A stretch of 64,000 nt of DNA from Synechococcus sp. CC9616 (lineage in GTDB: Bacteria; Cyanobacteriota; Cyanobacteriia; PCC-6307; Cyanobiaceae). Where the stretch lies: contig NZ_KI911558.1 of NCBI RefSeq assembly GCF_000515235.1, forward strand, positions 2,021,466-2,085,465. The letters are read 5' to 3'. Within the stretch, counting starts at the first letter, position 1. Each line of letters starts with the position of its first letter. Shown here piece after piece: positions 1-64,000 of the stretch. Under the pieces are notes generated by a model. The model saw only the letters and a list, made by a program, of their open reading frames with translations. It did no database searches and was not told the origin of the DNA. Made by a program: the position numbers and the translations under genes.

Positions 1-1574
1 ATCGCCGGACGGTCAAGACTGAGGTAATCCAGCCCGACGTCCAGAAGAAAACGAAGCCGCAATCGAATTTCCCGCAGCACAAGATCCCCGATCTGGATCT
101 GTCGAGGGTTGAGCAGAGGATCCTCATTCTCAAACGCTCCTACCCCCATGAGGCGTTCGATCCGCTCGAGGGTCTCGGAAACGCTGACAGATGTCAGTTC
201 AGTGATCCGATACGGACCCACACGCACAGCCAACGCCTCCGGTCGCAGACGCTGACCGTTGCAGGATTCACAAGGAACCAGCTCGAGATACTTCTCAAGT
301 TTTTGGCGAATCGCCTCACCGCTCGCATCCCTGAGCTGGCGTTCAAGAATCGGCAGGATCCCCTCAAATGGACGGGTGTATCCGCCCTTGCCTTTTCGAT
401 AGCGACTGTCCGCCTGAATCAGAATCGGCTCGCGGCTGCCATTCAGCAGAACATCCCTCTGCTCATCGGTGAGCTCATTCCAGGGGGTTTTGATTTCGAA
501 GCCGAAAGCCTCCCCCACGGAATAGAGGAGGGAGAAGTAATAGCTGTTGTCCTTGTCACTCCAGGGAGCCACGGCTGCATAGACGGGCTGCGTGGGATCG
601 GGGATGACCCGTTCCTTGGTGAATCGACGTAGATGACCGATTCCATGGCAGGCCGGACAAGCGCCATAGGGGCTGTTGAACGAAAACAGGCGAGGAGACA
701 GCTCCTCCATCACAGCGCCATGTTCCGGGCACGCGAAGTTTTCGGAATACAGCCGTTCGCGATCAATCCCCTCGGGCAGCTCTTCGCCTGTTTTGGGAAC
801 AACCTCCACAAGCGCCAGACCATCCCCGCGCTTCAGAGCGGTTCGAAGCGAATCAGTCAGTCGTTCCTGGATCCCCTCTCGAGAAACCAATCGATCCACA
901 ACCACCTCGATGTTGTGAATGTGGTTCTTGTCTAGTTCGATGTTGTCCGCCAGTTCACGCACATCGCCGTTGATCCGCACCCGAGCGAAACCCTCGGCCG
1001 CCAGACCACTGATCAACTTGCTGTGGGTTCCCTTCTTGCCACGCACCACTGGTGCCAGAAGCTGATAACGCGTTCCTTCGGGAAGCAAGAGGATCTGATC
1101 GACCATTTCGTCGATGCTCTGCGGCCGGATCGAGCGATCACATTTGGGACAGTGAGGTTCTCCCGCACGTCCGAACAGAAGGCGAAGGTAGTCCTGGATT
1201 TCGGTGACTGTCCCAACCGTGGATCGGGGGTTGTGGCTCGTGGATTTCTGATCGATCGAAATCGCCGGAGAGAGACCTTCAATCGCATCAACATCTGGCT
1301 TGTCCACCTGGCCGAGGAACTGGCGGGCATAGGCCGACAAACTTTCGACATAACGCCGTTGCCCCTCGGCAAAGATCGTGTCGAAAGCCAGAGAGCTCTT
1401 ACCGCTGCCGCTGACCCCTGTGAACACCACCATCCTGTTGCGGGGAATGGTGACGTCGACGTCCTTGAGGTTGTGCTGACGCGCCCCTCGAACCCGGATC
1501 ACATCGTCTGAATCACTGCTGATGTCATGGATCGGAACCGGACGATCAGCGCGATTGGCAGCGACTCGCCCCAT
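1..1574 (-). CDS. uvrA: UvrABC excinuclease subunit A (3' part outside window)
   Basis: ATPase and DNA-damage sensor of nucleotide excision repair; UvrA dimers load UvrB onto damaged DNA. About 524 N-terminal codons are present of a protein usually about 950 long. Visible motifs are the Walker [10 protein letters not shown] near residue 45, a zinc-binding CPKC in the UvrB-interaction region, CPACHGIG, and CESCNGQRL of the second zinc module. The visible part ends at [10 protein letters not shown], just before the expected second ABC signature motif, so the gene continues past base 1. The start is the ATG at 1574. It lies 45 bases downstream of recN on the same strand, so the two repair genes are probably co-transcribed. 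The reading frame is intact and identification is secure. Confidence 0.96.
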
Positions 1575-1619
1575 GACGCCTCGGTCGTAAGCGCTGAATC
1601 TTAAGAAGAACCTTCGACC

Positions 1620-3302
1620 TCAAGCCGCCTTTCGATCCAAAAGACTGGCTGCATACGCGTCAGCCTGATCTCCACCAGCCAGCTCTGCCAGCTCCTGCTG
1701 TCGTTGCTGAGTGTCCCGCAGTCGGGACACTCGTGACTGGGTCATGCCGTCAGAAACGTGCTTGCTGACTCGAAAATGATGTTCAGCCTTGGCAGCCACA
1801 AGCGGTTGATGGGTGACGCAGAACACCTGCCGGTGGCGAGCCATGGAATGCAGAAGATCACCAATGGCGCCACTGATCCGACCACTGACGCCGGTATCAA
1901 TCTCATCAAAGAGAAGCGTGCCGGATCCATCAACAGCAGCAAGGGTCGTCTTCAGCGCCAGCAGAAAACGGGACATCTCACCTCCGGATGCCACCTCTGC
2001 AAGAGGGGCCAGAGGCTGCCCTGGATTGGCTGAAAACAGAAACATCACCTGATCCGATCCATGCTCGGCAGGCTCTGCTTCAGAGAGCCGGACCTCAAAA
2101 CGCAGATGCTGCAAGCCCATGGGTCGCAACAGATCCATCAGGGATGATTCCATCCGACGAGCGGTTTGAAAACGAATCTGATGCAGCCGTTGATGGCTGG
2201 CATCCCGGTGCAAGCGTGCATCAAGTTCTCGTTGACTAAGTGTCGTCAGATCGCATGCAGAGCCGTTTTCAGACAACTGGGCACGCAAGGCATCACGCCG
2301 TTCGATCAATGCGGGCAGATCCAGACCGTGACGCCGCTGCAGCCGCTTGAGAATGGAGAGGCGATCCTGCAACCGATCCAGACGCTCGGGATCACTTTCA
2401 AGGGTCATGCCGTACTGATCAAGAGCACGCAACAAAGTCTCAACAGCGACCTCCAGATCCAGAACCTGATCCCGAACGGGAGCCAGAGATCCATCCATCT
2501 GAACCATGGCCTGAAGCTCCTGAATGGAAGCGGTCAGATGGTCCGTCAGAGATGGCGCCTGATCCTGGCCATCACGGATTCGGGACAACAGCGCAGCCAG
2601 ACCTTCCTGAAGTCTCACCCCGTAGACCAGACGATCCTGCTCCTGCTCAAGCATCAGCTGCTCGCCAGGATCATCCAGGTCAGCATGTTCAAGTTGATCC
2701 AAGAAGTCCTGCAGTTCCTGCCGCTGCTGAATCAGATGGTCGGCCTCGGCCTGATATCGGCGAAGTTCAGCAAAAGCCTCATGCCAGGACGACCAAGCTG
2801 TTCGAGCCTGAATCAGCTCCTTGTCGAGCGCTGCGCCACCGAGTTGATCGAGCCAGCAACGCTGCTGTCCGGGCCTGGACAGCTGCTGCGTCTGGCCCTG
2901 AACCGTGAGATCAATCAGAAGGGGACGCAGATCCAACAACTGCTGTCGATTCACAGCAGTGCCATTGAGACGACAACGACTGGAGTAACGGCTGTCCTGA
3001 CCCCGCCACTCGCGGCTGAGCAGGAGATCCTCTTCGTCGGTCTCGAAACCAGCGAGCGTTAACCAGTTCCGAACAGCTGGCGTCAGGTTGAAACAGGCTT
3101 CGATCCTGGCCCGATCACAGCCGCTCTGAATCAGGCGAACACCAGCGGCACCTTGCGCCCCCCCAAGAACAGCATCGAGGGCATCGAGAAGAATCGACTT
3201 TCCAGCTCCTGTCTCTCCGGTGAGCACTGTGAATCCAGCCTCGAACTCAAGTTCGAGACTGTCGATCAAAGCGATGTTCTGCAGCTGCAGACCGGTGAGC
3301 AC
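1620..3302 (-). CDS. recN: DNA repair protein RecN
   Basis: SMC-like ATPase of recombinational double-strand break repair. Walker A GETGAGKS lies at residues 29-36, a long glutamine-rich coiled-coil region fills the middle, and the ABC signature ASGGEMSRF and Walker B LLFDEIDTG are near the C-terminus. I chose the GTG at 3302 (protein VLTGLQLQNIALID, 560 aa) because RecN proteins begin at this strand. The frame is open to 3380, but those 26 extra residues are low-complexity and unlike the family. It is divergent from the ABC1 kinase at 3383 and precedes uvrA. The identification is certain; only the start is a choice. Confidence 0.95.
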   Translation of the reverse strand: MLTGLQLQNIALIDSLELEFEAGFTVLTGETGAGKSILLDALDAVLGGAQGAAGVRLIQSGCDRARIEACFNLTPAVRNWLTLAGFETDEEDLLLSREWRGQDSRYSSRCRLNGTAVNRQQLLDLRPLLIDLTVQGQTQQLSRPGQQRCWLDQLGGAALDKELIQARTAWSSWHEAFAELRRYQAEADHLIQQRQELQDFLDQLEHADLDDPGEQLMLEQEQDRLVYGVRLQEGLAALLSRIRDGQDQAPSLTDHLTASIQELQAMVQMDGSLAPVRDQVLDLEVAVETLLRALDQYGMTLESDPERLDRLQDRLSILKRLQRRHGLDLPALIERRDALRAQLSENGSACDLTTLSQRELDARLHRDASHQRLHQIRFQTARRMESSLMDLLRPMGLQHLRFEVRLSEAEPAEHGSDQVMFLFSANPGQPLAPLAEVASGGEMSRFLLALKTTLAAVDGSGTLLFDEIDTGVSGRISGAIGDLLHSMARHRQVFCVTHQPLVAAKAEHHFRVSKHVSDGMTQSRVSRLRDTQQRQQELAELAGGDQADAYAASLLDRKAA

Positions 3303-3382
3303 AGAACGAACCGGTGGTCGGCCCGACCGTAGCGGCGGTTGACTTCGTTTAGAAGGGGGGGCAATCACGGAACCCCACACCG

Positions 3383-5242
3383 ATGACCGAGGAGCTCGGG
3401 GATTTCATCGAAGCCGCAGGGTTGCTCACCTATGACCCTGCTGCCATCACCCGGATCTACGCCGGACATCCCCAGCGACTGATCCGACGTCTATGGCAAA
3501 CCTTGGTACCGATCGGGCTCTTCCTAATGGGTGTCGGAGTCGACTGGCTTCTTGGACTTCTCCGTAATCCAGACCGATCCCGCTCAAGAGCCAGAGAGTG
3601 CGCAGAACTCCTGGTGGAACTCGGCCCTGCGTTCATCAAGGCTGGACAGGCACTGTCTACCCGCCCGGACATCGTGCCCCCGGTGCTGCTCGAGGAGCTG
3701 GCGCAGCTCCAGGACCAGCTGCCAGGTTTTGACAGCGATCTGGCGATGGCCTGCATCGAGGAGGACCTCGGCGCTCCGGTGGACGACCTGTTCGAGGATC
3801 TTGAACGGGAGCCGATTTCAGCGGCATCCCTTGGGCAGGTTCATCGAGGGGTACTCAAAAACGGCCAGAGAGTGGCTGTGAAGGTGCAACGACCTGGGCT
3901 GCGTGAACAGATCACGCTGGATCTGTACATCGTGCGCAATATCGCCGCCTGGCTCAACAGCAACATCGGTCTGATCAGAAGCGACCTGGTCGCACTGATT
4001 GATGAGCTGGGTAAACGGGTATTCGAAGAGATGGACTACCTCAACGAAGCCGACAACGCCGAACGCTTCAGGGAACTCCATCGTCAGAACCCAAGGATTG
4101 CCGTCCCAACGATTCATCGAGAGGTCACCAGTCGACGGGTTCTGACGATGGAGTGGATCGAAGGGGTGAAACTCACCAACCTGGAGGCCGTCCGCGAGCT
4201 GGGAATCGACCCGGACGACATGGTCCAAGTGGGCGTGAACTGCAGCCTGCAGCAACTGCTGGAACATGGTTTTTTCCACGCTGACCCCCACCCCGGAAAC
4301 CTGCTGGCGATCGCCGACGGACGTCTCTGTTATCTCGATTTCGGAATGATGAGCGAGGTAACGCGGGAATCACGCACGGGTCTGATCCAGGCGGTGGTTC
4401 ATCTTGTGAACCGCAATTTCGGGAAGCTGTCGAAGGATTTCGTCACCCTTGGCTTCCTGGCTGAAGACGTGAATCTCGAACCGATCGTGCCGGCCTTTGA
4501 ACAGGTGTTCAGCCAGGCGCTGGAAGTGGGAGTCAACCGGATGGACTTCAAGGCCGTGACTGACGACATGTCCGGCGTGATGTACAAATTCCCCTTCCGT
4601 GTTCCTCCCTACTACGCCTTAATCATTCGATCCCTGGTGACGCTGGAAGGGATTGCCCTGAGCGTGGACCCTGACTTCAAAATCCTTGGAGCGGCCTATC
4701 CCTACTTCGCCAGGCGTCTAATGGAGGATCCCGATCCCCAATTGCGGCAAAGCCTCAAGGAAATGCTGTTTGACGGAGACGCCTTCCGCTGGACCCGCCT
4801 GGAAAACTTGGTGTCGTCAGCCGCAAGCGAAGCGCAACTGGACTTAAACACGCTGCTGGACCAGCTGCTTGATTTTCTGTTCTCAGCCAATGGCGGTCTG
4901 CTTCGAGATCAGCTTGTAGAAACGACGGTGGAACGTTTGGATGCCATCGGCTGGTCAACGATGCAGCGTCTTGGTCGAGGTCTGCCAAAACGTCTCCTAC
5001 CCGCTGCGATGTCCAATCCGGGAATGGAATCGGGTGACCCAATGCTGCAACTTGAGCCAATTCGTCAGTTAATTGAGGTGCTTCAGTCGCTTCCAGGGTT
5101 CAATCCCGACTTGTTGATGCGACGTCTGCCTCGGGTGATGAATGATCCCGCCTCACGTCGCATGGGTGTGAAAGTGGCTAAGGGTCTGGCCGAACGAGGT
5201 GTTGTCCGTCTGGTCAAGGTTGCTGCAGGCGTTCGGCCCTAG
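3383..5242 (+). CDS. ABC1/AarF/UbiB family atypical kinase
   Basis: Member of the ABC1 (UbiB/COQ8/AarF) protein-kinase-like family, whose bacterial and plastid members support synthesis or homeostasis of prenyl-lipid quinones; the substrate here is unknown. In 619 residues one sees the family KxGQ motif in GPAFIKAGQ (near 81-89), the ATP-anchoring Lys in VAVKVQRPG (about 167), the catalytic loop ADPHPGNLL (about 300-308) and DFG (319-321). A hydrophobic stretch near residues 40-60 and hydrophobic C-terminal helices suggest membrane association. The ATG at 3383 is preceded by the divergent recN. The downstream gene begins 24 bases after the stop. The family call is secure; the exact role is not. 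Confidence 0.92.
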   Translation: MTEELGDFIEAAGLLTYDPAAITRIYAGHPQRLIRRLWQTLVPIGLFLMGVGVDWLLGLLRNPDRSRSRARECAELLVELGPAFIKAGQALSTRPDIVPPVLLEELAQLQDQLPGFDSDLAMACIEEDLGAPVDDLFEDLEREPISAASLGQVHRGVLKNGQRVAVKVQRPGLREQITLDLYIVRNIAAWLNSNIGLIRSDLVALIDELGKRVFEEMDYLNEADNAERFRELHRQNPRIAVPTIHREVTSRRVLTMEWIEGVKLTNLEAVRELGIDPDDMVQVGVNCSLQQLLEHGFFHADPHPGNLLAIADGRLCYLDFGMMSEVTRESRTGLIQAVVHLVNRNFGKLSKDFVTLGFLAEDVNLEPIVPAFEQVFSQALEVGVNRMDFKAVTDDMSGVMYKFPFRVPPYYALIIRSLVTLEGIALSVDPDFKILGAAYPYFARRLMEDPDPQLRQSLKEMLFDGDAFRWTRLENLVSSAASEAQLDLNTLLDQLLDFLFSANGGLLRDQLVETTVERLDAIGWSTMQRLGRGLPKRLLPAAMSNPGMESGDPMLQLEPIRQLIEVLQSLPGFNPDLLMRRLPRVMNDPASRRMGVKVAKGLAERGVVRLVKVAAGVRP

Positions 5243-5266
5243 ATTTTCACCAATTTTCTTCGAGTA

Positions 5267-5857
5267 ATGCTTAAAAACCGAGGTCACCGGTCCACCGCAA
5301 TGGCCCTGGTAGCAAGCATTGGTATCGCTGGTCAATTCTGTTTCAGCCCATCCGCTCATGCGGCAAAAGACGTCGCTCTTGTGAGCGGGGCCTTCCGCCG
5401 TTCGATTCCGGTGAAAGAGATCGAACATCTCGCCAAATCAGGCGAGCCGATTGGGCTTCTGAAAAACCTTCTCAGCCTCTCGGGCCAGGATCCAGCGGAC
5501 GTGGCCAAATTGCTGAATCAGAAAATTGATTTACCGCTGGTTCTGACAAGCAGGCTGGTGAGCACACGAATCGGAGACGCGATCATCAAACGCGTAGCCA
5601 AGATCATCTATCCGATCTACACGCCGCAAGCCACCGTCAGTGTTCCAGCAATCCGAGCCGGGGTCGTCAACGGTCTGCAGCTCGAAGAGGGCGGACTGAC
5701 AGCCGTTTCGTTCCTCAAGGCCTACCCGAATGACGTCATGGCAGTCAATCTTCCAGCCCTGTTCGCGGTGATTGACAAAGCTCAGTCGATTGCTGGGCTG
5801 GTGAAGTTCTTTTCGGACTCTCCTCTTGATGGACTCAAGGATGGCTCAAAACCCTGA
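5267..5857 (+). CDS. Secreted DUF1400-type (alpha/beta hydrolase-associated) protein
   Basis: This 196-residue protein begins with a signal peptide: basic MLKNRGHR, a hydrophobic core, then a likely signal-peptidase site after SAHA near residue 33. The mature part (SGAFRRSIPVKEIEHLAKSG onward) matches my recollection of the cyanobacterial DUF1400 module, which in larger proteins precedes an alpha/beta hydrolase domain. Here it stands alone, with no hydrolase nucleophile elbow. Its function is unknown. It follows the ABC1 kinase by 24 bases on the same strand and may be co-transcribed with it. Coding is supported by the strong signal peptide and codon use like its neighbours. Confidence 0.75.
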   Translation: MLKNRGHRSTAMALVASIGIAGQFCFSPSAHAAKDVALVSGAFRRSIPVKEIEHLAKSGEPIGLLKNLLSLSGQDPADVAKLLNQKIDLPLVLTSRLVSTRIGDAIIKRVAKIIYPIYTPQATVSVPAIRAGVVNGLQLEEGGLTAVSFLKAYPNDVMAVNLPALFAVIDKAQSIAGLVKFFSDSPLDGLKDGSKP

Positions 5858-5896
5858 CGCCTAGATTCCGGCAGACCCTCCTGAACGACCGCAGTC

Positions 5897-6997
5897 GTGT
5901 TTGAAAACCTTCGTCGGCGTTTCGCAGCCACTCCGGTGATGCAGGACTGGCCGGGCCTCATCGAGGCATACCGGAGCTGGCTTCCCGTCTCGAGCACGAC
6001 CCCTGTCATCACACTGCGGGAGGGAGCCACACCGCTCATCCCAGTGCCGTCGATCGCTGAACGGATCGGCAAGGGGGTTTCGGTTTTTGTGAAATACGAC
6101 GGTCTCAATCCCACCGGGTCTTTCAAAGACCGGGGGATGACGATGGCCATTAGCAAAGCGAAGGAAGCTGGTTGTGAAGCGGTGATCTGCGCCAGCACGG
6201 GAAACACCAGCGCAGCAGCAGCGGCCTATGCCCGCCGCGGTGGCATGCGGGCCTTCGTCCTGATCCCTGATGGTTATGTGGCCCAGGGAAAGCTGGCGCA
6301 GGCCCTCGTCTATGGAGCTGAAGTTCTCGCGATCCGGGGGAACTTCGATCGAGCTCTCGACATCGTCCAGGAGGCGGCCAAAACCTACCCGGTGACCCTG
6401 GTGAATTCAGTGAATCCGTTCCGCCTGCAAGGTCAGAAAACAGCAGCCTTCGAGATTGTGGATGCGTTGGGAGAGGCCCCGGACTGGCTCTGCATCCCGA
6501 TGGGCAACGCAGGCAACATCACGGCCTACTGGATGGGCTTCCAGGAGTATCAGAAGGCGGGTCACAGCCGCAGGCTGCCCAGGATGATGGGTTTTCAGGC
6601 CAGTGGTTCAGCCCCTTTGGTCAAGGGGATGACCATCACCGAACCGGAGACGATTGCAACAGCGATCCGAATTGGCAATCCGGTGAATCGTGAGAAAGCG
6701 ATCGCTGCACGCAAGGCCAGCAACGGAGCCTTTCTGGATGTCACCGATGCCGAGATCATTGATGCATACAAGCTTCTAGGCGGCGAGGAAGGCATCTTCT
6801 GCGAACCGGCCAGCGCCGCGTCCGTTGCCGGTCTGCTGAAACGCAGGGACGAGGTTCCTCAGGGCGCAACCGTGGTGTGCGTTCTCACCGGCAATGGGCT
6901 CAAGGACCCGGACTGTGCAATCAACAACAACGACGCGGCTTTCCATACCGATTTGAATCCAGATCTCAACACGGTGGCCAAGGTGATGGGGTTCTAG
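5897..6997 (+). CDS. thrC: Threonine synthase
   Basis: PLP enzyme converting O-phosphohomoserine to threonine. The PLP lysine lies in [10 protein letters not shown] (Lys77), the substrate-phosphate loop in [14 protein letters not shown], and a glycine-rich cofactor-phosphate segment in [11 protein letters not shown]. Its 366 residues match the short bacterial/cyanobacterial class, which lacks the long N-terminal extension of plant enzymes. The GTG at 5897 is used; there is no better ATG near it. The gene ends at the 394-base gap before dnaN, the candidate origin, so it may mark the end of the conventionally numbered chromosome. Confidence 0.95.
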
Positions 6998-7391
6998 TTC
7001 GGACCCAAAAACCTGCGGAGACAGTCGGCAAACAGCCTGAGGAGAAGAGGACACAACCACACCCCAGAGCTGTGGAAAGTCCAGCACGACAAGATCGATT
7101 CGAAGTGAAGCCGAAGTCCACAACTGGTGGAAAAGTGGAATTCCGACAAATTCCGCACAATCGGCTTCGCGTTCTCCACGTGTCTCTGCTTCCAAGACCG
7201 AGTGCTGTAACTGGCAGATATGGACGTTTTCCCCTTTTCCCCCGCCCCTTCTACGACGGTTGTTGTTTTAATTATTTCTTGAATACAAAGAACAAAACAG
7301 CCGAACATGATCCATTGATGGCGTTGCCATTGCGTTCAGGGCATCCCTGTGAAACGGTGGGGCACTCGAACAGCCCCAAGCCCCCGGCACG
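6998..7391. other. oriC: Candidate chromosomal replication origin (intergenic thrC-dnaN)
   Basis: This is the only gap above 300 bases in the window. Set against the DnaA box TTTTCCACA (reverse TGTGGAAAA), I see 8/9 matches at 7071-7079 (TGTGGAAAG) and 7126-7134 (GGTGGAAAA), and 7/9 at 7172-7180 (TTCTCCACG). Two TTTTCC-starting 9-mers within 7226-7241 also score 7/9. An AT-rich patch at 7261-7300 could be the unwinding element. The position immediately upstream of dnaN fits the site where marine picocyanobacterial chromosomes are numbered from base 1. No exact 9/9 box was found, so the call rests on clustering and context. The dnaN promoter must also lie here, but no convincing -35/-10 pair was seen. 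Confidence 0.55.
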
Positions 7392-8558
7392 ATGAAAGTG
7401 GTCTGCTCTCAGGCGGAACTCAATGCGGCTCTTCAGCTCGTCAGCCGTGCTGTCGCAACACGCCCAACACATCCGGTGCTGGCGAATGTTCTGCTGACGG
7501 CTGATGCCGGTACCGGGCGTGTGAGCCTGACGGGCTTCGATCTGAATCTGGGAATTCAAACCTCACTGGCCGCAGAGGTGGAAAGCAGCGGAGCCATCAC
7601 CCTTCCAGCCCGTCTGCTCGGCGAAATTGTGAATCGTCTCTCGAGCGATTCGCCGATCACTTTGGCGACTGAGGAATCCGGAGAACAAATTCAGCTCAAC
7701 AGCCTCAGTGGTAGCTATCAGATGCGCGGCATGCCCGCAGACGACTACCCCGAATTGCCGATGGTGGAAAGCGGCAGAACTCTGAAACTCCAAGCCTCGG
7801 TTCTGGTGGAAGCTCTCAAAGGCACGCTCTTTGCCAGCAGTGGCGATGAGGCCAAGCAGCTTCTCACTGGTGTGCATCTGCAATTCCGTCAACAGGCTCT
7901 CGAAGCAGCCGCCACGGATGGCCATCGCCTGGCTGTTCTGGAAGTGGACAACGTTCTTCAGGATCAGGACGAGCCTTCAGCCAGCTCCGACAGTGATGAA
8001 GAGGGATTTGCAGTCACCTTGCCGGCGCGTTCTCTGCGCGAAGTGGAGCGCATGATGGCGGGTTGGCGTTCCGGCGAGCCGGTCAGCCTGTTCTGTGATC
8101 GTGGTCAGGTGGTGTTTCTGGCAGCTGATCAGATGGTGACCAGCCGAACGCTGGAAGGCACTTATCCGAACTATCGACAGCTGATTCCTGATGGTTTCAC
8201 CCGCAGCCTGGGCTTGGATCGCCGTGCTCTGATCGCTTCGCTCGAGCGGATTGCCGTGCTGGCCGATCAACACAACAACGTGGTCAAGTTCAGCACTGAG
8301 CCGGACAAAGGCATCGTTCAGATCAGTGCCGATGCTCAGGATGTTGGCAGTGGGTCGGAATCACTGCCCGCCAATCTCAGTGGCGAAGCGCTGCAGATTG
8401 CCTTCAACGTCCGTTATCTGCTGGATGGTCTGAAGGCCATGGCTGTGGACAGAGTGGTTCTCCACTGCAATGCCCCGACAACTCCCGCTGTGCTGAAGCC
8501 TGAAGATGTCGCTGATGGTTTCACCTATCTGGTGATGCCGGTCCAGATCCGGTCCTGA
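7392..8558 (+). CDS. dnaN: DNA polymerase III sliding clamp (beta subunit)
   Basis: Ring-shaped processivity clamp of the replicative polymerase. Its 388 residues read as three successive clamp domains: MKVVCSQAELNAAL opening domain 1, ATDGHRLAVLEVDN in domain 2, and a C-terminus with the typical YLVMPVQIRS ending. An acidic insert (EPSASSDSDEEG) around residues 195-207 is a small oddity. The ATG at 7392 is unambiguous. It is the first gene to the right of the candidate origin and is followed after one base by a GTG-started PRC-barrel gene, which suggests translational coupling. Confidence 0.97.
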   Translation: MKVVCSQAELNAALQLVSRAVATRPTHPVLANVLLTADAGTGRVSLTGFDLNLGIQTSLAAEVESSGAITLPARLLGEIVNRLSSDSPITLATEESGEQIQLNSLSGSYQMRGMPADDYPELPMVESGRTLKLQASVLVEALKGTLFASSGDEAKQLLTGVHLQFRQQALEAAATDGHRLAVLEVDNVLQDQDEPSASSDSDEEGFAVTLPARSLREVERMMAGWRSGEPVSLFCDRGQVVFLAADQMVTSRTLEGTYPNYRQLIPDGFTRSLGLDRRALIASLERIAVLADQHNNVVKFSTEPDKGIVQISADAQDVGSGSESLPANLSGEALQIAFNVRYLLDGLKAMAVDRVVLHCNAPTTPAVLKPEDVADGFTYLVMPVQIRS

Positions 8559-8559
8559 T

Positions 8560-9300
8560 GTGAGCTTGCCGGATCAGCTGCTGCTCAGTGATCTGCTGCA
8601 TCACACCGTCCGTTGTGATCTCGGTCTTGACCACGGTCCCGGCGTAAAAGCCTGGATGCATCCACCGGTGCATCGCCTGCTCGGCTGGGTCAGTCGCCCT
8701 TCAGCTCTGCGGATGTCGCGGGAGGTGTGGCGACTGGATCAGTGTTGCGGCTTCACCGATCAGCAGATTTTTGTTCGAGGGGAGCCATCGCTCACCGATC
8801 AGAACACCCTGGAACGCCTGCCCACATTGATGGACGCAGATGTGCTGGATCGCCAGGGAGAACGTTTGGGAGTTCTGGTGGATCTGGTGTTTGAACCCTC
8901 TTCCGGTGTGATCCTGCACTATCTGTTGGCCCGCAGTGATCCACGTCTGCCTGGCAGTTCCCGTTGGCGCCTGACTCCCGATCGCATCGTTGATCAACAG
9001 CCCGGTGTTGTCTCCACCGGGTTGATCAGCCTTGAGGATCTGCCACTTTCGCGAGCCAGCGTTCGAGAGGATTTGCTGCGGCGAACCCAGCGCTGGAGAG
9101 ATCAACTGCGTCAGATGGGTGATCGGGCGGGTGATCGTCTTGAGGGCTGGTTGGAAGAGCCGCCATGGCAAGAGCCGGATCAACCGGAAGGGTCACCGCC
9201 GCAGAGCCGCATGGAGGATGATCCGCTCGATGATTGGGATGACTCAACTTGGTCAGCACCTCGTTCATCACGAACTAGGGAGGACGACCCCTGGGTTTGA
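8560..9300 (+). CDS. PRC-barrel domain protein, conserved downstream of dnaN
   Basis: Protein of 246 residues starting at GTG 8560, one base after the dnaN stop. Residues about 90-150 (DADVLDRQGERLGVLVDLVFE followed by LHYLLARSDPR) have the pattern of a PRC-barrel, a small beta-barrel found in photosynthetic reaction-centre H subunits and in the RNA-processing protein RimM. The C-terminus is acidic and disordered-looking (EDDPLDDWDD) and ends in DDPWV. There is no signal peptide and no transmembrane segment. It lies between dnaN and purL. I do not know its role; a cytoplasmic scaffold or RNA-related job is possible but is inference only. Confidence 0.72.
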   Translation: MSLPDQLLLSDLLHHTVRCDLGLDHGPGVKAWMHPPVHRLLGWVSRPSALRMSREVWRLDQCCGFTDQQIFVRGEPSLTDQNTLERLPTLMDADVLDRQGERLGVLVDLVFEPSSGVILHYLLARSDPRLPGSSRWRLTPDRIVDQQPGVVSTGLISLEDLPLSRASVREDLLRRTQRWRDQLRQMGDRAGDRLEGWLEEPPWQEPDQPEGSPPQSRMEDDPLDDWDDSTWSAPRSSRTREDDPWV

Positions 9301-9315
9301 GGGGCATGGTCCTGA

Positions 9316-11667
9316 TTGTCGGCAACACTGGATGCACGCGTTGTTTCAGCCTTGATCTCCCTTTCTGATTCCCCTGGATACGACCACGTGGCAGCGCTCA
9401 GGCAGGAAGGTCTGAAGCCACGGGATTGGGACGAGATCTGTCGACGATTGGGACGTGTGCCGAATCGGGTCGAGCTCGGCATGTTCGGCGTGATGTGGTC
9501 GGAGCATTGCTGTTATCGCAACTCCAGACCTCTGCTCAGGGGCTTTCCCACTGAGGGACCCCACATTTTGGTTGGACCTGGGGAAAACGCCGGTGTGGTG
9601 GATCTTGGTGACGGTCACCGTCTGGCGTTCAAGATTGAAAGTCACAATCATCCGTCTGCTGTGGAGCCGTTTCAGGGCGCTGCCACAGGCGTTGGAGGAA
9701 TCCTTCGGGACATCTTCACCATGGGCGCAAGGCCGATTGCGTTGCTCAACGCCCTGCGGTTCGGGCCGCTTGAGGATTCCGTCAATGTGGGTTTGATGGA
9801 GGGGGTGGTTGCCGGTATCGCCCATTACGGCAATTGCGTCGGGGTGCCAACGGTCGGCGGTGAGGTGGTTTTTGATCCGTCGTATTCCGGCAATCCATTG
9901 GTCAATGCCATGGCTCTTGGCCTGATGGAGACCGAGGAGATCGTTTGCTCTGGTGCGGCGGGTCTGGCCAATCCCGTCGTATACGTCGGCAGCACCACCG
10001 GCCGCGATGGGATGGGGGGAGCCAGTTTTGCCAGTGCTGAACTCAGTGCTGATTCCCTGGATGATCGTCCTGCGGTGCAGGTTGGTGATCCTTTCCTTGA
10101 GAAAGGTTTGATCGAGGCCTGTCTGGAGGCTTTTGACACCGGTGATGTGGTGGCAGCTCAGGACATGGGTGCTGCTGGTCTCACCTGCAGCTGTTCAGAG
10201 ATGGCAGCCAAGGGTGGAATCGGGATTGAGTTGGATCTGGATCGGGTGCCAGCCAGAGAGGAGGGGATGACTCCTTATGAGTTTCTGCTGTCTGAATCGC
10301 AGGAACGCATGTTGTTTGTGGTGAAGGCCGGTCGTGAGGATCGATTGATGGAGCGTTTCCGACGATGGGGCCTCCAGGCTGCTGTGGTCGGTCGGGTGCT
10401 CGAGGAGCCACTGGTGCGGGTGTTGCATCACGGAGTTGTGGCCGCAGAGGTGCCTGCGACTGCTCTGGCGGATGACACCCCGATCCAACAACACGATCTG
10501 CTGGATCAGCCGCCAGAGGACCTTCAGGCGCTTTGGCGCTGGCGGGAGGAGGAGTTATCTGATGTGACTGATCCTGGAGATCTGTTGATGCGGTTGCTGG
10601 ATGACCCCACCATTGCCAGCAAACGCTGGGTCTATCGGCAGTATGACCAGCAGGTTCTGGCCAACACCGTGATGTCGTCCGGTGCTGGTGATGCGGCCGT
10701 CGTCCGCTTGCGCCCCCAGAACTCAATGGAGAAGGAGTCACGTGGTGTTGCTGCCACGGTGGATTGTCCCAATCGTTGGGTCGCCCTCGATCCCGAGAGA
10801 GGGGCGATGGCCGCCGTGGCAGAGGCCGCACGCAACCTCAGTTGCGTAGGTGCAGAGCCACTGGCGATCACGAACAACCTGAACTTCCCTTCACCGGAGA
10901 CGTCGCAGGGTTACTGGCAGCTCGCCATGGCTTGCCGTGGCATTGCTCAAGCCTGTCGAGAGCTCGACACGCCAGTGACGGGCGGAAACGTGTCCCTCTA
11001 CAACGAAACCAGACGCGACGACGGCACCGTCCAGCCGATTCATCCCACACCCGTGATCGGCATGGTGGGACTCGTTGATGACGTCAGCAGGGCGATTGGT
11101 CTCGGCTGGCGTCAGGCGGGTGATCCGATCGTTTTGCTTGGGGTTCCTTTGGATGATCAGGGAGATCCCCGGTTGGGTCTGTCTGGCAGCAGCTATCAGC
11201 AGTTGGTTGCTGGTCGGCTGGCTGGGCGTCCTCCCATCGTCGATCTGTCGCTTGAACGTGCGGTTCAGGCTTTGCTTCGTCAGGCCATTGCTGAAGGCCT
11301 TTTGGCGTCCTCCCACGACAGCAGCGACGGCGGTTTAGCTGTGGCGCTTGCCGAGTGCTGCATCACCTCGGGACTTGGAGCTGAACTGTTGGTCCAGGAT
11401 CAACCATCGCGTCTTGATCGAGCCCTGTTCGGGGAAGGGGGGGCTCGCGTCGTGGTGTCGGTGAAGTTGGAACAGATGGAGGGCTGGCAGAGCCTGATCC
11501 AGCGTCATCCGGATGTTCCCCTCCAAGCGCTTGGACGTGTGGTCGATCAACCGAGCTTGCGCTTTGACCTTGCAGGACAAAGGGTTCTGAACGGGACGAT
11601 TCAAGCCCTGCAAAAGGTTCACGAAGAGGCTTTGCCTCGACGTCTCAGGCGTGATGCAGAATCTTGA
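9316..11667 (+). CDS. purL: Phosphoribosylformylglycinamidine synthase subunit II
   Basis: ATP-dependent step 4 of purine synthesis, turning FGAR into FGAM with glutamine-derived ammonia. At 783 residues it is the small PurL form that works with separate PurS and PurQ subunits. Recognisable blocks are [38 protein letters not shown] and, in the second half, [10 protein letters not shown] and [18 protein letters not shown]. The upstream-most usable start is the TTG at 9316; a TTG at 9352 is an alternative. The 3' end overlaps purF by 17 bases, indicating coupled translation of two purine genes. Confidence 0.96.
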
Positions 11668-13153
11668 GCCCAGTGTGAAGTCGAGGCGCCCTGTGCAGCT
11701 GCTTGAGGCCGAGCGTCCCGACCGCATGGAAGAGGCCTGCGGAGTTTTTGCTGTTCTCGCCGCGGAGCAGCCCGTTGCGAATCTCGCCTATTTCGGCCTC
11801 TATGCCTTGCAGCATCGCGGTCAGGAATCCGCTGGCATCGCGGTGTTCAACGAAGGCAATGTCTGTCTTCACAAGGACATGGGTCTGGTCAGCCAGGTGT
11901 TCGATCAGGACGTTTTGGCCCGTATGCCGGGTGATCTCGCGATCGGCCACAACCGTTATTCGACAACGGGCAGCAGTCGTGTCTGCAATGCCCAGCCCGT
12001 GGTTCTGATGACCCGTCTGGGAGCCTTCGCTTTGGCTCACAACGGCAATCTTGTCAATGCCGCGGAACTTCGCAGGGCCGTTGACGATGGTCAGGTGGAA
12101 TTCACGTCCACCACTGATTCAGAACTGATTGCTTTTGCCATTCAGCAGGCCGTTGAACGCGGCCTGGACTGGTCATTGGCGATCAGTGCCGCGCTCGAGC
12201 TCTGCAGGGGTGCCTTCAGCCTGGTGATCGGCACGCCCATCGGCTTGTTTGCTGTCAGAGATGGTCACGGCATCAGGCCTCTGGTGTTCGGGCGATTGGG
12301 TGATCCCGAGTTCGGGCACTGGGTCGTGAGCAGCGAGAGTTGTGGATTGGAGATCATCGGTGCCCAGTACGTCGATGACGTGCTTCCCGGTGAGCTGGTT
12401 CTGTTTCAAGAGGGCAGTCAGGAGCCGTCCCGACGGCGGTGGACTGAGCAACCCAATCGACTGTGTGTGTTCGAGATGATTTATTTCTCGCGACCCGACA
12501 GTCGTTTTTTTGGAGAATCTCTTTACAGCTATCGCCAGAGAATTGGTCAGACCCTCGCCAGGGAATCCGCTGTCGATGCCGATCTTGTGATCGGAGTGCC
12601 CGATTCCGGTATTCCTGCAGCCATCGGTTTTTCTCAGGTCAGCGGCATTCCTTATGCCGATGGCTTGATCAAGAACCGTTATGTGGGTCGCACGTTCATC
12701 CAGCCGACTCAGGCGATGCGGGAGGCAGGAATTCGCGTCAAGCTCAATCCACTGCCGGATGTCCTTTCTGGTAAACGCATTGTGGTGATTGACGATTCCA
12801 TCGTGCGCGGAACGACGAGCCGTAAGCTCGTTGTGGCTCTCAGAGAAGCAGGAGCCACGGAAGTGCACATGCGGATCAGCTCCCCGCCAGTCACCCATCC
12901 TTGTTTTTACGGAATTGACACCGATACCCAGGACCAACTGATCGCTGCCCGTTTGACGCTGAAGGAAATCGAAGAACAGCTCAAGGTTGATTCACTCGCG
13001 TATCTCAGCAAGGAGGGGATGGTTGAAGCAGCGAAGGCGGACTCCGGTCACTTCTGCACGGCTTGCTTTGACGGCGACTATCCGATTCCCATGGATCAGG
13101 AGGTTCTGTCCAGCAAATTGATGCTGGAACCTTCGGGAATCGCTGCCGGCTAG
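11651..13153 (+). CDS. purF: Amidophosphoribosyltransferase (glutamine PRPP amidotransferase)
   Basis: First committed enzyme of purine synthesis. The N-terminal nucleophile Cys follows a short propeptide in [11 protein letters not shown] (Cys near residue 30), as in self-processing PurF. The glutaminase half carries [13 protein letters not shown] and GHNRYSTTG; the phosphoribosyltransferase half carries the PRPP loop [13 protein letters not shown]. Cysteines in HPCFYG and [12 protein letters not shown] fit the iron-sulfur ligands of the Bacillus-type enzyme. GTG 11651 or the adjacent ATG 11654 may be used; both lie inside the end of purL. It ends 7 bases from the convergent gyrA-like gene. 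Confidence 0.96.
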
Positions 13154-13160
13154 CGGTTCG

Positions 13161-15638
13161 TTAGCTCCGAGACTTGTCCTGGATCAGGGGAATCAGTTCC
13201 AGGAGAGTTTCATCGGAACTGAGATCCAACTGTTCGAAACTGGCTTCACCAGGTTTGCCGCATGCAAAGTCTCGGGCATCCAATCGCCCATGTCGTTTGC
13301 GACTGGTGATCAGTCCGACGAGATCGTCACCGCTGCAGAGCGCCTGGATCCTGTCGTTGTCGTGTTCAAGATGCACCGCAATCTCCCCCAGATCCCCCCG
13401 CTGGCAGAGACGCAGCTGGGATGCATCGATGCGAGTGATCCGCCCCTGAGCGGTTGCCACAAGGATTGTGTTGGTTGCCATCAGGCTGATGGCGCCTGCG
13501 ATCCGTTCTCCCGGGAACAGTCGCATCGTCATGGGTCCCTGAGCCAGACGCCCCATGAGAGGTAAACAGTCTTCCTGAACGGGAAGTTTGATGATTCGAC
13601 CGATGTCACTCACCAGTGCCAGATCCGAACCGGTTCGGCAGATCACGGCAGCGCGAAGACTGATGCCGTCCTTGAGCTTCACCACACTCGTTGCCCGTCC
13701 AGATAGATCCAGGACCTCGCTCAAGGGAAGCCGTTTGAATCGTCCATCGATGCTCAGCAATCCGAGGCTGAGATCAGAACAATCTCCCTGAGGGAGGGGT
13801 TCGATTGCGATCACTGGATCCCCTTCAAGACCTGTGGGGAGGAAACGCTCGAGTACGCCCGGTTGTTGACCAGCAAATTCCCAACGCACCGTTGCCACTC
13901 GGCCTCCAGCGCTGATTGCCAGCAACCTCGGAGGGGGTTCGATCGGCAGGATTAGACGCGCCGGTGAGGGTTCATCACCAAGTGGACTCGCCTCGTTGAT
14001 GTGAAGCCGTCCGAGCACCTGGGGAGAGATCACCTTCACCTGACCGTCGGCCTGAATCAGCAGACGAGCATCTCCCGGTAACGCAGCGAGGGCCTGTTGT
14101 CTCAGCAGTTCCGTATTGGGTCGTTGGCTGGCGGCCCGCTCGGCCATCAATTCATCACCCCCTTCCACAAGCCGTGTGCGGCGTGGTGTGGCGAAGCGTT
14201 TTTTCAGTTCTTTCAGCTCGTCCACCAGAGCGTTCAGAAGCTGATCTCTGTTCTCCAGAAGCAATTTCAGACGCTCCCGTTCCTGACGCAGATCCTCAAG
14301 TTCCTTGCGGAGGCTCTCCTGCTCCAATCCCGTGAGCCGACGCAACGGCATGGCCAGTACCGCGTCTGCCTGACGTTCCGAGAGATCGAGACGCACCATC
14401 AGGCTGGCTCTGGCGGAAGCGGCATCTGCCGCTTCCTGAATCATGCTGATCACCTGTTGCAGGTTGTTCAAGGCGGTGATCAGGCCTGCAACCACCTCGA
14501 GGCGATCCTCCGTCTTACGCAGCGCGTGGCTGGTGCGTCGAATCAGGGTCAGTTCTCGATAGTCGAGAAACGTTTGGAGCAGCTGACGCAGGGAAAGCTG
14601 CTGTGGCTGGCCATTGACGAGGGCGAGGAGGATGGCTCCGAAGTTGCTCTGCAGGGCCGTGCGTCGTTGCAGATCTGCGAGAACTTTTTCCGGGTTTCCG
14701 TCTCTGCGGAGCTCCACCACGACGCGCATTCCTTCGCGGTCGCTTTCGTCTCGGATATCAGCAATGCCGCCGATTTTTCCGTCGTTCACGAGCTCGGCCA
14801 GTTTTTCGATCCAACCGGCTTTGCTCAATTGATAGGGCAGTTCGGTGATCACCACGGCGTTGCGCTTATGGCGGCCCTTGCCGGGTTGCACTTCTTCGAT
14901 GTGCGCCACACCCCGCATCGGAATGCTGCCGCGGCCTCGCAGGTAGGTGTCACGCAGGCCACTGCTCAGCAGGACTTCGCCTCCTGTCGGAAAATCCGGT
15001 CCAGGGATCAACTCCAGCAGCCGTTCGTCACTGATGGCGGGCTTGCGGATCAGGGCGATCAGGCCATCGACCACCTCTCCAAGGTTGTGGGGAGGGATGC
15101 TCGTGGCCATGCCGACGGCGATTCCTGAACAACCGTTGAGCAGCAGAAAGGGGAGTTGCGCCGGAAGCACCGTGGGTTCCTGCTGGGAACCATCGAAGTT
15201 CGGAGCGAAATCGACCGTGTCGTCGCCGATTTCGTCCAGGAGGGCCTGGTGGGCGATCGGAGCCAGTCGCGTTTCGGTGTACCGCATGGCAGCCGGTGGA
15301 TCGTCGTCGACCGAGCCGAAGTTGCCGTGTCCATCCAGCAGAGGGTGACGGCTGGAGAAGGTCTGAACCAGGCGCACCAGAGCGTCATAAACAGCCTGGT
15401 CGCCATGGGGATGGTATTTGCCCAGAACATCCCCGACGACACGGGCGCACTTGCGGTAGGGGCGATCCGGGGTGAGTCCGAGCTCCTGCATCGCAAACAG
15501 GATCCTGCGTTGAACAGGTTTCAACCCATCGCGAGCATCAGGAAGTGCCCGACCCACGATCACGCTCATGGCGTACTCGAGGTAGGAGCGCTGCATCTCC
15601 TGATGCAGGGCGATCGGTTGGACGCGCTCCTCAGCCAT
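13161..15638 (-). CDS. gyrA: Type IIA DNA topoisomerase subunit A (GyrA/ParC family)
   Basis: Breakage-reunion subunit of a gyrase or topoisomerase IV, 825 residues. The active-site Tyr is in [10 protein letters not shown] near residue 121, preceded by the conserved [16 protein letters not shown] helix. The C-terminal third has beta-pinwheel-like repeats. I could not find a canonical GyrA box (QRRGGKG-like) in the first blade; the closest match is CQRGDLG near the end. This may therefore be the ParC-like paralogue rather than the wrapping gyrase, and the symbol is provisional. The ATG at 15638 is clear. The gene is convergent with purF (7-base gap) and upstream of nothing on its own strand. 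Confidence 0.85.
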
Positions 15639-15683
15639 TGCGTCCGCTGAATCGAGTGCGGAAGGCGCTCAGCCTACAGATGG

Positions 15684-16577
15684 TCAGGAGCGTTTTTTCC
15701 ATGTCGCATTGGCTCTCGCCCGTTCGACGGTGTCCGCCAATTCTTCATCCGCCATCAGCTGAGCAGCAGCGGCACGGATCTTTGTACCCCAAAGCTGTTC
15801 CTCCTGATGGGGAGCCAGCACATAATTCGGTTCCTTCGCCAAGGAGGTCTTCGCCAGGCGGAGGGCCTCGTCTCGATTGCGGTCTTGCCGATAAAGGGCA
15901 GCAGCCAGAGCCAGCATCGGTTCGGGATTGTCTTCGATGCTGAGCACCTTCCGCCAGCGTCGAATCGCCTCCTCGCGATTGCCCAACTGATAAAGCACAA
16001 GGGCTTGGTTATTCAGGGCTTCCCAGAAATCCGGTTTGAGTGCTGTGGCCTTTTCAAAAGCCTGCAAGGCCATCTTCAGTTCCTCCTGCATGATCCGGGC
16101 GTTGCCGAGATCGAAATAGGCAGCGGAATTGTTGGAATCGAGCTGCAAGCCTCGGTTCAACAGGCTGATCGCCTCGTCCGGACGATCGGAACGCAAAGCA
16201 ATCGCAGCTTCAGCAAACCAAAGTCCTGCTTTGTCGGGGTTGAGGCTTTTCGCTTTTGCGAGCGACACGCTGGCAGCATCCAGCTGTTCACTGCGAAGTT
16301 GGGCTTCCGCCAGCACCGACCAGAGACGTTCGTCGTCGGGGTGAAGGCGCACAGCGAGGGCTGCGAGTTGTGCGGCTTCCCGTGGCTGGCCGAGTTGCAG
16401 CAGTTGCGCTGCGGTGCGTCCGATGCCGAGAGATGACCCTTTCAGCTCCTCTTCTGATGGCAGGTAGACGTAGGGAACCAGAGCTTCAGCCGGCAGGCTC
16501 CAACCGATCAAGCCAACACCGAGAAGCGCTGCAGCTAGTCCTCCGAAGGCTGATTGACGGTTTCGGCGTTGAGCCAT
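15684..16577 (-). CDS. TPR-repeat protein with N-terminal signal/anchor
   Basis: This 297-residue protein starts at ATG 16577 (MAQRRNRQSAFGG), followed by a hydrophobic segment and an Ala-x-Ala-like site (PAEA), so it is exported or anchored by its N-terminus. Five or more tetratricopeptide repeats follow, for example AAYFDLGNARIMQEELKMAL and ALNNQALVLYQLGNREEAIR. The frame is open further upstream to 16706, but that would overlap queG. TPRs bind proteins; the partner is unknown. The TPR start lies 31 bases downstream of the queG stop on the same strand. Confidence 0.86.
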   Translation of the reverse strand: MAQRRNRQSAFGGLAAALLGVGLIGWSLPAEALVPYVYLPSEEELKGSSLGIGRTAAQLLQLGQPREAAQLAALAVRLHPDDERLWSVLAEAQLRSEQLDAASVSLAKAKSLNPDKAGLWFAEAAIALRSDRPDEAISLLNRGLQLDSNNSAAYFDLGNARIMQEELKMALQAFEKATALKPDFWEALNNQALVLYQLGNREEAIRRWRKVLSIEDNPEPMLALAAALYRQDRNRDEALRLAKTSLAKEPNYVLAPHQEEQLWGTKIRAAAAQLMADEELADTVERARANATWKKRS

Positions 16578-16608
16578 GGGTGCCAGACATTGCTCAAAGA
16601 GTAGGGGG

Positions 16609-17559
16609 CTAATCCATCTGTGCCGCTCTTGCATTTCTCCGCCACATCCAGGGCTTGATCCGTCGCAATGCTGAACTTCGCAGTCGCTGATCCCAGGTGG
16701 CGTCATCCCAGCTGAGAGCTTGCTGTCGGGTCAGCTGAAGCAGCCAGGGCCTCGGTTGCAGATCGGCTTCCCTTGTCTGCGGCAGGTCGCGGTGATTCCA
16801 GGGACAGACGTCCTGGCAGATGTCGCAGCCAGCGACCCAGGCTCCGAGGGAATCCTCGATCGCCGGGGGCAGCTGAGGGTTGCGATTTTCGATCGTGTGG
16901 TACGCCAGGCAGCGGGTGGCATCCACCACAAACGGTTCCCGGATCGCGTCTGTGGGGCAGGCTTCCATGCACGCTGTGCAGCGTCCGCAGAGACTGCGCG
17001 ATGGTTCATCCGCCTGCAGTCGCTCCGTGATCAGCAGATGTCCCAGAACCATCCATGAGCCTTGAGCGCTGTTGATCAGATTGCTGTGCTTTCCAATCCA
17101 ACCCAGTCCTGCCTCTTCCGCCCAGGCCTTGTCGAGCAGCGGGGCGGAGTCAACGCAGACCCGCCATCGGATGTCCGGGCATTGCTCTGAGAGCCAGCGC
17201 CCAACCCGTCGTAACCGTTGGTCGACCACACGGTGGTAATCGCGACCCCAGGCGTAGCGAGCGATCTTGAGATATCCGGGCTGTATTTGCTGATCGACGT
17301 AATAGTTGAGTCCAACGGCCAGCACGCTTCTGGCTCCATCCAGAAGCTGTGCGGCGTTCTGTCGTCGCGGGGCAGCCATCCAGGCCATGTCCGCTGCATG
17401 GCCTTGGTTCAACCAGCGTTGCAAGGCTTCGGTGCGCATCTGCAGTCGCCTGCTCCCCGGCAGGTTTGCGATTCCAACCGGCGCAAAACCCTCCTCACGA
17501 GCGCGTGCTTTCAGGGCGGCGCTCAGGTTCTTGGAGGAGCTTGGATCAACGTCGGCCAT
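16609..17559 (-). CDS. queG: Epoxyqueuosine reductase
   Basis: Cobalamin- and iron-sulfur-dependent enzyme for the last step of queuosine synthesis, reducing epoxyqueuosine in tRNA. Two ferredoxin-like 4Fe-4S motifs are visible: CGRCTACMEACPTDA and CDICQDVCPWN. The catalytic-domain block AEEAGLGWIGKHSNLI is also present. I use the ATG at 17559 (MADVDPSSSK), giving 316 residues. The open frame runs on to 18102 but those residues are antisense to the next gene and look non-coding. It is divergent from the HpsJ-like gene at 17596. Confidence 0.94.
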   Translation of the reverse strand: MADVDPSSSKNLSAALKARAREEGFAPVGIANLPGSRRLQMRTEALQRWLNQGHAADMAWMAAPRRQNAAQLLDGARSVLAVGLNYYVDQQIQPGYLKIARYAWGRDYHRVVDQRLRRVGRWLSEQCPDIRWRVCVDSAPLLDKAWAEEAGLGWIGKHSNLINSAQGSWMVLGHLLITERLQADEPSRSLCGRCTACMEACPTDAIREPFVVDATRCLAYHTIENRNPQLPPAIEDSLGAWVAGCDICQDVCPWNHRDLPQTREADLQPRPWLLQLTRQQALSWDDATWDQRLRSSALRRIKPWMWRRNARAAQMD

Positions 17560-17595
17560 CGACCTTAAAGTTGAGCGCTTTTTTGGCATCTTCAC

Positions 17596-18258
17596 GTGAC
17601 CGCAACCGATATGGGACGCACTGCAAACGGACGTTTCGCTCCCGTGCTCCGCTGGCTCGGCCTCACCATGGTGGTGGTTCTTCTGCTTCAGATGGCTGCC
17701 GTGCTCACGGGGGTTGACTGGAGCGACGAAACCAGGCGCCCGCAGGTGATCGGACCGCTGGTGGCGATTGCGCCAATGGGTTTCATGGGTCTCCTGATCG
17801 CGTTGATCGGCTCCCGGTTGGATCTTCCGGAGCAGCGCCTGACACCCCTGCGCTGGGTTGTCTGTGTGCTGTCTGCCGTTTTGGCGATCGGGATGTTGAC
17901 AGCTGTTCCCCTGTCCCTTTCTTCTGATGGATCCGACGGTCCTGCTGCACAGCGGATCGACCAGGGCCGCAAGGCACTTGAAGAAGCTCGAACCATCCGT
18001 AAGGACGACAAGCAGGTTGCGGCGGTTGGGGAACAACTCGCCCAGGCAGGTCAGCTCGCAGCTGATGCCACAGCTGAGGACAAAAAGCGGGCAGCTGAAC
18101 AAATGATCGATATGCAGATCGCTCAGATGGATGAACAGCTCAAATCACTGGAGACGCAGCAGAGTCGGGCGGCCAGTCAAAGGCTGATTGGTGGAACCGG
18201 GAGTGCCGTGGTGCTGGCGATTGCCTTCGTTCTGCTGGCGCTATGCGCGGTTCTCTGA
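17596..18258 (+). CDS. HpsJ-like membrane protein with coiled coil
   Basis: This 220-residue protein has three hydrophobic helices in the first half (about 18-40, 47-68, 84-106), a charged coiled-coil region rich in Gln, Glu and Ala (about 115-180) and a C-terminal hydrophobic helix. The layout resembles the cyanobacterial HpsJ family linked to polysaccharide secretion and hormogonium function in Nostoc. No other hps or exosortase genes are nearby, so the functional link is weak. The GTG at 17596 is used; ATG 17611 is an alternative. Confidence 0.62.
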   Translation: MTATDMGRTANGRFAPVLRWLGLTMVVVLLLQMAAVLTGVDWSDETRRPQVIGPLVAIAPMGFMGLLIALIGSRLDLPEQRLTPLRWVVCVLSAVLAIGMLTAVPLSLSSDGSDGPAAQRIDQGRKALEEARTIRKDDKQVAAVGEQLAQAGQLAADATAEDKKRAAEQMIDMQIAQMDEQLKSLETQQSRAASQRLIGGTGSAVVLAIAFVLLALCAVL

Positions 18259-18281
18259 TCGATTGGCGCCGGGCGCTGGTT

Positions 18282-18297
18282 AGGTTGGTTCCAACCT
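18282..18297. repeat. Short inverted repeat between HpsJ-like gene and DUF502 gene
   Basis: Seven-base arms AGGTTGG and CCAACCT are separated by TT. It lies 25 bases before the TTG start of the DUF502 gene. It has no T-run, so it is not a rho-independent terminator. It could be an operator half-site pair or a chance palindrome. Confidence 0.3.
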
Positions 18298-18321
18298 TCC
18301 GACTCAGGGCTCAGAAGCTCC

Positions 18322-19056
18322 TTGGTCCAGTCCACTCCCAGACCTGATCTGCCGCTGACAGCGAGGCTTCAGCAGGATCTCAAGAATGATCTGATCGCAG
18401 GCTTGCTGGTGGTGATCCCACTGGCAACCACGATCTGGCTGTCGACCATCGTCAGTCGTTTTGTGTTGGCGTTTCTCACGTCGATACCCAAGCAGTTCAA
18501 CCCATTCATCACTCTCAATCCTCTGCTTCAGGATCTGATCAACCTGGCGCTGGGACTGACGGTTCCACTGATGGGGATCCTTCTGATCGGGTTGATGGCT
18601 CGCAACATTGTCGGACGTTGGTTGCTTGAGTTCGGCGAAGGCACGTTGAGTCGGATTCCTCTCGCTGGTTCGGTCTACAAAACCCTTAAGCAGTTGTTGG
18701 AGACCGTTCTGCGCGACAACACCAGTCGTTTCAGGCGGGTGGTGCTTGTGGAATACCCGAGAGAGGGGCTGTTCAGCGTCGGGTTCGTCACCGGTCAGGT
18801 GGGTCCATCTCTGCAATCCGATCTCAACGATCCTCTTCTCAGCGTCTTCATTCCAACCGCACCGAACCCCACCACCGGTTGGTACACGCTGGTTCCGGAA
18901 CAGTCCGTTCGAGAACTCGATATTTCCGTTGAGGAAGCCTTCCGAACGATCATTTCAGCCGGCATCGTCAATCCCGATGAACGGGAAGCACCGGTGAATC
19001 GCAGTTTTTCAAGCCTGATCGCCCAGCTGCGTTCCTCCGTCTCTCCAACAACCTGA
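18322..19056 (+). CDS. DUF502 family membrane protein
   Basis: This 244-residue protein has two strong hydrophobic segments (about 24-48 and 70-95) and then a soluble C-terminal domain with FSVGFVTGQ and SVFIPTAPNPTTGWYTLVP, the hallmark region of DUF502 proteins found in bacteria, plastids and plants (COV/LCV-like). The function is unknown; the plant relatives act in membrane or vascular patterning contexts. The start is a TTG at 18322, and no in-frame ATG suits the conserved N-terminus. Only 4 bases separate it from nusB, so the DUF502-nusB-ftsY series is probably one operon. Confidence 0.88.
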   Translation: MVQSTPRPDLPLTARLQQDLKNDLIAGLLVVIPLATTIWLSTIVSRFVLAFLTSIPKQFNPFITLNPLLQDLINLALGLTVPLMGILLIGLMARNIVGRWLLEFGEGTLSRIPLAGSVYKTLKQLLETVLRDNTSRFRRVVLVEYPREGLFSVGFVTGQVGPSLQSDLNDPLLSVFIPTAPNPTTGWYTLVPEQSVRELDISVEEAFRTIISAGIVNPDEREAPVNRSFSSLIAQLRSSVSPTT

Positions 19057-19060
19057 TCCG

Positions 19061-19696
19061 ATGCAGTCCAGATCGTTGTCTCGTGAGCTGGCCTTGTTGC
19101 TTCTTGGCCAGGTATCTGATCAGAGCAAGTCGGCTGATCGTCATCCAGCGATGGAGAACCTGCTTCAGAAAGCACTCGACAGCCTGATGCAGCACTGGCG
19201 GGAATCTCTTGATGGCAGTGCCGCTGAGCTTGAGCAAGCGCAGCAAGCTCTTCTGGACAGTGAACTTCAGGAGGGCGGTGGATCAACCCTCGATTCGGCC
19301 CGGTCCCATCTGCGTGCATCGCTGAGCGCCTCGGAGCAAGTCCTTAATGGACTGTCAGCCTCAATGGAGTTGCCCCGTTTGCTCCTACTCGGCGATCAAG
19401 ACCAGATTCGGCGTTCCGCCCTGAAGCGCGTTCAATTGGTTTTGGAACAGCGGTCCAGCATCGATTCACGTCTCGACTCGGTTATGGAGGGATGGCGTCT
19501 CTCCCGGTTACCGAGAATCGATCGCGACATTCTGCGGCTGGCTGTTGTGGATTTGATCGATCTCTCCACACCAGCACCGGTTGCATTCAATGAAGCTGTG
19601 GAACTTGCCAATCGCTACAGCGATGAACAGGGACGTCGCATGATCAACGGTGTTTTGAGGCGTTTCCACGACGCTGCAGCGACCACTCCGGCCTGA
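19061..19696 (+). CDS. nusB: Transcription antitermination factor NusB
   Basis: All-helical RNA-binding factor that, with NusE (S10), binds boxA RNA and allows antitermination on rRNA operons. The conserved C-terminal block is clear (RIDRDILRLAVVDL, then FNEAVELANRYSDEQGRRMI and NGVLRRF). At 211 residues it is longer than the 130-140 of E. coli NusB because of an N-terminal half with an inserted helical segment, as in other cyanobacteria. ATG 19061 is used. The stop overlaps the ftsY start by one base (TGATG). Confidence 0.92.
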   Translation: MQSRSLSRELALLLLGQVSDQSKSADRHPAMENLLQKALDSLMQHWRESLDGSAAELEQAQQALLDSELQEGGGSTLDSARSHLRASLSASEQVLNGLSASMELPRLLLLGDQDQIRRSALKRVQLVLEQRSSIDSRLDSVMEGWRLSRLPRIDRDILRLAVVDLIDLSTPAPVAFNEAVELANRYSDEQGRRMINGVLRRFHDAAATTPA

Positions 19697-21294
19697 TGGT
19701 TTTCGACTGGTTCCAGCGAGGTGCGGATCAACCAGGGGAACCGCAGCCCACGCCTTCACCACAGATCAAAACGGAGAATCCAACAGGGTCCTCCCCGCAA
19801 CAGGACCCTGGATTTTCCCCTGATTCGTCGCTGGACACGGTTACAGCGCCGCCGACGAATCCAACGTCATCTCCAGAGGATGAAGCGCTGGTCTGGGCCC
19901 GAGAGGCCTATGCCCGTCTCAAGGCTCAGCAGCAAGCATCAGAGTCCGTCCCTGCTCAGCAGCCTTCCCCGGAACCAAGTCCAGAGCCAAGTCCTGAACC
20001 GACTCCGGAGCCCACACCGAGCCCTGAGCCCACTCTGGATTCAACGCCCACACCAACGCCAGCGGCAACGACGTCGACGGTTGATGACGTGCCCTCCGAA
20101 GCGGTTGCCGAGTTAGTTGCACCGGCGTTGTCCTTTCTCGAGCAGGCCGCGGCCCAGCGTCAGCTGCGTCAGCAGGAACAGGAGGCGCGTGCTGCTGAAT
20201 TGCCTTCTCAGTCATCGCCGAGTCCAACAGAGGCTCCGGCCTCGAGCTCATCGGTTGCCGAGTCGAATGAACCGACCCTTGGTGCTTTCGACGAGGATTT
20301 CACCTGGTCGGCAGAGGTTCTCGCAGCGCAGGGACGCCTTGCCGATCAGGTGTCGCTTGAGGAGATTGATTGGCTGAGTCGGCTCCGGCGCGGCCTCGAG
20401 AAGACCCGACAGGGCTTCGTGACCGGATTGTTGGAAAACCTTGGCGATGACCCGCTCACGCCTGAGGTTCTCGATGATCTGGAAACCCTGTTGCTGCGTG
20501 CTGATGCCGGAGTCCAGGCCACCGATCAGGTGCTTGATGCCCTGCGTCAGCGGATGAATCAGGAGGTTGTCGAACCTGCCGAAGGTATTCGCTTTCTCAA
20601 GGAACAGCTTCGGGGCCTTCTGGAGGAACCGATCCGCAGCAGTGGCGTGGATCTGCTGGCACCCGAACGCGGTCGTCTCAACATCTGGTTGATGGTTGGT
20701 GTTAACGGTGTCGGTAAAACAACCACCCTCGGGAAGATTGCCAACCTGGCCGTTCGCAGCGGCTACTCGGCTCTCATTGCCGCAGCGGACACCTTCAGAG
20801 CCGCTGCAGTGCAGCAATTGCAGGTCTGGGGTGACCGCAGTGACGTGACAGTGGTTTCCAATCCCAGTGACAACGCGGATCCGGCTGCGGTTGTTTTTGA
20901 TGCGATCGGAGCGGCACGTTCGCGGCAGGCCGATCTGCTTCTGGTCGATACGGCAGGCCGCCTGCAGACGAAGCACAACCTGATGGAAGAGCTTCAGAAA
21001 GTCCGCAAGATCATCGACAGGCTGGCTCCGGAGTCGAAGGTCGAATCCCTTCTGGTGCTGGATGCCAGTCAGGGACAGAACGGATTGAGGCAGGCCATGG
21101 CCTTTGCCAAAGCTGCTGGGCTCACGGGTGTTGTGATCACCAAGCTGGACGGCACAGCTCGCGGAGGAGTTGCCTTGGCTGTGTCGTCGGAAGCTGGATT
21201 ACCCATCCGGTTCATCGGTGCTGGCGAGGGCATTCGCGACCTGCGCCCCTTCAACAGCTTTGAATTTGTCGAAGCTCTCTTGGCGGGGCGCTAA
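19696..21294 (+). CDS. ftsY: Signal recognition particle receptor FtsY
   Basis: GTPase that docks SRP-bound ribosomes at the membrane. The C-terminal NG domain has G1 GVNGVGKTTT (335-344), DTAGRLQTKHNL and the TKLDGTARGG motif. The first 200 residues form an acidic, disordered region (the A domain), including a Pro-Glu-Ser/Thr repeat near 90-112 whose units are SPEP and TPEP. This repetitive coding stretch is at about 19963-20031. The start ATG overlaps the nusB stop. The acidic tail is expected to assist membrane and translocon contact. Confidence 0.95.
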   Translation: MVFDWFQRGADQPGEPQPTPSPQIKTENPTGSSPQQDPGFSPDSSLDTVTAPPTNPTSSPEDEALVWAREAYARLKAQQQASESVPAQQPSPEPSPEPSPEPTPEPTPSPEPTLDSTPTPTPAATTSTVDDVPSEAVAELVAPALSFLEQAAAQRQLRQQEQEARAAELPSQSSPSPTEAPASSSSVAESNEPTLGAFDEDFTWSAEVLAAQGRLADQVSLEEIDWLSRLRRGLEKTRQGFVTGLLENLGDDPLTPEVLDDLETLLLRADAGVQATDQVLDALRQRMNQEVVEPAEGIRFLKEQLRGLLEEPIRSSGVDLLAPERGRLNIWLMVGVNGVGKTTTLGKIANLAVRSGYSALIAAADTFRAAAVQQLQVWGDRSDVTVVSNPSDNADPAAVVFDAIGAARSRQADLLLVDTAGRLQTKHNLMEELQKVRKIIDRLAPESKVESLLVLDASQGQNGLRQAMAFAKAAGLTGVVITKLDGTARGGVALAVSSEAGLPIRFIGAGEGIRDLRPFNSFEFVEALLAGR

Positions 21295-21345
21295 AGCACC
21301 GACGCCAAGCCGTTGCTACCTTGCGACTCCCCCGGTGGCCAGGCC

Positions 21346-22758
21346 TTGAGCAGCAAGCCACCCCGTCGACATCCTTCCACGCCTCTGCGAAGCGCCAATC
21401 CAACGCCGCAGGCGATGGCGTCATTGCGCCAGCTCTTCGACAGTCTCAGCGGGGAACAGCGGCGAAATCAAGACCTTCTGGTGTCTCTGGGCTTTGCTCT
21501 GCGGAGCTTCACCAATCTGCACCGCTTTCTGGAACTCGTTCCAGTGGTGGCATCTCGGCTGCTCACAGTGGATGGAGCCCTGTTGGTGCCGTTTCAGGCC
21601 GACGGCAGGCTTTGGCGCGATCAGCTGCAGGCCGTTCCAGCTGACGATTGCCAGGAGCTGCTGCGCCGACTCGCTGGTTTCGAGCCCGGCCATGCTGCCG
21701 GCTTCGGAACCGAGGAAAGCCAGCTGTTCGACATGGATCGATTGGTCCAGCGTCTGTTTCCACGGGCTGGCATGTTTGCCACCTCCGTCGTGTCTCGCGG
21801 ACGTCCGCGAGGACGTCTGTATGTTTTTGATCTCGCAGGGGAACTCGTCTGGACCGATGTGCATCGCCGCCATGCCCAGCTTGTCGCTGATCTGGCTGGT
21901 GTCGCGATCGAAAATGATCAAATGCTGCAGGAAGCCCGTCGCCACGAACGGGTTGATCGACAGCTGAGCATCGGTGCGGAAATTCAGGCCCAGCTTTTGC
22001 CGGATCGCTGTCCTGTGATCGAAGGTGTTGAACTTGCGGCTCGTTGCAGGCCCGCGTTTCAAGTCGGAGGCGATTACTACGACTTCATTCCAACCCGACC
22101 GGAATTGATGGGTCGTCGTCGCGAGAGAGGTCGCTGGGCCCTGGTGATGGGGGATGTGATGGGTAAGGGAATTCCAGCTGGATTGCTGATGACCATGCTG
22201 CGGGGAATGCTGCGCGCTGAAGTGCTCAGCGGTCTTCCACCGGATCGCATCCTGCACGATCTGAACCAGCTGGCCCAGGAGGACCTGGCTCAGTCGCATC
22301 GCTTCGTGACGTTGTTTTATTCAGATTTCGATCCGCGTACCCGCTTGCTCCGTTACGCCAATGCTGCTCACAATCCACCGCTGCTCTGGCGCGCCGAGCG
22401 GCGCAATATCAGTCGTCTGGATGCCGCGGGGCTCCTGATCGGATTGCAGCCGGAAGCGGATTACAGCAGTGGGGAGGTTCGCCTGGAGCCGGGAGATGTC
22501 CTGCTCTATTACACAGATGGCGTCACCGAAGCACCGGGAATCACGGGTGATCGATTCGATGAGGCGCGGTTGATCCGAGCGTTGGAGAGTGCTTGTCGCA
22601 GTGGTCAAGGATCCCAGGGGATCCTTGACACCTTGTTTGAACGGCTGGATCGCTTCGTCGGTTCTGATCGTCAGCTCGAGGACGATGCCTCGATGGTGGT
22701 GCTCAAGGTGCCGGAGGCGGTCACGTTGCCGAGTGTGAGTCTGCGCTCCTCGCCCTGA
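21346..22758 (+). CDS. RsbU/SpoIIE-type PP2C serine phosphatase with GAF-like sensor
   Basis: Probable protein-serine phosphatase of the RsbU/SpoIIE group, which usually act on anti-sigma antagonist proteins in partner-switching pathways. The first 200 residues resemble a GAF-type sensor (ELVPVVASRLLTVDGALLV). The phosphatase domain has GGDYYDFI, GDVMGKGIPAGLLMTML and LLYYTDGVTEA with its metal-binding Asp residues. I chose TTG 21346 (LSSKPPRRH); TTG 21313 and ATG 21415 are alternatives. No anti-sigma or antagonist genes are adjacent, so its target is unknown. It is co-oriented with ftsY and argH. Confidence 0.87.
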   Translation: MSSKPPRRHPSTPLRSANPTPQAMASLRQLFDSLSGEQRRNQDLLVSLGFALRSFTNLHRFLELVPVVASRLLTVDGALLVPFQADGRLWRDQLQAVPADDCQELLRRLAGFEPGHAAGFGTEESQLFDMDRLVQRLFPRAGMFATSVVSRGRPRGRLYVFDLAGELVWTDVHRRHAQLVADLAGVAIENDQMLQEARRHERVDRQLSIGAEIQAQLLPDRCPVIEGVELAARCRPAFQVGGDYYDFIPTRPELMGRRRERGRWALVMGDVMGKGIPAGLLMTMLRGMLRAEVLSGLPPDRILHDLNQLAQEDLAQSHRFVTLFYSDFDPRTRLLRYANAAHNPPLLWRAERRNISRLDAAGLLIGLQPEADYSSGEVRLEPGDVLLYYTDGVTEAPGITGDRFDEARLIRALESACRSGQGSQGILDTLFERLDRFVGSDRQLEDDASMVVLKVPEAVTLPSVSLRSSP

Positions 22759-22785
22759 CAAGCTGTTGGCACAGGCTTGTGGGTC

Positions 22786-24198
22786 ATGGCTGGCGGGGTT
22801 ACGGGTGGCTCGGATGGAACCTGGAGCGATCGGTTTGAGCAGGGACTTCATCCTTTTATTGAGCGCTTCAACGCGTCGATCGGGTTTGATCTTGCGCTTC
22901 TCCAGGAAGATTTAGATGGTTCGATCGCCCATGCCCGAATGCTTGCGGGTTGCGGAGTGATCACAACTGACGAGGCGGATCAGATTGTCGGGGGCTTAGA
23001 GACGATCCGTGCTGAAGCGGCCAGCGGCGTTTTTCAGCCGGGACTGGCGGATGAGGATGTTCATTTCGCCGTCGAACGCCGTTTAATCGCCTTACTGGGA
23101 CCAATCGGCAAAAAGCTCCATACCGGTCGCAGTCGTAATGATCAGGTCGGGACCGATCTCCGACTCTGGCTTCGTCGTCGTCTTGATGAACTCGATCCTG
23201 GTCTGGGCCGATTGCAGACGGCGTTGTGGCGGCAGGCGGATCGCCATCGCAGCACGTTGATTCCCGGTTACACACACCTGCAGCGGGCACAGCCGCTCTG
23301 TCTTGCTCACCATCTGCTGGCCTACATCGAAATGCTTCAGCGGGATCGCGATCGTCTTGGAGATGTCCGCAAACGGGTGAACATTTGCCCTCTTGGTGCT
23401 GCCGCCTTGGCGGGCACGTCAGTTCCGATTGACCGACGCCAGACAGCCAATGAGCTTGGCTTTGCTGCTCCTTATGCGAACAGCCTGGATGCGGTGAGCG
23501 ATCGCGATTTCTGTGTTGAGTTCACAGCTGCAGCGTCTCTCGTCATGGCCCATCTCAGTCGGCTGGCTGAGGAAGTGATTGTCTGGGCGTCAGAGGAGTT
23601 CGGGTTTGTGGGGCTGAGCGACCGTTGCGCCACAGGGAGCAGCTTGATGCCCCAGAAAAAAAATCCGGATGTGCCGGAACTCGTTCGTGGAAAGTGCGGT
23701 CGGGTGTTCGGACACCTTCAGAGCCTGCTCACCATGATCAAGGGTCTTCCTTTGGCCTACAACAAGGATTTTCAGGAAGACAAGGAAGCGTTGTTCGATG
23801 CCGTGCGCACGACTCGGGACTGCGTTGAAGCGATGGCGATTTTGTTTGAAGAGGGGTTGACGTTTCGTCCTGAGCGGCTGGAACAGGCGGTGGAACAGGA
23901 TTTCTCCAACGCCACCGATGTGGCTGATTACCTCGTGGCCAAAGGGGTGCCGTTTCGTGAGGCATACCAGTTGGTGGGTTCCGTGGTGCGCCATTGCCTG
24001 GAACGCTCATGCCTGCTCAGGGATCTCAGCCTCGAGGAGTGGAAGCGACTTCACCCGGCCTTTGAGGGGGATTTGCATGACGCCCTGGCCGCTCGTGCTG
24101 TTGTTGCCGCTCGTCGCAGCGAAGGGGGCACCGCTTTCGAGCGGGTGGATGAACAGCTGATCGCCTGGTCGGATCGACTCGATCTCGGCATCGAATGA
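22786..24198 (+). CDS. argH: Argininosuccinate lyase
   Basis: Last step of arginine synthesis: argininosuccinate to arginine and fumarate. The superfamily signature [12 protein letters not shown] contains the catalytic Ser loop; [19 protein letters not shown] and [12 protein letters not shown]-type blocks (here [13 protein letters not shown]) confirm the family. 470 residues from ATG 22786; a TTG nine bases upstream is possible. An A8 run at 23656-23663 encodes the conserved QKKN and is not unusual. The gene is the last clear member of the series starting at 18322. Confidence 0.96.
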
Positions 24199-24242
24199 TC
24201 GACCGGGATGACCCGGTTGCGAAAACGGGTCTACGCTGAAAT

Positions 24243-24316
24243 GACCAGAGGTACGTGCTTCTCCTTCGAAGTCCAGGACCCATGGTGATAATCCAGGTCC
24301 CTCCGGTCCTTTTTTT
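24243..24316 (+). promoter_or_regulatory. Terminator-like hairpin in the leader of the RNA-binding protein gene (possible attenuator)
   Basis: The arms 24275-24280 (AGGACC) and 24305-24310 (GGTCCT) can pair and are followed by a T-run (24310-24316), a weak intrinsic-terminator layout with a long loop. Two competing pairings exist. GGACC at 24276-24280 can pair with GGTCC at 24296-24300. The segment 24243-24251 can pair with 24300-24308 with one mismatch, which would break the terminator arm. Only 20 bases separate the T-run from the start codon, so the promoter for the next gene should lie upstream of the hairpin. It could simply be the argH terminator. Confidence 0.45.
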
Positions 24317-24336
24317 CGTACTCAGTCCACTTAAAA

Positions 24337-24936
<600 letters not shown>

Positions 24937-24943
24937 TTGATGG

Positions 24944-25948
24944 TTAGAGGCCGGCATCCCTGAGTTGTTGGCCTGCTGATTCAAGAACGCCGATCCCTGC
25001 GTCCCGACGTTGGGCGTTTAAGCCGATTTCACGACGCCAGTGGCGCGCTCCTGGGACACCTTCCACCAGTTGAACGAGATGGCGGCAGAGATCCCATAGC
25101 CGACCGCCGCGTTTGAGATGCGCTTCCGCGTGAGGCAGAAGTCCCTGCACCACATCGGATGCCTTGACCGTCTTCGGTAAATCGTCAAAGACATTGGCGT
25201 CGATGCACTGCCATCGCAGTGGATGGGCGTATGCAGCGCGGCCCACCATGGCTCCGTCGCAATGTTGCAACGCTTTCAGACAGTCCTCTGGTGATTCCAG
25301 ACCGCCGTTGAGTTCGATCAGCAGGTGAGGACGACGTTCCTTCAGCGCTGTCACGCGTTCATGCTGCAGAGGTGGAATCGTTCGGTTCTGTTTCGGATCG
25401 AGCCCTTCGAGCCAGGCTTTCCGCGCGTGAATGGCAAAACGGCTTGCTCCTGCTGAGGCAACCCGATCCACAAAGGCCGTCAGCAGGGCATCACTATCGA
25501 GATCATCAATGCCAATCCTGTGTTTCACCGTTACCGGACGGTCAGTGGCTGCGCACATCGCTTCAACGCAGCGGGCTACAAGATCAGGCTCCGCCATCAG
25601 ACAGGCCCCAAAATTTCCAGCTTGAACTTTCTGGCTTGGGCAACCGATGTTCAAGTTGATCTCGTCATAACCCCAGTCCGTCGCCAGCCGTGCGGCCTCA
25701 GCCAGAAGGGCGGGATCGTCACCTCCGATCTGCAGAGCGATTGGATGTTCGATCGGATCAAAATCCAGAAGTCGTTGCTTGCGATCGCTGTGATGGAGTG
25801 CCTGGGCGACCACCATCTCGGAATACAGGAGCGCACGTTGGCTGATTTGGCGCATCAGCACGCGGAAATGTCGATCGGTGCAGTCGAGCATCGGCGCCAC
25901 GCTGAAGCGATAGGCGCCCATTAATTGATGGGGCTCAACGGAGTTCAT
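24944..25948 (-). CDS. dusA: tRNA-dihydrouridine synthase (DusA type)
   Basis: FMN enzyme reducing uridines in the tRNA D-loop. The N-terminal SVAPMLDCTDRHFR is typical of DusA, followed by LNIGCPSQKVQAGNFGACLM with the catalytic Cys, and VTVKHRIGID and ELNGGLES for FMN binding. 334 residues from the ATG at 25948. It is convergent with the RNA-binding protein gene (7-base gap). The subtype call rests on the TDRH and GNFGACLM forms. Confidence 0.92.
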   Translation of the reverse strand: MNSVEPHQLMGAYRFSVAPMLDCTDRHFRVLMRQISQRALLYSEMVVAQALHHSDRKQRLLDFDPIEHPIALQIGGDDPALLAEAARLATDWGYDEINLNIGCPSQKVQAGNFGACLMAEPDLVARCVEAMCAATDRPVTVKHRIGIDDLDSDALLTAFVDRVASAGASRFAIHARKAWLEGLDPKQNRTIPPLQHERVTALKERRPHLLIELNGGLESPEDCLKALQHCDGAMVGRAAYAHPLRWQCIDANVFDDLPKTVKASDVVQGLLPHAEAHLKRGGRLWDLCRHLVQLVEGVPGARHWRREIGLNAQRRDAGIGVLESAGQQLRDAGL

Positions 25949-26018
25949 CGCCCCATGCTGCCTGTCAGTCGTTTTTCAGCTCGTTTAGAACCATCTGGCT
26001 GACCTTTCTTCTGCATCG

Positions 26019-26513
26019 ATGACTCAGATCGCTGCTGCTCTAACCAGACGCTCGCTGCTCTTCGCTGCTTTGACCGGTCCCTTCTGGCGACTCAAGCCAG
26101 CCTTGGCGGCATCCAAAGCTGCTGATCCTGCCTGGGATCTCAGTCAGGAGGATTGGCGCAAGCGGTTGTCTGCCGATGCCTATCGGGTGCTGCGTGAGGA
26201 GGGCACGGAGCGCCCATTCACCAGTCCGCTGAACAGCGAGAAGCGTTCGGGGACCTACCACTGCGCTGGCTGTGACCTCCCCCTGTTTTCCTCAGAAGCC
26301 AAGTTCGATAGCGGAACCGGTTGGCCCAGTTTCTGGCAGTTCCTGCCCCAGGCCGTGGCAACGAAAGTAGATTTCAAACTGATTATTCCGCGCACGGAAT
26401 ATCACTGCCGGCGCTGCGGTGGTCATCAGGGCCACGTGTTTAATGACGGACCGCGACCGACGGGAAAGCGTTACTGCAACAACGGAGTTGCCCTCCGCTT
26501 CCAGCCTGCTTGA
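26019..26513 (+). CDS. msrB: Peptide-methionine (R)-S-oxide reductase, exported form
   Basis: Repairs oxidised methionine (R-sulfoxide) in proteins. The N-terminus TRRSLLFAALTG looks like a twin-arginine signal, with likely cleavage after ALAA near residue 31, so the enzyme probably acts outside the cytoplasm, perhaps in the periplasm or thylakoid lumen. The SelR domain has the zinc pairs CAGC and CRRC, GTGWPSFW, EYHC and the catalytic Cys in RYCNNG. 164 residues. The downstream flavoprotein gene overlaps its 3' end. Confidence 0.94.
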   Translation: MTQIAAALTRRSLLFAALTGPFWRLKPALAASKAADPAWDLSQEDWRKRLSADAYRVLREEGTERPFTSPLNSEKRSGTYHCAGCDLPLFSSEAKFDSGTGWPSFWQFLPQAVATKVDFKLIIPRTEYHCRRCGGHQGHVFNDGPRPTGKRYCNNGVALRFQPA

Positions 26514-27753
26514 TCTGATTGTCGTTGGCGGTGGTCCCGCTGGATATATGGCAGCGATCACTGCCGCTGAGCAGGGAATTCAGCAGGTGCTGTTGCTTGA
26601 AGGAACACCTGAGCCCTTGCAGAAAGTGCGCATCAGTGGGGGTGGTCGCTGCAATGTGACCCATGCCTGCTGGGACCCCCGTGAACTGGCCACCCATTAC
26701 CCCCGTGGCAGTCGACCACTGCGGGGTCCGTTCAGTCGTTTCGCCTGCGGGGACGCGATCGCCTGGTTTGAAGACCACGGGCTCACGCTGGTGGAGGAGC
26801 CTGATGGGCGGATGTTTCCGCAGCAGAACCGCTCCGAGGCGGTGATCCAGTGCCTGCAGAACGCTGCCCGGGCCACGGGTGTTCAGCTGCTTACCAAGGC
26901 GATGGTCCAGCACGTGCGCGTTCACCCCGAGGGTGGCTTTGTGCTCGAGGGCCGCGGCCTGGAGCCTGTGCATGCACGCAGCTTGATGCTGGCCACGGGG
27001 GGACATCCCAGCGGCCGAAAACTGGCTGAGGCCCTGGGCCACCAGGTGGTGCCTCCGGTGCCATCGCTGTTCAGCCTCACCCTGCAGGCGCCGGTACTGA
27101 ACGCTTGCAGTGGCATCGCCATCGACGATGTGGGCCTCGATCTGAAACTTGGCAACCAGCGTTTCCGCCAGACCGGGCGGGTGTTGATCACCCATCGCGG
27201 TCTCAGCGGTCCTGCCACGCTGCGTCTCTCAGCCTTTGCTGCCAGGGCGCTTCATGAGAGCCGTTACAGGGGTGAGCTGAAGCTGGATTGGAGTGCTGGG
27301 CTGGGACGCTCGGGAGTGACCGAGCGGTTGCAGCAATGGCGGCAGGAGCAGGCCCGACGAACGCTTTCAGCAGCCAAGCCTTTTGAGCATCTGCCAAGGC
27401 GGCTCTGGCAGGCCTTCCTGACCCTGGCCGCTGTGGAGGCTGAGCGCCGTTGGGCCGATCTGCCGATCAAGGCCGAGCGTCAATTGGTAGAGCTGCTCTG
27501 CGCCCAGAGTTTGTCGATCACAGGACGCGGGCCCTTTGGGGAGGAGTTCGTCACCGCCGGCGGTGTCGACTTGGGGGACGTCAACTTGGCCACGATGGAG
27601 AGCCGTCGCTGTCCCGGTCTTTATCTGGCCGGTGAACTGCTGGATGTGGACGGGGTGACCGGTGGATTCAATTTTCAGGCCTGTTGGAGTGGCGGTTGGT
27701 TGGCGGGTCAGGCGGTGGCTGCAGCACTTACTGGATCTGATCAAACACGGTGA
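26488..27753 (+). CDS. BaiN/HI0933-type NAD(P)/FAD-dependent oxidoreductase
   Basis: Flavoprotein of the HI0933/YhiN/BaiN family, whose physiological substrate is generally unknown. It has the N-terminal dinucleotide motif VVGGGPAGYMAA, the family RISGGGRCNVTHAC, and the C-terminal FAD-binding run GLYLAGELLDVDGVTGG and NFQACWSGGW. I used TTG 26488, which puts the FAD motif near residue 12 as in relatives; GTG 26419 would add 23 residues overlapping msrB more deeply. About 421 residues. Its 3' end overlaps pilC on the opposite strand by 26 bases. Confidence 0.88.
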   Translation: MPSASSLLDLIVVGGGPAGYMAAITAAEQGIQQVLLLEGTPEPLQKVRISGGGRCNVTHACWDPRELATHYPRGSRPLRGPFSRFACGDAIAWFEDHGLTLVEEPDGRMFPQQNRSEAVIQCLQNAARATGVQLLTKAMVQHVRVHPEGGFVLEGRGLEPVHARSLMLATGGHPSGRKLAEALGHQVVPPVPSLFSLTLQAPVLNACSGIAIDDVGLDLKLGNQRFRQTGRVLITHRGLSGPATLRLSAFAARALHESRYRGELKLDWSAGLGRSGVTERLQQWRQEQARRTLSAAKPFEHLPRRLWQAFLTLAAVEAERRWADLPIKAERQLVELLCAQSLSITGRGPFGEEFVTAGGVDLGDVNLATMESRRCPGLYLAGELLDVDGVTGGFNFQACWSGGWLAGQAVAAALTGSDQTR

Positions 27754-28987
27754 ACATCGGCAGATACATCGCCAGAAGAATTGAACCCACAATTCCTCCG
27801 ACCACAACAATCATGGCGGGTTCAAGCATGGACGTGAGCGCCTTCACCATCGCGCTCACCTCGTCTTCATAGAAGTCGGCAACCTTGCTCAACATCTTGT
27901 CCATTTCTCCTGTTTCTTCGCCGATCGCCAACATATTGAGTGCCATATCAGGGAGAACTTTCTGGCGAATCAGTGCTGTGCTCAGCAATACTCCCTCCTG
28001 CACCATGGTCCGTGACGCGATGATTGCATCAGAAATAATGGTGTTTCCAGCTGTCTGACTGGAAATTTCCAAAGACATCAGTATCGGAACACCAGCTCTA
28101 GTCAGTGAGCTGAAGATCCGGCAGAATTGAGCTGTCGCCGTCATCATGATCAGATTGCCGAACAGAGGTAATTTGAGGACAAGGCGATCAATAGTGCGTC
28201 GACCTTTGTATGTGCCGTAATAGCGACCGAACAGCCATATCATAATTAATAGTGTTCCCACAATGTAAAGAGCCGTTGTCGATCGAAGTAATTTGCTCAG
28301 ATCGACAAGTAGTTGGGTAAATGCTGGAAGCTCTGCCCCAAGATCCTCAAAAATTCCAGCAAATGTTGGGATCAAAAAGATCGTCATCCCTAAAAATACC
28401 AGGATTGCAATGACAAGTACGGCAACGGGATATCCCAGTGCCCCTTTGATTTGATTTTGTAATTTTGCATTGTCTTCCAATAATTTTGCAAGGCGCTTGA
28501 GAGATTCATCAAGAACTCCACCGGCCTCACCTGCCTCCACCATGGCAACACTGAGCTGATCAAAGACCTTTGGCCATTGGCGAATAGCAGCCCCAAGAGA
28601 GACGCCTTCGTTCACATCCAGGCTCACTTTGGTGAGTGCTCGTTTGAACATTGGTAGTTTCTGTTGTGTTGTCATAAGATCCAGGCTGCGAACAATCGGC
28701 ACTCCGGCGTCCACTAGGGCTGCAAGCTTGCTGGCAAAAACAGCTTTCTCTTTGACCCCAGGCGGTTTCTCAAAAGCTCGTCCAAGATCGAATGACAGCA
28801 GGGATTGTTGTTCGTCCTTGCCGTTTTGATTGGTATTTTTTTTTCCGGTGTCGGCGGCCTTCAATTCAGTGGCTTTAATGCCCCTGCGGCGCAGTAAGCG
28901 CTTTGCTTCCACCAGGTCTGCAGCCTTCAGTGTGAGGTTGCGAGGCTGGCCAGTGGAACTGTTGTAAGTGGCGACGAAGGAGGCCAT
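27728..28987 (-). CDS. pilC: Type IV pilus inner-membrane platform protein PilC
   Basis: Polytopic platform on which the PilB and PilT motors act. Two T2SSF repeats are visible, each with FASKLAALVDAGVP-like and FCRIFSSLTRAGVPI openings, and transmembrane helices near residues 185-215, 235-255 and the C-terminus. 419 residues, full length. It is last in the pilB-pilT-pilC operon, 19 bases after pilT. Two oddities: GC falls to about 35-47 percent in 28201-28500, against about 58 percent in pilT, and an A9 run (28836-28844) encodes Gly-Lys-Lys-Asn around residue 49. The frame is intact here. Confidence 0.94.
   Translation of the reverse strand: MASFVATYNSSTGQPRNLTLKAADLVEAKRLLRRRGIKATELKAADTGKKNTNQNGKDEQQSLLSFDLGRAFEKPPGVKEKAVFASKLAALVDAGVPIVRSLDLMTTQQKLPMFKRALTKVSLDVNEGVSLGAAIRQWPKVFDQLSVAMVEAGEAGGVLDESLKRLAKLLEDNAKLQNQIKGALGYPVAVLVIAILVFLGMTIFLIPTFAGIFEDLGAELPAFTQLLVDLSKLLRSTTALYIVGTLLIMIWLFGRYYGTYKGRRTIDRLVLKLPLFGNLIMMTATAQFCRIFSSLTRAGVPILMSLEISSQTAGNTIISDAIIASRTMVQEGVLLSTALIRQKVLPDMALNMLAIGEETGEMDKMLSKVADFYEDEVSAMVKALTSMLEPAMIVVVGGIVGSILLAMYLPMFTVFDQIQ
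28836..28844 (-). repeat. A9 homopolymer inside pilC
   Basis: Nine adenines on the coding (minus) strand encode Lys-Lys-Asn in a charged linker before the first T2SSF domain. A one-base slip would truncate PilC near residue 50, so this is a possible on/off site, unproven. Confidence 0.6.
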
Positions 28988-29006
28988 CTTTCAACTCGTC
29001 AGCGGT

Positions 29007-30083
29007 TCATTCATCACTGATCAATCGTTCCAGTTCGCCGGGCTTGCTCGCTTTGGCGAGACCTTCGGATCGAGTGATGTCGCCAGCTGTTACAAGATTG
29101 GCCAACGCTTTCTCCAGAGTCTGCATGCCGAGTTCTCCACCGGTTTGGATCTGGGAATAGATCTGAGCCGTTTTGCCTTCTCGGATCAGGTTTGCTGTTG
29201 CTGCGGTGTTGATCAGGATTTCCTGGGCCATCACCCGGCCGAACTGTCCCGGTTTGGGATTGTGACGTCGGCAGAGTGTCTGAGAGAAGACGGCCACAAG
29301 GCTTCCCGAGAGCTGGACGCGGATCTGGGTTTGCTGGGCAGGAGGAAACACATCCACCATGCGGTCAACCGTTTGAGCTGCGGAACTGGTGTGCAACGTT
29401 CCGAAGACAAGGTGGCCTGTTTCGGCAGCGCTGATCGCCAGTTGAATCGTCTCGAGGTCTCTCATTTCTCCCACCAGAATTACGTCTGGGTCTTCGCGCA
29501 AGGCGGCCCGCAGGGCATTCGCAAAACTGCGGGTGTCTTCATTCAGCTGTCGCTGATGCACAAGGCTCTTGTCGCTCTTGTAGACGAATTCGATTGGATC
29601 CTCGATGGTCAGGATGTGTTCGCTTCGGGTGTGATTGATGTGATCCAGCAGTGCCGCCAGGGTCGTCGTTTTCCCTGAGCCTGTCGGTCCTGTAACCAGT
29701 ACGAGGCCGCGTGGTCGCTTGCTCGTCTCCATCACCACAGGGGGAAGGTTCAAGAGTTCGGCGCTCGGAATATTGCTGCCGAGAGCTCTCAGGCAAGCGG
29801 CATAGCTGCCCTTTTGCCGGTAGACGTTCACGCGGAAACGGGCGACCCCTTTGAGCCCATAGGCGCAGTCCAGCTCCCAGGTCTGTTCCAGGGTTTTGCG
29901 CTGACCGTTGTTGAGCATGGAGAAGATCAGCCGATTGCAGGCCTCTTCCGTGAGCGGATCCTCCAGCATCGGACGCAGTTCTCCGCTGAAGCGTCCGTAG
30001 GGAGGTTGTCCCGAAGCGATGTGCAGATCGCTGCCGCCGCCTTCGACGAGCTGCTGCATCAGATCTTCGATCATCAACTCCAT
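29007..30083 (-). CDS. pilT: Type IV pilus retraction ATPase PilT
   Basis: Hexameric ATPase that retracts pili, needed for twitching and, in many bacteria, DNA uptake. Walker A GPTGSGKTTT and the Asp-box region SEHILTIEDPIEF are present, the Walker B region is DPDVILVGEMRDLET, and the PilT-specific AIRNLIREGK motif appears as ATANLIREGK. 358 residues from ATG 30083; a GTG one codon earlier (30086) is possible. It lies between pilB (gap about 10 bases) and pilC. Confidence 0.95.
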   Translation of the reverse strand: MELMIEDLMQQLVEGGGSDLHIASGQPPYGRFSGELRPMLEDPLTEEACNRLIFSMLNNGQRKTLEQTWELDCAYGLKGVARFRVNVYRQKGSYAACLRALGSNIPSAELLNLPPVVMETSKRPRGLVLVTGPTGSGKTTTLAALLDHINHTRSEHILTIEDPIEFVYKSDKSLVHQRQLNEDTRSFANALRAALREDPDVILVGEMRDLETIQLAISAAETGHLVFGTLHTSSAAQTVDRMVDVFPPAQQTQIRVQLSGSLVAVFSQTLCRRHNPKPGQFGRVMAQEILINTAATANLIREGKTAQIYSQIQTGGELGMQTLEKALANLVTAGDITRSEGLAKASKPGELERLISDE

Positions 30084-30093
30084 CACGGTCTCC

Positions 30094-31947
30094 TCACAGG
30101 CGTTCAGTCAGGCAGTACGGGCATTCCAGCCAGGACTCCTGGAGACCGGCACCACACCCTTTACAGGTCATTGTGCTGAGCGCCCGGGCTCTGCGCTCGG
30201 ATTCCAGCCCGGAATCCGTGAGGATCATCCGGCCAACCTCTTCAAGGGTGGTGTGGCCCTCGCGAACCAGCTGAAGGCTGTAGCCCAACAGGGTCACCAT
30301 TCCGGACTCGAGGGCGAGCTGGCGAATCGTGTCGGTGGTTGCTCCTTTTGAGACCACGGTGGCGATCTCTTCGTTCATGCGAAGCACTTCGTAGACCCCG
30401 ACGCGACCCTTGTAACCACTTCCCTGGCATCTCGGGCAGACTTTCTCGTTACCGGCGTGATGGTGGGCTTTGTAGAAGGTCACCTTTGCCTCGCCGCTCG
30501 CCATCAGTCCGAAGCGTCCGAGTTCCTGTTCGTCAGGGTGATAGGGCACCCGGCAGGCTGTGCAGACCCTTCGCATCAACCGTTGGGACACAATTCCAAT
30601 CAGCGCGGCGGAGACCATGAATGGCTCCACACCCATCTCGTCGAGACGGGCGATTGTGCTGGGAGCGTCATTGGCATGGAGGGTGCTGAGGACCAGGTGG
30701 CCGGTGAGAGCCGCCTCGATCGCCGTTTTCGCTGTTTCCAGATCCCTGGTTTCCCCTACCAGCAACACATCCGGGTCCTGTCTCATAAAGGCCCGCAATG
30801 CCGTCGCGAAGTCGAAGCCCTTCTCGCGGTTCACCTGGCATTGCGTGATGCCCGGCAGGGTGTACTCAATTGGATCCTCCACCGTGGAGATGTTGATGCC
30901 GGGGTCGTTTCGTTCAGCGAGCAGGGAATAAAGGGTTGTTGATTTTCCTGAGCCTGTCGGGCCTGTCACGAGGATCATTCCAAATGGCTTCGCCCCAAGA
31001 TCCCGAACGGTCGACAAGGTGTCGGGATTGCTGATCAGTTTGTCCAGTCCTAGTTGCGTGGCGCTGCTGTCGAGCAGACGCAGGCAGACTTTTTCACCGA
31101 AGCGGCTGGGCAGGGTATTGACCCTGAAATCAATCACCCGTTCGCGATATCGCCGTCGGATGCGACCGTCCTGGGCCTGTCGACGCTCGGCAATGTCGAG
31201 GTCAGCCAGGATTTTGAAGCGTGAGGTGACCGCAGGAATCAGACGGCTGGGCAGCGGTTCGATGTATTGCTGCAGCACCCCGTCCTGCCTGTAGCGCAGT
31301 CGCAGACCTTTCTGCTGAGGTTCTACATGGATGTCACTGGCGCTGACCGACATCGCCTGCAGCAGGATTCGATCCACCAGGGTCACCACAGGTGATGCTT
31401 CGGCATCCTTCAGGCTCTCCTCGAGATCGACCGTGCTGCTTGCGATTTGTGCCTGTTCTTCCGGGTCTTCCTTAAGAACGCCTTCGGCGCTGAAACCCTC
31501 CAGGTAGGAAGTGGCCGTTTCCTCAACATCTTCGTTGCGGGGTTCATGGCTCTCGGCCGTTTCGGCACTGTGCACGTCCACCGCCTCGGATTCGCTCTCT
31601 GATGCAGGCATGGATTTTGTCCATGCTGCTTCCAGATCGCTCAGCAAAGCTGGCTGCAGCAAAATTTCCCGATTGAGCTGGGAGAGGCGTGCCACCAGTT
31701 CGTCTGAGTGCTGCTGGTCCCAGTGACTTGGAACGGCCACAGCCAAATGGTTCTCATCCAGGCTCACGGGCATTGCCGGGAATGCTTTCCAGGCGTCGCT
31801 GTCCATGCTGCTCTCCATGCTCTTGAGCAGGGGCAGACCACTGCTCAGTTCATCGGGCGAGAGAACATGACGACGAAGCAGCAGTTCCAGTTCCAGGCGC
31901 TGCTGGGCTGCATCAAGTGCGTCTGGAATCGGCCTGGATAGGGTCAC
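30094..31947 (-). CDS. pilB: Type IV pilus extension ATPase PilB
   Basis: GspE/PilB ATPase powering pilus assembly. Order: a divergent N-terminal domain (1-180, acidic linker near 130-150), the N2 domain, Walker A GPTGSGKSTT, DPDVLLVGETRDLET, and the tetracysteine-type zinc module CTAC...CPRC of PilB proteins. The C-terminus adds a second zinc-ribbon-like unit with Cys at 595, 598, 609 and 612. 617 residues from GTG 31947. It is the first gene of pilB-pilT-pilC and divergent from grpE. No pilin genes are in the window. Confidence 0.95.
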   Translation of the reverse strand: MTLSRPIPDALDAAQQRLELELLLRRHVLSPDELSSGLPLLKSMESSMDSDAWKAFPAMPVSLDENHLAVAVPSHWDQQHSDELVARLSQLNREILLQPALLSDLEAAWTKSMPASESESEAVDVHSAETAESHEPRNEDVEETATSYLEGFSAEGVLKEDPEEQAQIASSTVDLEESLKDAEASPVVTLVDRILLQAMSVSASDIHVEPQQKGLRLRYRQDGVLQQYIEPLPSRLIPAVTSRFKILADLDIAERRQAQDGRIRRRYRERVIDFRVNTLPSRFGEKVCLRLLDSSATQLGLDKLISNPDTLSTVRDLGAKPFGMILVTGPTGSGKSTTLYSLLAERNDPGINISTVEDPIEYTLPGITQCQVNREKGFDFATALRAFMRQDPDVLLVGETRDLETAKTAIEAALTGHLVLSTLHANDAPSTIARLDEMGVEPFMVSAALIGIVSQRLMRRVCTACRVPYHPDEQELGRFGLMASGEAKVTFYKAHHHAGNEKVCPRCQGSGYKGRVGVYEVLRMNEEIATVVSKGATTDTIRQLALESGMVTLLGYSLQLVREGHTTLEEVGRMILTDSGLESERRARALSTMTCKGCGAGLQESWLECPYCLTERL

Positions 31948-32052
31948 CTTGTGTCGTTGAAGGACTTGAAGGAAAGGTGCGGGCTTCCGCAGCTTGTGTG
32001 AGGAGAGCGTTGCCCTTCAACATGTCTAGGCACCAAACCCTGACCGGTCAGC

Positions 32053-32733
32053 ATGAGTGGCGAAGCCCCCACCCCTGAGCAGGAGCAGAGCGTGGAACAG
32101 AACGAGGCTGCGACAGCTCCAGAGGCTGAGGCGACGAACAACGAGGCCATCAGTGATGCCTCGAGCGTCAGTGATGCCACGGCTGCGGATCCGAGTCAGC
32201 GGCTGCAGCAGCTTGAGCAGGAGCTGCAGAAACTGACCCAGGAACACGAGACCCTGCAGTCCCAGTACATGCGCATTGCTGCTGATTTCGACAATTTCCG
32301 CAAGCGACAGAGCCGGGATCAGGATGACCTGCGCCAGCAGCTGGTTTGCTCAACGCTCAGTGAAATCCTGCCGGTTGTCGACAATTTTGAAAGGGCTCGC
32401 CAGCAGCTGAATCCTGAGGGTGAAGAGGCTCAGGCCCTGCATCGCAGCTATCAGGGTCTGTACAAACAACTGGTGGAGGTTCTGAAGCAACAAGGGGTTG
32501 CTCGTATGGAGGTGGTCGGTCAGGACTTCGATCCCACCCTGCATGAAGCTGTTTTGCGGGAAGAGAGTCACGACCATCGCGAAGATGTGGTGATTGAAGA
32601 GCTGCAGCGGGGTTATCACCTCAACGGCAAGGTGCTGCGTCACGCCATGGTGAAAGTGTCGATGGGTCCTGGGCCGTCAACCGATGGATCCGATTCGGTG
32701 GATGCTGATCAGCCTCAGGCTCAGGAGGGTTGA
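32053..32733 (+). CDS. grpE: Nucleotide exchange factor GrpE
   Basis: Exchange factor that releases ADP from DnaK. The N-terminal 60 residues are acidic and disordered, then a long coiled coil ([18 protein letters not shown]) leads into the conserved [14 protein letters not shown] and the C-terminal beta-wing with [11 protein letters not shown] and [17 protein letters not shown]. 226 residues. ATG 32053. Its stop overlaps the dnaJ start (TGATG), so the co-chaperones are translationally coupled. Confidence 0.95.
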
Positions 32734-33860
32734 TGGCTGATTACTACGACCTTCTAGGCGTTTCCCGCGATGCTGATGCCGACACTCTGAAGCGGGCTTA
32801 TCGGCGCCTGGCTCGTCAGTACCACCCGGATATCAATAAGGAACCTGGCGCTGAGGACCGTTTCAAGGAAATAGGTCGTGCTTACGAAGTGCTCAACGAT
32901 CCCCAGACCAGGGCGCGTTACGACCAGTTCGGAGAGGCCGGTATCGGCGGTGCCGCCGGCGGCCCGGACATGGGTGACATGGGGGGATTCGCTGATCTCT
33001 TTGAAACCTTCTTCAGCGGTTTCGGAGGTGCTGCTGGCGGTGGTCGTCCACGCCGGCGTGGTCCCCAGCAGGGGGACGATCTTCGCTATGACCTCACCAT
33101 CAGTTTTGAGCAGGCCGTCTTCGGCGAAGAGCAGGAAATCAAGATTCCCCATCTGGAGACCTGTGAAACCTGTGGCGGCAGCGGTGCCAAGCCAGGCAGC
33201 GGACCCACCACCTGTGGGACGTGTGGCGGAGCTGGACAGGTCCGCCGCGCCACCCGCACCCCCTTCGGCAGTTTCACCCAGGTAGCCGAATGTCCGAACT
33301 GCAATGGCACGGGTCAGGTGATTGCCGATCCCTGTGGTGCTTGCGGTGGTCAGGGTGTCCACCAGGTGCGCAAGAAACTGCGCATCAACATTCCTGCCGG
33401 CGTTGATACAGGCACTCGTCTAAGGGTCTCCGGTGAAGGAAATGCTGGTCCAAGGGGTGGTCCCTCCGGCGATCTCTACGTGTTTCTCACCGTCAAACCC
33501 CACCCACGGTTGCAGCGCGATGGCCTCAATGTCCTCTCTGAAGTGAAGGTGAGCTACCTCCAGGCCATCCTGGGCGATTCGATCGAAGTCGATACGGTCG
33601 ATGGATCCTCGGAACTTGAGCTTCCATCCGGCACCCAGCCTGGGGCCGTGCTCACCATGCCCAACAAGGGAATTCCCAAGCTCGGAAATCCTGTTGCCCG
33701 AGGGGATCAGAAAGTCACAGTTACGGTTCAGCTGCCTGGTCGCCTCTCCGATGCGGAGAGACGACTCCTGGAGCAACTCGCCGGCCACCACTCTGCCCGT
33801 GGCAAACAGCACCATCACCACAACAGCGGTCTTTTTGCTCGCTTGTTCGGCCAAAAGTGA
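32733..33860 (+). CDS. dnaJ: Chaperone protein DnaJ (type I)
   Basis: DnaK co-chaperone of full type I layout: J domain with YHPDINKEP (HPD motif), a Gly/Phe-rich segment, four CxxCxGxG-like zinc repeats ([32 protein letters not shown]) and the C-terminal substrate-binding barrels. The tail is His-rich ([12 protein letters not shown]). 375 residues from ATG 33733-equivalent start at base 32733, which overlaps the grpE stop. The His-rich end is unusual but minor. Confidence 0.95.
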
Positions 33861-34087
33861 TGGCTGCCCGTTCCCTGGACCTGAGGGGCACCCCCTGTCC
33901 GGTGAATTTCATCCGTTGTCGGCTGGCTCTTGAATCGATGCAGACCGGAGAGCGTCTCGACGTTCAGCTCGATCGCGGCGAACCCGAGGAGATGGTTGTT
34001 CCGGGTTTGCGAGACGAGGGTCATTTGGTTGAGACCACCATGGTTGAGCCGTCCTGGGTTGCCCTGACGGTGATCTGCGGAGGCTGA
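33860..34087 (+). CDS. TusA/SirA-like sulfurtransferase family protein
   Basis: Small protein of 75 residues with the family motif CPxx in LDLRGTPCPVNFIR; the Cys of CPV corresponds to the persulfide-carrying Cys of TusA. It likely passes sulfur in tRNA thiolation or cofactor synthesis, but which pathway is not shown. ATG 33860 overlaps the dnaJ stop (TGATG), and rsgA follows after 6 bases, giving a tight grpE-dnaJ-tusA-like-rsgA run. Confidence 0.88.
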   Translation: MAARSLDLRGTPCPVNFIRCRLALESMQTGERLDVQLDRGEPEEMVVPGLRDEGHLVETTMVEPSWVALTVICGG

Positions 34088-34093
34088 GGGGCA

Positions 34094-34993
34094 TTGTCTG
34101 CCTTGCCCGGCACGGTGGTGGCGCTTCAGGCGAACTATCTGGAGGTTGAGCTTGATGCGGCCCCGCGGGGAATTCCCAGGCGTTTGCTCTGCACGCGGCG
34201 TACCCGACTGAACCATCAGGGCGCTGCGGTGTATGTCGGTGATCGCGTCCATCTCGAGGCCGTTGATGCCCAGCAGGCCCGCGCCGTGGTGTCGGGTGTT
34301 GACCCCCGCAGCAGCTGGCTTTCCCGCCCTCCTGTGGCCAACGTCACTTCGGTGCTGGTGGCTCTGGCTGTGGATCAGCCCAATTTTGATCCTGATCAAG
34401 CCAGTCGTTTTCTGCTGACAGCGGAGCGCACCGGTCTGTCCGTTCAGCTTCTGCTGACCAAGTGCGATCTGATCTCTTGCGAGCAGCAAGAGGAGTACAG
34501 GGTTCGCCTGGGGGGGTGGGGCTATGAACCGCTTCTGCTGTCCAGCCAAACCGGTGAAGGCATCAGTGCACTGAAAGAGCGATTGCTCCGAACATCTCTT
34601 TCTGTTGTTTGCGGACCATCCGGCGTGGGCAAGAGCAGTGCCCTCAACAGACTCATGCCCCAGCTGAGCCTTCGCGTCGGTTCAGTGTCAGGACGGCTGC
34701 AGCGAGGTCGACACACCACGCGACATGTGGAACTGTTCCCTCTGGTGGATGGTGTGCGGGTGGCGGATACACCAGGGTTCAATCGCCCTGACCTCCCGGA
34801 CGACCCTCGAGAGCTGGCACTCCTGTTTCCGGAACTTCGTCAGCAGCTTCAGGAGTGGCCCTGTCGCTTCCGCGATTGCTTGCACCGTGGTGAGCCTGGC
34901 TGCGGGGTCCAGACGGATTGGGAGCGCTACAGCTTTTATCTCAGAACTCTCGAAGCAATGGCTGGATCTAGCCGCCCATCCCGGGGAGATTGA
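34094..34993 (+). CDS. rsgA: Ribosome small subunit-dependent GTPase RsgA
   Basis: Circularly permuted GTPase that checks late 30S maturation. The G motifs come in permuted order: G4 LLTKCDLI, then G1 [12 protein letters not shown], then G3 DTPGF. An N-terminal OB fold and a C-terminal zinc knuckle ([14 protein letters not shown]) complete the family layout. 299 residues from TTG 34094, with GAGGGG a few bases upstream serving as ribosome-binding site. Its 3' end overlaps ebfC on the opposite strand by 26 bases. Confidence 0.95.
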
Positions 34994-35309
34994 GGTTCAG
35001 GCCGCCGGTGAGATCCTCCATCCGTTCCTTCATAGTTGTGGTGGAGGCTTCGTAGGCGGCTTGCAGGGCCTGCAGTGTCGCGGTTTCACAAACGTCCTGA
35101 CCCTGGCTCAGCAGCTCAGGATCGAGTCGAACGCGCAGGGGCTGTTGGTTGCCTGAAAGCCAGATGGTTGCGCGGCCATCCTCGCTGCTGCCCTCGATTT
35201 CCATGCCATCCAACTCCTCCTGCAGTTTCTGGGCGTCCTGCTGGATCTGCTGGGCTTTGCGGAATGCTTCGGTGAGTTGGCCGAAATTGGGGAGTCCGAA
35301 CCCTGCCAT
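34968..35309 (-). CDS. ebfC: Nucleoid-associated protein of the YbaB/EbfC family
   Basis: Small dimeric DNA-binding protein that helps organise the nucleoid. 113 residues: N-terminal helix [18 protein letters not shown], central strands with VRLDPELL, and a C-terminal helix followed by a glycine/leucine-rich tail. ATG 35309. It is convergent with rsgA and lies downstream of murB on the same strand (24-base gap). Confidence 0.9.
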
Positions 35310-35333
35310 GGTGCTGCTGACTGAGCCGGCAGA

Positions 35334-36236
35334 CTAAGTCGCTAAAGCAAAGCCAAGGCGCTTCACTTCAGGATGCAGCGACAGATCGTGGTGTGACCTG
35401 ACGCGTTCCTGGACCAACTTGATCAGCTGGTCGATGTCGTCGGCCGTTGCGCCACCACTGTTGACGATGAAGTTGGCATGCAGTGTGGACACCTCTGCTC
35501 CACCGATTCGCGTGCCTTTCAGCCCGAGTCCTTCGATTAGGCGACCGGCCTTCAACGGCTCAGGATTGCGGAAAACGCTGCCGCAGCTCGGTTGTGTGTA
35601 GGGCTGAGTGCTGGTCCGTTTGCTGAGATTGCCGCTTGTGATCCGACGCAGTTCCCGAGGGTCATGGCCTGGTTCCAGATGGAACCGGGCGGACAACACA
35701 AGCAGCGGTTCCTGCTGCAGGCGGCTGTGGCGGTAGTCGAAGTCAAGGTCCTGGCGACTGAGTTCGAACGGATCTCCACCTCGAAGAGACACAACCTGCA
35801 CGGAATCAAGCCATTCCTGGGTACTTCCCCCTTGTGCTCCGGCGTTCATCACCGCAGCTCCACCCACGGTTCCAGGGATTCCCACAGCCCAGGTCAACCC
35901 GCGCAGTCCGGATTGAGCGACTTTGCGGGCCAGGGATGGGATCGGTTCTCCAGCGAGAGCGTTTACAACTCCTGTCTGCTGATCAAGTTCGACCCCTTGG
36001 AGCCGACGCAGACAAATGGTGAGGCCGCCCAGTCCCTTGTCGTGAATCAGCAGATTGGATCCAGCACCGATGACGCGGCAAGGAAGCCCTTGCTTGTTCG
36101 CCCAGTTCAACCAGTCAGTCACCTCCTCGATGCTGGTGGGTTCTGCCAACCACTCGGCCGGGCCGCCGACTCTCCATGTGGTGAATTCGGAGAGTGGGAC
36201 CTGGCAACGGGGTTGGAGCGCTGGCATTGCGATCAA
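35334..36236 (-). CDS. murB: UDP-N-acetylenolpyruvoylglucosamine reductase
   Basis: FAD enzyme completing UDP-MurNAc synthesis for peptidoglycan. FAD-binding blocks GAGSNLL and [16 protein letters not shown], then the catalytic Ser in [10 protein letters not shown] and HANFIVN near the end. 300 residues. The TTG start overlaps the murC stop (TTGA); an in-frame ATG at 36227 is an alternative. It is translated after murC as a coupled pair. Confidence 0.95.
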
Positions 36237-37762
36237 ACCGCTACCACAGTGGTGGCTAGGTTGGATTGCTCACTGCGCACCAGCCTTTGCCAAAGGCTGT
36301 TGACATCGCCGGCACCCATCGCGAGCACGAGATCGTCAGCAAGACTTTCGCTCTTAACCTGCTCAACCAGCTCATCAAGGGCGTCGGCAACCTTGACCGG
36401 CAGATCCGGTTTCAGTTGACGAATCTGATGGGCGAGGGCGTGACTGCTGACGCCCTCGAGAGGGGATTCTCCAGCCGAATAGATCGGTGCCAGCAGTAAG
36501 ACATCGCAGTTGACGAGTGCTTTGGCGAACTCCTGCAGGAACTCACTTGTTCGTGAGTAGCGATGCGGTTGAAAGACGGCGACCACACGTTGAGGTGCGC
36601 TGGGGAGAGGGCTGCGGCCGCTCTTCACCATCAGCTTGGCCATCTCGAGCGTGGCCTTCACTTCACTGGGGTGATGTGCATAGTCATCAACGATGTGGCG
36701 TCCATTCCAGGTGCCTCGATGGTCAAAGCGACGGCCCGGTGTCTGCAGCACCGTGAGACCGCGTTGCAGGGTTTCGAATGGAATGCCTTCCAGTCGGCAG
36801 GCCGCCAAGGCGGCTGTTGCATTGCTCAGGTTGTGAAGACCTGGCATTGGCAATGTGAATTCGCCAAGGGCTTTGCCGTGCTCATAGAACGTCGCCAAGC
36901 AGCGATCGCCATCAAGCTGATGTGGGATGGCTGCGAAATCGACATCATCACGTCGCTTCACTGACCACCAGGCGTTGGCTTGAAAGTGTTCTCGAAGGAT
37001 GGGATCGTCTGCGTTGGCCAGGAGCCGATCGCATCCCTTGCCAAAACGCTGGAGGGTTGCAATGAGATCGTCGAGCCCCTTGTAGTGGTCGGTGTGATCC
37101 AGTTCAAGGTTGGTGATCACCCCGAGGGACGGTTGAAATTTCACTAACGAGCCATCCGACTCATCGGCCTCTGCAATCAGGAGTCGTCCTTCTCCAAAAT
37201 GCCCGTTGCTGCCAAGGCAGGGCACGATTCCGCCAATGATGGCGGTTGGGTCCTCCCCGGCTGCATGAAGGAGTGTTGTGGTCAGGGTGCTGGTTGTGGT
37301 TTTTCCATGACTGCCAGCGACAGCAATGGAGGGTTGCAGCTCCATCAGAGCGGCCAGCAGATCGGAGCGATGCCAGATGTCGAGCCCGATCGAGCGTGCT
37401 TTCTTCAGTTCAGGATTTGTTTCCGGAATTGCCGTGCTGATCACGACAATTGGAGACGTTTTGTCCTCGTCGACAAGCGTCTGAATTGTCTCAGCAGTCT
37501 GCTTTGAAAAAACCCTGACGCCCTGGTCTCTTAGTTGTTGAACAGTGGTGTTCTCTCGGGAGTCGGAACCACTGACTGAATGGCTACGTTTGGCAAGGAT
37601 GATTGCCAAAGCAGACATCCCGATACCGCCGACACCGATGAAGTGAACCCTTTGGCGGGAATCGAGAGTGCGTGACAAGGATCCCCGTCTGACGCTCGAA
37701 AGATAAGCCAGCTGCCTTGATCCGTCCTGAGTCGCTGGGACGGATTCTGCATTTCTGATCAA
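36233..37762 (-). CDS. murC: UDP-N-acetylmuramate-L-alanine ligase
   Basis: ATP-dependent Mur ligase adding L-Ala to UDP-MurNAc. The N-terminal Rossmann motif [17 protein letters not shown] loop [10 protein letters not shown], metal-site region AEADESDGS and HPSEVKATL are all present. 509 residues from TTG 37762. A TTG about 30 codons downstream ([13 protein letters not shown]) would trim the unconserved N-terminus and may be the true start. It is divergent from gap2, and the two share the 89-base region 37763-37851. Confidence 0.95.
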
Positions 37763-37804
37763 AAGATCCCTGAAATGTGGACGGGGAATTTTTACTTATT
37801 TCTG

Positions 37805-37810
37805 TATGAT
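37805..37810 (+). promoter_or_regulatory. Candidate -10 element of gap2
   Basis: TATGAT lies 41 bases before the gap2 ATG, preceded by TG. The sequence 17 bases upstream (CGGGGA) does not resemble a -35 box. Expected for a highly expressed gene, but the call is tentative. Confidence 0.35.
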
Positions 37811-37851
37811 CGGCGGCCAAAACCCCTCTAGACGGAAATTCCGTTTCTCCC

Positions 37852-38877
37852 ATGACCCTGCGCGTTGCGATCAATGGATTTGGCCGGATTGGTCGCAACG
37901 TGATGCGGGGTTGGATCAGCCGTGGGAATGACACCGGCCTGGAAATCGTGGGGATGAACTCCACATCCGATCCGAAGACCAGTGCCCATCTGCTCACCTA
38001 CGACTCGATTCTCGGCAAACTCGATCCCAGCGTGAAGATCGAGACCACCGACGACACGATGGTGGTGAATGGCAAGGAAGTAAAATTCTTCGCCGATCGC
38101 AACCCTCTCAACTGCCCATGGAAGGACTGGGGCGTTGACCTGGTCATCGAGTCGACAGGTGTGTTCAACACCGATGAGAAGGCCAGCCTCCACCTTGAAG
38201 CTGGTGCAAGCAAGGTGATCCTGACGGCGCCCGGCAAAGGCCCTGGTGTCGGAACCTTTGTTGTCGGTGTCAATGATGATCAATACCGGCATGAGGACTG
38301 GAAGATCCTGTCCAACGCCAGCTGCACCACCAACTGCCTCGCTCCGATCGTCAAGGTTCTCGATCAGAACTTCGGGCTTGACTGGGGTCTGATGACCACC
38401 ATCCACAGCTACACAGGCGACCAGCGAATTCTCGACAACAGTCACAGGGATCTGCGTCGCGCCCGTGCAGCCGCCCTCAACATGGTTCCGACAACCACCG
38501 GTGCTGCAAAGGCCGTTGCTCTGGTTTACCCGGAGGTGAAGGGCAAGCTCACAGGTTTCGCCATGCGCGTTCCAACTCCCAACGTCTCCGCCGTCGACCT
38601 CACCTTCGGTCCTTCCCGCCCCACCAGCGTTGATGAGGTGAAAGCAGTGATCAAGGCCGCTTCCGAGAACGGCATGAAGGGCATCATCAAGTACAGCGAC
38701 CTTCCCCTGGTGTCCACCGACTACGCAGGAACCAACGAATCCACCATCTTCGATGCGGATCTCACCTATTCCATGGGAGACAAGGCCGTGAAAATCCTTG
38801 CCTGGTATGACAACGAGTGGGGTTACAGCCAGCGCGTGGTTGACCTGGCTGAAGTGGTCGCCCGTAACTGGAAGTGA
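37852..38877 (+). CDS. gap2: Glyceraldehyde-3-phosphate dehydrogenase (Gap2 type)
   Basis: Calvin-cycle and gluconeogenic GAPDH. NAD(P)-binding [13 protein letters not shown] at the N-terminus, catalytic Cys in [12 protein letters not shown], and [16 protein letters not shown] at the end. 341 residues. Cyanobacterial Gap2 uses NADPH or NADH; the assignment to Gap2 rather than glycolytic Gap1 rests on the overall sequence pattern and strong gene context, not on a diagnostic residue. A strong terminator follows. Divergent from murC, convergent with thiL. Confidence 0.93.
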
Positions 38878-38901
38878 TCGTCCGATCCTGAACCTTGTAG
38901 C

Positions 38902-38926
38902 CCCCTCCCTCCGGGAGGGGTTTTTT
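38902..38926 (+). terminator. Rho-independent terminator after gap2
   Basis: Arms CCCCTCCC (38902-38909) and GGGAGGGG (38913-38920) form an eight-pair GC stem with a TCC loop, followed by six T. It starts 25 bases past the gap2 stop, just before the convergent thiL end. Confidence 0.92.
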
Positions 38927-38929
38927 GTT

Positions 38930-39916
38930 TTAGGGATTGCCGTAGTGCGCGAAACCATGGCTGTGAATCACGGACTGGTCGTCACTCCATCGCACTCCAA
39001 CGGGATCGCTGCTGATGTTTCCGATGCGCTGAGCACCTGGAACAAGCTCTAGCCAGGGGCTCACCCATTCCGGCGGCAGGCTCAGAACCAGCTCGAAATC
39101 CTCACCACCTGCCAGGCACCAGTGATCCCAGGGCGATCCCATTGGCCAGTTCTGCGGCCGCGGCAGTTGAGCGCGGTCCAGCACGGCTCCGCAGGCACTG
39201 CTTTTGCACAGTCCCTCAACGGCGGCTAAGAGCCCGTCGCTGCTGTCGGTTCCCCCCGCTCGCCAGGGCAGGCTTTTTGGTTTGCTTCGCACGAGTGCCT
39301 GCAAGGCATCAAAGCGAGGACTGGGTCGCCGATGCTGCTGGACGGCCTGTTTCCTGAGGCTCTCTGGAATCGATTGCGATGTCACAGCAGGATCGTTTTG
39401 CAGCAACGCAAGGCCCAATCGGCTGAGGCCATGCGGTCCACTCACAACCAGAACGTCTCCGGGCCTTGCCTGACTGCGATGCAAATGCAGGGAACCGAGC
39501 CGCCCCAGAGCGCTGATGGAGAGCAGTCGTTGTGCCCCATCGGAGCAGTCCCCTCCCAACAGAACACCGCCATGGCGGTGGAGGGCTTCTGACATGCCTT
39601 GATAAACCCCATTCACCCAATCCCATGGCGTGTTTCCAGGGGCGACAAGGGCCACGGTGACTCCCTCGACGGTCTCAGCACCGCTGGCGGCCAGATCGGA
39701 CAAATTGGCAGCCACGGCACGCCAGCCCACATCAGTTGGATCCGTTGTTGCTTCACTGAAATGGATGCCGTCCACCAACACATCGGTGTTCACGAGGAGC
39801 GGCCTCGGGTCCGCGGTGAGACAGGCCGTGTCGTCGTCCAGTTGACCGGCAGGAGCGAAGTGCGACAACCGCCTGAGCAGCTCAGCTTCGCCGAGATCCG
39901 CCAGGGTCTCGCTCAT
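38930..39916 (-). CDS. thiL: Thiamine-monophosphate kinase
   Basis: Phosphorylates thiamine phosphate to thiamine diphosphate, the active cofactor. Metal-binding motifs are DDDTACL and LVNTDVLVDGIHF near the N-terminus, and GGDCSDGAQRLLSIS-like and GTDSSDGLLAAVE blocks follow, as in the PurM/ThiL superfamily. 328 residues; ATG 39916 overlaps the stop of the upstream cyclophilin (ATGA). The pairing with a cyclophilin seems positional rather than functional. Confidence 0.95.
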   Translation of the reverse strand: MSETLADLGEAELLRRLSHFAPAGQLDDDTACLTADPRPLLVNTDVLVDGIHFSEATTDPTDVGWRAVAANLSDLAASGAETVEGVTVALVAPGNTPWDWVNGVYQGMSEALHRHGGVLLGGDCSDGAQRLLSISALGRLGSLHLHRSQARPGDVLVVSGPHGLSRLGLALLQNDPAVTSQSIPESLRKQAVQQHRRPSPRFDALQALVRSKPKSLPWRAGGTDSSDGLLAAVEGLCKSSACGAVLDRAQLPRPQNWPMGSPWDHWCLAGGEDFELVLSLPPEWVSPWLELVPGAQRIGNISSDPVGVRWSDDQSVIHSHGFAHYGNP

Positions 39917-40989
39917 GCGTGCGCTTTCAGTCCGTCCGCACCGCTGATCACCTTGATCGATTGGATTCGATCATCCGTCGTGAGTTCCTCGAGCACGTCG
40001 AAGCCGTCCACCACATAGCCATAGGCGGCGTTGCGGCCATCCACAAGATTGAGTCCTGCAGGCGTGAGTTCAGCTTCATAGAGGAACATGAAGAACTGGG
40101 AGGAGCCGTCGTCGAGGGCATTGGCGGAATGGGCCCAGCCCAGTGTCCCCAGCGTTGCGAACGGCAGGGTCGGCGTCGCCTTGAACAGACCGACGTCTTC
40201 AAAGGTTTCGTTGTAGATCGTGTCCGCTTCTTCGGGAACGCGAATTTCAAGGGGAACCCTGCGTTCCTGGTTGGTCTTCGGATCGAGGTAACCCAGTGCA
40301 GGACCCTCAGGGTCACCGCTCTGCAACACGTAGAAGTCCTCGGCACGAATGAAGGGAAGCCCGTCATAGAAACCCTTGAGGGATAGATCCACGAACGCTC
40401 CGGCGGTCAGTGGTGCGTTGTACCCATCGACCACTGTCGTGAGATCGCCTTGGGTCGTCTTGATCGTGAGGGTGGCTCGGCCAACGAGCCGGGGCAGAGC
40501 ATCAAATTCCGCCGGGATCGGTCGTTCAAAGCCATCGGGTACGAGCAGCGCTTCGACATCGCCAATTCGGCTGAGGGTTTCACGTCGTGCCTTGATGAAG
40601 CCAGGCTTGTCTTTGCTGTCGACCTGCTGCTTCAGGTTCTCCAGCCCGATATCCACCTGGCTGAACAGGGACTCTGCTTCGGATCGTCGGTCCTCCGGTA
40701 TGACTTCCAGGATTGCGTTTTGTCGTGTGCTCAGCAGTGCTTCACTGCGGCTCACCGCCTTGCCGAGAGCACTCCAGCGTTTGGCGCGCAGGTCGTCACT
40801 GGTTCTTTCGAGGCGGTGTTGAAGAGTCCGGATGTCGTCCTGTTCGAAGGGTAGGGCGTCTCTCAGGATCGCCGCAGGATCCTTCACCGCGTTGCCTTGA
40901 GGCAATCCGGCACTCGCAGACTGCGGAAAGGCCAGGAGAACGGTGGCGAGCAGGGCGATCAGACCACGTGTGAAATGCTGATGAGCCAA
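39913..40989 (-). CDS. Exported cyclophilin-type peptidyl-prolyl isomerase (CYP38/TLP40-like)
   Basis: A signal peptide (hydrophobic run then SASAG, cleavage near residue 28) precedes an N-terminal helical region and a C-terminal cyclophilin domain with [14 protein letters not shown] and [17 protein letters not shown]. This two-part layout resembles plant lumenal CYP38/TLP40, which helps photosystem II assembly, and its cyanobacterial relatives. 358 residues from TTG 40989; an open frame continues to 41133 but overlaps efp antisense. Cyclophilin active-site residues look divergent, so isomerase activity is uncertain. Confidence 0.85.
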
Positions 40990-41052
40990 GGGGAACCCAG
41001 TGCTGACGGGACTTTGGCACAGCCGTATGATCCCCTGAGCCGTTCCGCCGGG

Positions 41053-41613
41053 ATGATCTCCAGCAACGACTTTCGCACCGGCACCACGATCGAACTCGAT
41101 GGTGCCGTCTGGCGAGTGGTCGAGTTTCTGCATGTCAAACCAGGCAAGGGCTCAGCCTTCGTGCGCACCAAACTCAAGGCTGTCAAAACGGGCAACGTGG
41201 TTGAGAAAACATTTCGCGCCGGCGAGATGATTCCTCAGGCCTTGCTCGAGAAGTCATCGCTTCAGCACACCTATATGGAGGGCGAGGACTACGTCTTCAT
41301 GGATATGGGGACGTATGAAGAGACGCGTCTCAGTGCTGACCAGATCGGTGACAGCCGCAAATATCTCAAGGAAGGGATGGAGGTGAATGTCGTCTCCTGG
41401 AACGACAAGCCCCTTGAGGTGGAGCTGCCTAACTCCGTTGTTCTCGAGATCAAGGAAACCGACCCCGGCGTGAAAGGCGACACCGCAACGGGCGGGACCA
41501 AGCCCGCGATTCTTGAGACTGGTGCACAGGTGATGGTGCCCTTGTTCCTTTCAATCGGCGAGAAGATCAAGGTTGATACCCGTAATGACTCTTACCTCGG
41601 CCGAGAGAACTGA
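41053..41613 (+). CDS. efp: Translation elongation factor P
   Basis: Stimulates peptide bonds at proline-rich stalls. 186 residues: KOW domain with the tip loop [14 protein letters not shown], whose Lys would be the modification site, OB domain with [15 protein letters not shown], and the C-terminal [19 protein letters not shown] chose ATG 41053 ([10 protein letters not shown]). Immediately followed by accB after 6 bases, the classic efp-accB pair of cyanobacteria. Confidence 0.96.
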
Positions 41614-41619
41614 ATCCTC

Positions 41620-42096
41620 ATGCAGCTCGATCACGATCAATTGCACCGTCTGCTTGAGGTGCTTGCCGACAGCGACATCCAGGAGTTTCGGCTCGAGGGG
41701 GATGACTTCCGTCTTGAAGTGAGGCGAAATCTGCCGACCCAGACTGTGATGGCGCCTGTGATGTCTGCGCCTCTTCCAGCCGCCGAACAAGCCCCGGCCG
41801 CCGATCCCGCTGCTACAGGCAACCCCCCCCCTGCTGCCACGGCCAGTCGCAGTGACCTTCTGGACATCACTGCACCAATGGTTGGAACCTTTTACCGGGC
41901 ACCCGCTCCGGGAGAGGATGCTTTTGTCGAGGTCGGCAATCGCATCAATGTCGGTCAGACGGTGTGCATCCTCGAGGCCATGAAGCTGATGAACGAACTG
42001 GAGGCCGAAGTCAGTGGTGAAGTGGTGGAGATTCTCGTGGACAACGGCACACCCGTTGAATTCGGTCAGGTGTTGATGCGGGTGCGCCCTGCCTGA
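41620..42096 (+). CDS. accB: Biotin carboxyl carrier protein of acetyl-CoA carboxylase
   Basis: Carries biotin between biotin carboxylase and carboxyltransferase in fatty-acid synthesis. Biotinylation motif EAMKLMNE near the C-terminus, with the thumb-containing biotinyl domain. Residues 45-75 form a Pro/Ala linker, inside which sits a C9 run (41823-41831). 158 residues. It is the second gene of efp-accB and overlaps pdxA by 31 bases on the opposite strand. Confidence 0.95.
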   Translation: MQLDHDQLHRLLEVLADSDIQEFRLEGDDFRLEVRRNLPTQTVMAPVMSAPLPAAEQAPAADPAATGNPPPAATASRSDLLDITAPMVGTFYRAPAPGEDAFVEVGNRINVGQTVCILEAMKLMNELEAEVSGEVVEILVDNGTPVEFGQVLMRVRPA

Positions 42097-43109
42097 CCTT
42101 CCGTCAGATCCCAGGCTGCCTGGATGGCGGCGATCATGCTGTCTGGTCGCGCGATACCCCTGCCAGCGATATCAAACCCCGTCCCGTGATCGGGGGACGT
42201 TCTCAGGAATGGCAATTCCAGGGTTGTGTTGACTGCGGCGTCGAAGGCCAGAAGTTTCACCGGGATCAAGCCCTGGTCGTGATAAAGGGCCAGGATTCCA
42301 TCCGGTCCTGAGTGATCTGGTTGGTTCCAGGCCTGGGCAGCCCCAAGCCAGCAGCTGTCGGGTGGTTGCGGACCGTCAACACGTAGCTCCGGATGCTCGC
42401 AACGCCACGCATCGAGCAGGGGTTCGAGCCAGCTGGATTCCTCATGGCCCAACTGCCCTGATTCACCGGCGTGGGGGTTGAGACCGGCGACAGCGAGATG
42501 GGGCTGGGGCTTGAAGCGACGGCAGAAACTCAGGAGCACCGACAGTTTGTGCCGGATCAGCTCAGGCGTGAGCGCCATGGGCACCTGCTGCAACGGCAGA
42601 TGCGTGGTGGCCAGCAGGGTGTTCAGTCGCCAGCCGGTGTGGGGCGAGACAGCTGTGAACAACATCGAACTGCGCGACTGTCCTGCCAGCTCGGTCAGCC
42701 GTTCCGTCTGGCCTGGGTAGTGATAGCCAGCAGCGTGCCAGAGATGTTTTGCGATCGGCGCCGTGACCAGGCCCCGTGCTCCGGGATCGCTGAGGCACTC
42801 CACGGCCCGTGTGAGCCAGTGGAATCCTGCGGCGCCACTGATCTCACTCGCCTCGCCCGCATTGATGGTCTGCTCAAGCGGTTGATCCTCGATCTGCAGC
42901 TGATCTGGATCAGCAATCTCAGTGCAGCCCAGGGAGAGCAACTGTTGATGAACCTTGGTCAGGCTGCGTCGACAGCCCACCAGCAGTGGTTGGAGTTGAT
43001 CGGGCAGTGCCTCTGAGCCCAGCGCTTTGAGGATGACCTCCATGCCGATCCCCGCGGGATCCCCGAGGGCGATCACCAGTCGTTGGTTAGCGTCAGGGGA
43101 GGCGGGCAT
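42066..43109 (-). CDS. pdxA: 4-hydroxythreonine-4-phosphate dehydrogenase
   Basis: NAD-dependent enzyme of the DXP-dependent vitamin B6 pathway. Family motif GDPAGIGMEVILKAL near residue 15, then HKLSVLLSF, GLNPHAGESGQLG, and PDHGTGFDIAG at the end; metal-binding histidines fall in these blocks. 347 residues from ATG 43109 (MPASPDANQR). The frame is open further, to 43160, but those residues lie opposite the next small gene. Divergent from the small membrane protein at 43114. Confidence 0.95.
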   Translation of the reverse strand: MPASPDANQRLVIALGDPAGIGMEVILKALGSEALPDQLQPLLVGCRRSLTKVHQQLLSLGCTEIADPDQLQIEDQPLEQTINAGEASEISGAAGFHWLTRAVECLSDPGARGLVTAPIAKHLWHAAGYHYPGQTERLTELAGQSRSSMLFTAVSPHTGWRLNTLLATTHLPLQQVPMALTPELIRHKLSVLLSFCRRFKPQPHLAVAGLNPHAGESGQLGHEESSWLEPLLDAWRCEHPELRVDGPQPPDSCWLGAAQAWNQPDHSGPDGILALYHDQGLIPVKLLAFDAAVNTTLELPFLRTSPDHGTGFDIAGRGIARPDSMIAAIQAAWDLTEGQAGRTRINT

Positions 43110-43113
43110 CGAC

Positions 43114-43263
43114 GTGCTCAGACTGCTGCTGCTGGGATTACTGCTGGTGGGAATGGCCACTGCTGTCAGCAGGCAGTGGCTTCGGATTGATCTGGATCGT
43201 CTGCGGGATGACTTTGGATTGCCAACGAGCGATCAGCAGGATTCCTCCGGGATCAATCAATAG
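43114..43263 (+). CDS. Small single-pass membrane protein (predicted)
   Basis: 49 residues from GTG 43114: one hydrophobic helix (LRLLLLGLLLVGMATAV) at the N-terminus, then RQWLRIDLDRLRDDFGLP and a polar tail. It is 4 bases from the divergent pdxA start and its 3' end overlaps the convergent SDR gene by 11 bases. The codon use looks coding. The function is unknown; it may not be translated. Confidence 0.5.
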   Translation: MLRLLLLGLLLVGMATAVSRQWLRIDLDRLRDDFGLPTSDQQDSSGINQ

Positions 43264-44188
43264 CTGATTGGGAATCCGAAAAAGTCTCCACCTGACTGAC
43301 GTCCTGTTGCCAACAGTCCTGAAGACCGGAATGGAAATCAGGGTGCAGCAGGTCGTAGCCGAGGTGCTGACGCAACAATCGATTGCTGACCCGTCGATTC
43401 TCGCTCCAGAACGAGCGTGCCATGGCACTCATGCCCTCATGGCTGTCCTCAAATGATTCCTCAGCCGGGAGCGGACACCGCAGCAGGCTTGCTGCAAAGC
43501 GCAGCAGGTCACTGCTCGGTGCAGGGTGGTCATCACAGACATTGACGATCTGCGGGCGTTGGCCGGCGTTGGCGCAGTGCATGAGATGCAGCGATGCTCC
43601 GGCGATGTCCTCGACATGAACACGGCAGAACACCTGACCGGCCTTGTTCATCAACCGTGCGCGCCCCTGCTGCAGCGCGGTGATCACGGACCGTCGAGGC
43701 CCGTAGATGCCGGGCAACCTCAGGATTTGAACCGGCAGTCCGGACTGCAGCCAGGCCTGTTCGCAATCCAGACGACGTCGGCTGCGTTCCTGGCTGGGAT
43801 TGGCCGTGTCCGACTCGCAGACCCATTGGCCTCCGGTGTCTCCATAGACACCTGTTGTGGACAGATAGCCCACCCAGCGCAGAGGCAGTTGCCGAAGCAG
43901 AGGTTGCAGCTGGTTGAGGACAGGGTCGTGGCCGTCCTTCGTCGGAGGGATGCAGCTCAGCATATGGGTGACGTCAGCGATCTCACTGAGGCTTGGAGCG
44001 ATGCCAGCGTCACTGTCAAAACAGAGATCATTCGCCCCTTGGTTGGCTTGCCGTCGCGTTCCCAGAACAGGTGTTCCCAGGCTTTGGAACAGCTGAGAGA
44101 CGGTTTTGCCGCTGTATCCCTGGCCGAGGATGAGCAGTCGAGACCCTGACGGAAGGGGCCGGCAGCGATTGACAAGTTGGCTCAGCAT
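43253..44188 (-). CDS. NAD(P)-dependent epimerase/dehydratase-like (extended SDR) protein
   Basis: Rossmann-fold SDR relative. The N-terminus has LLILGQGYSGKTVSQL as the dinucleotide loop, and STTGVYGDTGG and RLPGIYGPRRS are typical of atypical extended SDRs of the YeeZ type. The YxxxK active-site pair is not obvious, so catalysis is uncertain. 311 residues from ATG 44188. Divergent from a small ORF at 44197-44367. Substrate unknown. Confidence 0.8.
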   Translation of the reverse strand: MLSQLVNRCRPLPSGSRLLILGQGYSGKTVSQLFQSLGTPVLGTRRQANQGANDLCFDSDAGIAPSLSEIADVTHMLSCIPPTKDGHDPVLNQLQPLLRQLPLRWVGYLSTTGVYGDTGGQWVCESDTANPSQERSRRRLDCEQAWLQSGLPVQILRLPGIYGPRRSVITALQQGRARLMNKAGQVFCRVHVEDIAGASLHLMHCANAGQRPQIVNVCDDHPAPSSDLLRFAASLLRCPLPAEESFEDSHEGMSAMARSFWSENRRVSNRLLRQHLGYDLLHPDFHSGLQDCWQQDVSQVETFSDSQSAID

Positions 44189-44220
44189 CAGTACAGATGT
44201 ATCACTTGATGTTTGCTTTC

Positions 44221-44367
44221 ATGTCGCCAGCCTTTTCTCGTCTCCATCCGATCATCCTTGGTGGGGCTCTGTTGATGTCGGCGCTGTTCATGGCTCCGGA
44301 GGAGCCCGTTCAGCAGGCTTCCATCTGCCAGCGCCTTCACTCTGTCGATGCTTGTCGCGTCTGGTGA
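44221..44367 (+). CDS. Very small hydrophobic protein (predicted)
   Basis: 48 residues from ATG 44221: short basic start (MSPAFSRLH), one hydrophobic stretch (PIILGGALLMSALFMA), then a mature tail with two Cys and the ending VDACRVW. It reads as a tiny secreted or membrane protein. ATG 44197 would add 8 residues. I recall similar CRVW-ending small proteins in marine Synechococcus, but this is memory only. It is between the SDR gene and the HNH nuclease gene. Confidence 0.5.
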   Translation: MSPAFSRLHPIILGGALLMSALFMAPEEPVQQASICQRLHSVDACRVW

Positions 44368-44380
44368 GCGAGGTCGATTC

Positions 44381-44794
44381 TCAGGCGGCCTGGAAGCTGA
44401 GGCCTGAATCATCCGGTCGCTCCCTTTCGCCGGCTAGCTGCCGTTTTGCGTCGGGCTCTGCCCACTGCAGCAGCCGCAGTGCCAGACGAAGGTCGCCGTC
44501 CATCCAGGCGCGAATGGCCATCGCCCGGCGTGGGTCGTAAAACCTCTGTCTCCGGTACCACTCGAAGACGTCCGAATCAGACTTGTGACCGTTGCAAGAC
44601 AGACAGGCCGGCACGCAATTTTCAGTCACACTCAGACCACCGCGACAGCGGGGCAAAATATGATCAATTGATTCGGAAGGTTTGCCACAATAAATACAAC
44701 TTTTACCAGTAAATGTATGTAGAGATTGTCTCCATCGTCGAACGCGCAACTTGGGGCAGAGTTCATCGAGAAAAACTGCGTCCTTGTTATGCAT
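44381..44794 (-). CDS. HNH endonuclease
   Basis: 137 residues from ATG 44794 (MHNKDAVFLD). HNH fold motifs are complete: CIYC (33-36), SIDHILPRCRGG with Asp44-His45, and CLSCNGHKSD with Asn68 and His70. The two CxxC pairs bind structural zinc. A C-terminal helical segment (RAMAIRAWMDGDLRLALRLL) follows. It is divergent from the SNF2 helicase at 45007. GC in 44641-44760 is about 43-45 percent, lower than neighbours. Its target is unknown; defence and repair roles are both possible. Confidence 0.88.
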   Translation of the reverse strand: MHNKDAVFLDELCPKLRVRRWRQSLHTFTGKSCIYCGKPSESIDHILPRCRGGLSVTENCVPACLSCNGHKSDSDVFEWYRRQRFYDPRRAMAIRAWMDGDLRLALRLLQWAEPDAKRQLAGERERPDDSGLSFQAA

Positions 44795-45006
44795 CCGAGG
44801 ATCTCGGTTAATCAAATTTTGCCGTGAAAGCAGATGGCGTCAATGTGTCGAGCGCTGCATTTTCGTCAATGCTCTTGCGGAGTGATATTGATTGATTGCG
44901 AGAAACTTGTCGATCGTCTGTGAACCTCTAAGATGTTTGTTTGTGGGCAACGTTTGCTCCGTCATTGACGTCCCACTGTTGCTATCTCGAGCTCTCACCC
45001 TCTGGA

Positions 45007-46563
45007 ATGGTCAGAGTGGTGAGTCCGTTCGACGCGGTGACGCAGGCACAGTTGCGTCGGGTGAGGCCCAGAGGATGTTGGCGCGGACAACGCAAGGGTT
45101 GGGAGTTCCCGATGGCGTCAGTGGATGCCTTGCAGTCGGCCCTGGGCACGCGTTTCCACATTCGTGACGACTTAAAGCAGTGGATGGCCTGGAGCCATCA
45201 ACCGCTTCCGCCTCTGCCTCCCCACCGTGAGCTGATTGCCGCTGCCGATCTGGAGGAACCCCTTGAGGATGGGCGGCGGCCTCTGGCACATCAACGATCC
45301 GGCGCGCGTTGGTTGCTGGCGCGGCGCGGTGCTGTTCTTGCCGATGAGATGGGACTTGGCAAGACCCTCACGGCTCTGTTGGCCGCCAGGGCCCTAGCCC
45401 GTTGTGCGTCCCTGAGGATCCTGGTGGTGGCCCCTGTGGGTCTGCATGCCCACTGGCAACGCGAGGCGGATGCAGTGGCGCAGGTTGTGGAGCTGGTCAG
45501 CTGGGCACGACTTCCCACCGAGCTTCCCGAGGCCGGCACGGTGTTGTTGGTGGATGAGGCTCATTTCGCCCAGACCTTGCAGGCGCAACGCACGGAAGCA
45601 TTGCTTCGGCTCGCCCGTCACCCGCGCCTGCGAGCGATCTGGATGCTGACCGGTACGCCAATGAAGAACGGTCGGCCGAAGCAGCTGTTTCCTTTGTTGG
45701 CGGCCATCGATCATCCAATCGCGCGTGATCAGCAGCGCTTTGAGGAGCAGTACTGCCAGGGTCATTGGAGTGAGCGGCAAGGTCGTTATCGCCAGTGGCA
45801 GGCCGATGGAGCCAGTCAGCTGGATGAGCTTCGTCAGCTGACTCGGCCGTTGATTCTCCATCGCCGTAAGCAGAAGGTGATTGGGCTGCCTCCCAAGCAA
45901 CGTCGGCACATCCCGATTGCGCTGGCCCAAGCTGAATTAATCGGTTTCGACCATCGCGTCGATCTTGTGGTGGAGGACTATCGATACAGGGTGCGAAAGG
46001 GACAGGTCCGATCTGACGCTGAATCACTGGCAGTGCTCACGTCGCTGCGTCGGATTGCTGCTGAGTTCAAGTTGCCTGCCGTTCGGACCCTTGTGGACGA
46101 GCTTCGATTCAGTGGTGAGGCTGTCGTTTTGTTCAGCGGTTTTGTTGACCCATTGATGCTGCTGCATCAGCAGATTGGAGGGGAGCTCTTAACCGGTCGC
46201 CAGCGCCCATCTGAACGTCAGCAGGCTGTTGACCGATTTCAATGCGGCGATAGCGATCTGCTGCTCGCGACCTATGGGACCGGTGGACTCGGCTTCACCC
46301 TGCATCGGGCCCGCCATGTTGTGTTGCTCGAACGTCCCTGGACACCGGGGGACGTTGAACAGGCCGAGGATCGCTGCCATCGCCTTGGAATGACGGGGGA
46401 TCTGATCTGCCATTGGATGCAGCTTGGACCCGCTGATCAGTTGGTGGATGGACTGGTGGCCAGCAAGGCTCAGCAGATCGAAATTCTGTTGGGTCCTCGA
46501 CGATTGGCAGTGGCCCGTCAGCCGCTGGCGTCCATGGTTCGAAGCTGTTTGCAGGTGGCCTGA
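45007..46563 (+). CDS. SNF2-family helicase with HARP-like N-terminal domain
   Basis: 518 residues from ATG 45007. The first 50 residues (SPFDAVTQAQLRRVRPRG, then KGWEFPM) match the pattern of the HARP domain found in the fork-remodelling helicase SMARCAL1. The motor follows: motif I DEMGLGKT (113-120), DEAH (183-186), LTGTPMKNGRP (214-224), then the second lobe with VVLFSGFVDP, LLATYGTGGLGFTL and QAEDRCHRLGMTG. Likely an ATP-dependent DNA translocase or annealing helicase. The HNH nuclease gene is divergent at 44794. Its 3' end overlaps the convergent gene at 46518-46868 by 46 bases. TTG 44941 is a possible earlier start. Confidence 0.85.
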   Translation: MVRVVSPFDAVTQAQLRRVRPRGCWRGQRKGWEFPMASVDALQSALGTRFHIRDDLKQWMAWSHQPLPPLPPHRELIAAADLEEPLEDGRRPLAHQRSGARWLLARRGAVLADEMGLGKTLTALLAARALARCASLRILVVAPVGLHAHWQREADAVAQVVELVSWARLPTELPEAGTVLLVDEAHFAQTLQAQRTEALLRLARHPRLRAIWMLTGTPMKNGRPKQLFPLLAAIDHPIARDQQRFEEQYCQGHWSERQGRYRQWQADGASQLDELRQLTRPLILHRRKQKVIGLPPKQRRHIPIALAQAELIGFDHRVDLVVEDYRYRVRKGQVRSDAESLAVLTSLRRIAAEFKLPAVRTLVDELRFSGEAVVLFSGFVDPLMLLHQQIGGELLTGRQRPSERQQAVDRFQCGDSDLLLATYGTGGLGFTLHRARHVVLLERPWTPGDVEQAEDRCHRLGMTGDLICHWMQLGPADQLVDGLVASKAQQIEILLGPRRLAVARQPLASMVRSCLQVA

Positions 46564-46868
46564 CGCACTGCCAGTTCCTTGCGAAGCAGGGGATCGCTCG
46601 ACGACGAGTTGCTGCTTTCGAGGAGAGCGAGTGCGGCGTTCACGTCGGTGCAAGCGCTCTTGGCATCTCCTCTCAGAATGTGGACAAGGGACCTATCACT
46701 GAGCGGCCCTGGCATGTCCGGATGCTGTTTGACTGTCTCATTGCAGCGCTCGAGCACCTGATCCAGACGATCGGGTTTGAACTGCTCCAAGCAACTGCTG
46801 GCGGCTGCCTCTGAAGACACACCGCCAGGTTTGGTTTGCGACGGGGGAAGCGATGAGCTGCAGGCCAT
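46518..46868 (-). CDS. Small helical protein, possible lipoprotein with uncertain start
   Basis: 116 residues from ATG 46868, with TPR-like helices such as LDQVLERCNETVKQHP and SDRSLVHILRGDAKSA. Just upstream of the ATG the frame reads LGLLLGC before MACSSS, exactly what a lipobox would look like, yet there is no normal start codon ahead of it. Perhaps translation begins at a non-standard codon, or the ATG is right and this is cytoplasmic. It is downstream of the gene at 46891 on the same strand and convergent with the SNF2 gene. Function unknown. Confidence 0.5.
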   Translation of the reverse strand: MACSSSLPPSQTKPGGVSSEAAASSCLEQFKPDRLDQVLERCNETVKQHPDMPGPLSDRSLVHILRGDAKSACTDVNAALALLESSNSSSSDPLLRKELAVRQATCKQLRTMDASG

Positions 46869-46890
46869 ACAGCCGAGCAGCAGTCCAAGC

Positions 46891-47304
46891 TCAGTAGCTG
46901 TAACGATCGTCGTCCTGATCGTCGAAACCGTTGATGGCCGTGGCGTTTGGAGCCATGCTGCTGTAGCTCTGCGTGGTTCCTTTGCGGCTTCCAGCTCCGA
47001 AGAGATCGCCGAGGTACTGACCGCAATCTGGGAAATTGCCAGGATCCTTCACCACAGCTTCGGTGATCATCACAGAAGCATGTTCAGGAGAGGTTTTGAA
47101 CATGCCGTTCCCCTGTCGTTTGATCACGGCGTAGGAGGCATTCCAGCTGACGCTGTGATCGTTGCCGCTGGATCGCATGAAGCAATAAATCTTGGCCCCT
47201 TTCGTTTCTGTGGTCTCCGCCGCCACGGCTTGCGGCAGGGCGCCGACAAGGGCCCCAATCAGGCCCAGGGTGCAGACAGCCAGGGATTGACCGGAGCGCA
47301 ACAT
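46891..47304 (-). CDS. Secreted DUF6554-like protein
   Basis: 137 residues from ATG 47304 (MLRSGQSLAVC). A signal peptide with cleavage at about AVAAE precedes a mature part with TKGAKIYCFMRSSGNDHSVS and WNASYAVIKRQGN, Cys in the FPDCGQYL region and a disordered tail. I recall this sequence type as DUF6554 in cyanobacteria, but did not confirm it. Function unknown. It lies between the half-size AbrB gene and the small helical protein, all on minus. Confidence 0.68.
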   Translation of the reverse strand: MLRSGQSLAVCTLGLIGALVGALPQAVAAETTETKGAKIYCFMRSSGNDHSVSWNASYAVIKRQGNGMFKTSPEHASVMITEAVVKDPGNFPDCGQYLGDLFGAGSRKGTTQSYSSMAPNATAINGFDDQDDDRYSY

Positions 47305-47364
47305 GGCAGAGAAAACATCACAACTCAACTCAACGTATCGGTCAGATTCGGACTGTCGAGGGCA

Positions 47365-47880
47365 TTACTGTCCGTTGAGACCAAATGGTGTGAGCAGCCT
47401 CACAACCAGTGGCAGCACGAGCAACACTGTGATCAGACGGACGGCGTGCAGAGCGGCGACAGCTGCGCCGACGCCGAATTCCGCTCCGACCAAGCTCATT
47501 CCGCTGATGCCGCCCGGTGCTGCACCGAGCAACGCCACGACGGGATCAATGCCGAGAAGTCTGCTGCTCCATAAACCGACAACCACGCCTGTGAGTACGA
47601 GTGTGAGTGTGATCAGCAGCGCCGGCCGCCAGAGGGCCTGCAGTTGATCCAAGGAGGCCCGTGTCAAACCGGTGCCAATCACAGTCCCAATGCCGATTTC
47701 CAGAGCTGTTCGAGTGCCGCTCGGCCAGTCGGCGAGTTCCACCTTTCCACTCATGCTGACCAAGCCGGCTCCAAGCAAGGCACCTGCCAGTGGTGCTGCA
47801 GGAATTCCGCTGAGGAGTGCCAGCAGTCCGAGTGTCGTGCCTGCCAGGAGATACAGGCACAGCGTTGCCAGAGGGGGCAT
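47365..47880 (-). CDS. AbrB-family integral membrane protein, half-size
   Basis: 171 residues, almost wholly hydrophobic: about six helices with LLGAAPGGISGMSLVGAEF, the family hallmark seen in AbrB-type proteins (also mis-called ammonia monooxygenase). The usual form is a tandem duplication of about 350 residues; here only one repeat is present. It might work as a dimer. The family function is uncertain. ATG 47880. Same strand as the DUF6554-like gene. Confidence 0.78.
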   Translation of the reverse strand: MPPLATLCLYLLAGTTLGLLALLSGIPAAPLAGALLGAGLVSMSGKVELADWPSGTRTALEIGIGTVIGTGLTRASLDQLQALWRPALLITLTLVLTGVVVGLWSSRLLGIDPVVALLGAAPGGISGMSLVGAEFGVGAAVAALHAVRLITVLLVLPLVVRLLTPFGLNGQ

Positions 47881-47967
47881 CGATCACAGGTCTTGCTGAT
47901 TCAGTCTGATCTTGAGGCTGGCCCTGCCATGTGCTGTCATCGGTCCAATCTCACTTTCTGTGCGGGT

Positions 47968-48279
47968 ATGACTGCTTCCGTTTCCTTCCGGATCACACGC
48001 ACGGCCGAGGACCTTGCACAGACGATCACAACCTTGTCTCAGCGACTGGTCAAGCTCGAGCAACGTCAGGAAGCATTGGAGTTGCAGCTGCGACATCAGC
48101 AGCAGGACTCGCAACGGGTTCCGGAAGAGGAGCTGGCGACTTTGGACGGTATTGATCAGCTGTTGCGCGAGACCCGAGATCTGCTTGAGGCGTCTGCGAT
48201 CCCAAACAATGACGATGGTGGTGAATCCGACCATCAAGACCACCACCATGACTTTCATGGTGAGGAAATGGCCGCATAA
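47968..48279 (+). CDS. Small coiled-coil protein
   Basis: 103 residues from ATG 47968. The first 75 residues are coiled-coil-like (AEDLAQTITTLSQRLVKLEQ), followed by an acidic/His-rich tail (SDHQDHHHDFHGEE) that could bind metal ions. No signal peptide. Unknown function. A longer frame starts at 47644, but lies antisense to the AbrB gene and should be ignored. The next small gene begins 38 bases later. Confidence 0.65.
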   Translation: MTASVSFRITRTAEDLAQTITTLSQRLVKLEQRQEALELQLRHQQQDSQRVPEEELATLDGIDQLLRETRDLLEASAIPNNDDGGESDHQDHHHDFHGEEMAA

Positions 48280-48317
48280 GGGTGGCGCTTGATGCCAAAA
48301 TAAAAAGAAAGGCAACT

Positions 48318-48548
48318 ATGGCATCCACCATCTCTGCCTCATCTGCTTGCAACAGCCTCAAGTCCTCCAACACACTCCACAGTTCCGCCATCGGAACGAA
48401 GTCCGGTTTTGAGGAACGAGGCCATGGCCTCGAAAAACTCGAATTTGCCCTCGCATTTGCTGAAATGCGTGGTGAAACCGAGCGTTGTCTCAAATTGAGA
48501 GCTCAGATTGCCGCCCTAGGTGGTAACGCAGAGGAGCCAGGAACCTGA
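48318..48548 (+). CDS. Small cyanobacterial-type hypothetical protein
   Basis: 76 residues from ATG 48318, chosen because AAAGAAAGG lies at a good distance upstream; GTG 48282 is possible. The N-terminal third is Ser-rich, and the C-terminal part is helical and charged (LEKLEFALAFAEMRGETERC). No transmembrane segment. I do not recognise a family. It is the middle member of three small plus-strand genes. Confidence 0.6.
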   Translation: MASTISASSACNSLKSSNTLHSSAIGTKSGFEERGHGLEKLEFALAFAEMRGETERCLKLRAQIAALGGNAEEPGT

Positions 48549-48650
48549 TGTTGAAAATTTACTCTAAAGAAGTGCATCGTTCACTTTGAAGAGCTGGAGT
48601 TTTTAAATTCGACGCGGTAAGATTTATTCAAAAGAGAAGCTTCGCGTTCA
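48549..48650. other. AT-rich intergenic patch before the 70-residue protein
   Basis: GC is visibly low here. A TAAGAT at about 48617-48622 could be a -10 element. A short AAGTG/CACTT pairing at about 48571-48587 is too weak and too far from the T-run at about 48600 to call a terminator. Confidence 0.35.
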
Positions 48651-48863
48651 TTGACGCTCACAATTGCCAGCCGTCCAGCTGTTGCTGATCAACGAATTGC
48701 TTATCAGCAAGCTGCCAATGAATTCTTCGAGCAGGCACAGGACCAGGCTCATCATGGTTTGATTTCAGAAGCTGGCCTCTTGATTCTCAAGGGCCTCGCT
48801 CAGGAACGTCGCGCCCGAATGTCAGGGCCACAAGTCATGCAACTGATCAAGCCAAGAATTTGA
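48651..48863 (+). CDS. Small helical hypothetical protein
   Basis: 70 residues from TTG 48651, which lies about 8 bases after AAAAGAGAAG. The sequence has a helical, Gln/Ala-rich middle (IAYQQAANEFFEQAQDQA) and no signal or membrane segment. It reads like a small conserved picocyanobacterial protein, but I could not name a family. It is immediately followed by the tRNA-Gly gene on the opposite strand. Confidence 0.6.
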   Translation: MTLTIASRPAVADQRIAYQQAANEFFEQAQDQAHHGLISEAGLLILKGLAQERRARMSGPQVMQLIKPRI

Positions 48864-48884
48864 GTACTACCTATTGATTTTCAA

Positions 48885-48955
48885 GCGGGTGACCGGATTT
48901 GAACCGGCGACGTTCAGCTTGGGAAGCTGACATTCTACCGCTGAATTACACCCGC
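48885..48955 (-). tRNA. tRNA-Gly (anticodon CCC)
   Basis: 71 nt on the minus strand. Acceptor GCGGGTG pairs with CACCCGC, the anticodon stem-loop is TCAGC-TTCCCAA-GCTGA with anticodon CCC (codon GGG), and the T arm contains GGTTCAAATCC. The genomic 3' CCA is absent, as usual in many cyanobacteria. It lies at the right edge of the small-gene stretch. Confidence 0.95.
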
Positions 48956-48966
48956 ATTCTTTCGTT

Positions 48967-50115
48967 TTAGCCAAGAGCGTCGGCAGCTGCAGCAACACCT
49001 GAACCCATCGTGCCCTTATGCAATCCAAGTGATTGAAGCGTGGTTTCGATGGCTGCGATGGCAGTTATCACATCTCGATCGCAGACAAATCCCAGATGAC
49101 CGATCCGGAACACTTTTCCTTTGAGGTGATCCTGGCCTCCTGCCAGAAGAATATCGAATCTCTTCTTCACTTCCTGCCGCAGTTGTTCCGCATCGACGCC
49201 CTCAGGGGCCACAGCGGTGATCGCCGGACTGCCAAATCCTTCCGCTGCGAAAAGAGGAAGACCCATCGCTTTCATCCCCGCCTGCGTGGCAGCACGATGG
49301 CGTGAATGACGAGCAAAGATGGCTTCAAGCCCTTCCTGCTGCATCATCTCGAGGGCTACTTCCAGTCCCAAATAAAGGTTCACTGCCGGTGTGAACGGAT
49401 TGCTGTTCTTGGCGGCCGTTTTTCGATATGGCCCAAGATCGAGATAGAACTTCGGTAAATCTGAGCGTTCATAGGCCTGCCAGGCTCGTTCACCCATGGC
49501 AACAAAGCTCAGGCCAGGCGGAAGCATGTAGCCCTTCTGAGAACCGGAGGCCACCACATCGACCCCCCAGGCATCCATGGGGACATCCGTTGCCCCCAGG
49601 CTCGTTACACAGTCAGCGATGGTGATAGCGGTGCCATGGGCTCTGACGTAGCCGCTGATCGTTTCCAGATCATTGATCACGCCGGTTGATGTTTCCGAGT
49701 GCGTCAAGATCACGGCTCGGATCGCCTTGTTGGTGTCGGCGGTCAGGGCATCACGGAAGGCCTCCGGGTTCAGCGGTTGTCCCCATTCCGCTGAGATCAC
49801 CTCCACGTCGAGACCGAAGGCTCTGGCCACCTTCACCCAGCGTTCTCCGAATTTGCCGTTGTCGCCGCAGAGCACCTTGTCGCCACGGCTGAGCGTGTTG
49901 ATGATTCCCGCTTCCATCGCGGCGGTGCCGCTGCCGGTGATCACCAGCACGTCGCCGTCGGTTTGATGCAACCACTTCAGTTGCTCCGTGGTTCGTTGAA
50001 CCACCGCTTGAAAGTCACCGCTGCGGTGGCCGATGGGATGCCGTCCCATCGCTTTCAACACTGATTCCGGCACCGGGGTCGGCCCCGGAATCATCAGGGT
50101 GAGTTTGTCCTGCAT
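48967..50115 (-). CDS. Serine/alanine-glyoxylate aminotransferase
   Basis: Class V PLP aminotransferase of photorespiration, transferring an amino group from serine or alanine to glyoxylate. N-terminal MIPGPTPVPESVLKAMG, RHPIGHRSGDF, GDNGKFGERW, and the PLP Lys in ASGSQKGYMLPPG. 382 residues from ATG 50115; an open frame continues to 50163. It lies beside the tRNA-Gly gene on the same strand. Serine versus alanine preference cannot be read from the sequence. Confidence 0.93.
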   Translation of the reverse strand: MQDKLTLMIPGPTPVPESVLKAMGRHPIGHRSGDFQAVVQRTTEQLKWLHQTDGDVLVITGSGTAAMEAGIINTLSRGDKVLCGDNGKFGERWVKVARAFGLDVEVISAEWGQPLNPEAFRDALTADTNKAIRAVILTHSETSTGVINDLETISGYVRAHGTAITIADCVTSLGATDVPMDAWGVDVVASGSQKGYMLPPGLSFVAMGERAWQAYERSDLPKFYLDLGPYRKTAAKNSNPFTPAVNLYLGLEVALEMMQQEGLEAIFARHSRHRAATQAGMKAMGLPLFAAEGFGSPAITAVAPEGVDAEQLRQEVKKRFDILLAGGQDHLKGKVFRIGHLGFVCDRDVITAIAAIETTLQSLGLHKGTMGSGVAAAADALG

Positions 50116-50192
50116 GACGCTGGGTGGCCAATCGGCGACTCTAGAAAACAGCTTCTCATTCACTTATCCCGTCTCCTGTCTCAGGACTGACC

Positions 50193-51272
50193 TTGCCGGT
50201 CTGGGTGGCTGCGGCAGCCAAGGCCGCAGTCCGCGCCTTGCTGCAGGAACGCTTTGAGCCGGATCAGGCGTTGTGGATCCCTGAACGGACGGAGCCCATG
50301 GTTGTGCCCGTGGTGTCGTCAGCGCTTCTGGATGCTGGCCGGTCGGCTTTGGCGATCAGTCATTGCGATCCAGGGGAAGGCCTCGATCTCACAAGAGATC
50401 TGGAGATCTGGGTGACGGCGCGTTGGCGAGACACTGCTGAGCCTCCGATTGCACTGCTCGGCGGTGCGGGGATCGGGCGGTATGCCGCTGGAGGGGAGCT
50501 CTGCGTCTCGTCCTTTGCTCGCCGGCTGTTGCAGCTCAATCTTGAGTCCTTGTTGCCCGCAGGTCGCGGCGTGGAACTTGAGGTGGTCTTGCCGCGGGGG
50601 CGTGAGCTTGCCGAGCGCACCAGCAATGCCGCTTTTGGTGTTGTCGATGGTTTGGCATTGATCGGTTTACAGGCGGAGGTCCAGCGCAGTGCAGCACCTG
50701 ATCAGCTGGATCAGGTGCTGGATCAGGTCAAACGCCTTGCGACCGATCACGATTTCGCAGGTCGATTGACGTTGGTAATTGGTGAGAACGGTCTCGATCT
50801 GGCGCGGCAAGCGGGTTTCGAGCCTCGGATCAAGGTGGGGAACTGGATGGGGCCTGTTCTCGTCGCGGCTGCCGAAGCTGGGGTGCAGGACCTGCTGTTG
50901 TTGGGCTACCACGGCAAGTTGGTGAAACTGGCGGGCGGCATTTTTCACACCCATCACCACCTGGCTGACGGCCGCCAGGAGGTGCTGATGGCTCTGGGAC
51001 TGGATGCTGATCTCACGAGGCCGCAGTTGCAACAGCTGCGCTCCGCAGCGTCCGTCGACGGTGCTTTATCCGCTCTGGAGTCCGAGGATCCGGCGGCGGC
51101 CACTCGTTTGTGGGATCGGCTTGCCGAGGCCGTCGAGCAGCGCAGTGCTGTCTATGTCGCTCGCTACGGCCGCTGGTCCATGCGCATTGGGGTTGCTCTG
51201 TTCGATCGCAGTCGCCAGCTGCGCCGTTGGGGCCCAACGGCGGCGGAACGCTTCTTTACGCTGAAGGATTGA
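50193..51272 (+). CDS. cbiD: Cobalt-precorrin-5B C1-methyltransferase (CbiD)
   Basis: Methylates C1 in the anaerobic cobalamin (pseudocobalamin) pathway. The N-terminal [12 protein letters not shown], the GGAGIGRY stretch, and [23 protein letters not shown] near the C-terminus are family blocks. 359 residues from TTG 50193. Relatives usually begin a few residues earlier (xGxTLPxWV), and the frame upstream reads SGLT, but no standard start codon exists there, so a CTG or ATC start is possible. Marine cyanobacteria make pseudocobalamin; the gene fits that. Confidence 0.92.
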
Positions 51273-51304
51273 CGGCTTTCAAAGCCCGTCCCAGCTCTGC
51301 ATCG

Positions 51305-52891
51305 ATGTCCCAGCCTTCTTTCGACGGTCAGCGGCAGCCGGCCATCGTCATTCTGGATTTCGGATCCCAGTATTCCGAGCTGATTGCAAGGCGTGTGCGG
51401 GAAACCGAGGTGTTTTCGGTGGTGCTGGGATACAGCACGTCGGCTGATGAATTGCGGGCCCTGGCGCCCAAGGGACTCATCCTGAGTGGGGGTCCCAGTT
51501 CGGTGTATGCCGATGGAGCACCTCTTTGCGATCCGGCGATCTGGGAGCTCGGCATTCCCGTGCTCGGGGTCTGTTACGGCATGCAGCTGATGGTGCAGCA
51601 GCTCGGTGGCGTGGTGGAGGCCGCCACCGGCAAGGCCGAATACGGCAAAGCGCCGCTTGAGGTAGATGACCCCACCGATCTGCTCACCAATGTGGACTCC
51701 GGCTCCACGATGTGGATGAGCCACGGCGACTCGGTGAAAGCTCTGCCCCAGGGCTTTGTACGGCTGGCTCACACGGCGAATACGCCAGAGGCCGCCGTGG
51801 CGCACTTGGAGCGACGTTTGTATGGCGTGCAGTTTCACCCGGAGGTGGTGCATTCCACTTGTGGGATGGCTCTGATCCGGAACTTCGTTTATCACATCTG
51901 CCGTTGCGAGCCGGACTGGACCACTTCGGCATTTATTGATGAGGCAGTGGCTCAGGTTCGCCAGCAGGTTGGCGACAAAAGAGTGTTGCTGGCTCTTTCA
52001 GGCGGGGTCGATTCATCCACCCTGGCCTTTCTGCTGAAGAAGGCCATCGGTGATCAGCTCACCTGCATGTTCATCGACCAGGGCTTCATGCGCAAAGGGG
52101 AGCCTGAATTCCTGATGGATTTCTTTGATCGCAAATTCAATATCCATGTGGAATACATCAATGCCCGGCAGCGCTTCATCGGCAAGCTCAAGGACATCAC
52201 GGATCCGGAGCAGAAGCGCAAGATCATCGGCACCGAATTCATCCGCGTCTTCGAGGAGGAGAGCAGGCGACTCGGTCCGTTCGATTACCTGGCGCAGGGG
52301 ACGCTGTATCCCGATGTGATCGAGAGCGCTGGTACCAATGTCGACCCCAAGACCGGTGAACGGGTGGCTGTGAAGATCAAAAGCCACCACAACGTGGGGG
52401 GGCTTCCCAAGGATCTTCAGTTCAAGCTGGTGGAACCGCTGCGCAAGTTGTTCAAGGATGAGGTGCGCCGGGTTGGGCGCGCCCTGGGTCTGCCCGAGGA
52501 GATTGTGCGTCGCCATCCCTTCCCGGGGCCCGGCCTGGCGATCCGGATTCTGGGTGAGGTCACCGACGAGAAGCTCAATTGCTTGCGCGATGCCGATCTG
52601 ATCGTTCGCGAAGAGATTCGTGAGGCTGGGTTGTATCACGACATCTGGCAGGCCTTCGCGGTGCTGTTGCCTGTGCGATCAGTTGGTGTGATGGGAGATA
52701 AGCGCACCTATGCCTGGCCGGTGGTGCTGCGTTGCGTGTCCAGTGAAGACGGAATGACGGCGGACTGGTCACGTCTTCCTTACGACCTGATGGAAACCAT
52801 CTCCAACCGGATCGTGAATGAGGTGAAGGGGGTGAATCGTGTGGTGCTGGACATCACCAGCAAACCTCCCGGCACGATTGAGTGGGAATAG
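51305..52891 (+). CDS. guaA: GMP synthase (glutamine-hydrolysing)
   Basis: XMP to GMP. N-terminal glutaminase with GVCYGMQL (catalytic Cys), HFHPEV-type motif (here QFHPEVVHS), then the ATP-pyrophosphatase loop LSGGVDSS and the C-terminal dimerisation domain ending in KPPGTIEWE. 528 residues from ATG 51305; an open frame runs back to 51110 but overlaps cbiD antigenically in a different frame. 33 bases after cbiD. Confidence 0.96.
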
Positions 52892-52942
52892 GGCTGGACC
52901 CGTTGCCTGTGGTCGATACCTTGGGCCATCGGCCTTGACTCC

Positions 52943-53554
52943 GTGACGGCGACCCAACAGCAGGATCAACAGCTGCAGCGACGCCTGCAGCAGGACAGCA
53001 TTCAGCTCGGCGGTCGCACGATCTACCTCAATCCTTTTCTGTACTGGCGTCGCTTCGACAGCAACACCGATCGTTGGTTGCGCGAGCCAGGCCAGCTCAG
53101 CGAGGACCAGATCGTGGCCAACCGCTCCCGCTTTTATCCAGAGCTGGACTGGACTCAGCTTGAGGCTGACCAGGTTGCGATACGGGATGGCGCCATCGAG
53201 ATGTTTCTCAAGAGCCTTGAGTTGATCAGCACGTTCCATCCCGAGCTGGGCTCCGGCCAGATGCTCGAGGTGGAGCGCAAGATGACGATCACCAAGAAGC
53301 GGGCTTTTGAGCGCTGGGTCGACAAAGCTCTGAAGCGACGCAGTCGCGATGAAACCCGTGAACATCGGCGCTTTGAGCGCAGCCGCTTCTGGCGTGCCTG
53401 GTGGGAGTGGATCCGTATGGACACCACTCAAAAAGCAGTGGTGCCGATCGTGATGCTGATGGTGATCTCCGGCGTCGTTGGTTGGTCCTTGGCAGCGAGG
53501 CAGTCGGCGTGCCCGACGCTCTCGCTTCCTTCAGGACAGACTGGGGTTCGTTAA
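52943..53554 (+). CDS. Hypothetical protein with C-terminal membrane anchor
   Basis: 203 residues from GTG 52943. A charged soluble part (GGRTIYLNPFLYWRRFDSNT, then FERSRFWRAWWEWIR) leads to one hydrophobic helix near 165-185 (VPIVMLMVISGVVGWSL), leaving a short tail. It is rich in Trp/Arg near the membrane. No family recognised. Followed 11 bases later by another hypothetical, then mrdA; the three may form a wall-related unit by position only. Confidence 0.7.
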   Translation: MTATQQQDQQLQRRLQQDSIQLGGRTIYLNPFLYWRRFDSNTDRWLREPGQLSEDQIVANRSRFYPELDWTQLEADQVAIRDGAIEMFLKSLELISTFHPELGSGQMLEVERKMTITKKRAFERWVDKALKRRSRDETREHRRFERSRFWRAWWEWIRMDTTQKAVVPIVMLMVISGVVGWSLAARQSACPTLSLPSGQTGVR

Positions 53555-53564
53555 CGCAGGCCCC

Positions 53565-53939
53565 ATGGCCGATAGCCCTAGCGCGGACAATCCTCTGGAT
53601 CAACTGCGTCTGTCCCTGATGCAGGACGTGCTCCCCGTGGGTCTGGCTGTGCTTCAACGGGCCCGCCAGGGTGGTCCAACCAAGGTGGCGGAAGCATTCA
53701 ATGGTGGATCGGATGATCCGATCGCTGACCTGCGTGAGGAAGGTGAGCCGGCGGCTCGCAGCGTTCGAGAGCAGCTGGATCAGGTCAGTCCCGGTCTTGG
53801 CAATCCTGTGATGCCGGTGTCGGTTTCCGTTGAAGAGCCTGCGGACTCTGCTGATGAGCGATCGGAGCTCATCGATGCTTTGCAGCGGATCGAGGGACGA
53901 CTCGAAGAGCTGAACCGCAGGCTGCCGGCGGATTCCTGA
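53565..53939 (+). CDS. Hypothetical protein upstream of mrdA
   Basis: 124 residues from ATG 53565, acidic, with an N-terminal helix (LRLSLMQDVLPVGLAVLQRA) and a C-terminal helix (IDALQRIEGRLEELNRRL). No signal peptide or membrane segment. It overlaps nothing and ends 1 base before mrdA, so translation is probably coupled to mrdA. I do not recognise a family. Confidence 0.68.
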   Translation: MADSPSADNPLDQLRLSLMQDVLPVGLAVLQRARQGGPTKVAEAFNGGSDDPIADLREEGEPAARSVREQLDQVSPGLGNPVMPVSVSVEEPADSADERSELIDALQRIEGRLEELNRRLPADS

Positions 53940-53940
53940 G

Positions 53941-55746
53941 ATGTCCATCTCTGGCTCTCAGGGCCGTGCTGCCCAGCGTCAGACCGGGCTGCAGCAGCAA
54001 CCGCTGGTGCTTCTGCTTCTGGTGCTTCTGTTCTGCGGCGCGATGGGGGCCCGGCTTGTCTGGATGCAGCTTCTGGAGCACAACCGCTTCCGTGAGCTCG
54101 CCGATGAGAACCGGATTCGCTTGGTCCCGCGTTCGCCGATCCGTGGTCGCTTGCTGGATCGCAAGGGTCGGGTTCTCGCCTCCAGCAAGCTCACTTACAC
54201 CCTGTATCTCGAACCGCGTCTGGTCAGCGACCAGGACTGGCCCGCTTTGCGCGATCGTTTGGCATCCCTGCTCAACCTCAAGTCCGAGCAACTCGACGCC
54301 CGCCGCGGCCGCGGCTTGGATCGTGATGGCTATCGCACCACCCTGGCGCTCGATCTGAAGCCTGAGCAGGTTCTGCGTTTCCGGGAGCAGAGCGCATCCC
54401 TGCCGGGTGCCCAGGTGGACGTGGACATCCTTCGCTATTACCCCAACGGCACCCTGGCGGCCCATGCCATCGGTTACACCTCGCCTGTCACCGACGAGGA
54501 GTACAAAACCCTGGCGGAGAAGGGATACAAGATCCGTGACCGGATCGGTCGCATTGGGGTCGAAGCGGCCTACGAGAGTCACCTGCGGGGTCAGTGGGGT
54601 GGCCAGATGCTGGAAGTGAATGCGATGGGCGAGGTGCAGCGGAACCTCGGCGATCGCCCATCCGTGCCCGGTAAGGACCTGATCTTGACGCTCGATCTGG
54701 ATCTGCAGCGGGTGGCTGAGCAGGCCCTGGCCGATAAACCTGGAGGAGCGATCGTCGCTCTGGATCCCAGCGACGGCAGCATCCTGGCGCTGGCCAGCAA
54801 GCCCACGTTTGATCCCAACTTCTTCTCCAAGCTGATCACCACGCAGAAGGAGTACGACGCTCTCTTCAAGTCGCCCAAGAAGCCTCTGTTCAGCCGAGCG
54901 ATGAATGCCTACGACCCGGGCAGCACCTGGAAGCCGATCACGGCGATGGCGGGTATGGAGTCCGGCAAATTCCCGCCAGAGACGAAGTTGCACACCACGG
55001 CCTGCATCACCTACGGCGGTCACTGCTTCCCCGATCACAACGGTGCCGGTTTTGGGCATATCGGCTATGCCGATGCTCTGCGTTTTTCCAGCAACACGTT
55101 CTTCTACCAGGTGGGCGTTGGGGTGGGATCCATGGAGCTGAAGAAGGCGGCGACTCAGCTCGGTTTCATGCAGAAGACCGGTATTGAGATCGGTTGGGAG
55201 GAGAGCATCGGTCTGGTGGGTGATGAGCAATGGGCAGCCGAAGGCCGCGGCGGCTGGGCGAAGCCAGGATCCATGCCCTGGATTCCCGAGGACATGGCCA
55301 GTGCCTCGATTGGACAATCCGTTGTTCAGATCACTCCATTGCAACTGGCACGCTCCTATGCGGTGTTTGCCAACGGCGGTTGGCTGGTAACACCGCACTT
55401 CGCCAAGTCAGACAAGGATTGGCGATTGCCGCCTTACAAAACCAAGGTGTCCATGAAGCCGTCCACGTTGAAGACCATTCGCGAGGGTCTGCGCAAGGTG
55501 GTCTCTGAAGGGACTGGAGCAGCTCTCAATGGCCCTGAGATTCCCCCTGCTGCCGGCAAGACCGGCACCGCTGAGGACAGCACGGGTGGCCCCGACCATG
55601 CCTGGTTCGGCTGTTATGCCCCCTATCCCAACGGTGAGATCGTGGTGGTTGCTTTTGCCCAGAACACTCCAGGTGGAGGCTCTGTTCATGCGCTTCCGAT
55701 GGCGAAGAAAGTGCTGGCGGAGTGGGAAAAAGTCCGCAAGCGTTGA
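53941..55746 (+). CDS. mrdA: Penicillin-binding protein 2 (elongation transpeptidase)
   Basis: Transpeptidase for cell elongation. A single transmembrane helix near residue 22-40 follows a polar N-terminus; the pedestal domain and then the catalytic motifs SxxK in GSTWKPITA, SxN in SSNTFFYQ and KTG in GKTGTAED follow. 601 residues. ATG 53941. Ends 3 bases before the convergent sqdX. The gene for its usual partner RodA is not in the window. Confidence 0.95.
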   Translation: MSISGSQGRAAQRQTGLQQQPLVLLLLVLLFCGAMGARLVWMQLLEHNRFRELADENRIRLVPRSPIRGRLLDRKGRVLASSKLTYTLYLEPRLVSDQDWPALRDRLASLLNLKSEQLDARRGRGLDRDGYRTTLALDLKPEQVLRFREQSASLPGAQVDVDILRYYPNGTLAAHAIGYTSPVTDEEYKTLAEKGYKIRDRIGRIGVEAAYESHLRGQWGGQMLEVNAMGEVQRNLGDRPSVPGKDLILTLDLDLQRVAEQALADKPGGAIVALDPSDGSILALASKPTFDPNFFSKLITTQKEYDALFKSPKKPLFSRAMNAYDPGSTWKPITAMAGMESGKFPPETKLHTTACITYGGHCFPDHNGAGFGHIGYADALRFSSNTFFYQVGVGVGSMELKKAATQLGFMQKTGIEIGWEESIGLVGDEQWAAEGRGGWAKPGSMPWIPEDMASASIGQSVVQITPLQLARSYAVFANGGWLVTPHFAKSDKDWRLPPYKTKVSMKPSTLKTIREGLRKVVSEGTGAALNGPEIPPAAGKTGTAEDSTGGPDHAWFGCYAPYPNGEIVVVAFAQNTPGGGSVHALPMAKKVLAEWEKVRKR

Positions 55747-55749
55747 GCG

Positions 55750-56895
55750 TCAGGCTGCGGCTTTGAGCTCTGATTTGAGAACGTCGCGGTAATAGCCGCG
55801 CAGCTGTTCTGTGGCCCCTGCCCAGCCCCAACGTTCGGCCTCTGATCGGGCAGCTTTGCGCAAGGCTTGCCGCTCCAGGTCATTGCCCAACAGTTTTCGG
55901 GTGGCAGAGATGAGGCTGGCGGCTCCACCATCGGCGCCGTCGGGCTCGTACAGGCAGCCGTTGATGCCATCCGTGATGATGTCTGGAATCCCACCGCGGT
56001 TGGCTCCGACCACAGGGCAGCCGGCGGCCATCGCTTCCAGCAGCACCAGTCCGAGTGTTTCTGTGCTGGAGGGGAACAGGAAGGCATCACCGCTGGCATA
56101 GGCCCCAGCCAGTTCTTCGCCCGCCAGGTAACCGACGAAGGTTGTGGCGGTGCCTTCGAAATGCCGTTCCAGTTGTTGACGATGAGGGCCATCACCAACA
56201 AGGGCAAACCGGGTATCCGGCAGTGCCTCGAGCACCGGACGAATGCGTTCGATCTGCTTTTCTGCAGAGAGCCGCCCGACGTAGAGCAGCAGGGCGCCGC
56301 GATCGTCGTATTGCCCGAGCAGGCGCCGCCTCATCTCGTCGCCGCGCAGCTCGGGCCGGAACAGATCGGTATCGACTCCTCGTTGCCAGAGCGATGTGTG
56401 CTGGATGCCCTTCTCGCTCAGTTCCTGAACCATCGCCGTGGAGGTGCACAGATTCAGCAGAGCCTGGTTGTGGGCGGCCTTGAGCATTTCCCACAGGAGT
56501 GGCTCCAGCATTCCCAAGCCGTAATGCTCGAGGTATTTGGGCAGGTGGGTGTGGTAACTGGCCACCAGAGGAATGCCTTTGTTCTTCGCGAGCCAGATGC
56601 CGCCGAGACCCAGCACCGCCGGGTTCACCACGTGGATCAGATCGGGTTGAAACGCATCGATCGCGTCTGACACCGCTGGGCGAGGCAAGGCCAGTTTCAG
56701 TTCGGGATAGAGCGGCAGCGGCATCGCCGGAACGCCAATCAGGCGCGCACCCATGTACTCCTCCGGACAGCCTTCCGGGCAGAACACCACCACCTCATCA
56801 CCGGCGTCAACGAGGTGTTTCACGGTCTTGGTTAGACGCGTGACGATGCCATCCACCTTGGGGAGAAACGTTTCGGTGAAAAAGGCGACTTTCAC
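55750..56895 (-). CDS. sqdX: Sulfoquinovosyltransferase SqdX
   Basis: GT4 enzyme moving sulfoquinovose from UDP-sulfoquinovose to diacylglycerol, the last step of SQDG synthesis. MKVAFFTETFLPKVDGIVTR start, SYHTHLPKYLEHYG, and the UDP-sugar-binding E-x7-E region in FPSSTETLGLVLLEAMA. 381 residues. It follows sqdB by 16 bases in one operon. Confidence 0.95.
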   Translation of the reverse strand: MKVAFFTETFLPKVDGIVTRLTKTVKHLVDAGDEVVVFCPEGCPEEYMGARLIGVPAMPLPLYPELKLALPRPAVSDAIDAFQPDLIHVVNPAVLGLGGIWLAKNKGIPLVASYHTHLPKYLEHYGLGMLEPLLWEMLKAAHNQALLNLCTSTAMVQELSEKGIQHTSLWQRGVDTDLFRPELRGDEMRRRLLGQYDDRGALLLYVGRLSAEKQIERIRPVLEALPDTRFALVGDGPHRQQLERHFEGTATTFVGYLAGEELAGAYASGDAFLFPSSTETLGLVLLEAMAAGCPVVGANRGGIPDIITDGINGCLYEPDGADGGAASLISATRKLLGNDLERQALRKAARSEAERWGWAGATEQLRGYYRDVLKSELKAAA

Positions 56896-56911
56896 AGTTC
56901 AGACAAACGCG

Positions 56912-58108
56912 TCAGGCCGGAACGCCGATGGCCTGGGCCTGGGTTTTGGTCCAGGCGGAGGTGCAGAGGATGCGGTTGCGGTCGCAACGGTCGGCATAGC
57001 GCGTCGCGATTTCGACCACTTCTTTGAGTAGCCCGTTATCCAGGGTGGTGGGGTTCAGACCCAGCTCGATGAAGCAGCGGTTGTCCACGATCAGGTCGTT
57101 TTCCACCGCTTCGTTGCGGGGGTTCGGCAGGTTGTTCACCTGAGCGCCGGTGAGTGCCGCCACCTTCTTGGCTAGCTCGCCCACCTGATGACTCTCAGTC
57201 ATCTGATTGAAGATCTTGACCCTCTCGCCCGGCTCCGGAGGATTGTCCAGGGCCAGCTGCACGCAGCGCACTGAGTCGCGAATGTGAATGAACGCCCGCG
57301 TCTGGCCGCCGGTGCCATGGACGGTGAGGGGATAGCCGATGGCTGCCTGCATCAGGAAGCGATTGAGCACCGTGCCGTAGTCGCCGTCGTAATCAAAGCG
57401 ATTGGTGAGGCGTGGATCACGATCTGTTGCTTCCGTGTTCGTCCCCCAGACGATGCCCTGGTGCAGATCGGTGATGCGGACCTTGTCGTTCTTGTTGTAG
57501 TAGAGGAAGAGCAGCTGATCCAGCGTCTTGGTCATGTGATAGACGCTGCCAGGGCTGGCGGGATGCAGGATCTCCTCCTCGAAGCGACTGCCATCGGGCT
57601 GAGGCACCTCAACTTTGAGATAGCCCTCAGGGATGGTGGCGCCGCGGTGGGAGCCATATCCGTACACACCCATGGTGCCCAGGTGCACCACATGGATATC
57701 GAGGCCGCTTTCCACAATCGCTGCGAGCAGGTTGTGGGTGCCGTTGACGTTGTTATCAACCGTGTAGCGCTTGGTGGCGCTGCTCTTCATGGAATAGGGA
57801 GCGGCGCGCTGTTCGGCGAAATGCACCACCGAATCAGGCTTCTCGTCCAGCAGCAGATCCAGGAGCCGCTGGTATTCGTGGGCGATGTCCATGTGGACAA
57901 AGCGCATCGGCTTGCCGCCGATCTCACTCCAGGCCTTGAGCCGTTCACCGATGTTGGTGATCGGCGTGAGGGATTCCACCTCGAGATCAACGTCGATCTT
58001 GCGGCGGCTGAGGTTGTCGACGATCAACACGTCGTGGCCCTGATCAGCCAGGTTCACCGCACAGGGCCAGCCGCAGAAGCCGTCACCGCCGAGAACGAGA
58101 ACTTTCAC
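56912..58108 (-). CDS. sqdB: UDP-sulfoquinovose synthase SqdB
   Basis: Extended SDR enzyme converting UDP-glucose and sulfite to UDP-sulfoquinovose. Dinucleotide motif GGDGFCGWPCA, and the YxxxK pair in YHMTK. 398 residues from ATG 58108. First gene of sqdB-sqdX. The Psb34-like gene lies 59 bases upstream on the same strand. Confidence 0.96.
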   Translation of the reverse strand: MKVLVLGGDGFCGWPCAVNLADQGHDVLIVDNLSRRKIDVDLEVESLTPITNIGERLKAWSEIGGKPMRFVHMDIAHEYQRLLDLLLDEKPDSVVHFAEQRAAPYSMKSSATKRYTVDNNVNGTHNLLAAIVESGLDIHVVHLGTMGVYGYGSHRGATIPEGYLKVEVPQPDGSRFEEEILHPASPGSVYHMTKTLDQLLFLYYNKNDKVRITDLHQGIVWGTNTEATDRDPRLTNRFDYDGDYGTVLNRFLMQAAIGYPLTVHGTGGQTRAFIHIRDSVRCVQLALDNPPEPGERVKIFNQMTESHQVGELAKKVAALTGAQVNNLPNPRNEAVENDLIVDNRCFIELGLNPTTLDNGLLKEVVEIATRYADRCDRNRILCTSAWTKTQAQAIGVPA

Positions 58109-58167
58109 CCCAGACTCCTGCAGGAATGAGCAAAACGCTCAGTTGAGGCAAGCTACTACAGGGATTT

Positions 58168-58341
58168 TCAGCTGATTGCCACGCTGACCGCAACAAGGGC
58201 CATCACCAGCACAGCGCCACCGATCATCATCATCAATGAGCCCTGACCACGCAAACGCGATGTCTCGGCATCCATCACTTCCATGCGCGGTTCCTTCGCG
58301 AAAGCGTTGAGGCGTCCACCATCTTCCGTGGTGACCTGCAT
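58168..58341 (-). CDS. psb34: Photosystem II assembly-linked small protein, Psb34-like
   Basis: 57 residues from ATG 58341. N-terminal block TTEDGGRLNAFAKEPRM matches the family signature I know from Synechocystis Ssl1498 (Psb34: T-E-x-G-G-R-L-N-x-F-A-x-E-P), then one membrane helix (MMMIGGAVLVMALVAVSVA) at the C-terminus. Psb34 binds PSII assembly intermediates and competes with high-light-inducible proteins at CP47. The gene is so short that it is easily missed. It is co-oriented with sqdB and sqdX, which make a lipid found in photosystem II. Confidence 0.82.
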   Translation of the reverse strand: MQVTTEDGGRLNAFAKEPRMEVMDAETSRLRGQGSLMMMIGGAVLVMALVAVSVAIS

Positions 58342-58449
58342 CGTTAAAGCTGCGAATTTTCCGGACCTTATGGGTTTAATTGCTTACTGACTGGCTATGT
58401 ATCGCCAGATTCATCGGACTTCATCTCTCTTCATTTGTCGCAATCTTCG

Positions 58450-59259
58450 TCAGCTCACCAGGCCGATTGTTGGTGAGCTTGCTGAGGCTTCTTCGCGTCG
58501 GGGCAGACGTCCGGCGCTGTAGGCCAACCGACCGGCTTTAACCGCCTGGCCCATGGCTTCGGCCATTGCTGCTGGAGACCCGGCCAAGGCAATGGCGCTG
58601 TTCACCAGAACGGCATCGGCCCCCAGTTCCAGGGCCTGTGCTGCTTCGCTGGGAACCCCGATGCCGGCATCCACCACCACAGGAACGCTGGCGTTTTCAA
58701 CAATCAATCGGATGTTGGCTGCATTGTTCAGGCCCTGACCGGAACCGATCGGAGAACCAAGAGGCATCACGGTGGCGCAGCCTGCCTCTTCCAGCCGTTT
58801 GGCCAGGAGTGGATCTGCATTGATGTACGGCAGAACGGCGAATCCTTCGTTCACCAGCCGTTCGGCCGCCTCCAGGGTGCCGATCGGATCGGGAAGCAGG
58901 TGACGGCTGTCCGGGATCACCTCGAGTTTTACAAAGTTGTTGTCCTCCTGGCCGGCCAACTTGGCGAGTTCCCGTCCCAGCCTGGCCACGCGCACAGCTT
59001 CATCGGCATCGCTGCAGCCGGCGGTGTTGGGAAGCATCCAGATGCGCGACCAGTCGATGGCGTCCATCAGGCCGGCATGGCCGGCTGCCACGGCCTGAAC
59101 ACGGCGTACGGCCACCGTCACCATCTCGCAACCGGAGCGTTCGATGCTGGCCTGCATCGTGGCCAGGTCGGAATATTTGCCTGTCCCGGTGAACAGGCGA
59201 CTGCTGAATTGTCGTCCGGAGATGGTGAGGGGGTCGAGAGCGTTCAACGTCGAGACCAT
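58450..59259 (-). CDS. thiG: Thiazole synthase
   Basis: Makes the thiazole phosphate part of thiamine. Family blocks [11 protein letters not shown] at the N-terminus, [30 protein letters not shown] and [20 protein letters not shown]; the Schiff-base Lys is expected in the middle of the protein. 269 residues from ATG 59259. No other thi genes adjoin; thiL is at 38930. The 108 bases between it and the psb34 start hold the probable psb34 promoter but no clear elements. Confidence 0.95.
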
Positions 59260-59338
59260 GACGCGTGTTGAGGTTGAGAGAACGGCATGGCAGTGCCGAT
59301 ACGGATGAGCAAAACGCCCTACCCTGCAGCCACATCAT

Positions 59339-59890
59339 GTGTGCTCGATGCCCTTCCTGCTTGCCATGGATCTACCGATCGGCAGTCAGGTGCCTTTCAT
59401 GAGCAATCCCCAGCTGCCCCTTGATCCGATTCAGCTGGCGGTGCCGACTGAAGTGGATGACGGAAACGTAGAAAGTTTTGACCCGGTCAAGCGTGCAGTC
59501 CTCCTGGCGGACACCCTTCCCCGTCTGTGGTGTGGAACGTACAAGCCGTTTGATGGCAATCCGGAAGTCAACGTGAAGCTCACCCTCACATCTCTCACGC
59601 CGATGGGTCAGATGGTGGATCTTAGGGGCTCCATGGAGCTTGGTTCTGTCACCACACCCGTGCAAGGCAATCTGCATGCCAAGTCAGATCAGCTTGATCT
59701 GATCCCCCTGGCAAGTCCCTTGATTGCAGGCGCTGAGCCCGGTGGAGTGTTCCTTGGTCTCCAGGCGTTCAGTCCTTCCGGGTGGGAATCGCCTCGCTTG
59801 ATCAACACCAACGACTCAGGTGGTGGAATCGGCGGACGTCTGGCTCTCTCCAGCGAATGCGCTCAGCCGCCCCTCCAGCCTCTTTGGTGA
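59339..59890 (+). CDS. Hypothetical protein
   Basis: 183 residues from GTG 59339; ATG 59348 would give 180. A beta-rich soluble body (VKRAVLLADTLPRLWCGTYK and VNVKLTLTSLTPMGQMVDLR) with no signal peptide and a Gly-rich end. It reads like a cyanobacterial conserved hypothetical whose family I cannot name. Ends 7 bases from the convergent ycf37 end. Confidence 0.7.
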   Translation: MCSMPFLLAMDLPIGSQVPFMSNPQLPLDPIQLAVPTEVDDGNVESFDPVKRAVLLADTLPRLWCGTYKPFDGNPEVNVKLTLTSLTPMGQMVDLRGSMELGSVTTPVQGNLHAKSDQLDLIPLASPLIAGAEPGGVFLGLQAFSPSGWESPRLINTNDSGGGIGGRLALSSECAQPPLQPLW

Positions 59891-59897
59891 GCTGGTT

Positions 59898-60416
59898 TCA
59901 GCCGATGCGTTTCTGAAGTCTTTTTAGACGCTTGCTGGCTGTGCTGTTGTTCGGCTCAATTTCGAGAGTTCGTTCATAAATCGCGATGGCTTCTTCGGTT
60001 TGCAACAGCTTTTCCTGCGCAAACCCGAGATTATTGAGCGCAACGGGATAATCAGCTTTGGCTTTCAAGGCCAATTTGTAGTGCTTAACAGCACTTTCAA
60101 AGTTCTTTTGCGCAGCCAGCGAAAAGCCCAGGGCGTTTTCAATTAAGGCGCGTGCTTCATCCGGTTCGCCAGAAAGGCGTTTCGCGGCTTGTTTCAGCGT
60201 GGCTGTTGCCTGCGGATAAAGCCGTTTGCGCAGCTGGACTGAGGCAAGCTCATACAGGTCGGATGCCTGGCGGGACGCAGCGGCACCAGCCTGCTCCAAC
60301 TCGATCAGCTTGATTTCGTCCCGACGAACATTAAATAACTGGCGACCCACCACGACAGCAACAATCGCGAGCAGGCCAACCAGGCCCAGTAGATAGGTCT
60401 GGGGCAGCAGGTTCAC
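59898..60416 (-). CDS. ycf37: Photosystem I assembly-related TPR protein Ycf37
   Basis: 172 residues from GTG 60416. N-terminal membrane helix (LLGLVGLLAIVAVVVG), short basic linker (GRQLFNVRRDEI), then three TPRs (ALIENALGFSLAAQKNFESA and ALNNLGFAQEKLLQTEEAIA). Layout and sequence match Synechocystis Ycf37 (Pyg7 in plants), which helps assemble or stabilise PSI. It follows rplT by 9 bases on the same strand. Confidence 0.85.
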   Translation of the reverse strand: MNLLPQTYLLGLVGLLAIVAVVVGRQLFNVRRDEIKLIELEQAGAAASRQASDLYELASVQLRKRLYPQATATLKQAAKRLSGEPDEARALIENALGFSLAAQKNFESAVKHYKLALKAKADYPVALNNLGFAQEKLLQTEEAIAIYERTLEIEPNNSTASKRLKRLQKRIG

Positions 60417-60425
60417 GGGGGGAGG

Positions 60426-60773
60426 TCAGACCTTGGCGGCACTCACCACATTGGTGAAGCTGCTCGGATCGACAACGGCCAGTTGGGCCAACATCTTGCG
60501 GTTGATCCGGACATCGGCCTTTTTCAAGCCACCCATCAGTCGGCTGTAACTCACGCCATTGATGCGCGCTGCAGCGTTGATGCGGGCAATCCACAGGCGG
60601 CGGAAATCACGCTTACGGCGACGACGGTCCCGATAGGCGTTACACAACGCCTTCATGACCCTTTGGTTGGCGGTGCGGAACAGGGTTCCATTGCTTCCGC
60701 GGAAGCCACGGGCCAGCTTCAGAATCTTGTTACGACGCTTACGGGCGACGTTGCCTCTCTTGACGCGGGCCAT
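60426..60773 (-). CDS. rplT: 50S ribosomal protein L20
   Basis: 115 residues, strongly basic, [19 protein letters not shown] start with the typical [13 protein letters not shown] loop and LWIARINAA block. It binds 23S rRNA early in 50S assembly. In many bacteria L20 represses its own operon; no leader signal is visible here. It follows rpmI by 38 bases. Confidence 0.97.
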
Positions 60774-60811
60774 GACGTTAGAAGGAGTTGATCAGGTTAT
60801 GAACGGAACAA

Positions 60812-61009
60812 TCAGGCGTACGGAAGCATCCGGCTGACGCGCAGTTCGTCCGTTTCATGCACCACTGCTTTGGTCGCAAGGTGACGCTTCTGCTTGGGGG
60901 TCTTGTGATCCAGCAGGTGATTGCGGAAGGCGCGCCGACGCATGAACTTGCCGGTGCCGGTTGCTTTGAACCGCTTGGCGGCAGCTTTGCGGGTCTTCAG
61001 CTTGGGCAT
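60812..61009 (-). CDS. rpmI: 50S ribosomal protein L35
   Basis: 65 residues from ATG 61009 ([15 protein letters not shown]). Basic; contains [19 protein letters not shown]. First gene of rpmI-rplT-ycf37. An open frame extends to 61042 but the family start is at 61009. infC, often upstream in other bacteria, is not here. Confidence 0.97.
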
Positions 61010-61065
61010 TTCGACTGCTCTGTCGGGCACAAACGACAACAATACGATGCAGCGCGACCCTCTTC

Positions 61066-62616
61066 ATGATTTTCCGCGTGTTGCCATTGGCCGTCCTGCT
61101 TGCGATGGCAGCAGGCTGTCGTGCAGTGGAACTGCAGGCTGAACCCGAGAGTGCCCCCGCTGCGGTGCGTGCTGTTCCGGCAACCCATCAACCGGTTCCC
61201 GCACCTCCTGAGGCGACCGGATCATCGCCAGTGCTCTGGGTGTCTCTTGATGATCATCTCGGTCGTAGCGGTCAATCACCGCTGCTGACCCTCAGAAGCT
61301 CATCAGGCCCCTTGATGCTTGAGGACGCAGCTGGACAGCAATGGAGTTCCCCCGCGATTTCGATTGGCTGGAGGAGCGTGCCGCTGGATATTCCGATGAC
61401 GTTCGCTCGGCGGGTCGCCGGGCCATTTGCCAGCTTTGAATCCGCTGATCGGGTCGCTCAACGCTGGCGTGGGATCGGTGTGACGGCCGAGGTCGCTCAC
61501 CCCGGCGATTGGGAAGTCTGGGCGCCGCAGGCGTCGCCGGTGCCAGACGGTCTGCGCGTGCGGGACTGGAGTGGCAGCACAACCGCAGTGGTGAAACCCG
61601 TTCTGGAACGCGCGGAAGGAGGCACCACACTCGCCGGACCGATTCAGATCAAGGCCCCCAAAGGCCTGCTGTGGAAAGGCGGTTTGTATCGCGGTCCGTT
61701 TCGCCTGCAACGGGATGCCTACGGCAGTTGGACGTTGGTGGAACAGGTCCCCATCGAGCGCTATCTGGAGGGTGTTGTCCCCCATGAGATTGGTGCCGGT
61801 TCCCCGACCGCAGCGCTCCAGGCTCAAACCGTGTTGGCTCGAACCTGGGCGCTCGCCAACAGCCATCGCTTCCGGATTGATGGGTATCACCTCTGCAGTG
61901 ATACCCAGTGCCAGGTTTACAGCGACCCTCGCCAGGCTGGCCGCGCCGTGCGGCAGGCCATTCAAGCCACCAGCGGTCGCTTGTTGAGCTGGCAGGGTCA
62001 ACCGATCAGTGCGGTTTATCACGCCAGTAACGGAGGCGTGATGGCAGCCGGCACCGAGGCCTGGGCGATGGATCCCACCCCATATCTCAAGGCTGAGGCC
62101 GATGGAGAGTCGGCCTGGCGGAATCGCCATCAACTGCCGTTGACCCAGGCAGCCGCTGTCGATGCCTTGCTTCAAGGCGGGGCAGGAGCCTATGGAACCA
62201 ATCACCCCCTGTTTCGCTGGAGGCGCACCCTCACGGCACCGGAGATCAAGCGTTCGCTTGGTGCCGAGGGTATGGGGCTGAGCTTTCCCCTCAACGTTTC
62301 CGTTCTGGAGCGAGGAACGAGCGGTCGTGTTCTGGCCCTGAAGATTGCCGGCTCCGGAGATGCGGCCCCCGTGATCCTCAAGCTGGATCGGATTCGGCGG
62401 ACCCTCAGGCGGCTGCCCAGCACGCTGTTTGTGATCACCCCTCAGGCCGGTGGCAGCTGGTATGTGCGAGGCGGTGGCTTCGGTCACGGCTCCGGTTTGT
62501 CCCAGGCCGGGGCGATTGACCTGGCCTGGCGAGGCTGGTCGACCGAGAAAATCCTGCGTCATTACTACCCGGGGACTGTCTACGGCCCCCTTCCTGCGTC
62601 GGTTCAAGCCCCTTAG
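61066..62616 (+). CDS. SpoIID/LytB-domain lipoprotein
   Basis: 516 residues. Signal peptide ending in a lipobox (LAMAAGC near residue 18). An SPOR-like or sugar-binding beta region follows (MTFARRVAGPFASFESADRV), then the SpoIID domain with YLEGVVPHEIGAGSPTAALQ, AQTVLARTWAL and VYHASNGGV. SpoIID acts as a peptidoglycan lytic transglycosylase in sporulators; in cyanobacteria its role is likely wall remodelling. The SpoIID active-site Glu lies in VVPHEIG. ATG 61066. Confidence 0.87.
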   Translation: MIFRVLPLAVLLAMAAGCRAVELQAEPESAPAAVRAVPATHQPVPAPPEATGSSPVLWVSLDDHLGRSGQSPLLTLRSSSGPLMLEDAAGQQWSSPAISIGWRSVPLDIPMTFARRVAGPFASFESADRVAQRWRGIGVTAEVAHPGDWEVWAPQASPVPDGLRVRDWSGSTTAVVKPVLERAEGGTTLAGPIQIKAPKGLLWKGGLYRGPFRLQRDAYGSWTLVEQVPIERYLEGVVPHEIGAGSPTAALQAQTVLARTWALANSHRFRIDGYHLCSDTQCQVYSDPRQAGRAVRQAIQATSGRLLSWQGQPISAVYHASNGGVMAAGTEAWAMDPTPYLKAEADGESAWRNRHQLPLTQAAAVDALLQGGAGAYGTNHPLFRWRRTLTAPEIKRSLGAEGMGLSFPLNVSVLERGTSGRVLALKIAGSGDAAPVILKLDRIRRTLRRLPSTLFVITPQAGGSWYVRGGGFGHGSGLSQAGAIDLAWRGWSTEKILRHYYPGTVYGPLPASVQAP

Positions 62617-62639
62617 AGTCCTGCGACCTGGTTTGCCGC

Positions 62640-63959
62640 ATGGCTTCGGTCGCTGCTTCTGGTGATCACCGCAGAGTGAAGTCGGCGGCATTTCTGTTCG
62701 CCTGCGGCTGTGCTGGAGCAGCTCCCCACTGGCTCGACCCTGCCCGCTCTCTCTGGCCGGCGATCAGCCTGGCCTTGGTGCTTGGTGGATATGGGTTGAG
62801 GTCGGTGATGCGTGCAAGCTTCTTAAAGACTGAACCCGAGTCGCAGAAGCTGGTCGCTGAGCGCTTGCCGACGCTGGATGTCGTGGTGGCGGCCCGTGAT
62901 GAAGAAAGTGTCGTCACGCGATTGGTTGAGCGGCTGTCCGCTTTGCGCTACTCCGCCGGACGACTATCCACCTGGGTGATTGATGACGGCAGTGAGGACC
63001 GAACTCCACAGCTTCTCGATGCATTGGCTCAGAAGCATCCTCAGCTTCAGGTGATTCATCGCCAAAGAGATGCCGGTGGCGGAAAATCCGGTGCGTTGAA
63101 TGCAGCGTTGACTCAACTGAAGGGTGAATGGTTGCTGGTGCTTGATGCCGATGCTCAGCTGCAGGAGGATCTGCTGGAGCGCCTCATGCCCTACGCCCTC
63201 GATGGAGGCTGGTCAGCGGTTCAGTTGCGCAAAGCAGTGATCGATGCAGATCGCAACTGGCTCACCCGTGCACAGGCCATGGAAATGGCTCTCGATGCGG
63301 TGCTTCAAAAAGGACGTTTGGAGAGTGGTGGCGTTGCTGAGTTGCGCGGTAACGGGCAGTTGATCCGTCGCGCGGTGCTTCAGGCCAGTGGTGGTTTCAA
63401 CGAAGACACCGTCACCGATGACCTGGATCTGAGCTTCCGACTGCTCACCCATGGAGCTTTGATTGGAATCCTCTGGGATCCGCCGGTCCAGGAGGAGGCG
63501 GTACCGACGCTGTCCGCCCTCTGGAAACAACGTCAGCGCTGGGCAGAAGGTGGCCTACAGCGTTTCTTTGACTACTGGCCCACACTCACGTCTTCGCAAC
63601 TGACCATCTGTCAGCGCTGGGATCTGGCTTGCTTCTTTCTGCTCCAGTACGGCCTCCCGGTGGTGTCGTTCGCTGATTTGAGCGCCAGCCTGGTGAGCCG
63701 CACCATACCGACCTTCTGGCCCCTGTCTGTGGTTGCGTTCAGCGTTTCAGGGATGGCTTATTGGCGCGGCTGCCGTGGTCGCCAAGAAGGTCCGGCCATT
63801 CCCTCGCCAGGCCTTCTGAACCTCCTGGTTGCGATTGCTTATCTGGGTCACTGGTTCGTGGTGATTCCCTGGGTCACGTTGAAGATGGCCGTGCTGCCCA
63901 AACGTTTGGTCTGGGCCAAAACAAGCCATGCAGGAGAGCAGTTGCCCGTTCAGGCCTGA
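62640..63959 (+). CDS. Family 2 glycosyltransferase, membrane-bound
   Basis: 439 residues from ATG 62640. N-terminal hydrophobic segments near 15-60, then a GT2 domain with VVAARDEESVV, the DxD-like DADAQ, DLDLSFRL and the processive QRWAEGG motif (QxxRW), then C-terminal hydrophobic helices. This layout suits a polysaccharide synthase of the cellulose/hyaluronan type or a lipid-linked transferase. The product is unknown. It is the last gene in the window, starting 23 bases after the SpoIID gene. Confidence 0.9.
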   Translation: MASVAASGDHRRVKSAAFLFACGCAGAAPHWLDPARSLWPAISLALVLGGYGLRSVMRASFLKTEPESQKLVAERLPTLDVVVAARDEESVVTRLVERLSALRYSAGRLSTWVIDDGSEDRTPQLLDALAQKHPQLQVIHRQRDAGGGKSGALNAALTQLKGEWLLVLDADAQLQEDLLERLMPYALDGGWSAVQLRKAVIDADRNWLTRAQAMEMALDAVLQKGRLESGGVAELRGNGQLIRRAVLQASGGFNEDTVTDDLDLSFRLLTHGALIGILWDPPVQEEAVPTLSALWKQRQRWAEGGLQRFFDYWPTLTSSQLTICQRWDLACFFLLQYGLPVVSFADLSASLVSRTIPTFWPLSVVAFSVSGMAYWRGCRGRQEGPAIPSPGLLNLLVAIAYLGHWFVVIPWVTLKMAVLPKRLVWAKTSHAGEQLPVQA

Positions 63960-64000
63960 CGGTTTTATCCCATTTACCTTCCTCTCTTGTTTTCCCCTTT

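What the first reader, a model, noticed from the sequence alone, without database searches (positions are those of the whole stretch)
44381..46563. Divergent HNH nuclease and HARP-like SNF2 helicase: a split ZRANB3-like pair
Seen in sequence: a 137-aa HNH protein with complete zinc and DH...N/H motifs is divergent from a 518-aa SNF2 ATPase whose first 50 residues carry the W-x-F signature of a HARP domain. Known: human SMARCAL1 joins HARP to SNF2, and ZRANB3 joins SNF2 to HNH; both remodel stalled replication forks. Inference: the bacterial pair may do fork remodelling with cleavage, or act in defence. The nuclease gene is lower in GC than its neighbours, a hint of transfer.
Basis: partly seen in the sequence, partly recalled or inferred. 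Interest (0 to 1): 0.6.

Follow-up and report, generated by a model that had tools for sequence, protein, structure and literature searches.

The report
Bacterial SMARCAL1-like motor beside HNH nuclease
Picocyanobacteria carry, as old inherited genes, a small DNA motor built like the core of the human fork-repair protein SMARCAL1 and related to phage and plasmid helicases, next to a separate nuclease that many relatives keep without the motor.

Summary
Both genes are real and where stated: a 137-aa HNH nuclease (44381-44794, minus) divergent from an SNF2 motor (plus, to 46563). The motor probably starts upstream of the assumed ATG, at TTG 44941 (540 aa): an upstream in-frame peptide with invariant Leu and Gly (121 of 121 anchored loci) forms the first strand of its N-terminal domain. 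That domain is HARP-like at family level: Pfam HARP misses the window protein and the plasmid relatives, but matches 29 of 47 phage-contig relatives at the same place, and family profiles align. Minimal HARP+SNF2 is the reported active core of SMARCAL1, so a DNA-rewinding or fork-remodelling motor is the best reading. 'Split ZRANB3 pair' is weak. The nuclease lacks the ZRANB3 insert, persists without the motor in 39 of 201 family genomes (2 the other way), and the whole neighbourhood is equally syntenic. Recent transfer is refuted. The motor's nearest relatives lie on cyanobacterial plasmids and in phages, some with tandem HARP matches, which bears on a printed view that SMARCAL1 is a choanozoan innovation. 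Joint action is possible but unproven.

The parts
44381..44794 (-). HNH nuclease gene, 137 aa; CxxC (33,36), D44-H45, N59, CxxC (64,67), N68, K71; conserved C-terminal WYRxQxFYDPRRAMAxRAW region
44795..44940 (.). divergent intergenic region (if SNF2 starts at 44941)
44839..44851 (+). conserved element GTCAATGTGTCGA, containing the TTGAC of a possible -35 box of the HNH promoter (read on the minus strand); the only exact copy in the genome
   Evidence: the promoter reading is inference
44941..46563 (+). HARP-like + SNF2 translocase gene, 540 aa from TTG 44941 (518 aa if ATG 45007 were used)
44983..45186 (+). HARP-like N-terminal domain (residues about 15-82 of 540; beta-beta-alpha-beta-beta-alpha in the model), the first strand lying upstream of ATG 45007
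45268..46500 (+). SNF2 motor (residues about 110-520): Walker A MGLGKT, DEAH, QAEDRCHR

Best explanation
The plus-strand gene encodes a minimal HARP-like + SNF2 double-stranded-DNA translocase. Shown by computation: a complete SNF2 motor with a small beta-beta-alpha-beta-beta-alpha domain directly in front of it, related by profile to the HARP-type domain of phage SNF2 helicases. Inferred: as in SMARCAL1, the HARP-like domain binds branched or single-strand/double-strand junction DNA and the motor rewinds or regresses it, so the enzyme processes stalled forks or displaced strands, beside RecG rather than in its place. Shown: the gene is one old clade, widespread in Cyanobiaceae, nearest to helicases of cyanobacterial plasmids and phages, the plasmid ones carrying an extra N-terminal region that it lacks. 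Inferred: an ancestor captured it from such an element. The divergent HNH gene is a separate, more strongly conserved nuclease of the zinc-ribbon HNH type with cyanophage relatives. It most likely nicks damaged or branched DNA on its own account, and may, but need not, act on DNA made by the motor.
For: PF07443 rings in 29 of 52 records that hold SNF2 relatives (E<=0.1 per record): 29 of 47 virus records, one over the curated cut-off. The hits lie in the SNF2 frame, 99-121 residues before Walker A in single or last copies (31 of 32 hits placed). L272 and L213 reach E about 1e-4 against all of Pfam, under the cut-off. A profile of these phage domains hits residues 1-58 in 52 of 52 Cyanobiaceae proteins (E<=10), 34 of them above the best of 1040 shuffled decoys; profile-profile probability 96%, E 3e-9 for one comparison. 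AlphaFold2 model, mean pLDDT 91, bb-a-bb-a before the motor. Walker A 82, DEAH 83, QAE(D/G)RCHR 80 of 83 rows, some near-copies. dN/dS 0.06-0.12 for SNF2, 0.03-0.07 for HNH in 4 pairs, dS partly saturated. Tree: 43 Cyanobiaceae rows one clade, 100/100. Plasmid relatives, 36-38% over 96% of the query. HARP2 plus SNF2 domain reported as sufficient for annealing-helicase activity (PMC4035279, passages). RecG over its cut-off in 25 of 26 genomes. HNH: best solved match 4h9d, a weak nickase preferring AP-site DNA (PMC3765158, abstract).
Against: The window protein has no Pfam HARP hit, and neither do the five plasmid records, four of them its nearest relatives. Its score against the phage profile is weak (8.7 bits; best decoy 7.3), and 18 of 52 family members score below the best decoy. 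A second profile hit the N-terminus of 30 of 31 rows but not the window's, with a best decoy of 12.7 bits. Fold searches were filled by the motor, so no solved HARP was compared. No expression, genetic or biochemical data. 'Captured from phage or plasmid' rests on a midpoint-rooted tree with a long-branch warning.
Confidence: 0.57

Rival explanations
1. The two genes form a functional pair: the motor exposes or regresses forks and the HNH protein, recruited in trans, cuts them (a two-gene analogue of ZRANB3).
For: SNF2 lies beside a divergent HNH in 52 of 52 fetched and 74 of 74 scanned family loci (the sets overlap). Cross-table: both 134, SNF2 only 2, HNH only 39, neither 26 of 201. Genome G025 lacks both genes while the genes on either side remain.
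Against: Neighbours are as syntenic: epimerase 48 of 48, DUF6554 48 of 48, pdxA 47 of 48. HNH-SNF2 rate covariation ranks only 6th of 28 neighbour pairs. No related HNH is adjacent in 6 non-family genome loci and 80 viral loci, some with short flanks. HNH survives alone in small genomes. In G184 (55% complete) SNF2 and epimerase meet on one contig with no HNH between, at a junction that also truncates the epimerase, so a real loss or a misassembly; in G120 the HNH side lies beyond the contig end. No ZRANB3-type insert.
Confidence: 0.2
2. An anti-phage defence pair (helicase plus nuclease).
For: Helicase-nuclease pairs are common in defence (established knowledge); SNF2 motor similarity to ZorD, DpdE and DrmD models, E down to 1.5e-25; one paper labels a SNF2 gene of Antarctic cyanobacterial MAGs 'drmD' (PMC9716671, passages), not shown to be this gene.
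Against: Far under NCBIfam cut-offs (58 against 1500 bits for ZorD, 53 against 950 for DrmD, 41 against 500 for DpdE); syntenic, vertically inherited and under purifying selection, unlike defence islands.
Confidence: 0.06
3. The N-terminal domain only looks HARP-like (a generic W-x-F-P hairpin), and the protein is an ordinary SNF2 DNA translocase of unknown substrate.
For: No direct Pfam HARP hit in the window protein or in the plasmid relatives; weak individual scores.
Against: 52 of 52 hits at the same N-terminal place, profile-profile E 3e-9, and a transitive link through phage proteins with PF07443 matches at the same place.
Confidence: 0.19
4. The HNH gene is a recently transferred or homing element.
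For: Lower GC and GC3; cyanophage relatives at 34-44%.
Against: Strong HNH homologue in 173 of 201 family genomes, in the same synteny block, 63-94% identical in the aligned sets, dN/dS 0.03-0.07.
Confidence: 0.02

Closest known systems
SMARCAL1 (HARP), human/Drosophila annealing helicase
   Same: HARP-type domain at the N-terminal border of an SNF2 motor, the reported minimal active module; three phage relatives have two HARP matches, as vertebrates have two domains
   Different: No room for an RPA-binding motif (about 14 residues before the first strand); bacterial; window protein not detected by Pfam HARP; activity untested
ZRANB3 (AH2), and the 'bacterial ZRANB3-like proteins' and self-standing HNH nucleases named in a figure legend of PMC5481773 (passages)
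   Same: SNF2 motor and an HNH nuclease side by side; the HNH is of the zinc-ribbon type related to 4H9D, a named structural neighbour of ZRANB3 HNH
   Different: Two separate divergent genes, HARP-like domain in front of the motor, no HNH helical insert, nuclease kept without the motor; the bacterial ZRANB3-like proteins were not compared here
Phage DNA helicase family PHROG 62 and SNF2 helicases of cyanobacterial plasmids (Nostoc PCC 7524, Synechococcus PCC 7502, Microcystis NIES-88, Nostoc SO-36)
   Same: Homology over the motor and most of the N-terminal domain (E=2.5e-61 to phrog_62, residues 46-523; 36-38% identity to the plasmid proteins)
   Different: The plasmid proteins have about 110-215 more N-terminal residues than the 540-aa form; no related HNH adjacent
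Gmet_0936 (PDB 4h9d) HNH nickase and cyanophage HNH proteins (phrog_2214)
   Same: Zinc-ribbon HNH of like layout, E=2.5e-7 to 4h9d, E=1e-20 to phrog_2214
   Different: Own C-terminal motif and fixed chromosomal position

Membership tests
SMARCAL1/HARP subfamily of SNF2 | SNF2 ATPase with complete motifs | tested here: met
SMARCAL1/HARP subfamily of SNF2 | Pfam HARP (PF07443) recognised in the protein itself | tested here: not met
   no hit (own genome); so it is called HARP-like and not filed as a SMARCAL1 member
SMARCAL1/HARP subfamily of SNF2 | HARP-type domain next to the motor, by profile through relatives | tested here: met
   a second profile gave weaker results
SMARCAL1/HARP subfamily of SNF2 | structural match to a solved HARP domain | tested here: inconclusive
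   fold lists filled by the motor
SMARCAL1/HARP subfamily of SNF2 | N-terminal RPA-binding motif | tested here: not met
   only about 14 residues before the first strand; bacteria have no RPA (established knowledge)
SMARCAL1/HARP subfamily of SNF2 | ATP-driven annealing or fork regression | not testable with these tools
   -
ZRANB3 | SNF2 and HNH in one chain | tested here: not met
   two divergent genes in 52 of 52 fetched and 74 of 74 scanned family loci
ZRANB3 | HNH helical insert before D-H (human residues about 975-1013) | tested here: not met
   7 residues between CxxC and D44 in the window protein, conserved in the aligned rows; insert from PMC5481773 passages; a length argument, not a structural comparison
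HNH endonuclease (PF01844) | over Pfam cut-off with catalytic and zinc residues | tested here: met
   34.6 bits against 21.4; 59 of 59 intact
Known defence helicases (ZorD, DrmD, DpdE) | over curated NCBIfam cut-off | tested here: not met
   58 of 1500, 53 of 950 and 41 of 500 bits

The most novel reading that the evidence does not exclude
The HARP-SNF2 annealing helicase is not an animal-lineage invention but an old module of phages and plasmids; picocyanobacteria hold a domesticated bacterial SMARCAL1 analogue that works as a two-gene fork-processing unit with its own HNH nuclease, dispensed with (the motor first) during genome streamlining of Prochlorococcus.
Probability: 0.16. Interest if true: 0.75.

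Novelty: new variant of a known kind. Interest (0 to 1): 0.42.

Why it matters
A 2026 review calls SMARCAL1 most likely a choanozoan innovation (PMC12841045, passages). HARP-type domains directly in front of SNF2 motors in phages, and by profile in plasmid and chromosomal cyanobacterial relatives, with tandem matches in some phages, would move the module's history outside animals and offer small, expressible enzymes to study how HARP steers a motor to forks. For marine picocyanobacteria it names a candidate repair enzyme lost from small (Prochlorococcus-type) genomes and a conserved nuclease that was kept.

Tried and rejected
Recent transfer of HNH: rejected. Adjacency as proof of a pair: rejected after the neighbour control and the covariation test. 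Defence: held unlikely on NCBIfam scores and inheritance; PADLOC shows motor similarity only. SNF2 as a replacement of RecG: rejected, RecG over its cut-off in 25 of 26. A regulon of the conserved intergenic element: one exact and four one-mismatch copies in the genome; dropped. HNH model: mean pLDDT 61.6, not used. Fold searches: no HARP row was seen in the lists, which tells nothing either way. Fusion of the SNF2 family to HNH: looked for in 7 viral members only; the long ones, L229 and L251, carry LAGLIDADG or intein-type insertions, not HNH. HNH near viral or plasmid SNF2: Pfam HNH in 11 of 36 records. Two lie within about 1 kb: in L216 a 110-aa HNH ORF behind the motor with one ORF between, and in L235 a 248-aa HNH-bearing ORF on the other strand upstream of the motor with one ORF between; neither matches our HNH at E<=1e-4. 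L201 and L217 have a match to our HNH 5-6 kb from SNF2. Literature: searches listed no title or abstract start reporting HARP in phages or cyanobacteria; most listed papers were not read, and the library is open-licence only. A Prochlorococcus paper reports a UV-raised HNH gene, PMM1528 (PMC2921402, passages); whether it is this family is not known.

Rows dropped before counts: in the 201-genome table, 15 genomes with only a weak HNH match (E about 1e-8 to 1e-10) were counted as lacking this HNH; 5 of 126 loci without my anchor pattern were left out of the start-codon survey; one phage domain (L225) was left out of the HARP profile; 10 of 48 loci lacking a gene and 8 near-identical ones were left out of the covariation test; 26 of the 74 family loci with short flanks were left out of the neighbour control.

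Full report
Observation. On the minus strand 44794-44381 is a 137-aa HNH protein, and on the plus strand an SNF2 ATPase ends at 46563. Pfam gives HNH 34.6 bits (cut-off 21.4), SNF2-rel_dom 87.1 and Helicase_C 48.6, all over cut-off. The genome holds one other SNF2 frame and one other HNH frame at E<=0.001.

The start of the SNF2 gene needs correcting. Reading upstream in frame from ATG 45007, the 121 of 126 family loci that could be anchored all show Leu at -11 and Gly at -7 relative to the PFD motif, and Cys at -15 in 92 of 121 (first seen; some loci are near-copies). By eye this peptide aligns with the strand before 'YIAAFSPYD' in the plasmid relatives. In the AlphaFold2 model of the 540-aa form (mean pLDDT 91, 66-row alignment) residues 15-18 form the first strand of the N-terminal domain, upstream of Met23, which is the ATG at 45007. 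The likely start is TTG 44941, leaving 146 nt between the genes. Oddly, 22 of 121 loci have no ATG, GTG or TTG far enough upstream to include that strand; this stays unexplained.

Is the domain HARP? Directly, no: PF07443 does not hit the window protein, nor anything in its genome at E<=1, nor any of a first 24-row set at E<=10. Through relatives, yes. In 52 records that hold SNF2 relatives, PF07443 matches 29 (E<=0.1 per record): 29 of 47 virus records, one over the curated cut-off, and none of 5 plasmids. Mapped to proteins, 31 of 32 hits could be placed against Walker A: single or last copies begin 99-121 residues before it, and L270, L271 and L272 have a second copy 189-206 residues before it. 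L272 and L213 score E about 1e-4 against all of Pfam, under the cut-off; 20 of 66 rows of the larger alignment match PF07443 at E<=10, which ones is not shown beyond the window row, which does not. A profile of the phage domains hits the first 58 residues of 52 of 52 Cyanobiaceae proteins at E<=10; 1040 shuffled decoys gave 11 scattered hits, the best at 7.3 bits, against 8.7 for the window protein; 34 of the 52 exceed that decoy and 18 do not. Profile-profile comparison gives 96% probability, E 3e-9 for the single comparison, or 93% and 3e-7 with full-length proteins. Against this, a second profile made with longer N-termini hit 30 of 31 rows but not the window's, with a best decoy of 12.7 bits. 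The family-level case is good; the single-sequence case is weak. The model shows a bb-a-bb-a unit, but the PDB and viral fold lists were filled by the motor and did not test it.

Distribution. In 201 Cyanobiaceae genomes the SNF2 gene is in 136 and a strong HNH homologue in 173 (15 with only a weak match and 13 with none set aside). My cross-table: both 134, SNF2 only 2 (G120, G184, incomplete assemblies), HNH only 39 (all in genomes of 2.0 Mb or less, several with the locus at a contig end), neither 26. The two SNF2-only cases were read: in G120 the SNF2 piece ends at the contig edge on the HNH side; in G184 SNF2 and the epimerase gene meet on one contig with no HNH between, at a junction where the epimerase match begins only at residue 44, so either a true loss or a misassembly. 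In 146 genomes of the class, 130 of them outside the family by my count of the listing, SNF2 gave one weak motor-only match (E<=1e-20) and HNH none (E<=1e-15). In five small genomes of 99-100% completeness, HNH and genes on both sides remain while SNF2 and the small gene behind it give no match; in G025 HNH and SNF2 are gone and the genes on either side remain. Genome lengths of some HNH-only genomes equal those I recall for Prochlorococcus SS120, MIT9211, MIT9301 and MIT9312 (recalled, not from a call).

Adjacency. HNH is divergent from SNF2 in 52 of 52 fetched family loci and 74 of 74 family loci of the genome-contig scan (that scan kept the best 80 of 197 and shares contigs with the first set). 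This looks striking, but in the 48 of those 74 loci with wide flanks the epimerase and DUF6554 genes are present in 48, pdxA in 47, accB in 46: the block as a whole is syntenic. Rate covariation of HNH with SNF2, corrected for the other genes, ranks 6th of 28 pairs. In 6 non-family genome loci and 80 viral loci no relative of our HNH is adjacent (two lie 5-6 kb away; some loci have short flanks). A functional pair is thus possible, mainly from the one-sided dependence and the G025 co-deletion, but not shown.

Origin. Relatives covering nearly the whole 518-aa form lie on plasmids of Nostoc (two), Synechococcus PCC 7502 and Microcystis (36-38% identity), with extra N-terminal residues and, in two of the four, replication or recombination genes such as dnaB, ERF or SSB in the stretch shown, and in many virus contigs (348 candidates, best 80 kept). 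In the tree 43 Cyanobiaceae rows form one clade (100/100), placed among mobile sequences under a midpoint root, with a long-branch warning. Both genes are under purifying selection (HNH dN/dS 0.03-0.07, SNF2 0.06-0.12 in 4 pairs, dS above 1 in most). The HNH has lower GC3 than most neighbours but is more conserved than SNF2, epimerase and pdxA (medians 73, 62, 49 and 61% identity to the window), so recent transfer is out.

Function. [quoted passage not shown] Our protein has the layout of this minimal module. RecG is present over its cut-off in 25 of 26 genomes tested, so the motor is an addition, not a substitute; the exception is G025, the genome lacking both genes. The HNH's best solved relative is Gmet_0936/4h9d, a weak Mn-dependent nickase preferring AP-site DNA and unlikely a junction resolvase by itself (PMC3765158, abstract and section 19). 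ZRANB3's HNH has 4H9D and T4 endonuclease VII as closest structural relatives and needs a helical insert that ends just before its D-H pair (PMC5481773, passages); our HNH has 7 residues between CxxC and D-H. So 'works like SMARCAL1' is the best reading of the motor, and 'is a split ZRANB3' is not.

Verdict. An old, inherited HARP-like SNF2 motor of phage/plasmid kinship, beside a conserved HNH nuclease. New variant of a known kind. The wider point, HARP-SNF2 in phages and bacteria with tandem HARP matches in some, is the interesting part, given a review that calls SMARCAL1 most likely a choanozoan innovation (PMC12841045, passages); I did not test the eukaryotic link by phylogeny.

Noticed in passing
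window 44941-45006 and 121 related loci: The SNF2 gene must start upstream of ATG 45007, yet 22 of 121 family loci have no ATG, GTG or TTG far enough upstream; a near-cognate start (ATT, ATC, CTG) or another initiation mode may be used.
   Followed up: partly
L270, L271, L272 (viral contigs): Phage SNF2 helicases with two PF07443 matches in tandem before the motor, the architecture described for vertebrate SMARCAL1.
   Followed up: partly
L229:3937-7269 and L251:5575-8481: Viral SNF2 helicases of this family are interrupted or extended by LAGLIDADG or intein-type sequences.
   Followed up: no
L300 (G025) and its genome: The genome that lacks both HNH and SNF2 also lacks a RecG hit over cut-off (its only match has the place and length of an Mfd-type protein, my reading); assembly 95% complete.
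   Followed up: partly
L320 (G184), about 2480-2510: SNF2 and epimerase meet without HNH, both matches truncated at the junction: a rare SNF2-only locus or a misassembly.
   Followed up: partly
window 44839-44851: Conserved element GTCAATGTGTCGA upstream of HNH in SNF2 carriers; the GTCAAT core is kept in the 10 HNH-only loci examined.
   Followed up: partly
L077-L081: Five genomes of 1.6-1.7 Mb carry a second, 60-64% identical HNH copy elsewhere, with an in-frame TAA in two of the five.
   Followed up: no
window 46518-46563: The SNF2 3' end overlaps a convergent 116-aa gene by 46 nt; both give no match in the five small genomes examined.
   Followed up: partly
L082-L088: A different open frame in seven congeners gives weak (13-14 bit) PF07443 matches.
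   Followed up: no
L123: A contig filed as a Bifidobacterium breve MAG carries the Cyanobiaceae HNH-SNF2 locus, so the label or bin is probably wrong.
   Followed up: no
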